Below, in pieces: positions 1-36,831 of a DNA stretch of 36,831 nucleotides. Positions within the stretch are counted from its first letter, which is position 1. Every line of letters starts with the position of its first letter. This DNA comes from Candidatus Borkfalkia faecigallinarum (GTDB taxonomy: Bacteria; Bacillota; Clostridia; Christensenellales; Borkfalkiaceae). A program made the translations under genes and the position numbers. The notes beneath the pieces were generated by a model. It worked only from the letters and a program-made list of their open reading frames with translations. It was not told where the DNA came from and searched no databases. The stretch is taken from assembly GCA_019114625.1 (NCBI GenBank), contig DXFD01000057.1, positions 1-36,831 of the forward strand, in the 5' to 3' direction.

Positions 1-1159
<1,159 letters not shown>

Positions 1160-1192
1160 GCTTTTTTCTCCTTTTTCGTTCATTGCAGGCGC

Positions 1193-1251
1193 ATTGTACC
1201 ACAAAATACTTGACAGATATTGTCATATTTTCTAAAATAATTTCAGAAAAT
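1193..1251. promoter_or_regulatory. Divergent promoter region with two inverted repeats
   Basis: Plus strand: TTGACA (1210-1215), 17 bp, TAAAAT (1233-1238), driving the WYL regulator. Minus strand: extended -10 TGGTACAAT with a poor -35. TGACA-N5-TGTCA (1211-1225) overlaps the plus -35, and ATTTTCT-N11-AGAAAAT (1227-1251) spans the plus -10. These are natural operator candidates for autoregulation. Confidence 0.65.
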
Positions 1252-1272
1252 TTTTCGGAGGGGGAGAATTTC

Positions 1273-2244
1273 ATGAAATTTCAGATCATGCTCCGCATCC
1301 TGTTCCGCCTGCTGCAGCGCCGCACGGTGACGGCGGCCGCGCTAGCGCGCGAGGCGGGCGTGTCCGAACGCAGCATCCGGCGCTATCTCGAAGAGCTGAT
1401 CGTATCCGGGGTCCCGCTCGATATTATACGGGGGCGGGGCGGCGGAATATGCCTGCCCGACACCTACAAACTGCCCGAAAACTTTTTTACCAAAGAAGAA
1501 TACGCCGCGGCGGTGAACGCGCTGGGCGCGCTGTACGAGCAGATGCGCGACGAAACGGTGAAGAGCGCGCTCGACAAACTGACCCTGCAGAGCAAGGAGG
1601 ACGGGCGCAGCCTGACCATTTCGGGGCATATCCTCGTCGACAGCGGGACCTGGGGCGACGCCTACAACTTTTCGGACAAGCTCAAAGTGCTCGAAGTCGC
1701 CGCCGAAGACGCCGCCTGCCTCGACCTGCTCTATGTCGACCGCGCGGGGCGGGAGAGCCGGCGAACCGTCGAGCCGCACCTGCTCATTTACAAACAGAAC
1801 ATCTGGTACCTGTACGCCTGGTGCCGCAAGCGCGAGGACTTCCGCCTGTTCCGCGTGGGCCGCATCCGCAGCGCGCGGCGCACCGGCGAGACCTTCGCGC
1901 GGCGGGAGATCGACCGCGACAATCTGCCCCTGCAATTCCATTTTGCCGACGCCGAGCTGATCGAGGTACGGTTTGCGGTGCGCCCGCAGGCCCTGCCCGA
2001 CGTCGAAGAGTGGCTGGGCATCGACAGCATCCGCACCGTGCGGGGAGAACTTTTCGCCGAGGCGACCCTGCCCGCGGGCGAAGTGCTGCTCTCGAAAATC
2101 CTGTCCTTCGGAGACGGCGTGAAGGTGCTCTCCCCCGCCGCCCTTGCCGCCGACGTGCGCGCCCGCGCCGCGGCGCTGGCCGCGCAGTACGCCCCCGAAA
2201 CGGAAAACGCGCCCGCCGAAGCGGGCACGTCCGGGCAAAACTGA
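1273..2244 (+). CDS. WYL-domain transcriptional regulator (YafY/DeoR-like)
   Basis: A 323-residue cytoplasmic DNA-binding regulator. An N-terminal winged helix-turn-helix of the HTH_11 type (about residues 5-60, with AREAGVSERSIRRYLEEL as recognition region) is followed by a middle region and a WYL domain around residues 140-220, where the conserved core reads as IYKQNIWYLYAWCRKREDFRLFRVGRI. A WCX-like C-terminal extension follows. WYL proteins sense small ligands or nucleic acid in other systems; the ligand here is unknown. The start is the ATG at 1273 after GGAGGGGGAG. It stands alone, divergent from the orphan frame at 698-1159, with inverted repeats over its own promoter. The last ~20 residues are low-complexity. 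Confidence 0.88.
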   Translation: MKFQIMLRILFRLLQRRTVTAAALAREAGVSERSIRRYLEELIVSGVPLDIIRGRGGGICLPDTYKLPENFFTKEEYAAAVNALGALYEQMRDETVKSALDKLTLQSKEDGRSLTISGHILVDSGTWGDAYNFSDKLKVLEVAAEDAACLDLLYVDRAGRESRRTVEPHLLIYKQNIWYLYAWCRKREDFRLFRVGRIRSARRTGETFARREIDRDNLPLQFHFADAELIEVRFAVRPQALPDVEEWLGIDSIRTVRGELFAEATLPAGEVLLSKILSFGDGVKVLSPAALAADVRARAAALAAQYAPETENAPAEAGTSGQN

Positions 2245-2270
2245 ACCGATTTTGTACGGATACAGACAAA

Positions 2271-2311
2271 GGCGCGCCGCGCGGAGATCTCCGCGCGGCG
2301 CGCCTCTTTTT
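2271..2311 (+). terminator. Intrinsic terminator after the WYL regulator
   Basis: A 34-bp perfect palindrome (2271-2304) is followed by TCTTTTT. It is probably bidirectional, since the minus side continues TTTGTCTG and faces the end of the reductase operon. Confidence 0.85.
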
Positions 2312-2456
2312 CACTTTTTCCGATGCCCGCTCTTTTTTCTTCCGGGGTTTTACAGCTTTTCGCGGACGGCCGCCCTTTTACGCGCAGCCGCCTCCGGGCA
2401 GGCGGCCCTGCCCTCCGCCGTTCCGCGGGAGCGGTTCCCCGGGGCGGGGCCTTCCG

Positions 2457-4151
2457 TCATTCGCAGCCGAGGCCGCACAGATGGCGCGGCGCTTCGTCGT
2501 AGCCGCCGCCTTCGGCGACGACCTTGTAAAAGCGGATGCCGCCCGCCAGGTTGGAGCACGAAAACCCGTTCGCCGCAAGGATGCGGCAGGCGATGTAGCT
2601 GCGCAGGCCGCTGTAACAGTTGACGTAAACGGTCTTGCCGCGGTCCAGCTCGCCCAGACGGGCGCGCAGCTCGTCGACGGGAATGTTCACGGCGCCGCGC
2701 AGGTGCGCCTGCGCGAACTCGCCGGGGGTCTGCACGTCGAGCAGGACGGCGTCTTCCCTCTGCGAGATGGCGGGAACGTCTTCCCACCCGTGTTGCCGCA
2801 CGAGGCCGCGGAGCACGTTCCCGATTACATAGCCGGCCATGTTCACCGGATCTTTCGCCGAAGAATAGGGCGGCGCATAACACAGGTCGAGCGCGGTCAG
2901 ATCGTCTGCAGTCAGACCCGCGCGTACCGCCGTGGCGAGCACGTCCATCCGTTTTTCGGTCCCGCCGAAGCCCACGGCCTGGGCGCCGAGGATGCGGCCG
3001 TCCGTGCGGTCGTATACCACTTTGAGGGTCATGTTCTTCGCGCCGGGGTAATAGGTCGCGTGGTCGGGCGAGAAGAGCAGCACGCTGTCCGCCGCGAACC
3101 CCGCGGCGCGCGCCGCGCGCACGCTCAGCCCCGTCGACGCGGCGGTCAGTTCGAACAGCTTCATCACCGAAGAGCCCTGCGCGCCCCGGTACACGCCGGC
3201 AATGCCCGCGACGTTGTCCGCCGCGACGCGCCCCTGCCTGTTCGCCGGCCCCGCCAGCGGGACCAGCGCCTGCTGCCCCGTGACCGCGTTTTTGACCTGC
3301 ACCGCGTCGCCGACGGCGTAGATGTCGGGGTCGGAGGTGCGCATGTGCTCGTCCACAACCACCGCGCCGCGCAGGCCCAGTTCCAGCCCCGCCGCGGCCG
3401 CCAGCTCCGTTTCGGGCGCGACCCCCACCGCGACCAGGGCGAAATCCGCCAAGACCGCCGCCCCGCCCTCGATGTCGGCGCGGACGCCTTCGCCCTCGTC
3501 GCGCAGCGACGTGACGCGGCTGCGCAGGCGCAGGTCGATCCCCTTCTCGCGCAGTTTGGCATGCAGGATGCACGCCATATCGTAATCGAAGGGCGGCATG
3601 ACCTGGTCTTCGAGCTGCAAGAGGGTCACCGAGATGCCGCGCTCCGCGAGGTTTTCAGCCGTTTCCAGCCCGATGAACCCGCCGCCGACCACCAGCGCGC
3701 GGCGGGGGCGGCGTTCGCGGAGAAAATCGTCGACGGCGAAGGTATCTTCCACCGTGCGCAGGGTGAAGATGCGGGCGCTCTGCCCGACAAAGGGCGGGCG
3801 GACCGCCTTCGCCCCCGGCGCGTAGATGAGCTTGTCGTAGCTTTCGAGGTATTCGCCGCCGTCTTCGGCCCGCCGCACGCGCACCTGTTTCTGTTCGCGC
3901 AGGATGGCGACGGCTTCGTTGTGCACGCGCACGTCGACGTTGAAGCGACGGCGGAAACTTTCGGGCGTCTGCAACAGCAGGTTTGCCCGGTCGCGGATGA
4001 CGCCGCCCAGATAATACGGCAGACCGCAGTTCGCGTACGAGACGTATCCGCCCCGCTCCAAAACGACGATCTCCGCCGATTCGTCCAGCCGGCGCAGGCG
4101 CGCCGCTGCCGTAGCCCCGCCGGCGACGCCGCCGATGATCACAACTTTCAT
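2457..4151 (-). CDS. cdr: CoA-disulfide / persulfide reductase with fused rhodanese
   Basis: 564 residues with the order of NADH-dependent CoA-disulfide reductases carrying a C-terminal rhodanese (CoADR-RHD/Npsr type). There is an FAD-binding GGVAGG at 7-12, the single redox cysteine Cys42 in YANCGLPYY, an NAD-binding VVGGGFIGLE near 154-163, a second FAD motif DIYAVGDA near 277-283, a dimerisation domain, then a rhodanese from about 455 with Cys512 in NCYSGLRS. In characterised members these proteins reduce CoA disulfide, CoA persulfide or polysulfide with NAD(P)H. It is the last gene of trxA-rhodanese-cdr; GGGAGG inside the rhodanese 3' end serves as its ribosome site, seven bases after the preceding stop. 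The extreme C-terminus CGLGCE carries two more cysteines. Substrate is inferred. Confidence 0.9.
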   Translation of the reverse strand: MKVVIIGGVAGGATAAARLRRLDESAEIVVLERGGYVSYANCGLPYYLGGVIRDRANLLLQTPESFRRRFNVDVRVHNEAVAILREQKQVRVRRAEDGGEYLESYDKLIYAPGAKAVRPPFVGQSARIFTLRTVEDTFAVDDFLRERRPRRALVVGGGFIGLETAENLAERGISVTLLQLEDQVMPPFDYDMACILHAKLREKGIDLRLRSRVTSLRDEGEGVRADIEGGAAVLADFALVAVGVAPETELAAAAGLELGLRGAVVVDEHMRTSDPDIYAVGDAVQVKNAVTGQQALVPLAGPANRQGRVAADNVAGIAGVYRGAQGSSVMKLFELTAASTGLSVRAARAAGFAADSVLLFSPDHATYYPGAKNMTLKVVYDRTDGRILGAQAVGFGGTEKRMDVLATAVRAGLTADDLTALDLCYAPPYSSAKDPVNMAGYVIGNVLRGLVRQHGWEDVPAISQREDAVLLDVQTPGEFAQAHLRGAVNIPVDELRARLGELDRGKTVYVNCYSGLRSYIACRILAANGFSCSNLAGGIRFYKVVAEGGGYDEAPRHLCGLGCE

Positions 4152-4157
4152 GCCTCT

Positions 4158-4472
4158 TTACCTCCCTCGTTCCAATGTTCCAAAATACCCGGCGATGCCG
4201 CCCATGTTGACGGCCTCGGCGCCCTGTCCTTGCAGCCAGGCGGCCGCGCGGCCGCTCCGCGCGCCGCTGCGGCAGTACACGAACAGTTTTTCGCCCGCCG
4301 CAAAGGAATGTTCCGCCAGACGGTCGAGCGGGATGTTTTCCGCCCCGGGCAGGTGCCCGGAGGCATATTCTTCCGCCGTGCGCACGTCGATGACGCGCGC
4401 GCCGGGCGTGCTGCCCGCCCGTTCCGCCATCGCCGCAAAGGACGGCCCGAACCGGGACGAAAAGAGGCTCAC
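4158..4472 (-). CDS. Stand-alone rhodanese-like sulfurtransferase
   Basis: A 104-residue single-domain rhodanese of the GlpE/PspE type. Landmarks are VIDVRTAEEYASGHLPGA at about 27-44 and the active-site loop CRSGARS with Cys67, which would carry persulfide sulfur. The start is inferred as GTG at 4472, whose TG overlaps the trxA stop TGA, implying translational coupling; an ATG start further upstream would bury the gene in trxA. It sits between thioredoxin and the rhodanese-fused persulfide reductase, so it probably passes sulfane sulfur between thiol carriers. No secretion signal is seen. Confidence 0.85.
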   Translation of the reverse strand: MSLFSSRFGPSFAAMAERAGSTPGARVIDVRTAEEYASGHLPGAENIPLDRLAEHSFAAGEKLFVYCRSGARSGRAAAWLQGQGAEAVNMGGIAGYFGTLERGR

Positions 4473-4771
4473 AGCAGCGCCTCCAGCGCCGCGCGCGGCC
4501 GCATGCCCGCCGTCCGGGCGACTTCCTTCCCGTCCCGGAGCACCACGAAGGTGGGGATGGACAGGATGTTGAACTGCCGGGCGAGCTCGCTCTCCGCGTC
4601 GACGTCGACTTTGCCGACGAATACGTCGGGGCGCGCCTGGGCAAGTTCGTCCACGACGGGCGCCATGGCGCGGCAGGGGCCGCACCAGCCCGCCCAGAAA
4701 TCGAGCAGCACCGTCCCGCCGAAGCGTTCCGCCTGTGCAAAATTTTCCTGTGTTACGATGTTCGTTTTCAT
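4469..4771 (-). CDS. trxA: Thioredoxin (first copy)
   Basis: A 100-residue cytoplasmic thioredoxin with active site WCGPC (Cys30, Cys33), the upstream DFWAG strand and the cis-proline loop SIPT near 72-75. It reduces protein disulfides or persulfides. It starts with ATG 4771 after GAGGAGG and is the first gene of an operon with a rhodanese and a CoADR-type reductase. No thioredoxin reductase gene is adjacent, so the flavoprotein at 2457-4151 or an enzyme encoded elsewhere may be its partner. A second trxA is at 28555-28869. Confidence 0.95.
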   Translation of the reverse strand: MKTNIVTQENFAQAERFGGTVLLDFWAGWCGPCRAMAPVVDELAQARPDVFVGKVDVDAESELARQFNILSIPTFVVLRDGKEVARTAGMRPRAALEALL

Positions 4772-4806
4772 TTTCCGTTTCCTCCTCGGGTCATGTTCGT
4801 ACCCGT

Positions 4807-4848
4807 ATTGTACGCCGCGGAGGCCGCTCCTGACCGTAACAATGTTAC
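4807..4848 (-). promoter_or_regulatory. trxA operon promoter with Crp/Fnr-type operator
   Basis: The -10 box is TACAAT (4807-4812). At 17 bp the -35 is poor (GGTCAG, 4830-4835). A perfect palindrome GTAAC-AAT-GTTAC occupies 4836-4848. With a start near 4800 its centre (4842) falls about 42 bases upstream, the class II activator position for Crp/Fnr proteins. The only regulator of that family in view is encoded immediately upstream (4865-5533). Confidence 0.7.
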
Positions 4849-4864
4849 ACTGCGGGCGGAAAAT

Positions 4865-5533
4865 TTATTTTTTTTCGGAAGCGAGCCGTTCCAGCCCCGC
4901 CACGTCGAGCAGCTCGACGCCGCCGCGGTGCAGCCGCACCAGCCCTTCCCCTTCAAAATATTTGAGCATGCGCGAAACCGCCTCGCGCGCGGTGCCCAGG
5001 TGCGCCGCCAGCCGCTCGTGCGTGAGTTCGAGGCGGTCGCCGCCCGCATAGCCGCGCTCTTCGAGCAGCAGCGCCGCCAGGCGCGCGTCGAATTTTTTGT
5101 TGAGGACGCCGTCCAGCAGCCACATCACGTCGGAAAGGCGGCGCGCCATCCGCTCGTTGACGAAGGCGGAAAAGGCGAGCGAACGCTCCGCCAGCCGCCG
5201 GAAGGGTTCCGACGGGAGCAGCCATGCCTGCGTGTCCTCTTCCGCGCGCACGAACACGTCGAAATCGGCGCCCGCCAGCGCGCACGAGGCGCTCAGCAGA
5301 CACACTTCCCCCGCCGGCAGGCGGTACAGCGTGATCTCGCGGCCCGCGTCGGACAGCGTGTAGGCGCACAGCCTGCCCCGCTGCACGAAGATCAGCCCCG
5401 CGCATTCGCCGCGGTACACTTCCTCCCCGCGCGCAAACCGCCGCGCGCGCACGTTTGCGTCGAACAGGGCGCGCAGATCCGGTTCCAGCGCGCCGTAAAA
5501 AGAAAACCGCCGAAAAAATTCCATTCCCTTCAC
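4865..5533 (-). CDS. Crp/Fnr-family transcriptional regulator
   Basis: 222 residues: an N-terminal cyclic-nucleotide-binding-like beta barrel (about 10-120), a dimerisation helix, and a C-terminal winged helix (about 155-215) with recognition helix TAREAVSRMLK. That helix keeps the E-x-x-S-R signature of Fnr-type DNA readers. The barrel has GEVCLLSASC, frequent in Firmicute family members, but no N-terminal cysteine cluster of the classical Fnr oxygen sensor is present. The start is GTG 5533 overlapping the zip stop; ATG 5524 is an alternative but has AAGGGA directly abutting it. It is co-transcribed behind the ZIP transporter. The best predicted target is the trxA operon promoter at 4807-4848. 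The effector is unknown. Confidence 0.88.
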   Translation of the reverse strand: MKGMEFFRRFSFYGALEPDLRALFDANVRARRFARGEEVYRGECAGLIFVQRGRLCAYTLSDAGREITLYRLPAGEVCLLSASCALAGADFDVFVRAEEDTQAWLLPSEPFRRLAERSLAFSAFVNERMARRLSDVMWLLDGVLNKKFDARLAALLLEERGYAGGDRLELTHERLAAHLGTAREAVSRMLKYFEGEGLVRLHRGGVELLDVAGLERLASEKK

Positions 5534-6324
5534 CCGATGGCGATGTCGAGCACCATCATCACGAAAAATCCGGCCAGCACGCTCGCCGTGCCGATGTGGC
5601 TGTGTTCGCCGAGGTGCGCCTCGGGGATCAGCTCTTCGACGACGACGTAGATCATCGCGCCCGCCGCAAAGGACAAAAACCAGGGCATCAGCGAGGCGAC
5701 GCCGCCCGCCACGAGCACCGCCAGGATGCCGAAGACCGGCTCGACCACGCCCGAAAGCGCGCCCAGCGCGAAGGCCTTCCCCCGGGCCATGCCGTCCGAG
5801 CGCAGCGGCAGCGACACCGCCGCGCCTTCGGGGAAGTTCTGCAGCGCCATGCCCACGGCCAGGGCGATCGCCGCCGCCAGCGCGCCCGAACCGGACGCGG
5901 CCGCCGCCGCGGCAAAAGCCAGCCCCACCGCCATGCCCTCGGGCACGTTGTGCAGCGTGACCGCCAGGACGAGCATCGCCGACTTCGGAAGCCGGGCGGG
6001 CAGCCCTTCCGCCTCGCTGCTGCCCAGGTGCATGTGCGGCAGCAGTTTATCCAGCAGCAGCAAAAACAGCGCGCCGAGCGCAAACCCGCCGCCTACGGGC
6101 AGCCAGACCGTCCGGCCCGCCTCTTCGAGCTGTTCCATCGCCGGAAGCAGCAGCGAAAAGACGGAAGCCGCCGTCATCACGCCCGCCGCAAAGCCCAAAA
6201 ACACGCGCTGCAGCGCGGCGGAGAGTTCTCCGCGGAAAATAAAGACCATCGCCGCGCCCAGCGCGGTGGCCAGGCAGGTCGCGCCCGTGCCGATCAGCGC
6301 GTACAAAAGTTCGGTCCCCAGCAT
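5530..6324 (-). CDS. ZIP-family metal (zinc) transporter
   Basis: A 264-residue integral membrane protein with about eight hydrophobic segments, ZupT/GufA-like. The metal-site helices read TLHNVPEGMAVG near residue 122 and QNFPEGAAVSLP near 163, and the later helix has VVEELIPEAH. It imports zinc or related divalent cations across the cytoplasmic membrane; specificity cannot be read from sequence. The ATG at 6324 follows GGGGGGAG. It is the first gene of a two-gene unit with the Crp-family regulator (4-base overlap), driven by a near-consensus promoter. Confidence 0.92.
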   Translation of the reverse strand: MLGTELLYALIGTGATCLATALGAAMVFIFRGELSAALQRVFLGFAAGVMTAASVFSLLLPAMEQLEEAGRTVWLPVGGGFALGALFLLLLDKLLPHMHLGSSEAEGLPARLPKSAMLVLAVTLHNVPEGMAVGLAFAAAAAASGSGALAAAIALAVGMALQNFPEGAAVSLPLRSDGMARGKAFALGALSGVVEPVFGILAVLVAGGVASLMPWFLSFAAGAMIYVVVEELIPEAHLGEHSHIGTASVLAGFFVMMVLDIAIG

Positions 6325-6386
6325 AGCCGCTCCCCCCGGCGCGCCGCTTCGTGCGCCCCGCTCTTTCCAGACGTTTTTCTAAGCGT

Positions 6387-6415
6387 ATTGTACCCGTTCG
6401 GCGGCCGTTTGTCAA
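6387..6415 (-). promoter_or_regulatory. Promoter of the zip-crp unit
   Basis: TTGACA (6410-6415), 17 bp, TACAAT (6387-6392). The remaining spacer to 6630 has no gene. A weak sigma-G-like pair (GCATA at 6533-6537, CAAACTT at 6555-6561) could serve spoVAD but matches poorly. Confidence 0.75.
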
Positions 6416-6630
6416 AGGAAAAAACCGCGCGCCTTTCCTTCCGTGCAAAAACATGCCGCATACCGTCACGCCCCGCGCCGACCCGCACCCCGCTGCCGTT
6501 GGCGCCCGTAAAAGGCCCGCCCCGCTTCCGCCGCATAAAACCGGCCGCGCGCGGCAAACTTGTAATGACGGAAAAAAGCGCCGCAGAGGCCGCCGCGCGG
6601 GGCGGCCGGGCGCGCCGCAGGAGGAGCCGC

Positions 6631-7857
6631 ATGCAGCAGGGAAACACCGTCTTTTTCAAAAATATGCCCAGGATCGTCGCCACGGCGACGGTCGCCGGAC
6701 CCAAAGAATGCGCCGGGATCGTGGGCGACTACGTCGATTTTTCGCTGGACGACGACATGTTCGGCGAGAGCACCTTCGAGCGCGCCGAGCGCAAGATGCT
6801 GCTGGCCGCGCTGCGCCGCAGCATCGAAAAGGCGGAAAAAAAGCGCGAGGAGATCGACGTGATCGTATCGGGCGACCTTTTGAACCAGATCATCTCGGCG
6901 GGGTTTGCCGCGCGCGAGACGGGGCTGCCCTTCCTCGGCATTTACAGCGCCTGCTCGACCATGAGCGAGGGGCTGCTGCTGGCAGGCATGCTCTGCGACG
7001 GCGGCTACGCCAAGACGGCGGTGGCGGCCACGGGCAGCCACTTTTCTTCGGCGGAACGGCAGTACCGCTACCCCCTCGAGCTGGGCACGACCCGGCCGCC
7101 GCAGTCGCAGTGGACGGTGACGGGCGCGGGGAGCGCCGTCGTTTCCGCCCTGGGCGCGGGGCCGGCGCTGACCTGCGGCACCGTGGGGCGGGTGGTCGAT
7201 TACGGCGTTTCGGACGTGAACAACATGGGCGCGGCCATGGCGCCCGCCGCGGCGGACACCATCCTCGCGCACCTGCGCGACACCGGCCGCGACCCTTCGT
7301 ATTACGACCTGATCCTTACCGGCGATCTGGGCGCGCTCGGCAGCCGCATCTGCAAGGACCTCGTATGGGAAAAGGGCGCCGACATGTTCGACAACCACGT
7401 CGACTGCGGCGAGATCGTCTACAAGGTGATCGAAGACGAATTTCAGGGCGGCAGCGGCGCGGGATGCAGCGCCGTGGTCCTCGGCTCGTACATCTTCGAC
7501 AAGCTCCGCCGCGGCGGGCTGGACCGAGTGCTGTTCGTGGCGACGGGCGCCCTTCTTTCGACCGTGTCTTCCGGCCAGGGCGAGACCATCCCCTGCATCG
7601 CCCACGCCGTGGCCATCGAGACCGGACGCGGCCGCGCCGGGAAAGCGGGCAACAGCGCGCAAAAAGAGGGCGCCCCCGGTAAAAAAGCGGGCGGAGGCCG
7701 GCCGTCATCCGGCGGAAACGGCGCCGAAAACCGACCAACGTATGCAAAAAATGCGGCAGTCCGCCCGGCCGGAACAAGGCGCACGGGCGGGGCAAAAGGC
7801 CGGAAGAGCGCCGCACGGCAAGCCGGGGAAAACGGCCCGGCACAGGAGGACGCATGA
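6631..7857 (+). CDS. spoVAD: Stage V sporulation protein AD with long C-terminal tail
   Basis: 408 residues. The first ~331 are a full-length SpoVAD with a thiolase-like fold: the IYSACSTMSEGLLLAG region near 104-119, VAATGSHFSSAERQYRYPLE near 131-150, and PCIAHAVAIE at 321-330, where the family normally ends. SpoVAD binds dipicolinic acid and is part of the SpoVA channel that loads it into the forespore and releases it at germination. The final 77 residues are a basic low-complexity tail rich in Gly, Ala, Lys and Arg, not typical of the family. The tail ends in an ATGA overlap with spoVAE, so the frame is intact. The start is ATG 6631 after GGAGGAG. spoVAC, normally just upstream, is absent here. 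Confidence 0.93.
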   Translation: MQQGNTVFFKNMPRIVATATVAGPKECAGIVGDYVDFSLDDDMFGESTFERAERKMLLAALRRSIEKAEKKREEIDVIVSGDLLNQIISAGFAARETGLPFLGIYSACSTMSEGLLLAGMLCDGGYAKTAVAATGSHFSSAERQYRYPLELGTTRPPQSQWTVTGAGSAVVSALGAGPALTCGTVGRVVDYGVSDVNNMGAAMAPAAADTILAHLRDTGRDPSYYDLILTGDLGALGSRICKDLVWEKGADMFDNHVDCGEIVYKVIEDEFQGGSGAGCSAVVLGSYIFDKLRRGGLDRVLFVATGALLSTVSSGQGETIPCIAHAVAIETGRGRAGKAGNSAQKEGAPGKKAGGGRPSSGGNGAENRPTYAKNAAVRPAGTRRTGGAKGRKSAARQAGENGPAQEDA

Positions 7858-8234
7858 ATCCCTACCTCGACATTCTGCTGCAATTTGCCAAGGCCTTTGC
7901 GGTGGGCGGAGCGATCTGCGTCGTCGCGCAGGTCGTGATCAACTTCACCAAGCTCACTTCGGGCAAGATCCTCGTGTTTTTCATGCTGGCGGGAGTCGCG
8001 CTGGAGGCGCTCGGGCTGTACCGTTACGCCGTCGATTTTGCCGGGGCCGGCGCCACGGTGCCCATTTCGGGGTTCGGCTATCTGTTGGCGCGCGGCGCGA
8101 TGAAGGGCGCCGAACGCGGCCTGTTCGGCGCGGTGACGGGCACCCTCGCCGCCGCGAGCGCGGGGATCACGGCGGCCGTCCTCTTTTCCTTCCTGGCCGC
8201 GCTCGTCTTCAAACCCCGCAGCAAAAAGAACTGA
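7854..8234 (+). CDS. spoVAE: Stage V sporulation protein AE (SpoVAEb type)
   Basis: A 126-residue hydrophobic protein with about four membrane spans and the family stretches AVGGAICVVAQ near 16-26 and VPISGFGYLLARGAMKG near 67-83. It is a membrane subunit of the SpoVA dipicolinic acid channel in the forespore inner membrane. The ATG at 7854 overlaps the spoVAD stop, so the two are translationally coupled. Without SpoVAC beside it, the third channel component would have to be encoded elsewhere. Confidence 0.92.
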   Translation: MNPYLDILLQFAKAFAVGGAICVVAQVVINFTKLTSGKILVFFMLAGVALEALGLYRYAVDFAGAGATVPISGFGYLLARGAMKGAERGLFGAVTGTLAAASAGITAAVLFSFLAALVFKPRSKKN

Positions 8235-8434
8235 CGCGGTTTTTCCGCACACATTCCGCCGCCCGTACCGCAATGCACCGCGGCACTGCCCGCCGCCCGA
8301 CCAGAAGGTCCTCGCGGCGGATCTGCCGGCGCGGCGCGCTCCGCAAACGCACCAACCCGCCGCTCCGCAAACGCATATTTGTTCCGGCAGCACACATTCC
8401 GCCGCCGCGGCGCGCGTACGGCACCGAACTTCGG
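8235..8434. other. Gene-free spacer
   Basis: No gene is seen. A short direct repeat (GCTCCGCAAACGCA at about 8339 and 8363) is the only structure noticed; no convincing terminator for spoVAE was found. Confidence 0.5.
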
Positions 8435-8464
8435 TTGACTTCGGGGCGCGCCCTGTGATACAAT
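8435..8464 (+). promoter_or_regulatory. Promoter of azlCD
   Basis: TTGACT (8435-8440), 18 bp, TACAAT (8459-8464). Transcription would start near 8471. Confidence 0.75.
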
Positions 8465-8473
8465 ACATCTGCT

Positions 8474-8504
8474 CCGCCCGCCGGATCCCGCGGGCGGTTC
8501 TTTT
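8474..8504 (+). promoter_or_regulatory. Terminator-like hairpin in the azlC leader
   Basis: CCGCCCGC (8474-8481) pairs with GCGGGCGG (8490-8497), followed by TTCTTTTT, ending five bases before the azlC ATG. It lies entirely within the short leader of the promoter at 8435-8464, and no ribosome binding site separates it from the start codon. It could be an attenuator or the terminator of upstream transcription. Confidence 0.65.
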
Positions 8505-8509
8505 TGCGT

Positions 8510-9508
8510 ATGAAATTCACAAAAGGACTCAAAGACGGGCTCCCCGTCGCGCTGGGCTATCTGCCCGTGGCGTTCGCCTACGCCATTCAGGCCGTCGACA
8601 AGGGATTTCCCTTCTGGTTCCCCATCCTGGTTTCGGGGACGAACTTCACGGGCACGGGGCAGTTTGCCGGCACCAACCTGATCGCCGCGGGCGCGAGCCT
8701 GGGGCTGCTGTTTGCCACCATGCTCGTCATCAACATCCGCTACTGCCTGATGTCCGTCTCGCTGTCGCAGAAGACGGGCGACTTTCCGCTGTGGCAGCGC
8801 GCCGTCGTCGCCTTCGGCGTGACGGACGAAAATTACGCCGTGGCCATCCGCCAGCCGCAGAAGCTGACCTTCCCCTATCTTTTAGGGCTGATGGGCTGTT
8901 CGTTCGCGGGCTGGCTGGGCGGCACCGCCCTGGGCGCGGGGCTGAGCGAAGTGCTTGCGGCCGTGCTTTCGGGCGAGACGGGGCAGACCTATTATGCGAT
9001 GATCATGAGCGCGTTCGGCATTTCGCTGTACGCGATGTTCGTGGCCATCATCGTGCCGCCCGCGCGCGGCGACCGGCGGCTGCTGTTGCTGATCGTCCTT
9101 TCGGTGGGAGCGAGCTGCCTGTTTTACTTTATCCCCGCGCTCCATTCCCTGCCTGCCGGCGTGGACATCATTGTCTGTTCGCTCGCCTGTACGGCGCTCA
9201 TCGCCTGGCTGTTCCCCCACGCGCCCGACGGACAGAGCGGAGAAGACGGCCCCTCCGGCGCGCGCCCCGCGCGCACGAGCCCGGCCGCAGCGGAAGAGGC
9301 GGAAACCGAAGCGCCGGGTGCGGAAGCGTTCCAGGGAGAAGCGCCCGCCGAAGCCGGAGAGCGGCCCGCCCTTCGGGAGCCTGCCCCGCACGAAGCCGAA
9401 ACGACCGAAGGCAAAAAAGCCGAAGCCGACATTCACGAAACCGAAGTTCGCGCAGCCGGAACGGCCGGCCCCGCAGAGGCGCCGCGCGGCGAAGGGGGTG
9501 CGCGATGA
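8510..9508 (+). CDS. azlC: AzlC-family branched-chain amino acid exporter, large subunit
   Basis: 332 residues. Residues 1-238 are a normal AzlC membrane protein, opening GLKDGLPVALGYLPVAFAYA, with FTGTGQFAGTNL near 46-57 and INIRYCLMS near 75-83. AzlC with AzlD exports branched-chain amino acids and their analogues. Residues 239-332 form an acidic, Pro/Ala/Glu-rich low-complexity tail after the last membrane segment, presumably cytoplasmic and unusual for the family. The ATG at 8510 has no Shine-Dalgarno sequence; a TTG two codons upstream is no better. The stop overlaps azlD by four bases. Confidence 0.9.
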   Translation: MKFTKGLKDGLPVALGYLPVAFAYAIQAVDKGFPFWFPILVSGTNFTGTGQFAGTNLIAAGASLGLLFATMLVINIRYCLMSVSLSQKTGDFPLWQRAVVAFGVTDENYAVAIRQPQKLTFPYLLGLMGCSFAGWLGGTALGAGLSEVLAAVLSGETGQTYYAMIMSAFGISLYAMFVAIIVPPARGDRRLLLLIVLSVGASCLFYFIPALHSLPAGVDIIVCSLACTALIAWLFPHAPDGQSGEDGPSGARPARTSPAAAEEAETEAPGAEAFQGEAPAEAGERPALREPAPHEAETTEGKKAEADIHETEVRAAGTAGPAEAPRGEGGAR

Positions 9509-9825
9509 CCCTCTCGTCCATGCTGCTCGGGTGCCTGGTGATGTTCGCGGTGACGTACGCGACCAAGGCGGTCGGCCTGCTGCTGGTCAAAAAGCAGATC
9601 AAAAACCGGTACATCCAGTCCTTTTTGTATTACCTGCCGTACAGCGTTCTGGCGGTGATGGTGTTCCCCTCCATGCTGTTTTCGACCTCCTTCCTCTGGT
9701 CGGGGATCGCGGGGGCCGCCGTCGCGCTGGCGCTCTCCTTTTTCCGCTGCGGCCTGCTGCCCGTGTCGGTGGCGAGCATCGCGGCGGTGTACCTCGTCGA
9801 ACAGCTGTTTCTGCTGCTGGCATGA
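9505..9825 (+). CDS. azlD: AzlD-family branched-chain amino acid exporter, small subunit
   Basis: 106 residues, about four membrane spans. The family pattern TYATKAVGLLL near 17-27 and FLYYLPYSVLAVMVFP near 40-55 is clear. It forms the AzlCD export complex. The start ATG 9505 overlaps the azlC stop and GAAGGGGGTG lies upstream. A double terminator follows. Confidence 0.92.
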   Translation: MTLSSMLLGCLVMFAVTYATKAVGLLLVKKQIKNRYIQSFLYYLPYSVLAVMVFPSMLFSTSFLWSGIAGAAVALALSFFRCGLLPVSVASIAAVYLVEQLFLLLA

Positions 9826-9852
9826 ATCTGCCCGGCTGCCGTTTCGGGCGAA

Positions 9853-9892
9853 GAGGCCGCCCCGCGCAAATGCGCGGGGCGGCCTCTCTTTT
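9853..9892 (+). terminator. Terminator after azlD
   Basis: A 16-bp perfect stem (9853-9868 with 9871-9886) followed by TCTTTTTT. Confidence 0.9.
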
Positions 9893-9903
9893 TTATGTTT
9901 GTG

Positions 9904-9950
9904 CCGCGCGGGGCGGCAGACCGACGCCGCCCCGCGCGGGATTTATTTTG
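9904..9950 (+). terminator. Second hairpin behind azlD
   Basis: A 14-bp stem (9904-9917 with 9926-9939) followed on the plus strand by GATTTATTTT, which runs into the end of the Nudix gene. It may act on both strands. Confidence 0.6.
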
Positions 9951-10338
9951 CCGCCGCTTTCAGCGCCAGAACGACGGGCGCGTCGGCGGGGGCCCATTCT
10001 TCAGGGTCGAGCGCGGAAAGCTCCATCCAGCGCAGTTCTTCGTGCTCGTGCGCCGAAAAATCGGACAAAAAAGTGCAAAAGTAAACGGAAAGCTCGATGG
10101 AAAAATCGGGATAATCGTGCGAAACGGTCATCAGATGTTCCCCGACGCGCGCCTGCGCGCCCAGCTCTTCGCGCAGTTCGCGCGCCAGCGCCTGCGCCTC
10201 GGTTTCGCCCGGTTCGACCTTGCCGCCCACGAACTCGAATTTGTGCGCCACATAGGGGTAACGGCTTTCGCCCCGCCGCGCGGCGAGCACCCTGCCCGCC
10301 GAGACGACGGCCGCCCCGACGACGTGCAATCTGTTCAT
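9943..10338 (-). CDS. Nudix hydrolase, MutT/CTP-pyrophosphohydrolase type
   Basis: A 131-residue single-domain Nudix protein. The Nudix box G-x5-E-x7-REUxEExGU is complete: GKVEPGETEAQALARELREE then LGA, near residues 39-61, so the metal-binding glutamates are intact. The opening VVGAAVVSAGRVLAARR resembles MutT-like enzymes that cleave damaged or non-canonical nucleoside triphosphates to monophosphates; the exact substrate is not decidable. ATG 10338 is chosen because GGAGG lies seven bases upstream; a GTG two codons earlier overlaps that site. It is a single-gene transcript with a consensus promoter. Confidence 0.9.
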   Translation of the reverse strand: MNRLHVVGAAVVSAGRVLAARRGESRYPYVAHKFEFVGGKVEPGETEAQALARELREELGAQARVGEHLMTVSHDYPDFSIELSVYFCTFLSDFSAHEHEELRWMELSALDPEEWAPADAPVVLALKAAAK

Positions 10339-10367
10339 CTGCACACCTCCGCATCTGTTCCGGAGCC

Positions 10368-10397
10368 ATTATACCCGCCGCCGACGCGCTTTGTCAA
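10368..10397 (-). promoter_or_regulatory. Promoter of the Nudix gene
   Basis: TTGACA (10392-10397), 18 bp, TATAAT (10368-10373): both boxes are consensus. Confidence 0.85.
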
Positions 10398-10403
10398 GGA
10401 AAA

Positions 10404-10446
10404 CCCCGGAGCCGCGCGGTATCGCGCGGCGGGACCCGGTTTTTAT
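10404..10446. terminator. Bidirectional terminator between GNAT and Nudix genes
   Basis: GCCGCGCG (10411-10418) pairs with CGCGCGGC (10423-10430), extended by outer CCGG pairs. The minus side continues GGGGTTTTCC and the plus side GGTTTTTATA. Confidence 0.7.
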
Positions 10447-10552
10447 ACCTGATGCAAAATGCTCGCGACAGCGACGACGGACGCCGCAAAAGCTTCCATG
10501 AAGCGCCGCCATGCTTTGCCCGGGCAACGCCCCGGAAAGGTCTCCGTTCCGC

Positions 10553-11101
10553 TCAGCCGCCCTGCCCGGGGGAGCGCCGCATGACTTTTACGAGACGGAA
10601 CATGTCGGCGGGGCCTTCCTCCCCGTCGGGCAGCTCGCCGGAAGGGCGAAAGGATCCGCACCAAAAACGGTCGATCTGAAAACCGCATTTGTTGACGTAA
10701 AAATGAATATTCCGTTTTTCAAAATACGGCGTACACGTTTCCCAGATCTCTGTTTCCGGATACATTTTTTCGATCGCTTTCCACGCGGAATACCCGATCC
10801 CCCGCGTGTGTTCTTCGGGGCTGACAAACAATATTTCGAGATGGTTGCGGCGCGTCGTCTCGTCGATTTTAAGGATGACGCCGCCGACGGTTTTGCCGCC
10901 GCACAGGATGCGGTAGCTTACGCTGCCCGGTTCGTCGATGCTGCGTTCGATCGTTTTACGGGAAATAATTTCGCCGTCGGGGCCCAAACTGCGATCCCGC
11001 TCGCCGAATTCAATCATGGCCCCGTACCGAAAAGCCCACTGGGTGTCAAGAATAAACTGCTCTCTGTCGCTTTCCGCAAGCGGCACCAACTCAATTTCCA
11101 T
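10553..11101 (-). CDS. GNAT-family N-acetyltransferase
   Basis: 182 residues with a GNAT fold: the acetyl-CoA loop region is LFVSPEEHTRGIGYSAWKAIE near 91-111, a degenerate form of the usual Q/R-x-x-G-x-G/A motif. Later, YFEKRNIHFYVNKCGFQ near 131-147 is the typical C-terminal GNAT helix-strand. It transfers acetyl from acetyl-CoA to an unknown amine; small-molecule or protein targets are both possible. ATG 11101 follows GAGGTGA. Codon use looks less GC-biased than in neighbouring genes, hinting at later acquisition. It is unusual in having a ~150-nt structured leader ending in an intrinsic terminator, which suggests conditional expression. Confidence 0.85.
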   Translation of the reverse strand: MEIELVPLAESDREQFILDTQWAFRYGAMIEFGERDRSLGPDGEIISRKTIERSIDEPGSVSYRILCGGKTVGGVILKIDETTRRNHLEILFVSPEEHTRGIGYSAWKAIEKMYPETEIWETCTPYFEKRNIHFYVNKCGFQIDRFWCGSFRPSGELPDGEEGPADMFRLVKVMRRSPGQGG

Positions 11102-11174
11102 CGCGCTTCACCTCATGACGATCACAAAAAAGGCCCGGACAAGCGCTTGCGCGTTCCCCGAGCTCACTCGACAT
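11091..11174 (-). CDS. Possible 27-codon leader peptide overlapping the GNAT start
   Basis: ATG 11174 is preceded closely by AGAGGAAG and opens a frame (MSSELGERAS...) that crosses the terminator hairpin at 11126-11163 and stops 11 bases inside the GNAT gene. Translation through the hairpin would block its folding. No homology is recognised; the spacing to the ribosome site is shorter than ideal. Confidence 0.3.
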   Translation of the reverse strand: MSSELGERASACPGLFCDRHEVKRDGN

Positions 11175-11250
11175 CTTCCTCTGACAGGCGGCCTGCAAGC
11201 GACTCGCTTACGATCCCCTACACTGCGGTGTACTGTCCTCCGATGACATA
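11102..11250 (-). promoter_or_regulatory. Structured leader of the GNAT gene, riboswitch or attenuator candidate
   Basis: In transcript order there are hairpins TACAC-CGCA-GTGTA, AAGCGA-G-TCGCTT and CAGGC-C-GCCTG, all enclosed by GACAG pairing with CTGTC. They are followed by a terminator (11126-11163) in which GCTCGG pairs with CCGGGC above a GCGC stem, then CTTTTTT. GGACA of the enclosing stem could alternatively pair with TGTCC in the terminator, giving switch logic. No known riboswitch class is recognised. Confidence 0.5.
11126..11163 (-). terminator. Intrinsic terminator inside the GNAT leader
   Basis: The stem runs 11163-11158 with 11138-11133 plus an inner GCGC-AA-GCGC helix; six T residues at 11131-11126. 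It lies 25 bases upstream of the GNAT start codon. Confidence 0.6.
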
Positions 11251-11253
11251 CAA

Positions 11254-11282
11254 ATTATAGCAGAACGCGCAAACAAACGCAA
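11254..11282 (-). promoter_or_regulatory. Promoter of the GNAT gene
   Basis: TTGCGT, 17 bp, TATAAT (11254-11259). The leader to the GNAT start is about 150 nt. Confidence 0.65.
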
Positions 11283-11398
11283 GCGTTTCAGCCACTCCTG
11301 CCTTTACGGCAGTTCCGAAATGCGGCGGGCCGAACGTTGCCGCCCGAAGCGCGGAAGGCAGCCGAAGCCGCCCCGGTCCTCGGTTCTGCGCGGCCCGT

Positions 11399-11461
11399 GC
11401 GAACGCGCATGCGGGCGGCGTGAATGCGCATGCGGCCTGCGTGAACGCGCAAGCGGGCGGC
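11399..11461. repeat. Three 21-bp tandem repeats
   Basis: Units at 11399-11419, 11420-11440 and 11441-11461, consensus GTGAACGCGCATGCGGGCGGC with a few changes per copy. They lie between the GNAT promoter and the hydrogenase operon end. I see no gene in 11283-11502. Confidence 0.8.
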
Positions 11462-11490
11462 GCCGATGGCGCCGCCCGCTCTTTTTCTTT
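11453..11490 (+). terminator. Hairpin with plus-strand T tract behind the hydrogenase operon
   Basis: A 12-bp stem (11453-11464 with 11468-11479) followed by TCTTTTTCTTT. It reads as a plus-strand terminator although no plus gene lies upstream; it may also fold at the end of the minus-strand hydA message. Confidence 0.6.
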
Positions 11491-11502
11491 GGTAAAACAG
11501 GG

Positions 11503-13236
11503 TTATTTCTTCTTCCGGTCGACGTAATGGGTGTGCAGGATCTCGTGGGCCTGGTGCGAACCGGGCGCGCCGAAGAAGTCTTTGTACAGCTGCTGAACGG
11601 CGGGGTTCTCGTGGCTCTTGCGGATGGACGCCTTCTTGTCCTCGTCGTACAGGGCCTTGGCGCGCTTGGAGCGCAGATCGACCTGGCGGCGCGTGTACGC
11701 GCTCTGGATGGGCTGGCCGCCGCCGTTGACGCAGCCGCCCGGGCAGCACATCACTTCCACAAAGGTATAATCGCACTCGCCCTTTTTGATCTTTTCGCAC
11801 AGCTCTTTGGCGTTGGTCAGCCCCGAAGCGACCGCCACTTTCACCTTGGTGCCGTTCAGGTCGTACTCGGCCTCCTTGATGCCCTTGACGCCGCGCACTT
11901 CTTTGAAGTCGACGTTGTCGAGCGGTTTGCCGGTAAGCGTTTCCGCCGCCGTGCGCAGGGCCGCTTCCATCACGCCGCCCGTGGCGCCGAAGATGACGCC
12001 CGCGCCCGTAAACTCGCCGAGGGGGTTGTCGAAAGTGCCGTCGGGCAGGTCGTTGAACAGGATGCCCGACGCCTTGATCATCTTGGCAAGCTCGCGGGTG
12101 GTGAGCACGGCGTCGACGTCGGGATAGCCGGACGCGGACTCGCCGTTGCGCGTCTTTTCAAACTTCTTCGCCGTGCAGGGCATGACGCCGACGACGTAGA
12201 TGTTTTTCGGGTCGATCCCCTCTTTGTGCGCCCAGTAGGTCTTGACGGTCGCGCCGAACATCTGCATGGGCGACTTGCACGAAGACAAATTGGGGATGAG
12301 TTCGGGGTAGTAATATTCCACGTAGCGGATCCAGCCGGGCGAGCAGCTCGTGAACATGGGCAGCACGCCTTTATTGGTGACGCGGTCGAGCAGTTCGTGC
12401 GCCTCTTCCATGATGGTGAGGTCGGCGCCGAAGTTCACGTCGAACACCTTGTCGAAGCCAAGCATGCGCATCGCCGTGAACATCTTGCCCTCGGCGTTGG
12501 TGCCGATGGGATAGCCGAATTCTTCGCCGATGGCCGCGCGCACGGCGGGAGCCGCCGCCACGACGACCACTTTGTCGGGATCGTTGATGGCCGCGCGCAC
12601 GTCGTCGATCTCTTCGCGCTCGTGCAGGGCGCCCGTCGGGCACACCGCGATGCACTGGCCGCAGGCAACGCAGGGCGCGTCTCCCAGGCCGGACTCGAAC
12701 GCGCAGCCGATGTGGGTGTTGAAGCCGCGGCGCACCGGCGCGATGACGGCGACCTCCTGCACGTGCTTGCACACCGCCACGCAGCGGCGGCACAGCACGC
12801 ATTTTTCGTTGTCGCGCACGAGGTAGCTCGTCGAGGTGTCCGGCTCGTATTCCGACTTTGAACCGGCGAAGCGCTTTTCGTCGCAGCCGTACTCGGCGGA
12901 AAGTTTCTGCAGTTCGCAGTTGGTCGAGCGCACGCACGAGAGGCACTCGCGCTTGTGGTTGGAAAGCAGCAGTTCGATGGTGGTCTTGCGGCTCTTGCGC
13001 ACCTTTTCGGTGTTGGTGAACACCTCCATGCCCTCGCTGACGGGGTACACGCAGGACGCGACGAGCGAACGCGCGCCCTTCACCTCGACCACGCAGACGC
13101 GGCAGGCGCCGATCTCGTTGATGTCTTTCAGATAGCAGAGGGTCGGGATGTTGATGCCGGCGACCTTCGCCGCTTCCAGAACGGTGGTACCCTCTTTCAC
13201 CTGAACGGGAATGTTATTGATTTTCAGATTGACCAT
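11503..13236 (-). CDS. hydA: [FeFe]-hydrogenase catalytic subunit HydA
   Basis: 577 residues, the usual size for the catalytic subunit of multimeric NAD-linked [FeFe]-hydrogenases. In order: an N-terminal [2Fe-2S] domain (Cys34, 45, 48, 62); the His-ligated cluster motif (His94, Cys98, 101, 107); two [4Fe-4S] clusters (Cys146-156 and Cys189-199); then the H-cluster domain with L1 TSCSPGW (Cys298), L2 MPCTAKKFE (Cys353) and L3 MCCPGGCVNGGGQP (Cys498, Cys502). It makes or oxidises H2 using NADH and ferredoxin electrons delivered through HydB and HydC. It is the last gene of the operon. The H-cluster maturases HydEFG are not in the window. Confidence 0.97.
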   Translation of the reverse strand: MVNLKINNIPVQVKEGTTVLEAAKVAGINIPTLCYLKDINEIGACRVCVVEVKGARSLVASCVYPVSEGMEVFTNTEKVRKSRKTTIELLLSNHKRECLSCVRSTNCELQKLSAEYGCDEKRFAGSKSEYEPDTSTSYLVRDNEKCVLCRRCVAVCKHVQEVAVIAPVRRGFNTHIGCAFESGLGDAPCVACGQCIAVCPTGALHEREEIDDVRAAINDPDKVVVVAAAPAVRAAIGEEFGYPIGTNAEGKMFTAMRMLGFDKVFDVNFGADLTIMEEAHELLDRVTNKGVLPMFTSCSPGWIRYVEYYYPELIPNLSSCKSPMQMFGATVKTYWAHKEGIDPKNIYVVGVMPCTAKKFEKTRNGESASGYPDVDAVLTTRELAKMIKASGILFNDLPDGTFDNPLGEFTGAGVIFGATGGVMEAALRTAAETLTGKPLDNVDFKEVRGVKGIKEAEYDLNGTKVKVAVASGLTNAKELCEKIKKGECDYTFVEVMCCPGGCVNGGGQPIQSAYTRRQVDLRSKRAKALYDEDKKASIRKSHENPAVQQLYKDFFGAPGSHQAHEILHTHYVDRKKK

Positions 13237-13251
13237 GAGTATACCCTCCCG

Positions 13252-15042
13252 TTATTCCTTGACGATCGCGCCGAAGCGGCACTTCTCCATGCACACGCCG
13301 CACTTGATGCACTTGTCGGTATCGATGACGTGCGGCATCTTGACCTCGCCGGAAATGGCGCCGACGGGGCAGTTGCGCGCGCAGAGGGTGCAGCCCTTGC
13401 ACTTGTCCTCGACGATCTTGTAGCGCAGCAGCTTTTTGCACACGCCCGCCGGGCAGCGCTTTTCCTTCACGTGCGCCTCGTATTCGTCGCGGAAATAGCG
13501 CAGCGTGGAGAGGACGGGGTTGGGCGCCGTCTGCCCCAGGCCGCAGAGAGAGTTTTCCTTGATGTAATAGCACAGCTCTTCCATCTTGTCCAGATCTTCC
13601 ATCGTGGCGGTGCCGTCGGTGACCTTGCACAGCATCTCGTACAGGCGGCGGGTGCCGACGCGGCAGGGCGTGCACTTGCCGCAGCTTTCGTCGACGGTGA
13701 ATTCGAGGAAGAATTTGGCGATGTCGACCATGCAGTTGTCCTCATCCATGACGATGAGGCCGCCCGAACCCATCATCGAGCCGATGGCGATGAGGTTGTC
13801 GTAGTCGATCGGGGTGTCGATCAGGTGCGCGGGGATGCAGCCGCCCGAGGGGCCGCCCGTCTGCGCCGCCTTGAATTTTTTGCCGTTGGGGCAGCCGCCG
13901 CAGATGTCATAGATGATCTCGCGCATGGTCGTGCCCATCGGGATCTCGACCAGGCCGGTGTTGTGGATCTTGCCGCCGAGCGCGAACACCTTGGTGCCGC
14001 GGCTCTTTTCCGTGCCCATCGAGGCGAACCAATCGGCGCCCTTCAGGATGATCTGCGGGACGTTGGCGTACGTCTCGACGTTGTTGAGGATGGTCGGCTT
14101 GCCGAACAGGCCCTTGTTCGCCGGGAAGGGCGGACGGGGGCGGGGCTCGCCGCGGTGGCCCTCGATGGAGGTCATCAGCGCCGTCTCCTCGCCGCAGACG
14201 AAGGCGCCCGCGCCGAGGCGGATGTCGAGGTCAAAGCAGAAGTCGGTGCCGAAGATGTTCTTGCCGAGCAGGCCGTATTCGCGCGCCTGTTTGATCGCGA
14301 TGGTCAGGCGCTGGACGGCGATGGGGTACTCCGCGCGGACGTAGATGTAGCCCTGGTCGGCGCCGATCGCATACGCCGCGATCGCCATCGCCTCGATGAC
14401 CGCGTGCGGGTCGCCTTCGAGGATGGAGCGGTCCATGAACGCGCCGGGGTCGCCCTCGTCCGCGTTGCAGCAGACGTACTTTTTGTCGCCCACGGCGTTC
14501 TTGGCGAACTGCCATTTGCGGCCGGTCGGGAAGCCCGCGCCGCCGCGGCCGCGCAGGCCGGACTTCGAGATGACGTCGATGACGTCCTGCGGGGTCATTT
14601 CGGTCAGGACTTTGCCGAGCGCCTCGTAACCGTCATAGGCGATGTATTCCTCGATCTTTTCGGGGTTGATGACGCCGCAGTTGCGCAGCGCCACGCGGTG
14701 CTGTTTTTTATAGAAGTTGGTCTCGTTGAGCGCCTTGATGGAGCCGTCATCCGCGACCGTCTCCTTGTAGAGCAGGCGGGTGACGATGCGGCCCTTGATG
14801 ATGTGCTCGTCGATGATCTCGTCGACGTCCTCGACCTTGACCTGCGAGTAGAAGGCGCCTTCGGGATAGACGATCATGATCGGGCCGAGCGCGCACAGGC
14901 CGAAGCAGCCCGTCTGGGTGACGTGGACTTCCTTCTCCAGCCCCTCCTTATAGATGCGGTGGACGAGCGCCTCGTAGATCTTGATGGAATTGTTGGAGGT
15001 ACAGCCCGTACCGCCGCAGACAAGAATGTGTGATCTGAACAT
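13252..15042 (-). CDS. hydB: NuoF-like hydrogenase subunit HydB
   Basis: 596 residues with the three-part HydB architecture. There is an N-terminal thioredoxin-like [2Fe-2S] domain (CGGTGCTSNN and QTGCFGLC). A NuoF core has the FMN/NADH segment GLRGRGGAGFPTGRKW near 164-179, NADEGDPGAFMDR, and the cluster motif SCGKCTPCRVGTRR. The C-terminus is a two-[4Fe-4S] ferredoxin domain (CKGCTLCARNCP and CIKCGVCMEKC). It is the flavin electron-input subunit that exchanges electrons among NAD(H), ferredoxin and HydA; related complexes are electron-bifurcating. A 15-base gap separates it from hydA. Confidence 0.96.
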   Translation of the reverse strand: MFRSHILVCGGTGCTSNNSIKIYEALVHRIYKEGLEKEVHVTQTGCFGLCALGPIMIVYPEGAFYSQVKVEDVDEIIDEHIIKGRIVTRLLYKETVADDGSIKALNETNFYKKQHRVALRNCGVINPEKIEEYIAYDGYEALGKVLTEMTPQDVIDVISKSGLRGRGGAGFPTGRKWQFAKNAVGDKKYVCCNADEGDPGAFMDRSILEGDPHAVIEAMAIAAYAIGADQGYIYVRAEYPIAVQRLTIAIKQAREYGLLGKNIFGTDFCFDLDIRLGAGAFVCGEETALMTSIEGHRGEPRPRPPFPANKGLFGKPTILNNVETYANVPQIILKGADWFASMGTEKSRGTKVFALGGKIHNTGLVEIPMGTTMREIIYDICGGCPNGKKFKAAQTGGPSGGCIPAHLIDTPIDYDNLIAIGSMMGSGGLIVMDEDNCMVDIAKFFLEFTVDESCGKCTPCRVGTRRLYEMLCKVTDGTATMEDLDKMEELCYYIKENSLCGLGQTAPNPVLSTLRYFRDEYEAHVKEKRCPAGVCKKLLRYKIVEDKCKGCTLCARNCPVGAISGEVKMPHVIDTDKCIKCGVCMEKCRFGAIVKE

Positions 15043-15059
15043 ATGCTTTCCCCCTCCGC

Positions 15060-15428
15060 TTAGCTGTTCTCGCCGACGAGGAACTCTTTGACGACGTTGC
15101 CGTTGACAACGTGCTCGACCATGACTCTGCGCGCCTTTTCGGCCGTCATGTGGATATAGGTGAACTTCTGTCCGTCCTTATAGACCTCGACGATCGGCTC
15201 GAGGCGGCACATGCCGATGCAGCCCGTCTGCGAGATGCTGACGTTGTGCAGCTGGCGCTTGTCCGCTTCGTCCAGCAGCGCGTCCAGCACGGGGCGCGCG
15301 CCCGCCGCGATGCCGCAGGTCGCCATGCCGACTTTGATGACCGTCTCGTCCCCGGTCGCGACGCTGCGATTGTCCGTCTGCGACTTCATCTTTTCGCGCA
15401 GCGCCCGCAGCTCTTCCAAACTTTTCAT
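15060..15428 (-). CDS. Thioredoxin-like [2Fe-2S] ferredoxin of the hydrogenase operon
   Basis: 122 residues. The [2Fe-2S] cysteine pattern is visible: VGMATCGIAAGAR near 34-46 and SQTGCIGMCRLEP near 66-78, the same fold as the N-terminus of HydB and the C-terminus of NuoE. Such small proteins are regularly encoded between the NuoE-like and NuoF-like genes of clostridial Hyd operons, where they probably serve as an extra electron carrier. ATG 15428 overlaps the preceding stop by four bases. Confidence 0.88.
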   Translation of the reverse strand: MKSLEELRALREKMKSQTDNRSVATGDETVIKVGMATCGIAAGARPVLDALLDEADKRQLHNVSISQTGCIGMCRLEPIVEVYKDGQKFTYIHMTAEKARRVMVEHVVNGNVVKEFLVGENS

Positions 15429-15976
15429 AACCTACCTCCGTAAATGGTGACTAAATTTTCCTGAATGTATTCTTTGATATATGCGCGCACTTCCGGCTCG
15501 GTAAAGGGGATGTCCCCCAGCACTTCGCGGAAGGCGCGGGTGTCGAGCTCTCCTTCCGCCTCCTCCGAACGCACGGTGACGACGAAGTCGACCCCCTCGT
15601 TCATCGTCACGAGCTGCAGCACCACCCCGCCGAGATCCCCGAGCGGGATGCGGTCGATGTGCCCGATGCGGTACTCGGCGCACACGCAGGTACCCTTCCC
15701 CTTCTCCGAACGGATGGAAAACTTGCCGCCCGTGCTCTCCGCCGAATATTTGAACAGCGGCAGGCCCATGCCGACCTTGCGCGTCGTGCGGGTGGTGGTG
15801 AAGGGGTCGGTCACGCGGGCGAGCATCGACTCGTCCATGCCGCAGCCGTCATCTTCGATGCAGATGGAAAAGGCGTCCTCCGCAAAGCGGATATCCAGCG
15901 TGATGCGGATGAGCTTTGCCCCCGCCGAAAGGGAATTTTCGGTAATGTCGAGGACGTTCAGGGCGAGCTCGCGCAT
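15425..15976 (-). CDS. GHKL ATPase-domain protein of the hydrogenase operon
   Basis: 183 residues carrying a histidine-kinase-like ATPase domain without a phospho-acceptor domain or sensor. The N box reads ALNVLDITENSLSAGA near 5-20, the G1 box EDDGCGMDE near 42-50, and the G2 region KVGMGLPLFKYSAESTGG near 69-86. A C-terminal ~60-residue part is specific to this group. Proteins like it recur in Firmicute hydABC operons; their role (assembly or regulation) is not known to me. ATG 15976 starts two bases after the hydC stop with no Shine-Dalgarno site, indicating coupled translation. Confidence 0.85.
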   Translation of the reverse strand: MRELALNVLDITENSLSAGAKLIRITLDIRFAEDAFSICIEDDGCGMDESMLARVTDPFTTTRTTRKVGMGLPLFKYSAESTGGKFSIRSEKGKGTCVCAEYRIGHIDRIPLGDLGGVVLQLVTMNEGVDFVVTVRSEEAEGELDTRAFREVLGDIPFTEPEVRAYIKEYIQENLVTIYGGRL

Positions 15977-15978
15977 AC

Positions 15979-16479
15979 TCAGTTGTATTTGGCGAGGATG
16001 CCCTCGATCTCCTCGGGCGTGACCTTGCCGTACACGTCGTCGTTGACGGTCATCACGGGCGCGAGGCCGCAGCAGCCGATGCAGCGCGTCGCATCCAGCG
16101 AGAATTTGAGGTCGTCCGTGCATTGGCCGCCCTCGATGTTGAGCGTCTCACACAGCTTTTTATAGACGTCGCCCGAGCCCTTGACGTAGCACGCCGTGCC
16201 GAGGCAGACGCCGATCTTATACTGCCCCTTCGGGAAGAGCGAGAACTGCGCGTAGAAGGTGGCGACGCCGTACACTTCCGCGGCGGACGTGCCGAGCTCC
16301 TCGGCGATGATCTGCTGTACCGGTTCGGGCAGGTAGCCGTAAATATCCTGCGCCTTTTGCAGAGCGGCGATCATCAGCCCGTTGTCGCCGTGCGACTCCT
16401 TCAATTCCGCCAGCGCCGCGCGCAGCTTCGCTTCCTGTTCCTTCGTCCCGTTGAAGGGAACGTCGATCTTTTTAGCCAA
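15979..16479 (-). CDS. hydC: NuoE-like hydrogenase subunit HydC
   Basis: 166 residues, the 24-kDa complex I family. An N-terminal helical bundle (LQKAQDIYGYLPEPVQQIIA near 40-59; VYGVATFYAQFSLFPKGQY near 69-87) is followed by a thioredoxin-like [2Fe-2S] domain with CLGTACYVKG near 92-101 and CIGCCGLAPV near 133-142, supplying four cluster cysteines. It relays electrons in the NADH/ferredoxin-linked hydrogenase. The start is TTG 16479, supported by GGAGG nine bases upstream; there is no in-frame ATG nearby. It is the first gene of the five-gene operon. Confidence 0.94.
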   Translation of the reverse strand: MAKKIDVPFNGTKEQEAKLRAALAELKESHGDNGLMIAALQKAQDIYGYLPEPVQQIIAEELGTSAAEVYGVATFYAQFSLFPKGQYKIGVCLGTACYVKGSGDVYKKLCETLNIEGGQCTDDLKFSLDATRCIGCCGLAPVMTVNDDVYGKVTPEEIEGILAKYN

Positions 16480-16547
16480 TGTAACCTACCTCCGACTGTA
16501 TCGTGCCGGGGCGCGCCCGACCCGTTTTTAATGTGCTTAGTAGTTCT

Positions 16548-16576
16548 ATTCTAACATAAAAAGAAATTTATTTCAA
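16548..16576 (-). promoter_or_regulatory. Promoter of the hydrogenase operon
   Basis: TTGAAA (16571-16576), 17 bp, TAGAAT (16548-16553), in an AT-rich island. Confidence 0.75.
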
Positions 16577-16664
16577 TAATTCTCTCCTCTGTTTGAAAAG
16601 AAATTTTATCCTTTGTGCGTTTTTTACCTTTTGCCGCATTTTGGAAGATACTGCCGCCGCGGCG

Positions 16665-16725
16665 CGCGATTTTTGTCCCGCCCGCGCGGTTTTTTGCTCC
16701 GCCCGCGCGATTTTTGTCCCTTTTG
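16665..16725. repeat. Three ~20-bp tandem repeats
   Basis: Units begin at 16665, 16685 and 16706, pattern CGCG(A/G)TTTTTTG(T/C)(T/C)CCGCCCG. They lie between the divergent hydrogenase and citrate synthase promoters. No gene is supported in 16577-16755. Confidence 0.7.
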
Positions 16726-16755
16726 CCCCTTTTTCCCGCCCGGGCGGAGGCATAC

Positions 16756-16784
16756 TTGACTTTTTTCACAAATTATGGTATACT
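16756..16784 (+). promoter_or_regulatory. Promoter of citrate synthase
   Basis: TTGACT (16756-16761), 17 bp, extended TGGTATACT with -10 at 16779-16784. Confidence 0.8.
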
Positions 16785-16850
16785 TTATCAATCGGAATAT
16801 CGTTTTTGAATTGCAGGCTCCGAAATCTGATACAAAAAGGAGGCACTTCC

Positions 16851-18245
16851 ATGAATTACAACGACCTGCGGGACAACCTCGCCGCCCGCTTTTCCAAGTA
16901 CGCGCAGGATCTGTCCGAACTGACCAGGATGGCGAGCAAGAGCGACATCATCAATCCCAAATTATACGAAAAATACGACGTGAAGCGCGGCCTGCGCGAC
17001 GTGAACGGCAACGGCGTCGTCTGCGGGCTGACGGAGATCTCGGAGATCCGGGCCTTCGGCAAGGACGCGGACGGGAACAAGATCCCCATCGACGGGCAGC
17101 TGTACTACCGCGGCATCAGCATCCGCGACCTGGTCGCGGGGGAGATCGGCCGCCGCTTCGCCTTTGAAGAGGCGTCCTTCCTGCTGCTGTTCGGCCATCT
17201 GCCCACGCAGGCGCAGCTGGACCGCTTCTGCGAGATCTTGTCCGATTTCCGCAGCCTTCCCCCCTCCTTCGTGCGGGACATCATCATGAAGGCGCCCTCG
17301 CGCGACATGATGAACATGCTGGCGCGCAGCGTGCTCTCCCTCTACTCCTACGACCCCCGCCCCGACGACGTCTCCAAAAAGAACGTGCTGCGCCAGTCGC
17401 TGCAGCTGATCGCCCAGTTCCCGCTGCTGGCGGTCTACAGCCAGAAGGCGTACGCCTACTACCACTCGGACGCCTCCCTCTTCATCCACAAGCCGCAAAA
17501 GGAACTTTCCACCGCGGAAAACATCCTGTACATGCTGCGCGAGGACTGCAAGTTCTCCGCGCTGGAGGCGCAGGTGCTCGACCTCTGCCTCGTGCTGCAC
17601 GCCGAGCACGGCGGCGGCAACAACTCCACCTTCACCACCCACGTCGTCACCTCGTCGGGGACGGACACCTATTCCTCGGTGGCGGCGTCGCTCGGCTCGC
17701 TCAAAGGCCCCAAGCACGGCGGCGCGAACATCAAGGTGTGCGAGATGTTCGACTGCATCAAGGAAGCCGTGCCCGATTTTGACCGCGGCAAGCTCAAAGA
17801 TTTTGTGGCGAAGATCCTCAACAAGGAGGCCTACGACCACACGGGGCTGGTTTACGGCATGGGGCACGCGGTGTACTCCCTCTCCGACCCGCGCGCGGAC
17901 ATCCTCCGCACCTTCGCCGAAAAGCTCGCGGCGGAAAAGCACAAGGAAGAGGAGTACGAGATGCGCAAATACGTCGCGCAGGCCGCCGCCGAGCTCATCG
18001 CCGAAAAGCGGCGCATCTACAAGGGCGTCAGCCCCAACGTCGACTTCTATTCGGGATTCGTGTACGATATGCTCGACCTCCCGCGCGAGCTGTACACCCC
18101 CTTCTTCGCGGTCTCGCGCATCGTGGGCTGGTCCGCCCACCGCATGGAGGAGATCACCAACGGCGGCAAGATCATCCGCCCCGGCTACCAGGCCGTGGCG
18201 CCGCGCCGGCCGTATATCCCCGTCGAACAGCGCACGGGCGAATGA
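16851..18245 (+). CDS. gltA: Citrate synthase
   Basis: 464 residues, a full-length cytoplasmic citrate synthase. Active-site regions are LHAEHGGGNNSTF near 263-275 and GPKHGGAN near 296-303 (the two catalytic histidines), then YGMGHAVYS near 342-350 and SPNVDFYSGFVYDML near 393-407 with the catalytic aspartate. It condenses acetyl-CoA with oxaloacetate, here probably feeding 2-oxoglutarate and hence the glutamate made by GdhA. No aconitase or isocitrate dehydrogenase gene is next to it. A very good AAAGGAGG lies eight bases before ATG 16851. It is a single-gene transcript. Confidence 0.95.
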   Translation: MNYNDLRDNLAARFSKYAQDLSELTRMASKSDIINPKLYEKYDVKRGLRDVNGNGVVCGLTEISEIRAFGKDADGNKIPIDGQLYYRGISIRDLVAGEIGRRFAFEEASFLLLFGHLPTQAQLDRFCEILSDFRSLPPSFVRDIIMKAPSRDMMNMLARSVLSLYSYDPRPDDVSKKNVLRQSLQLIAQFPLLAVYSQKAYAYYHSDASLFIHKPQKELSTAENILYMLREDCKFSALEAQVLDLCLVLHAEHGGGNNSTFTTHVVTSSGTDTYSSVAASLGSLKGPKHGGANIKVCEMFDCIKEAVPDFDRGKLKDFVAKILNKEAYDHTGLVYGMGHAVYSLSDPRADILRTFAEKLAAEKHKEEEYEMRKYVAQAAAELIAEKRRIYKGVSPNVDFYSGFVYDMLDLPRELYTPFFAVSRIVGWSAHRMEEITNGGKIIRPGYQAVAPRRPYIPVEQRTGE

Positions 18246-18314
18246 CCCGCCCCCGCGCGGGCGACGCGCGGACAGCCGCCCCGCGCGGGCGAAAACTGCC
18301 AAAGAACGCCGAAA

Positions 18315-18349
18315 GGACGCCTGCACAGCGCGGGCGCCCTTCTTTTTTT
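18315..18349 (+). terminator. Terminator after citrate synthase
   Basis: GGACGCC pairs with GGGCGCCC with one mismatch, followed by TTCTTTTTTT. Confidence 0.6.
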
Positions 18350-18382
18350 CGGTTTTGAATTTGTCCCGCGCGGGTGGGCGGG

Positions 18383-18415
18383 GCGCGCCTTTGCGGCACT
18401 GCCGCAAAGGCGCGC
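18383..18415. repeat. Perfect 15-bp stem hairpin
   Basis: GCGCGCCTTTGCGGC (18383-18397) pairs with 18401-18415 around the loop ACT. On the minus strand it could help end the unit that stops at 18533; it lacks a strong T tract. Confidence 0.7.
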
Positions 18416-18467
18416 TTTCGTCTGCGGCGGGCCGTCCGCGCGGCGGAACGAACGGCGAACGCGATGT

Positions 18468-18544
18468 CCCCTCACGGCGCGGGCGCGCCGCATGAAAACC
18501 TACTTGCAGAGCGGGCGCGCCGCATGACCCCCTCACGGCGCGGG
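18468..18544. repeat. Interleaved direct repeats
   Basis: GCGGGCGCGCCGCATGA occurs at 18479-18495 and 18511-18527, and CCCCTCACGGCGCGGG at 18468-18483 and 18529-18544. The second copy reaches into the end of the gene at 18533. Confidence 0.75.
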
Positions 18545-19702
18545 GCGAACGGGGGCGGGGTTTTCGAGCAGGCCGAACTCGCGTTCGAGCGCGGGCGCCG
18601 CATACAGCGGCGAGCACTCGGCGGAGAGGTCGTACCACTCCGCCAGGGGGTGCGCCCGCAGGCTCTCCCACGCGCCCTCCCCCGCGCCGCGCGCGCCCTC
18701 TCCCGTTCCTTGCGGCGGCGGGGCGGGACAGATGCGGTCAGCAAAGCGGACGAGCAGCCGCGCCGACGTGTACAGCCGGCTGCGCACCTCGGCAAAACGG
18801 ACGCCGAGATCGAAGCTCTGTTCCCCCGTCGGCACGCGCACGTTGGAAAAGAGGGCGGACGCGGGCATATCCAGCCGCGCGGCGGCGCGCGCGACGCGCG
18901 CCGCATAGTCGGGCACGAAAAAGGGGCGCGGCCTGCCCTCGGCAAACAGGGCGGCATACCGCCGCGCGAAGTAGGCGAGCACCGCCCCGCTCCCGCCCGG
19001 GGCATGGCGGGCGGCGGCCTCGCAGCCGAAGGCGGGGAACGCCCGCTTTTCCGCTTCCGCGAGCAGGGCGGCAAAGAGCAGGTCCTCCCGCCCCGCGGGC
19101 GAGGCGGGGTCGCTCTCCGCGGCCAGCATGGCGGCACGGCGCAGGCCGCGCGCGTCGTGCGATGCGTCCGAAAAGCAGCCGTCGACCTCCAACTCCTCCG
19201 CGCACAGGGCGCAGAGGGCGACGTCCGCCCGCGCCTGCTCCCCGCCGCGCAGGATCTCCCCGTCCGCGAGCACGGCGTCCGGCTCGTCCAGCGGATACCC
19301 GTCCCAGGGGGCGGGGGCGACGGGCGAAAGCACCTCCTTCGCCGCGGGGCGCACGGGCAGCAGCAGGCAGAACCCGCCGCGCAGGGTGCGGAAAAAGCGC
19401 GCCGCGCGCAGCGCTCGCCCGCCGACGGCGACGACGGCGCGCACGTCGTCGGGCAGGGCGAATAGCGCGGTGAGGTCCTCCCCCTCCCCCAGCAGGACGC
19501 AGGCGGGGCGATAGGCGCGCAGCGACGCCCGCACCGACTCGGTCAGGGCGGCGTCCGCGCTCTCGTCCGCGATCAATGCCGCCCGCCCGTAGGGCAGCAG
19601 CGCGCGCAGCACTTCCCCCGCGGCGGAACACTTGGCGCGGACCGGGCGGGTGCGCAGCCCGCCGCGGCGCAGCGCCGCCGAAACTTCTTCTTCGATGAAC
19701 AT
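18533..19702 (-). CDS. Unassigned protein, distant dehydroquinate-synthase-like fold
   Basis: 389 residues. I do not recognise it firmly. The order of features recalls the iron-alcohol dehydrogenase/3-dehydroquinate synthase/glycerol-1-phosphate dehydrogenase superfamily: an N-terminal nucleotide-like half (AALIADESAD near 38-47; VRAVVAVGGRALRAARFFRTL near 85-105, where the family has a GGGS loop) and a helical C-terminal half with EAAARHAPGGSGAVLAYFARRYAALF. The usual glycine loop and metal histidines are largely degraded, so catalysis is doubtful. The C-terminus has a Gly/Glu-rich linker near 343-352. ATG 19702 has GGAGG about nine bases upstream. It follows hisC on the same strand (113-base gap) and may be co-transcribed. 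Confidence 0.6.
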   Translation of the reverse strand: MFIEEEVSAALRRGGLRTRPVRAKCSAAGEVLRALLPYGRAALIADESADAALTESVRASLRAYRPACVLLGEGEDLTALFALPDDVRAVVAVGGRALRAARFFRTLRGGFCLLLPVRPAAKEVLSPVAPAPWDGYPLDEPDAVLADGEILRGGEQARADVALCALCAEELEVDGCFSDASHDARGLRRAAMLAAESDPASPAGREDLLFAALLAEAEKRAFPAFGCEAAARHAPGGSGAVLAYFARRYAALFAEGRPRPFFVPDYAARVARAAARLDMPASALFSNVRVPTGEQSFDLGVRFAEVRSRLYTSARLLVRFADRICPAPPPQGTGEGARGAGEGAWESLRAHPLAEWYDLSAECSPLYAAPALEREFGLLENPAPVRPAP

Positions 19703-19815
19703 AAAAAACACACCTCCCTCTCTTTCTTCGGCAGATGTGCTTCTTTCGTAAAAGGTCCGCGCGGCGCGGAAAAAGTAACCAAGACGGCAAAGCCCGCGGC
19801 GCGCAAAGGCGCGCG

Positions 19816-20880
19816 TCAGCGGCCGAGCAGGCCGCGCAGGGCGGAAAGCAGCGCGTCGTTCTCGGCGGCGGTGCCGACCGTGATGCGGTTGTAGGCGGAT
19901 ATGCGCGGCTTGTCGAAATGGCGGACGAGCACCCCCCTCTCGCGCAGGCCGGCGTAGATCTCCTTCCCGCCCCGCTCGGCATGGCGAGCGAAGAGGAAGT
20001 TGGCGCACGAGGGCAGCACGGCAAAGCCCAGCTCTTCCAGCGCGCGGGCGAGGCGGGCGCGCTCGGCGACGACGCGCGCCGTCGTTTCGGCGTAGTAGGC
20101 GGCGTCGGAGACGGCGGCGGCGCACACCGCCTGACAGACGCGGTCGACGGGATAGGAATTGAAGCTGTCGCGGCAGCGCTCCAGCCCCTCGATCAGCCCG
20201 CGGCTGCCGACGGCGTAGCCGCAGCGGATGCCCGCCAGCGAATAGCCCTTGGAAAAGGTCTTGACGACGAGCAGATTTTCATACATTTTGGTCAGCGGCA
20301 CGGCGCTCTGCCCGAAGAAGGGCATGTACGCCTCGTCAAGGATGACCACGCGCCCCGCGTTGGCGGCGACGAAGGGCTCGATCTGCGCGAGGGGGATGCC
20401 GATGCCCGTGGGTGCGTTGGGGTTGGCGACGAGCAGCCCCTGCGCCTTTGCCGCGGTGAGTTTGGAAAGGTCCTGCGTGAAGTCCTCTTCCAGCGGCACG
20501 ACGGTGTGCGGGATACCGAAAAAGCCGCAAAAGACGGGGTAAAAACTGTATGTGACGTCGGCGAACGCCGCGCCCGCGCCGTCCTCGTCAAAGAAGGCGG
20601 GGAAGCAGAGGGCGAGCACCTCGTCGCTGCCGTTCCCGCAAAAGACGTTTTCGGGCGAGACGCCCTCCGCCGCGGCGATCGCCTCGCGCAGCGCGCGCAT
20701 CTCGAGGGGCGGATACAGCTTCAGGGAATCGAGGTCGTAGTCCAGATACGCCGCCATCGCGCGGGGCGAGGGCGGGTACGGGTTCTCGTTGGTGTTGAGT
20801 TTGACGTAGCGGCGGTCGGACGGCTGTTCGCCCGCCGTGTACGGGGCGATCGTGCGCGCCCGGCGGCTGAGTAGATCCAT
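19816..20880 (-). CDS. hisC: Histidinol-phosphate aminotransferase
   Basis: 354 residues, a PLP-dependent fold-type I aminotransferase. Visible are LNTNENPYPPSPRA near 28-41, FCGNGSDEVLALC near 79-91, NPNAPTG near 152-158, ILDEAYMPF near 178-186, and the PLP-lysine motif TFSKGYSLAGIRCGYAVG near 208-225. It converts imidazole-acetol phosphate to histidinol phosphate in histidine synthesis; HisC homologues may also act on aromatic amino acids. No other his gene is nearby. ATG 20880 follows GGGAGG and a short CCCGT-CAC-ACGGG hairpin in the leader. Confidence 0.93.
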   Translation of the reverse strand: MDLLSRRARTIAPYTAGEQPSDRRYVKLNTNENPYPPSPRAMAAYLDYDLDSLKLYPPLEMRALREAIAAAEGVSPENVFCGNGSDEVLALCFPAFFDEDGAGAAFADVTYSFYPVFCGFFGIPHTVVPLEEDFTQDLSKLTAAKAQGLLVANPNAPTGIGIPLAQIEPFVAANAGRVVILDEAYMPFFGQSAVPLTKMYENLLVVKTFSKGYSLAGIRCGYAVGSRGLIEGLERCRDSFNSYPVDRVCQAVCAAAVSDAAYYAETTARVVAERARLARALEELGFAVLPSCANFLFARHAERGGKEIYAGLRERGVLVRHFDKPRISAYNRITVGTAAENDALLSALRGLLGR

Positions 20881-20910
20881 CTGTTCTTTTCCTCCCGTGT
20901 GACGGGATTT

Positions 20911-20939
20911 ATCATACAATGTTTCCCCGCAAAAGTCAA
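20911..20939 (-). promoter_or_regulatory. Promoter of hisC
   Basis: TTGACT (20934-20939), 17 bp, TATGAT (20911-20916). A 28-bp GC palindrome (20941-20968) abuts the -35 box upstream and may be the terminator of cwlD. Confidence 0.75.
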
Positions 20940-21049
20940 GCGGCGGCGCGCCGTACGGCGCGCCGCCGCCCTCCTTCGACAAAAAAACAGCTGTTTCCGC
21001 ATATTTTTCACGCGCGGGGCGATGCCTTTGCCCGCCGCGCGAAAGCCCT

Positions 21050-21730
21050 TCAGCAAAAATAGGCGAGGGCGCCGCGGAACACGGCGAGGGCGAGCGTGCG
21101 GCGGTACTCATCGGTGCACAGCAGCGCCTCCTCCTCGCGGTTGGAGAGGAAGCCGCATTCGACGATGACGGAGGTGTACGGCGTGCAGTTGAGCAGGTAG
21201 TAATCGCCCGCGAGCGGGGCGTACCCGCCGCCCCACAGCCCGTTCAGCTCCCGCTGGATGGAGGAAGCGAGCGACGCCGCCCCCGCCTCCCCCGCGCGGT
21301 AAAAGACCTGCCCGCCCCGTCGGCTGCGGTCGGCGGGAAAGGTGTTTTGGTGGACGGAGAGGACGATGTCCGGCTTCGCCTGCTCGATGCGGGCGCGGCG
21401 CGCCTGCATATCCCGCTTTTTGTGCCCGCCGACGGGCAGCCCGTACAGCCCGCCGCCGTTCGTGCGGGTCAGCACCACGCGGAAGCCCGCGTCCGCGAAC
21501 AGCTCTTCCAGGATCCGGACGATCGAGAGGTTGATGTCGCTCTCGCGCACGCCCGTATCCGTGCCGATGACGCCGGGGTCGATGCCGCCGTGGCCGGCGT
21601 CCAGCACGACGACGGGGCGGAAGGCGGGAGACGCCTTGACGGCGCTGACGGCAGACAGGCCGAAGCAGAGCGCCAGGCAAAACGCCGCGGCGGCCGCAAG
21701 CGCCGCCAGACTTTTTTTGCGCACAAGCAT
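21050..21730 (-). CDS. cwlD: N-acetylmuramoyl-L-alanine amidase CwlD
   Basis: 226 residues, close to the size of CwlD. An N-terminal signal or anchor (basic MLVRKK then a hydrophobic stretch to about residue 30) is followed by an Amidase_3 domain. The zinc and catalytic landmarks are VLDAGHGGIDPG near 42-53, RESDINLS near 63-70, VLSVHQNTFPA near 122-132, and SVIVECGFLSN near 186-196. In spore formers CwlD removes peptides from cortex peptidoglycan as the first step to muramic-delta-lactam, needed for germination; the assignment over other Amidase_3 enzymes rests on size, sequence feel and the sporulating context. The start ATG 21730 has a weak site (GGATAG). No vegetative promoter is seen. 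Confidence 0.87.
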   Translation of the reverse strand: MLVRKKSLAALAAAAAFCLALCFGLSAVSAVKASPAFRPVVVLDAGHGGIDPGVIGTDTGVRESDINLSIVRILEELFADAGFRVVLTRTNGGGLYGLPVGGHKKRDMQARRARIEQAKPDIVLSVHQNTFPADRSRRGGQVFYRAGEAGAASLASSIQRELNGLWGGGYAPLAGDYYLLNCTPYTSVIVECGFLSNREEEALLCTDEYRRTLALAVFRGALAYFC

Positions 21731-21840
21731 ACGCTATCCTATGCCGCCGCCCGCCCGCGTATGCCGCAAAGGGCGGATGCCGCCGCCCTTGCCCCGATCT
21801 GTCCCCGCCCGATCGCCCGAGAAAGACAAAATACGGCGGC

Positions 21841-21874
21841 AAAAGGCGGCGCCCCGCATAGAGCGGGGCGCCGC
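21841..21874 (-). terminator. Terminator after cysK
   Basis: A 12-bp stem (21846-21857 with 21863-21874) followed on the minus strand by a short TTTT run. Confidence 0.8.
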
Positions 21875-21892
21875 GCGCGTCCTTTTTACAAT

Positions 21893-22819
21893 TTATGCGC
21901 CGAAGAGGTCGGTCGAGAGATAGCGCATCCCCGTGTCGGGCAGGATGACGGCGATCGACTTGCCCGCGTTTTTCGCGCGGGCGGCGACGAGGCGCGCCGC
22001 GTACACCGCCGCGCCCGCCGTGATGCCCGCGAACACGCCGTCCGTGCGGGCGATCTCGCGCGCGGCGGCAAAGGCTTCCTCGTCCGAGACGGGGATGACC
22101 TCGTCGAGGAGGGAGGTGTCGAGGATGGCGGGCACGAATCCCGCGCCGATCCCCTGCAGGCCGTGCGCGCCCGCCTTCCCGCCCGAGAGCACGGCGGAAT
22201 TTTTCGGTTCCACCGCGACGGCGCGCAGGGCGGGGTTTTTCTCCTTCAAATAGCGGACGGCGCCGCCGATGGTCCCGCCCGTACCCACGCCCGCGACGAA
22301 AAAGTCCACCTTCCCCGCCGCATCCTGCCAGATCTCGGGGCCGGTCGTCGCGTAGTGCGCGGCAGGATTAGCGGGGTTGACGAACTGCCCCGCGAGGACG
22401 CTGCCCTCGATGCGCGCGTGCAGGCGGTTTGCCTCGGCGATGGCGCCCGCCATCCCCTCCCGCCCCGGCGTGAGCACGAGCTCGGCGCCGAACGCCGCGA
22501 GCAGCTTGCGCCGCTCGGCGCTCATCGTGTCCGGCATGGTCAGGATGAGCCGATAGCCGCGCACCGCGCACAGGGCGGCGAGCCCGATGCCCGTGTTGCC
22601 GCTGGTCGGCTCGATGACGGTGCCGCCCGGGCGCAGCCCGCCCGCGCGCTCCGCCTCGTCTAAAATAAAGAGGGCGGCGCGGTCCTTGACGCTGCCCGTC
22701 GGGTTGAGATATTCGAGTTTGACGAGCAGCCGCGCGCCCAGCCCGTGCGCCCGTTCATAGCCGCACAGCTCGAGCAGCGGCGTCCGCCCCACCAGTTCGG
22801 CGATACTTTTTGCGATCAT
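21893..22819 (-). CDS. cysK: Cysteine synthase (O-acetylserine sulfhydrylase)
   Basis: 308 residues, the standard length. The PLP lysine lies in LNPTGSVKDRAA near 38-49; the substrate loop is EPTSGNTGIGLA near 69-80; the phosphate-binding loop is GVGTGGTIGGA near 176-186. The enzyme makes cysteine from O-acetylserine and sulfide. The later loop reads GITAGAAVYAA where the family commonly has GISSGAA, a mild change. ATG 22819 follows GGGGAGGG. It is a single-gene transcript with a good promoter and terminator; no serine acetyltransferase gene is adjacent. Confidence 0.94.
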   Translation of the reverse strand: MIAKSIAELVGRTPLLELCGYERAHGLGARLLVKLEYLNPTGSVKDRAALFILDEAERAGGLRPGGTVIEPTSGNTGIGLAALCAVRGYRLILTMPDTMSAERRKLLAAFGAELVLTPGREGMAGAIAEANRLHARIEGSVLAGQFVNPANPAAHYATTGPEIWQDAAGKVDFFVAGVGTGGTIGGAVRYLKEKNPALRAVAVEPKNSAVLSGGKAGAHGLQGIGAGFVPAILDTSLLDEVIPVSDEEAFAAAREIARTDGVFAGITAGAAVYAARLVAARAKNAGKSIAVILPDTGMRYLSTDLFGA

Positions 22820-22858
22820 TCGGCGTTCCCTCCCCTATGCCTGCTTTTTGTTTTTTCT

Positions 22859-22887
22859 ATTATACCCCATCGCGCAGGATTTGTAAA
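22859..22887 (-). promoter_or_regulatory. Promoter of cysK
   Basis: TTTACA (22882-22887), 17 bp, TATAAT (22859-22864). Confidence 0.8.
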
Positions 22888-22922
22888 CCGCACGGACGAA
22901 AAATCCGCCGTCCGTTCGCCGC

Positions 22923-22995
22923 TTTCCGCTTTGGGGAAGAAGCGCCGTCATTTCGCCATTTTCCGCTTTGGGGAAGAAGCGCCGCCATTTCGCCG
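22923..22995. repeat. 37-bp tandem duplication
   Basis: Copies at 22923-22959 and 22960-22995, sharing TTTCCGCTTTGGGGAAGAAG and the following bases with very few changes. It lies between the ABC permease end and the cysK promoter. Confidence 0.85.
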
Positions 22996-22999
22996 CTTT

Positions 23000-23049
23000 G
23001 GCGCGGGGCGGCCGTCTTATTTGCGGCGCGGGGCGGCCGTCTTATTTGC
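23000..23049. repeat. 25-bp tandem duplication over the permease stop codon
   Basis: Identical copies at 23000-23024 and 23025-23049. The second copy contains the last codons and stop of the ABC permease; the first is an untranslated echo of them. Confidence 0.9.
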
Positions 23050-23962
23050 GGCGCAGGGCGGCGGCGAGCAGGCAGAGCAGGCCGAAGAGAAGAAAGGCGC
23101 CCGCCAGGACCGCCGCCATGACGGGAGGCTCGACCGTGGCGGCGCCGAAGAAGTCGAACGTCATGGAGAACTGTTCGGCGAGGGCGTCGGCAAAGGGCTC
23201 GCCGACGGGCGCGGGGAGTGTGGCGGCGACGTTTTCCAGCGCGCCCTGCATCATGAAGTTGCGGAACAGCCCCGCCGAATAGGTGCCGGGGATGAACAGC
23301 GTGAAATACTGCACCCCTTTCGGGAAATAGGTGACGGGCATATACGCGCCGATGAGGAAGCCGACCACCGTGCCGAGGATGACGTTCAAACCCGTGAACG
23401 CGCCCTGCGAACGGAAAAAGCCGACCACAAAGACGAGCAGCGTGGAAGAGGCGAGCACGGACAGGACGAGGGTGCCGACGCAGCCGAGCACGTCGAGCGC
23501 GGTCAGGTACCAGCCGCCCGTGACCGCCAGCCAGACGAGGCAGACGGCGAGCACGATGCCGCCGATGAGCAGGCCCGCGAACACGACGGCGCAGAAATAG
23601 GAAACCGCCGGCAGCCAGCGCGGGAGCGGGGAAGCGAGATAGTCGGCGGAGATACCGCGCGACTTGTCGGTGATCATGATGCCGCAGGCGCACAGCGGTA
23701 CGGTGATGCAGGCGCAGGAGACGGTACCGACGAGCATCCAGCTGTCGCAGAAGGCGCGCACGGCATCCTCCGTCTCCGCGGAGGGGACAACACCCGCCTC
23801 CTCGAGCGAGGCGAGCAGGCCGTCGACCTGGATGCGGCCGAGGAAAAGCACATACAGCGCCAGCACGATGAGGGGCGCGAGCAGCGCGAAGAAAACGTTG
23901 GCGCGGTCCTTGACGAAGACCTTCCAATTGCGGGCGGTCAGCCGCGCGAGGGCGTACATCAT
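23042..23962 (-). CDS. ABC-2 type exporter permease
   Basis: 306 residues with about six membrane helices in ABC-2 order: a first helix (ANVFFALLAPLIVLALYVLF), a long external loop, then five helices, with FIPGTYSAGLFRN between helices four and six. It pairs with the ATPase encoded directly upstream to export an unknown compound; drug or lipid-like substrates are typical. ATG 23962 overlaps the ATPase stop (ATGA), with GGAGG seven bases upstream. The next ATG (23959) and one at 23983 are less well placed. Only one permease gene is present, so it would work as a homodimer. Confidence 0.88.
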   Translation of the reverse strand: MMYALARLTARNWKVFVKDRANVFFALLAPLIVLALYVLFLGRIQVDGLLASLEEAGVVPSAETEDAVRAFCDSWMLVGTVSCACITVPLCACGIMITDKSRGISADYLASPLPRWLPAVSYFCAVVFAGLLIGGIVLAVCLVWLAVTGGWYLTALDVLGCVGTLVLSVLASSTLLVFVVGFFRSQGAFTGLNVILGTVVGFLIGAYMPVTYFPKGVQYFTLFIPGTYSAGLFRNFMMQGALENVAATLPAPVGEPFADALAEQFSMTFDFFGAATVEPPVMAAVLAGAFLLFGLLCLLAAALRRK

Positions 23963-24885
23963 GCCTCCCCTCCTTCCGACCATTTCCTGCCCGTGACGGA
24001 GAGGAATACGTCGTCCATGTTCCCTTTGATGAACTCAAAATCGTCCGCGAGGTCGGCGCGGCGCATCAGAAATTCGCGGGCGGCCGCCGCGTCCTGCATC
24101 GGCACGCGCACACCTTCCGCCTCCCGCTCGCAGGGGATGCCCGCGGCACGCAGCGATGCGGCGAGGGCGTCCGCCTCTCCGTACAGATACAGGCTGCTGT
24201 GCGAGAATTGATTTTTCAGCTGCACGGGCGTGCCCTCCGCGGCGATCTTGCCGCCGTCGATGATGACGACGCGGTCGGAACCCTCCGCCTCCTCCATGTA
24301 GTGGGTGGTGAGGAAGACGGTCATCCCTTCCTCCTCGCGCAGGCGGCGGACGATCCCCCACACGCTGCGTCGGGTCTGCGGGTCGAGGCCGGTGGTCGGC
24401 TCGTCGAGGATGAGAAGCTCGGGGTCGGCGAGCAGCCCGCGCGCGATATCCGCGCGCCGCTTCTGCCCGCCCGACAGCTTGCCGAAGGGACGGTTCCAGA
24501 TCTCATCCAGCTCGAACAGCGCGCACAGCTTTGCCAGGCGCTCCTTTAAGGCGCGGCCGCGCAGCCCGTAAAAGCCGGCGCGGCAGACGAGGTTTTCACG
24601 CACGGTGAGCAGATCGTCCAGCACGGAGTTCTGGAACACGATGCCCACGCGCGGCTTGATCTTGTCCGCCTGCGTGTCGAGGTCGTATCCGGCGATGCGC
24701 ACGCTGCCGGCGTCTTTGGCGAGGATGGAGCAGAGGATGTGGATGGTCGTGCTCTTGCCGGCGCCGTTCACCCCCAAAAAGGAGAACAGGCTGCCGCGCG
24801 CGACGGCAAACGAGATGCCGCGCACCGCCTGCACCGCGCCGTACGACTTGACGAGCCCCTCCACCTGAACGATGTTGTCTTGCAT
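23959..24885 (-). CDS. ABC-2 type exporter ATP-binding protein
   Basis: 308 residues. Walker A is GVNGAGKSTT near 37-46, the Q-loop VGIVFQNSVLD near 79-89, the signature LSGGQKRR near 136-143, and Walker B LLILDEPTTGLDP near 155-167, with the switch histidine in TTHYMEEAE. The C-terminal ~90 residues are the DrrA/CcmA-type extension. It powers the permease downstream. ATG 24885 is chosen because the upstream in-frame ATG (24918) lies inside the -10 box. The ribosome site (GGGAT) is weak. Confidence 0.93.
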   Translation of the reverse strand: MQDNIVQVEGLVKSYGAVQAVRGISFAVARGSLFSFLGVNGAGKSTTIHILCSILAKDAGSVRIAGYDLDTQADKIKPRVGIVFQNSVLDDLLTVRENLVCRAGFYGLRGRALKERLAKLCALFELDEIWNRPFGKLSGGQKRRADIARGLLADPELLILDEPTTGLDPQTRRSVWGIVRRLREEEGMTVFLTTHYMEEAEGSDRVVIIDGGKIAAEGTPVQLKNQFSHSSLYLYGEADALAASLRAAGIPCEREAEGVRVPMQDAAAAREFLMRRADLADDFEFIKGNMDDVFLSVTGRKWSEGGEA

Positions 24886-24916
24886 ACAGGATATCCCGTC
24901 CGAATTTTGTATGCCC

Positions 24917-24946
24917 ATTATACAATACGGGGCGGAACGAGGGCAA
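24917..24946 (-). promoter_or_regulatory. Promoter of the ABC exporter
   Basis: TTGCCC (24941-24946), 18 bp, TATAAT (24917-24922). Confidence 0.65.
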
Positions 24947-24998
24947 GCGTTCGCGGGCGAGGCCGCCCGAATGATACAAATTTATTACAAGTTCGCCG

Positions 24999-25042
24999 CC
25001 GCCCCGGCAGACAAAGAGAACCGCCCCGGCAGACAAAGAGAA
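24999..25042. repeat. 22-bp perfect tandem duplication
   Basis: Two head-to-tail copies of a unit ending GGCAGACAAAGAGAA, at 24999-25020 and 25021-25042. Confidence 0.9.
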
Positions 25043-25064
25043 CCGCCGGCGGGGGCAAACAGAA

Positions 25065-25087
25065 CGGGCGCCCTGTACGGGCGCCCG
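25065..25087 (-). terminator. Hairpin after cysS
   Basis: CGGGCGCCC pairs with GGGCGCCCG around a 5-base loop. The minus side continues TTCTGTTTG, a modest T run. Its stem core is the same as in the palindrome at 574-601. Confidence 0.5.
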
Positions 25088-25173
25088 GCTTGCTTAAAAA
25101 ATCATGGAATGTACGGGCGCGGCGCGGTATGCGGCGCGCCGCGCCCATCCTGCGCGCCTTCGCGGCAGATCTT

Positions 25174-26571
25174 TCAGCCGATCTTATAGGTCGTGCCGTT
25201 CGGCGTGTCGGTCAGCGTGACCCCCATCGCGGAAAGTTCCGCGCGGATGCGGTCCGCCTCGGCGTAGTTTTTCGCCTTTTTGGCGGCGGCGCGCGCGGCG
25301 ATCATCCGCTCGACCTGCTCCGTGTCGACGGCGGGGGCAGCCTTTTCTTCCTCCTCCAACAAACCGAGGGAGAGCACGCGGTCAAAGTCCGCGACGACCG
25401 CGCGGCGGGTGGCGCCGCTCAATCCCTTCTCCTTGAGCAGGTCGTACAGGCAGGTGATCGCCTGCGAAGTGTTGAGGTCGTCCTCGAGCGCGGCGCGGAA
25501 GGTCTGCTGCCAGCGCGCCACGGCGGCGGCGTCGACTTCCCCCTCCTGCGGGAGCGCGAGGCAGCGCGCCTTGAGCTTGCGGAAGGCGTTGGCGGCGTTG
25601 GCGAAGGTGTCCTCCGAATAGACGAGGGAATTGCGCCAATGCGAGAGCAGGCAGAAGAAGCGGTATTCCATCGGGGTGCGGCCCTCTTCCTGCAGCTTCT
25701 GCAGCGTGAGGAAGCCGCCCGAAGACTTGCTCATCTTGCCGCCCGACGTGTTCAGGTGCAGGACGTGGAACCAGTAGCGGCACCACTCGTGGCCGAGGAA
25801 CGCCTCGCTCTGCGCGATCTCGTTGGTGTGATGGGGGAACACGTTGTCGATGCCGCCGCAGTGGATGTCGACGTATTCTCCCAGATATTTCATGGCGATG
25901 CAGGAACACTCGATGTGCCAGCCGGGATAACCGACCCCCCACGGGCTGTCCCATTTGAGGGCCTGGTCCTCGAACTTGGATTTGGTGAACCAGAGCACGA
26001 AGTCGTTCTTGTTGCGCTTGTTTTCGTCCTCGTCCACCCCCTCGCGCACGCCGACCTCGAGGTCCTCTTCCTTGAAGTTGAAGAACTTGTGATAGGAATT
26101 GACCTTCGACGTGTCGAAATAGACGTTGCCGCCCGCCTTGTAGGCGAAGCCCTTTTCCATGAGCGCCTCGATGACGCGGATGAAGTCGTCGATGCAGCCG
26201 GTCGCGGGCTGGACGAAGTCGGGCCGCTTGATGTGCAGCGCCTCGCAGTCGGCAAAGAAGGCGTCGGTGTAGAACTTGGCGAGCTCGAGCACCGTCTTGT
26301 GCTCGCGCTTGGCGCCGAGCAGCATCTTGTCCTCGCCGCTGTCCGCGTCCGAGGAGAGGTGGCCGATGTCGGTGATGTTCATCACGCGCGTGACGTCGTA
26401 GCCGATATAGCGCAGCGTCTTTTCCAGCACGTCCTCCATCAGATAGGTGCGCAGGTTGCCGATGTGCGCAAAATTGTACACCGTCGGCCCGCAGGTGTAC
26501 ATCTTCACTTTTCCTTCCTCGCGGGGGATGAACTCCTCCACGCGGCGGGTCAGCGTGTTGTAAAATTTCAT
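25174..26571 (-). CDS. cysS: Cysteinyl-tRNA synthetase
   Basis: 465 residues, a complete class I synthetase. The zinc-site and HIGH region is [17 protein letters not shown] near 26-42; GWHIECS near 212-218 and [11 protein letters not shown] near 239-249 are family-specific; KMSKSSGG near 272-279 is the KMSKS loop. It charges tRNA-Cys in the cytoplasm. ATG 26571 follows GGGAG at six bases. It lies 47 bases behind the shikimate-kinase-like gene and probably shares its promoter. Confidence 0.97.
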
Positions 26572-26618
26572 GGCTATGCTCCCGGTATTGGATTTTGGTC
26601 CCCGCCGCAGGGGCGGGA

Positions 26619-27128
26619 TCAGGCGTCGCGTTCGGGGAACACGGCGCGCACGATGGCGGCGACCGTCTCCTCGATGGTCAGCCCGTCGCAGCAGACGACG
26701 GCGTCTGCGTACTTTTCATAGAGCGGGACGCGCTCGGCGTACAGCTCGGCGACGCTCTCGCCGGGCGTGCGCATCACGACGCCGCGCAGGACGATGTTGT
26801 GCAGGCGGCGCTCGATCTCCGGCTCGCTCAGCCGCAGATAGACGACGGTGCCGATCTCGCGGAAGCGGCGCATGGCGCGCTCGCCGTAGACGGCGGAACC
26901 GCCCGTCGCGATGACGCAGCGCTCCGCCCAAAGCGAGGCGTTGACGCGCTCCTCGATGCGCAGAAATTCTTCCGCGCCCTTGGCGGCGATAATGTCGCAC
27001 AGCAGCGCCCGCTGCTCGTTCTGGATCAGGAGGTCGGTGTCGATAAAGCCGAAGCCGAGCGTCTTGGCGAGCAGGACCCCGACCGTGCTCTTGCCCGAGG
27101 CGGGCATCCCGATGAGTATGATGTTCAA
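26619..27128 (-). CDS. aroK: Shikimate kinase (AroK-like)
   Basis: 169 residues with a P-loop kinase fold. Walker A is GMPASGKST near 7-15, FIDTDLLI near 28-35 holds the shikimate-binding aspartate, FLRIEERV near 55-62 supplies the arginine-glutamate motif in slightly altered form, ATGGSAV near 73-79 is the glycine-rich substrate loop, and AELYAERVPLYEKYAD near 127-142 is the typical C-terminal helix. It phosphorylates shikimate in aromatic amino acid synthesis. The start is TTG 27128 with GGGAGGG eight bases upstream; a longer form from 27188 would begin at the -35 box. It is the first gene of a unit with cysS. Confidence 0.85.
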   Translation of the reverse strand: MNIILIGMPASGKSTVGVLLAKTLGFGFIDTDLLIQNEQRALLCDIIAAKGAEEFLRIEERVNASLWAERCVIATGGSAVYGERAMRRFREIGTVVYLRLSEPEIERRLHNIVLRGVVMRTPGESVAELYAERVPLYEKYADAVVCCDGLTIEETVAAIVRAVFPERDA

Positions 27129-27159
27129 GGTGAAGACCCTCCCTTTCCCCTTCCCTGCA

Positions 27160-27188
27160 ATTATACGTTTTTTTCGCGGGAATGTCAA
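27160..27188 (-). promoter_or_regulatory. Promoter of aroK-cysS
   Basis: TTGACA (27183-27188), 17 bp, TATAAT (27160-27165), both consensus. Its -35 box is only seven bases from that of mutY on the other strand. Confidence 0.9.
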
Positions 27189-27195
27189 ATTTTCG

Positions 27196-27224
27196 TTGGT
27201 TTTCGGCGCAAATTATGCTAAAAT
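27196..27224 (+). promoter_or_regulatory. Promoter of mutY
   Basis: TTGGTT (27196-27201), 17 bp, extended TGCTAAAAT with -10 at 27219-27224. The expected start point coincides with the mutY start codon. Confidence 0.65.
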
Positions 27225-27231
27225 AATGCGG

Positions 27232-28338
27232 ATGAACGAGCATTTGCAAGGCGCAGAGCGGGCGGAGGCGCTGTCCATGCTGCCCCGCCTGCTGCTGCCC
27301 TGGTACGATACGAATAAGCGCGACCTGCCCTGGCGAGAAAACACCGACCCCTATCGGGTGTGGGTGTCGGAGATCATGCTGCAGCAGACGCGCGTGGAGG
27401 CCGCCCGCGAACACTACGTCCGCTTCCTGCGGGAGCTGCCGACGGTGGAGGCGCTCGCCGCCTGCCCCGAGGACAGGCTGCTGAAGCTGTGGGAGGGGCT
27501 CGGCTACTATTCGCGCGCGCGCAACTTACAGAAGGCCGCCGGGATCGTGGCGGCGGAGGGGTTCCCCCGCACCGCCGCGGGCTGGAAAAAGCTGCCCGGC
27601 ATCGGCGACTATACCGCGGGAGCGATCGCGTCGATCGCCTTCGGCGAGCGCGCGCCCGCCGTGGACGGGAACGTGATCCGCGTGCTGTCCCGCCTGCTCG
27701 GCGACGGCCGCCCCGCCGAAACGCTGAAAGGGGCGTTCTTCCGCGAGTTGGAGCCGGCGCTGCCCCGCGCGCGGTGCGGCGACTTCACCCAGAGCCTGAT
27801 GGAGCTGGGCGCGACCGTCTGCACGCCCGCCGCGCCCCTCTGCCCGCGCTGTCCCCTCTTCCCCCTCTGCCGAACGCGCGGCGACGCCCTCCCCCTCCCC
27901 CGCAAAAAGCCCGAACGCAGGCGGAGCGAAATGACGCTGCTGCTCTTTTGCCGCGGGGACGAAGCGGCGCTCTGCCGCCGCGGGGACGGGGTGCTGCGCG
28001 GGATGTACGGCTTTTTTGCCGTCGAACGGGCGATGAACGAGGCCGCGGTGCGCGCCTTTCTGCAAGAAGCGGGGATGCGCGCGTTCGCGCTCGGCAGAGC
28101 GAAGGCGCACAAACACGTCTTTTCCCATCTCGAATGGGAGATGACCGCCTATCCCGTCCGCTCGGACGAGGACGCCCGCACCCTGCGGGGCGGGGCGGGA
28201 GCGGCGCATACGCCCTTCGGCGCGCTCGAATATTTCCCCGTCGAAAAGATCGCGCGGGAGATCTCGCTGCCCTCCGCCTTCCGCTGGTGCCTGCCCCTGC
28301 TGCAGGCGTCCGCCCCGCAGGGCGGCGCGGAAAAATGA
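27232..28338 (+). CDS. mutY: A/G-specific adenine DNA glycosylase
   Basis: 368 residues. The catalytic glutamate is in SEIMLQQTRV (about residue 47), the helix-hairpin-helix is LPGIGDYTAGAI near 121-132, and the catalytic aspartate is in VDGNVIRV (Asp145). The iron-sulfur cysteines follow the C-x6-C-x2-C-x5-C rule (197, 204, 207, 213), and a C-terminal MutT-like domain starts near 230. It removes adenine mispaired with 8-oxoguanine. ATG 27232 lies about eight bases behind the -10 box and has no ribosome binding site, so the message is probably leaderless. ATG 27226 is in frame but would lie upstream of the expected start point. Confidence 0.94.
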   Translation: MNEHLQGAERAEALSMLPRLLLPWYDTNKRDLPWRENTDPYRVWVSEIMLQQTRVEAAREHYVRFLRELPTVEALAACPEDRLLKLWEGLGYYSRARNLQKAAGIVAAEGFPRTAAGWKKLPGIGDYTAGAIASIAFGERAPAVDGNVIRVLSRLLGDGRPAETLKGAFFRELEPALPRARCGDFTQSLMELGATVCTPAAPLCPRCPLFPLCRTRGDALPLPRKKPERRRSEMTLLLFCRGDEAALCRRGDGVLRGMYGFFAVERAMNEAAVRAFLQEAGMRAFALGRAKAHKHVFSHLEWEMTAYPVRSDEDARTLRGGAGAAHTPFGALEYFPVEKIAREISLPSAFRWCLPLLQASAPQGGAEK

Positions 28339-28410
28339 CCGGCCGCGGCGCAGCCGAAAATGGGCAAGCCGCCCCCGCCGCTGCAAACCGCAAAATGACC
28401 GGCCGCGCGC
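28333..28410. repeat. 60-bp spaced direct repeat
   Basis: AAAATGACCGGCCGCG occurs at about 28333 (over the mutY stop) and again at about 28393, with similar flanks. Confidence 0.6.
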
Positions 28411-28504
28411 CGCAAGCCGCCGCAGACAGAAATCGGCCGCCCTCCCCGCGGGCGCTCCTGCGCCCGCGAAAAAGACGACGCCATAGGATGACCAATATAC
28501 GGAA

Positions 28505-28550
28505 GCGCAAGCGCCCGCCGCGGACCGCGGCGGGCGCTTGCGCCTGTTTT
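28505..28550. terminator. Convergent terminator between mutY and trxA
   Basis: A 19-bp perfect stem (28505-28523 with 28525-28543) with a one-base loop on paper. The plus side continues CTGTTTTCC and the minus side TTCCGTATATT; it probably serves both genes. Confidence 0.75.
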
Positions 28551-28554
28551 CCGA

Positions 28555-28869
28555 TCAGATATTCTTGCGGATAAATTCTTCCATCGCCTTTTTGGGGGCG
28601 AAGCCGACGTTCTTGGCCACCGGCGCGCCGTTCTTGAAGACCATCACGCACGGGATGCTCATGATCGAATACTCGCGCGCGAGATCGGGGTTGTCGTCCA
28701 CGTCGATCTTGACAAATTCCGCGCCCAAATCCGGCGCTTCCGAAAGCTCCTCCATGACGGGGGCGAGCATCCGGCAGGGGCCGCACCATTCCGCCCAGAA
28801 ATCGACGACCAGCGTCTTTTTTGCCTCCAGCGCGGCACGGAATGCCGCCGTATCAATCGCCTTGACCAT
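28555..28869 (-). CDS. trxA: Thioredoxin (second copy)
   Basis: A 104-residue cytoplasmic thioredoxin with WCGPC (Cys29, Cys32) in VVDFWAEWCGPCRM, and the cis-proline SIPC near 70-73. The residue after cis-Pro is Cys, where the first copy has Thr, giving a third cysteine close to the active site. ATG 28869 follows AAGGAGG. It overlaps the rseC-like gene by 17 bases and ends the hisS unit. Confidence 0.95.
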   Translation of the reverse strand: MVKAIDTAAFRAALEAKKTLVVDFWAEWCGPCRMLAPVMEELSEAPDLGAEFVKIDVDDNPDLAREYSIMSIPCVMVFKNGAPVAKNVGFAPKKAMEEFIRKNI

Positions 28870-29302
28870 TTTGTTCCTCCTTTTGGTCTGTTTTTTGTGT
28901 ATCCAGCACCTCGACGACCTCGATGCCGAAGCCGCGGCGCCGGGAAAGCAGCTTGTCCGCCGCCCAGACCGCCAAAAAACCGACGGCCAGCCCCGCAAGG
29001 CAGAAGAGCGCGGCGTACAGCTCCTGCTCGAAACACTGCGCGCCCACGATGACGCCGGCCACGCCCAGCAGCACGGGCAGGATGTACACGAGAAAGGACG
29101 CGAGCGTGCGGTTGTCCTTTTCCGCCTCGACGACGACGCGGTCCCCCGCGGCGGCGCCCGCCGTGTTGAGGGCCCTGACCTTGACGCGGCTCTTCCCGCC
29201 CGCAAAGGCGCACACCTTGCAGGCGGAGCACGCGGGGCTCTTTTCGATCTGCACGACGGCGATCTTCCCCGCCGTCTTTAAGACGAGCGCGACCTCCTTC
29301 AT
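28853..29302 (-). CDS. SoxR-reducing system RseC-family membrane protein
   Basis: 149 residues. An N-terminal soluble part carries the cysteine cluster SPACSACKVCAF near 22-33, typical of RseC proteins. Two membrane segments follow, about 70-88 and 95-114, with a charged cytoplasmic tail. RseC proteins accompany Rnf complexes in many anaerobes and belong to systems that keep iron-sulfur regulators reduced; no rnf gene is in view. ATG 29302 overlaps the hisS stop (ATGA). It sits between hisS and a thioredoxin, with overlaps on both sides, so the three are co-translated. Confidence 0.85.
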   Translation of the reverse strand: MKEVALVLKTAGKIAVVQIEKSPACSACKVCAFAGGKSRVKVRALNTAGAAAGDRVVVEAEKDNRTLASFLVYILPVLLGVAGVIVGAQCFEQELYAALFCLAGLAVGFLAVWAADKLLSRRRGFGIEVVEVLDTQKTDQKEEQNGQGD

Positions 29303-30558
29303 ACCGGCTTTGCCGCGAGGTACGCCGCGCACTCGGCCGCGGAGACGCTCTCCGAGGTCGAATCTGCCATGTTTTTGACGGTGTAGCGGCCGCTGCTCAG
29401 CTCGTCCGCGCCGATGACGACGACGTAGCGCGCGCCGGCCTTGCCCGCGTACTTGAACTGCGCCTTGACCGAGCGGGCGGCGTGGTCGAAGTCCGCCGCG
29501 ACGCCGCGCGCGCGCAGCTGCGCGGCCAGGGCGAAGGCGGCGCGGCGCCCCGCCTCGTCCAGCCCGGCGACGTACACGCTTATCGGCGGCTCCTGCGGGA
29601 TGCCCTTGCCCGTGTTTTCCAGAACGAGCAGCATCCGCTCGATGCCGCTGCCGAACCCGACCGCGGGGACGGAAGGGCCGCCCAGATTTTCGATGAGGGT
29701 ATCGTACCGCCCGCCGCCGAGCACCGTGCCCTGCGAACCGATGGCGGTGGACACGAACTCGAACACCGTCTTGGAATAGTAATCCAGCCCGCGCACGAGC
29801 TTGGGATTGAGCTTGTATTTTACGCCGCTCGCGTCGAGGATGGAGCACAGCTTTTCAAAGTGCTCGCGGCACTCGTCGCACAGATAATCGACGGAGCGGG
29901 GCGCGTTCTCGTTGATCGCGGCGCACGCCTCCTCCTTGCAGTCGAGGATGCGCAGCGGGTTCTTCTCGAAGCGGGCGTTGCAGGTGGGGCACATCGCGGA
30001 CAAATGGGGGCGCAGATACTCTTTCAGCGCCTCGTTGAAGCGGGGGCGGCAGTGCTTGCAGCCGATGGAATTGAGGTTGAGCTCCACCCCCTCCACGCCG
30101 AGGGCGGCGATGTAGTCGCGCGCGAGCAGGATGACCTCGGCGTCCGTCTCGGGGCCCTTGCCGCCGAAGATCTCGACGCCGAACTGGTGATGCTCGCGCA
30201 GGCGGCCCGCCTGCGGCCGCTCATAGCGGAAGACGGGGGTGAGGTAGTACATCTTCAGGGGCAGCACGCCGCCCGCGAGGCCGTTCTCGATAAAGGCGCG
30301 CACGACGCCCGCCGTCCCCTCCGGCTTGAGCGTGATCGAACGCTCGCCCTTGTCGAGGAAGGTGTACATCTCCTTGTTGACGATATCCGTCGTGTCCCCC
30401 ACGCCGCGCAGGAACAGCTCGGTATGCTCGAAGGTGGGGGTGCGGATCTCCCGCAGCCCGTACAGCGCCGCGATGCGGCGGGCGGTGTTTTCCACAAAAT
30501 GCCACTTGTATGCCTCGGCGGGCAAAACGTCTTTGGTCCCTTTGGGAATATTGATCAT
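29299..30558 (-). CDS. hisS: Histidyl-tRNA synthetase
   Basis: 419 residues, a class II synthetase. Motif 1 lies around FRGVGDTTDIVNKEMYTF-like sequence near 47-63, motif 2 is FRYERPQAGRLREHHQFG near 109-126, the histidine-A motif is LVRGLDYYSKTVFEF near 255-269, and motif 3 is GFGSGIERMLL near 299-309. A C-terminal anticodon-binding domain follows (about 325-419). Extra cysteines near 172-220 (CKHC, CPTC, CDEC) suggest a zinc-binding insertion seen in some homologues. ATG 30558 follows AAGGAG. The ~190-nt leader contains a direct repeat but no T-box motif that I can see. Confidence 0.95.
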   Translation of the reverse strand: MINIPKGTKDVLPAEAYKWHFVENTARRIAALYGLREIRTPTFEHTELFLRGVGDTTDIVNKEMYTFLDKGERSITLKPEGTAGVVRAFIENGLAGGVLPLKMYYLTPVFRYERPQAGRLREHHQFGVEIFGGKGPETDAEVILLARDYIAALGVEGVELNLNSIGCKHCRPRFNEALKEYLRPHLSAMCPTCNARFEKNPLRILDCKEEACAAINENAPRSVDYLCDECREHFEKLCSILDASGVKYKLNPKLVRGLDYYSKTVFEFVSTAIGSQGTVLGGGRYDTLIENLGGPSVPAVGFGSGIERMLLVLENTGKGIPQEPPISVYVAGLDEAGRRAAFALAAQLRARGVAADFDHAARSVKAQFKYAGKAGARYVVVIGADELSSGRYTVKNMADSTSESVSAAECAAYLAAKPV

Positions 30559-30667
30559 ACAAACTCCTTCTCTTCGCTTTTTTCCGCCGCCGCGGCGGGC
30601 GCGGGCCTGCCGCACGGGAAAGATCCCGCCGCCGCGGCAAAGCCTGCCCGGGCGGGGAACACTTGTT

Positions 30668-30742
30668 GCGGCGGATGCTTTGGCGGCGCGCTTTGGCTCG
30701 CCGCGCGCACCTGCGCGGCGGACGCTTGGGCGGCGCGCTTTG
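30668..30742. repeat. 28-bp direct repeat in the hisS leader
   Basis: Copies at 30668-30695 and 30715-30742 with two mismatches. Both would be transcribed in the hisS leader. Confidence 0.8.
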
Positions 30743-30753
30743 ACCGTATCTTT

Positions 30754-30782
30754 ATTGTAACACGCGCGGGGCGGCTTTTCAA
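30754..30782 (-). promoter_or_regulatory. Promoter of hisS-rseC-trxA
   Basis: TTGAAA (30777-30782), 17 bp, TACAAT (30754-30759). Confidence 0.75.
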
Positions 30783-31049
30783 TGGCAAAAATCACATTTT
30801 TCCGCAAAAAACCGACCCGATCGCAAAACCGCACAGCCCTTCCCGCCGCAAGGCCCGGGGCGGGGCAGAGCCCTCCGTCTCACGGAAAATCGCAGGCGTC
30901 GGCACGCCGAGATTTTCGTGAACTACCCCTCTCTGCGCGTGCCAAAATCACACTTTTGGCAAAGCGCACCCCATTAGCCGCATACTTGCGGCTTCTGCGG
31001 AAAGAGTGAATTTGCGGCATTTATCAAAGATGTGCCCTAACACAGGGCT

Positions 31050-31079
31050 CCCAAAAAGTATCGAAGAACTTTTTGGGAA
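31050..31079. repeat. Extra hairpin in the first variable insert
   Basis: CCCAAAAAGT pairs with ACTTTTTGGG around an 8-base loop. Confidence 0.75.
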
Positions 31080-31576
31080 GAGGAGGAGCCGCCGCGCCGA
31101 GCGTGGCGGGGCGCGTATCGCGTGCCGCCCGCAACAAGCGGCGAGCGACGACGAGCGGAAAGAGGGAGAAAACGCTGCCGAGCAAAGCGAACAGCGGTGT
31201 CTCTCTCCAACTCACGGAAATTTGTTTTGACAGCTCAAAACAAATTTCGTGAATCTTTTCATGAACAACTCTCGCGCAAGCAAAACCGCGCTTTTGCGCC
31301 GCGCACCCCAATTTGCGCGCAAGCGCCTCAGCGGGTGAATGCGGCGCGCGTTCTTAAAAGACGTGCCCCGAAAAGCGCGCCGCAGAGGGCAGAGCCCTCA
31401 CCATCGGAAGATTTTGTTTTGACAGCTCAAAACAAAATCTCCGAGTGAACTTTCTGCGCGTGCCAAAATCGCATTTTTGGCAAAGCGCACCCCATTTGCC
31501 GCATACCTGCGGCTTCTGCGGAAAGAGTGAATTTGCGGCATTTATTAAAGGCGTGCCCTTAAAATATGCCGCAAAG

Positions 31577-31628
31577 AGAGAAAACAGGCCGCCGAAGCGA
31601 CATCGTCGCGGAGCGGCGGGTTTTCTCT
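31577..31628. repeat. Extra hairpin in the second variable insert
   Basis: AGAGAAAAC (31577-31585) pairs with GTTTTCTCT (31620-31628), enclosing CCGCCG/CGGCGG and GCGAC-ATC-GTCGC helices. The insert before H2 has an analogous GAGGGAGA/TCTCTCTC frame with CGCTG/CAGCG inside. Confidence 0.8.
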
Positions 31629-31680
31629 CAAAATCACGGAAATTTGTTTCGTCAGCTCGAAACAAATTTCGTGAACATTT

Positions 31681-31968
31681 TCAAAACTTTATCTCCCTCG
31701 GCTCGGCGTATTCTGCGCGGGGGCGCGTCCGCTTCTTTTCCACGATGTAGTACACGTTTTTGGGCGCGCTGTTCGGCGGCGGGGGCGGGGCGGCGCTCTC
31801 CGCGCTCTCCCGTTCGCGCTCCCACTCTTCGCGCAGGGCGCGCTCGCGCTCCTCGCGGCGGCGCAGCGCGTACAGGCGGAACCCGGCCACCCCGCCCAGA
31901 CAGGCGCCGAACAGGAGCAGCAGGTACAGCCCGCCCATCGCCGCGCCCGCCGACAAGAGTTGATCCAT
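31681..31968 (-). CDS. Small single-span membrane protein, function unknown
   Basis: 95 residues. A hydrophobic segment at about 9-33 (GGLYLLLLFGACLGGVAGF) is followed by a highly charged, probably coiled helix (RLYALRRREERERALREEW), a Pro run, and a basic tail containing NVYYIVEKK. It looks like a membrane-anchored cytoplasmic-facing helix, but no family is recognised. ATG 31968 follows GGGAGGTG. Hairpin H4 of the repeat array begins eight bases after the stop and may act as its terminator. A TACAAT box lies at 32021-32026 but the -35 is poor. Confidence 0.75.
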   Translation of the reverse strand: MDQLLSAGAAMGGLYLLLLFGACLGGVAGFRLYALRRREERERALREEWERERESAESAAPPPPPNSAPKNVYYIVEKKRTRPRAEYAEPREIKF

Positions 31969-32031
31969 AACATTCACCTCCCTTTTCCCCCGCGCGTTCT
32001 TGCCGCGGGAAGGTCTCTGCATTGTATCACG

Positions 32032-32058
32032 GCCGCCCGCGCGGGCGGCGGGGATTTT
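32032..32058 (+). promoter_or_regulatory. Terminator-like hairpin before pdp
   Basis: An 18-bp GC palindrome (32032-32049) followed by GGGGATTTTTG, ending 18 bases before the pdp ribosome site. No strong plus-strand promoter follows it. Confidence 0.45.
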
Positions 32059-32084
32059 TGCCGCATCGGCAAGGAGTTTGACGA

Positions 32085-33395
32085 ATGACCGTTTATGACG
32101 TGATCGACCGCAAAAAGCGCGGCTTTGCCCTCACGGAAGGGGAGATCCGCTTTTTCGTACAGGCCGTGACGGACGGGCGCGCTTCCGACGCGCAGATCGC
32201 CGCTTTCTGTATGGCGGTGCTCTGGCGGGGCATGACGGAAGAAGAGTGCTTCTTTTTGACGGACGCGATGGCCCGCAGCGGCGACATCATCCCCCGCCCC
32301 GCGGCGGGCGGACCGTTTGCGGACAAGCACTCGACGGGCGGCGTGTCCGACTCGACCTCCCTCATCCTCGTCCCCGTGCTCGCTGCCTGCGGCGTGCGCT
32401 GCGCCAAGTATTCCGGCCGCGCGCTCGGGCATACGGGCGGCACGCTGGACAAGCTGGAGAGCTTCCCCGGGCTGCGCGTCTCCCTCACGGCGGAGGAGTT
32501 CGCGCGGCAGGTCGAAGAGGTGGGCTGCGCCATCGCCGGGCAGACGGCGCGCATCGTCCCCGCGGACAAGCGGATGTACGCCGTGCGCGACGTCACCGCC
32601 ACCGTGGACAGCATCCCCCTCATCGCGTCCTCCGTCATGAGCAAGAAGCTCGCTTCCTTTGCCGACGTCATCCTGCTCGACGTCAAGTACGGCGAGGGCG
32701 CGTTCGTGCGCGCGCCGGAGGATGCGGTGCGCCTCGCCCGCACGATGGTCTCCCTCGGCAGGCGGGCGGGGCGGACGATGTGCGCCCGCGTCACCTGCAT
32801 GGACGAGCCCCCGGGCGATTGGGTCGGCTGCCGCGCCGAAGTGCGCGAGGCGGTCGGCGTGCTGCGCGGCGAGGTGAAGAACGACCTTTCCGCCCTCTCC
32901 CTTTCTCATGCCGCCCTGCTCCTGCGCGCGGCGCTCGGCATGACGGCGGAACAGGCCGATCGTCGGGTGCGGGCGGCCCTCGATTCGGGCGCGGCGCTGC
33001 AAAAGCTGCGCGCGATGGTCGCGGCGCAGGGGGGCGACGCGCGCGCCGCGGACGACTTTTCCCTCCTTCCCCTCGCGGCGGGGCGGGCGGCGGTCCGCGC
33101 GGAGGCGGACGGGTACCTGCGCGTGCGGGCGACGCCGCTGGGCCTGGCGTGCGTGGAGCTGGGCGGCGGTCGGCAGAAGGCGGGGGACGCTGTGGACGCA
33201 GGCGCGGCGCTGCACCTGCTCCGCCGCACCGGCGACGCCGTGCGGCGGGGGGACGTCCTCGCCGAGCTGTATTTCGATCCCGCCCGCGACCCCGCCGCGG
33301 CGCTCGGGCGGGCGCGGGAAGGTTTTTCCGTCGAGGGCGCGCCGCCCGTGCGGCAGCCCCTCGTCTATTGCACGATCGACAAGGAGGATGATTGA
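32085..33395 (+). CDS. pdp: Pyrimidine-nucleoside (thymidine) phosphorylase
   Basis: 436 residues, the family length. The N-terminal helical domain precedes the phosphate loop FADKHSTGGVSDSTS near 79-93, the family signature YSGRALGHTGGTLDKLE near 108-124, and DVTATVDSIPLIASSVMSKK near 168-187 with the base-contacting arginine and serine-lysine. The C-terminal domain follows. It cleaves (deoxy)uridine or thymidine with phosphate. The loop reads GGVSD where characterised members usually have GGVGD, worth noting but possibly tolerated. AAGGAG lies eight bases before ATG 32085. It is coupled to deoC: the stop directly abuts its start. Confidence 0.92.
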   Translation: MTVYDVIDRKKRGFALTEGEIRFFVQAVTDGRASDAQIAAFCMAVLWRGMTEEECFFLTDAMARSGDIIPRPAAGGPFADKHSTGGVSDSTSLILVPVLAACGVRCAKYSGRALGHTGGTLDKLESFPGLRVSLTAEEFARQVEEVGCAIAGQTARIVPADKRMYAVRDVTATVDSIPLIASSVMSKKLASFADVILLDVKYGEGAFVRAPEDAVRLARTMVSLGRRAGRTMCARVTCMDEPPGDWVGCRAEVREAVGVLRGEVKNDLSALSLSHAALLLRAALGMTAEQADRRVRAALDSGAALQKLRAMVAAQGGDARAADDFSLLPLAAGRAAVRAEADGYLRVRATPLGLACVELGGGRQKAGDAVDAGAALHLLRRTGDAVRRGDVLAELYFDPARDPAAALGRAREGFSVEGAPPVRQPLVYCTIDKEDD

Positions 33396-34328
33396 ATGCG
33401 TTGGTTTGAAGATCGCACAAAGGGCGCGCCGCCGCAGGCCGCGCCGACGGGACAGGGACAGGAGGTGCCGGGATCGGCCGCGCGGAAGGCGGAGCCCGGC
33501 GCGCCGCCCGTCGGAACGGGGGCTTTTACCGCCGGAACGGAAAACTTTGCCGCCGGAACGGGAAATTCTGTGCCGGGGACGGGGCACGGCCCCCTTACGC
33601 CCGCGGAGATGGAGGAGTTCGCGGAATTTCGCCGCGTCAAAAAGGCGGAGGAGCTGCGCCGCCGCCTGCAGATGATCGACCATACCCTGCTCAAACAGAC
33701 GGCGACGCGCGAGGATATCCGCAAGCTGTGCGCCGAGGCGCGCGAGATCGGCTTTTATTCGGTCTGCGTGCAGCCGGTGTACGTCGCCGCCTGCAACACC
33801 TTCTTAAAAGACGCGCCGCAGGTGAAGATCGCCTGCGTGGTCGGCTTCCCGATGGGCGAAAACGTCACCCCCGTCAAGGTGTACGAGACCAAGCGCGCCG
33901 TCGCCGACGGCGCCGACGAGATCGACATGGTCATCTGCATCTCCGCCGTCAAAAACGGGGATTACGCCTACGTCAAGCGGGAGATCAAAAAGGTGGTCCG
34001 CGCCGCGCAGGGGCGGCCCGTCAAGGTCATTTTAGAAACGTCGCTGCTCACGCGCGAGGAAATGGTGCGCGCCGCCGAGTGCGCGCGCGACGCGGGCGCC
34101 GCCTTCGTCAAGACGAGCACCGGCTACTTCGGCGGCGGGGCGAAGGCGGAGGACGTGCGCCTTTTGAAGCAGACGGTGCGCGGCGCCTGTCTGGTCAAGG
34201 CCTCCGGCGGCATCCGCACGGCACAAGATCTGCTCACGATGGAGCAGGCGGGGGCGGACCGCATCGGCACCAGCGCGGGCGTCGCCATCGCGCAGTCGCT
34301 GCGCAGCGACGATACGCCGGGCGCCTGA
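33396..34328 (+). CDS. deoC: Deoxyribose-phosphate aldolase with N-terminal extension
   Basis: 310 residues. The DeoC barrel begins near residue 92 (QMIDHTLLKQTAT). Active-site residues are present: the DEIDMVI aspartate, the Schiff-base lysine in FVKTSTGYFGGG, and the assisting lysine in LVKASGGIR. It splits 2-deoxyribose-5-phosphate into acetaldehyde and glyceraldehyde-3-phosphate, finishing the pathway begun by pdp. The first ~91 residues are not part of the family: Gly/Pro/Thr-rich low complexity with imperfect FxAGTG repeats, then a charged helix. The start ATG 33396 abuts the pdp stop and has AAGGAGG upstream; no better internal start exists. A phosphopentomutase gene is not nearby. Confidence 0.92.
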   Translation: MRWFEDRTKGAPPQAAPTGQGQEVPGSAARKAEPGAPPVGTGAFTAGTENFAAGTGNSVPGTGHGPLTPAEMEEFAEFRRVKKAEELRRRLQMIDHTLLKQTATREDIRKLCAEAREIGFYSVCVQPVYVAACNTFLKDAPQVKIACVVGFPMGENVTPVKVYETKRAVADGADEIDMVICISAVKNGDYAYVKREIKKVVRAAQGRPVKVILETSLLTREEMVRAAECARDAGAAFVKTSTGYFGGGAKAEDVRLLKQTVRGACLVKASGGIRTAQDLLTMEQAGADRIGTSAGVAIAQSLRSDDTPGA

Positions 34329-34397
34329 ACGGGGCGCCTGAACGGGATGCCCGAACGGGGCGCCCCTTCGGCAAGGACGGATCGGGACAACTTCGGG

Positions 34398-34425
34398 AGC
34401 CGCGGCTTTTGCCGCGGCTTCTTTT
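34398..34425 (+). terminator. Terminator after deoC
   Basis: AGCCGCGGC-TTTT-GCCGCGGCT followed by TCTTTT. Confidence 0.85.
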
Positions 34426-34465
34426 GCGCGCCGCCCGCGGCCGCCAAAGTCCGCGGGCGCGGGCA

Positions 34466-34536
34466 GGCGCGAGCGGGTGCGCCCTCGCGGCTGCCGGCGG
34501 GGCGGGCGGGCGCGAGCGGGTGCGCCCTCGCGGCTG
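34466..34536. repeat. 28-bp direct repeat, 43-bp period
   Basis: Copies at 34466-34493 and 34509-34536 appear identical. No gene is supported between deoC and the hrcA promoter. Confidence 0.85.
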
Positions 34537-34610
34537 TCGGAGCGGCGGGTGGCGCGGGCCCGCCGCAAGCGGGCGGAAAGAAAAAATTTTCAAATGATGG
34601 CACAAAACCC

Positions 34611-34639
34611 TTGACAAAGGCGGGCAATCCATATATAAT
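34611..34639 (+). promoter_or_regulatory. Promoter of hrcA-grpE-dnaK
   Basis: TTGACA (34611-34616), 17 bp, TATAAT (34634-34639). Confidence 0.92.
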
Positions 34640-34643
34640 AGCG

Positions 34644-34670
34644 TTAGCACTTAGGTTAAGAGAGTGCTAA
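34644..34670 (+). promoter_or_regulatory. CIRCE operator
   Basis: TTAGCACTT-N9-GAGTGCTAA, one base off the CIRCE consensus, right at the expected transcription start. HrcA encoded downstream binds this element and represses the operon until heat shock. Confidence 0.96.
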
Positions 34671-34715
34671 CATAGTGAAAAACGAAGTGCCAAAGTTCGG
34701 AAGAGGTGTGCGGCG

Positions 34716-35765
34716 ATGAAAATGTCCGATCGCAAGCGGAAAATTTTACAGATCGTTGTGGATGAGTACATCAACACCGCCGTCCCCGTATCCAGCAAGA
34801 GCATTGCGGAAAAGCACTTGACGGACGTCAGCTCGGCGACGGTGCGCAACGAGCTCGCCTCTTTGGAGGAGCTCGGCTATCTGACGCAGTTCCACACGTC
34901 GGGCGGGCGGGTCCCCTCGCCGCAGGCGTACCGCTTCTACATTGAAGAACTCATGCAGAAGGGCGGCCTGTCCGAGCACGACCTCGACTACATCCACGAG
35001 GCGTTCAGCCACAAGTCGAACGACGTCGAGCACCTGATCAAGGACGTGACGAAGGTCATCTCCGAACTGACCGACTACACGTCCGTCGCGATCGGCCCGC
35101 ACGCCGAGGGCGAGCGTATCCGCAGCCTGGCGCTGCTCCCCTGCGGGGACGGGCGGGCGCTGCTGGTCATCGTCACGGGCGAGCGCATCCTGCGCGACAG
35201 CTTCATCGACATCCCCGAAAACATGCCGGACGAGGACCTGGAAAACGCCTCCCGCGTCATCTCCAAGCTGTTCGAGGGCAAGCGCCTCTCCGAGGCGAAG
35301 GACGTCGAGGAGCAGGTCCTCGCCGAGTTCGGCCAGTACCGCCAGGTCATGCGCGAAGTCATCGGCGCGCTCAAAGCGTACACCCGCCCGCGGGAAGAGG
35401 ACGTCGTCCTCTCCGGGCAGGATAAAATTTTCAACCATCCCGAGTTCGAGGATATCGAAAACGTCAAAAACTTCCTCACCGTCATATCCAGCAAGGACCG
35501 CATCGCCGAGCTGATCGGCTCGGACGACGACGAGATCCAGATCAACGTCAAGATCGGCTCCTGCGGCGACTGCGATGTCCCCGACGACTGTTCGGTCGTC
35601 ACGGCGACCTATTCGGCGGGCGGGAAGAACCTCGGCACCTACGGCGTCATCGGCCCCATCCGCATGGATTACACCAAAGTGATCACCGTGCTGGAAAACG
35701 TCGGCAAGGCGCTCGAAGGGCTGGTCAACAATAAAAAGAAGGACGACAAGGAAAGCAAACCATGA
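34716..35765 (+). CDS. hrcA: Heat-inducible transcription repressor HrcA
   Basis: 349 residues. An N-terminal winged helix (about 1-75; SSATVRNELASLEELGYLTQFHTSGGRVPS) is followed by the GAF-like and dimerisation domains, closing with YGVIGPIRMDYTKVI near 312-326, the conserved HrcA C-terminal motif. It represses the operon through the CIRCE element upstream and is kept active by chaperones. ATG 34716 has GAGGTG upstream. The stop overlaps grpE by four bases. Confidence 0.96.
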   Translation: MKMSDRKRKILQIVVDEYINTAVPVSSKSIAEKHLTDVSSATVRNELASLEELGYLTQFHTSGGRVPSPQAYRFYIEELMQKGGLSEHDLDYIHEAFSHKSNDVEHLIKDVTKVISELTDYTSVAIGPHAEGERIRSLALLPCGDGRALLVIVTGERILRDSFIDIPENMPDEDLENASRVISKLFEGKRLSEAKDVEEQVLAEFGQYRQVMREVIGALKAYTRPREEDVVLSGQDKIFNHPEFEDIENVKNFLTVISSKDRIAELIGSDDDEIQINVKIGSCGDCDVPDDCSVVTATYSAGGKNLGTYGVIGPIRMDYTKVITVLENVGKALEGLVNNKKKDDKESKP

Positions 35766-36331
35766 GCGAAGAGATCAAAGATCCCGCCGCGGCCGGCAGC
35801 GAAGGCGCCGGCGGGGCGGCAGAACAGGCGCAGCCCGCCGCCGAAGCGGTCCCGGAACAGGACGCGCGGGCGGCAGAGGCGGACAAGGCGCGGGCGGCAG
35901 AGTTGGAAAAGGCGAAGGCGGAAGCGGCCGACTACAAGGACAAGTGGATGCGTTCCGCCGCCGAGTTCGACAATTTCCGCAAGCGCAACGAGCAGACGCG
36001 GCGCAACGCCTACCTCGACGGCAAGGCGGACGTGCTCTTGAAGGTGTTCCCCGTGGGCGACAATCTCGAGCGCGCCCTGCTCACCTGCGACGAGCAGACC
36101 AAGAAGGGGATCGAGCTGGTGCTGCGTTCCTTCAAAAAGCTGCTCGAAGAGGAGGGCATCGAGGAGATCGACCCGAAAGACGAGGAATTCGATCCCGCCT
36201 TTTGCGAGGCGATCATGAGCGAGCCCGCCGCCGAAGGCGTCGAGCCCGGCTACGTCAAGGAAGTATTTCTCAAAGGCTACAAGCGGGGCGACAAAGTGCT
36301 TCGCTTCGCGCAGGTCAAGGTCACGACCTGA
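35762..36331 (+). CDS. grpE: Nucleotide exchange factor GrpE
   Basis: 189 residues. An acidic Ala/Glu-rich N-terminus (about 1-50) leads into the long GrpE coiled coil (KDKWMRSAAEFDNFRKRNEQ near 60-79), then the beta-domain with DPAFCEAIMSEPAAEG near 144-159 and GYKRGDKVLRFAQVKV at the end. It releases ADP from DnaK. ATG 35762 overlaps the hrcA stop. Order and control are standard for Firmicutes. Confidence 0.96.
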   Translation: MSEEIKDPAAAGSEGAGGAAEQAQPAAEAVPEQDARAAEADKARAAELEKAKAEAADYKDKWMRSAAEFDNFRKRNEQTRRNAYLDGKADVLLKVFPVGDNLERALLTCDEQTKKGIELVLRSFKKLLEEEGIEEIDPKDEEFDPAFCEAIMSEPAAEGVEPGYVKEVFLKGYKRGDKVLRFAQVKVTT

Positions 36332-36402
36332 CGTGCGCGGCCGCCGCGCCCTGGCGCGGTGCATACATTTCATTTTGAATAATCTTTATCAAGAAGGAGT
36401 GA

Positions 36403-36831
<429 letters not shown>

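Follow-up and report, generated by a model that had tools for sequence, protein, structure and literature searches.

The window, a 36,831-nt stretch of the Candidatus Borkfalkia faecigallinarum genome, carries an array of hairpin units between a gene that we take to be hisS and a small membrane-protein-like open reading frame. The units belong to a non-coding repeat family without a match in Rfam 15 and not described in any title or abstract opening among the papers searched, and their hairpins keep their shape while their sequence largely changes. We consider the best explanation, at a probability of about 0.5, to be a dispersed, mobile, non-autonomous repeat that some enzyme moves in trans and whose folded single strand is under selection. 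The original prediction, made from the letters of this stretch, had proposed a dispersed structured or mobile repeat whose fold is conserved, and this is supported.

The predicted array of hairpin modules is real and extends somewhat further upstream, to 30845-31674. It comprises three units and the remnant of a fourth, with one unit interrupted by another repeat (Table 1). A unit measures ~190 nt, and its parts follow a fixed order: an AT-rich leader, hairpins hp1 and hp2, a purine linker (GGAAAGAGTGAA in units 1 and 3), hp3, hp4 and a terminal hairpin, H. The original scheme of alternating H and C modules with two inserts holds as an ordered array, with C, insert and H together forming the natural unit. 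Its inserts did not hold as such: the one after C3 is the unit's own hp4, and the one after C1 is mostly a separate repeat lodged in hp3, followed by hp4. C1 (30929-31038) and C3 (31450-31559), for which 97 matches over 104 bases had been counted by eye, are 93% identical over 110 nt. Of the four H hairpins described, model R1 recovers H2, H3 and H4 and a weaker H1, and in the entire 36.8-kb window its only matches with E up to 0.01 are these four plus H2-H4 on the opposite strand. The paired T-A to C-G change between H2 and H4 is present. H2 consists of a 4-bp outer stem, a bulged purine, a 13-bp stem and the loop ACAGCT; H3 has the outer stem TCGG/CCGA in place of TCAC/GTGA, and H1 is a variant whose inner part has a GCA/GA internal loop and whose loop is TCGGCA. 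The 3' edge of H4 lies 6 nt off the stop codon (31681-31683) of the convergent gene.

As a whole, the 834-nt stretch folds better than all of 20 dinucleotide shuffles (z -16.3). The region was thought to be free of genes, and a codon-usage gene caller indeed placed none between 30558 and 31680; it was also thought to be less GC-rich than its flanks, and in 200-base windows across 29.0-33.5 kb its GC content is 0.47-0.62, against 0.60-0.79 in the surroundings.

Table 1. Features of the hairpin array and its flanks, in positions of the window.
Feature	Position	Strand	Basis	Parts or remarks
hisS (name from reading of sequence), left flank	29302..30558	-	protein search: matches in 40/40 genus genomes	
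Fourth-unit remnant	30845..30875	+	sequence, compared with full units	5'-truncated
Remnant, hp2-like	30845-30854	+	sequence, compared with full units	GCCGCAAGGC
Remnant, hp4-like stretch	30862-30875	+	sequence, compared with full units	ends in GGGGCAGAGCCCTC
H1	30880..30921	+	R1 27.1 bits, not in R1 seed	terminal hairpin of remnant
Unit 1	30922..31252	+	R2 matches 30973-31057 and 31159-31210; D1 repeat	leader; hp1 30934-30968; hp2 30977-30992; linker GGAAAGAGTGAA 30999-31010; hp3 5' arm 31011-31020; second repeat; hp4 31162-31207; H2
Second dispersed structured repeat	31044..31157 (ends approximate)	+	copies elsewhere	inside unit 1 hp3; AGGGCTCCC...GACGACGAGCG
H2	31212..31252	+	R1 66.8 bits, in R1 seed	
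Unit 2	31253..31444	+	R2 match 31311-31402; unit not in R2 seed	hp1 31273-31304; hp2 31315-31326; hp3 31340-31384; hp4 31385-31399; H3
H3	31404..31444	+	R1 61.5 bits, in R1 seed	
Unit 3	31445..31674	+	R2 126 bits, R3 127.5 bits; unit in both seeds	hp1 31455-31489; hp2 31498-31513; linker GGAAAGAGTGAA 31520-31531; hp3 31532-31575; hp4 31576-31629; H4
H4	31634..31674	+	R1 69.3 bits, in R1 seed	
Small membrane-protein-like ORF, right flank	31681..31968	-	"membrane" from reading of sequence	

The repeat found within unit 1 is built of AGGGCTCCC, a hairpin with varying arms, GGAAGAGGAGGAGCC... and GACGACGAG. It also occurs at five further loci (L044, L046, L047, L039 and L032); it is lodged in hp3 of several units and stands alone in L032, near a tRNA-Met gene.

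The fold of H is conserved. Alignment A1 contains 51 of 56 distinct H sequences, collected by requiring at least 9 of 12 Watson-Crick arm pairs; two coding-looking sequences and three with the outer stem shifted or unpaired were dropped. In A1, 99.0% of 867 cells are paired, 15 of 17 pairs show double changes, and double-change cells outnumber one-sided ones by 190 to 7, a result matched by 0 of 500 shuffles. The 4-bp outer stem comes in five types (TCAC/GTGA, TCGG/CCGA, TCGT/ACGA, TCGC/GCGA and TCTC/GAGA), the bulged base is G in 34, A in 16 and T in 1 of the 51 sequences, and beyond the bulge a 13-bp stem carries a TCAGCT-type loop. Because A1 had been pre-selected on pairing, a loop-anchored test was run without selection on the arms. 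All 12 pairs formed at 22 of 166 TCAGC[TA] sites in the own set and at 37 of 151 in the genus set; among the remaining sites, one in each set had 11 pairs, none had 9-10 and the others had 0-8, a bimodal distribution, while seven control hexamers gave nothing at 10 pairs or more. The loop TCTCTT was tried as a variant of H and rejected, with no site reaching 10 pairs in the fixed register.

The inner hairpins behave similarly. For hp3, distinct stretches were anchored by the loop motif and the flanking sequence. Of these 139 stretches, 95 formed 8 or 9 of the 9 pairs, compared with 8.7% for permuted arms, and 41 formed 0-4. For hp2-hp4 we used alignment A3, comprising 30 of 65 units from the genus of the source genome, picked because they start at the same point and their hp3 can be aligned. 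Double changes occur in 23 of its 29 pairs, and 94.3% of cells are paired, against 75.0% in shuffles and 36-50% for slid structures, a figure that leans towards pairing since the structure was read off the same alignment. On alignment A2, which mixes two genera, RNAalifold returned only 7 pairs because their hp3 sequences were misaligned, and model R2 is consequently mostly a sequence profile. The covariation called for by the original prediction is therefore strong in the H and hp2-hp4 alignments, where double changes keep the pairing, and its view that structure rather than sequence is conserved is borne out.

Covariation of this kind might also arise without function, if master copies expanded and the arms of palindromes were kept perfect by template-switch correction during replication. 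The few intermediates, reflected in the low number of one-sided cells in A1, fit such a process, as does the recurrence of single H types within genomes (one and the same sequence accounts for 13 of the 45 H hairpins listed for other genera). However, loops and linkers, which such correction would leave untouched, are conserved across genera, and hp4 retains A.G mismatches in 18 of 329 cells; we regard this account as improbable.

Further copies, anticipated in the source genome (G000), are abundant. The array gave 68 BLASTN matches there, a count that includes the query itself and palindrome self-matches, and R3, a model of the core trained on the source genus (g1) with H excluded, gave 39. 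In 180 kb of G000, window included, R1 marked 45 H places (E up to 0.01, strands merged), in stretches picked for holding the repeat, so that counts per stretch are not genome rates. The units occur in many copies between genes, in tandem and head-to-head arrays, and combine differing helix variants; the largest array noted, in L039, reaches ~1.1 kb with many hairpins. Within the genus, R3 found the core in 36 of 40 genomes, all except G015, G028, G033 and G034; G003 and G018 each have at least 86 copies, with a match for every one of the 86 candidates scored. Under strict filters and with no more than 26 candidates scored per genome, R1 matched 77 of 251 family genomes in 5 of 18 genera. At order level, R3 matched 15 of 297 genomes, spread over 4 of 125 genera and including families f6 and f29; at class level it matched 2 of 341 genomes, namely G000 and one from the same family. 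An exact-pattern scan of named genomes returned 32 stretches; every title names an uncultured Clostridia or Firmicutes bacterium, and in some of them the isolate name includes chicken.

The same architecture recurs outside the source genus, in two other genera of its family and in two other families of the order. For held-out genera, 30 of more than 40 other-genus loci were used; R3 matched 23 of them, all from g10 and g8, with up to 73.8 bits (31 matches, two of which are one place where L253 and L261 overlap), although agreement there is not fully independent since these loci were originally fetched by H. Three g16 loci, three g10 loci of G164 and one g8 locus (L241) gave no R3 match. The f6 and f29 loci of the order scan were found through R3 alone. 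Downstream sequence was long enough for folding at 22 of 23 R3 sites (17 of 18 from f6 and f29, five from g8), and the next 75 nt had z values of -1.1 to -8.3 against 100 composition shuffles, two of them weaker than -1.5; among the 17 sites from f6 and f29, all but one (at -1.1) reached at least -1.2. The fold is mostly one long terminal hairpin, with outer stems that differ between f29 and f6. Together with the R3 matches, these hairpins place the architecture, terminal hairpin included, in three families.

The array coincides with a break in synteny. Relative to genome G025, the window matches contig C4 at 21.9-30.6 kb and contig C6 at 31.7-36.3 kb and beyond. In 24 of 29 relatives, hisS has upstream of it the end of a gene that is presumably hslU, judging by the protein end, and the other five meet a contig end within the stretch; G000 alone has the full stretch without it, and its matching region forms the start of contig C11, after a broken array. 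The join in the window arose either by rearrangement through the repeat or by mis-joining during assembly. Seven contig ends of G000 fall in or beside the repeat (C6, C11, C27 twice, C30, C58 and C77), which, with flanks matching different G025 contigs, could suggest that the array is itself an artefact of assembly. The core has the same architecture in 36 of 40 separate assemblies, however, so that only the join between the flanks could be false, and we find an artefactual array hardly credible.

Three other irregularities were seen in these comparisons. The G025 match also switches contig at ~21.8 kb, from C21 to C4, which may be a mere contig end. L043 1203-3249, G025 C21 1330-2181 and C4 39108-40561 are internally repetitive, align at several offsets and possibly encode a repeat protein. 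L229 1161-5033 (G035 C6) is 3.9 kb long in G035, against 13 nt in G025.

Evidence for mobility comes from orthologous sites filled in one genome and empty in another, the criterion applied to MITEs. G035 and G025 are the closest pair by hisS among 30 genomes compared (95.1% identity). At G025 C4:156640-157580, units lie on both sides of a promoter-like sequence; the same site in G035 is a short gap that keeps this sequence and has no unit, and G000 also has no unit there, which makes a gain in G025 the simplest reading. More filled and empty pairs distinguish G000 from G025 (L036 ~7700-8200, L040 ~5200-5450 and L039 ~2500-3780) and G035 from G025 (L217 ~5670-6130). At G035 L215 2185-2533, the empty allele on G025 C17 retains half an H arm, suggesting loss rather than gain. 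One G025 unit (C6:45072-44684) starts within the unit, abutting a gene end. The sites read gave no clean case of a target-site duplication or a fixed 5' end; a three-base T run at one site only is ambiguous.

One gap speaks against free mobility. Between the hslU-like gene and hisS, a motif scan located H- or hp1-type hairpins in 21 of the 30 genomes scanned; their orientation varies, and some stand head to head, with H on the outside. Inverted head-to-head pairs thus occur in some relatives, and the array of the window is tandem. Such occupancy means that some gaps are persistently or repeatedly filled, as a functional element would be. Short unit-free gaps from the hslU-like stop to hisS were seen in G019 (27 nt), G009 (61 nt) and G028 (99 nt).

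H avoids genes and lies close to their ends. In 789 kb of G000, G025 and G035, 2 of 125 H hairpins fall inside called genes. The next gene follows the 3' edge of terminal H at a median distance of 18 nt (n=83; within 18 nt in 43) and presents a convergent stop codon in 50 cases and a start codon in 33; on the 5' side the median distance is 298 nt (n=44), an asymmetry partly built in because ~150 nt of unit lies 5' of H. This closeness to the next called gene would suit regulatory hairpins at gene ends, that is, repeated intrinsic terminators or attenuators, and 55 of 80 H hairpins have at least three A residues in the preceding 4 nt, a short run of T when read from the opposite strand. Yet the T run is short and absent in 25 of 80, stems in this genus are AT-rich, single arrays hold as many hairpins as that of L039, and the orthologous genes of some relatives do without them. 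Regulatory hairpins are in our judgement an unlikely explanation.

A stronger alternative is a structured non-coding RNA family, transcribed from the + strand as independent RNAs or UTR elements, for which spreading would be secondary. It is possible, though we rate it below a mobile repeat. The multi-helix fold is kept across families, the unit's linker is conserved and purine-rich, hp4 contains GA-type internal loops, and the hslU-hisS gap is frequently occupied. In the 415 cells of hp4, G-U outnumbers A-C by 14 to 4 (outer part 11:4, inner part 3:0), which together with the recurrent A.G mismatches fits an RNA. GNRA loops make up 17 of 54 hp2 tetraloops, counted on perfect stems with 4-nt loops only. 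Against RNA, the commonest of these tetraloops, GTTA (11 of 54), is of the GNNA and not the GNRA type, and GNNA is a stable DNA loop. G-U is not preferred in H and hp3 (10 G-U vs 8 A-C in 1167 cells), a hint of folded DNA over RNA, with both kinds of pair thinned by the collection of H via Watson-Crick arms. Within a single genus the core count varies between 0 and at least 86, relatives differ in whether several sites carry a unit, and H, facing both stops and starts, has no consistent sense relation to genes. No Rfam family matched in the window at the gathering cut-off, and 15 related loci gave one match, outside the unit; six matches appeared up to E 5, and HEARO was not among them, nor at gathering. 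That single match is a T-box leader (RF00230, 103 bits) at L304 760-987 in G257, near a unit.

The purine tracts flanking hp3 also bear on the nature of the fold. As a mirror, they are exact at 6 of 6 positions at 98 of 246 anchors in the best of eight registers (permuted mean 20.7, maximum 34), and as a direct repeat at 7 of 246 (permuted 1.9, maximum 6); the 246 include some chance anchors. The mirror relation is less clear among 40 distinct tract types, some of them apparently false hits; there the mirror register leads moderately, with mutual information of 0.375 vs 0.26 for the best direct register. A purine-motif triplex favours DNA, and as an explanation of the mirror tracts it is suggestive of a DNA fold. 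Still, DNA over RNA is the weakest step of our best explanation, and what favours it amounts to a hint. We speculate further that an order-wide element could move as a folded single DNA strand with a purine-purine-pyrimidine triplex between linker and hp4, recognised by its shape by a recombinase or transposase. This idea is rather unlikely; if true, such a triplex-bearing element would form a new class beside attC sites and the ends of IS200/IS605.

None of three candidate enzymes explains the repeat. Palindromic, extragenic hairpins with occasional inverted doublets recall REP/REPIN elements moved by RAYT, a Y1 transposase, and compensatory changes are reported for REPIN hairpins (PMC3116915). 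Y1 transposase (PF01797) occurs in 23 of the 40 genomes of the genus, yet it correlates negatively with unit count (Spearman -0.35, p 0.03): 11 of the 23 genomes with at least 20 core matches gave no Y1 match, and the five genomes with 0-1 core matches gave 7, 3, 2, 4 and 5. The copy in G000 has no H within the 3.3-kb locus read, and draft genomes may hide genes. Y1/RAYT was thus rejected as the partner, and a REP/RAYT system appears very improbable. Of the options in the original prediction, the non-autonomous mobile repeat is best supported, and the REP-like one, in the REP/RAYT sense, falls with the distribution of the transposase. The sole Y1 ORF of G000 (L080, C88:3137-3451) encodes 143 amino acids, shorter than many relatives' copies, and looks IS200-like on reading the sequence. 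Reverse transcriptase (PF00078; 4 of 40 genus genomes) and IscB-type RRXRR (PF14239; 2 of 40, one above the family cut-off), neither found in G000, were also discarded as partners, being absent from nearly all unit-rich genomes in these drafts.

For a mobile repeat, selection would act on how one strand folds, most likely as single-stranded DNA. H, with its short outer stem, bulged purine, long stem and conserved loop, may serve as a terminal recognition site; an enzyme would copy or move the unit in trans, with H landing next to start or stop codons, and repeated units could then recombine into arrays and join distant parts of the chromosome. A mobile repeat would imply a mobilising enzyme beyond Y1, reverse transcriptase and IscB. 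Sequence turns over while the fold stays, at dozens of places in each genome of these uncultured gut bacteria, which makes the repeat a large natural experiment; its many double-changed helices can be used to ask whether a DNA or an RNA fold is selected. In practical terms, these draft genomes break at the repeat and may be mis-joined there.

How the repeat relates to known systems can be judged by its parts. HEARO, the IscB omega-RNA, is a multi-helix non-coding element that can be multi-copy; here there is no Rfam HEARO match, and RRXRR exceeds its cut-off in 1 of 40 genus genomes. Integron attC sites, too, have bulged bases. They differ in that no gene cassettes were seen here and the repeat is dispersed over many loci, where attC arrays stand beside one integrase. 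The likeness would lie in a folded single strand recognised by structure despite variable sequence (PMC2727003). MITEs are likewise non-autonomous, AT-richer than their flanks, folded and known from filled and empty sites (PMC3049150); in the repeat, no target-site duplication was clear at the sites read, and no terminal inverted repeats in common with an IS were seen. REP, BIME and REPIN elements with RAYT share extragenic palindromes, compensatory changes and within-genome expansion, and inverted doublets with the arrays of some relatives (PMC3116915), whereas the repeat has no Y1 link, a unit of ~190 nt and five helices. BOX of Streptococcus pneumoniae is equally a modular, multi-copy, interspersed and strongly folded composite of modules, and the available part of its description names no mobilising enzyme either (PMC3049150). 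By that description, BOX differs from the present units, which have five hairpins each, arms replaced by double changes and an architecture kept across families of an order. In kind, the repeat resembles BOX and REPIN; it fails the RAYT test, and its structural conservation sets it apart in size and depth.
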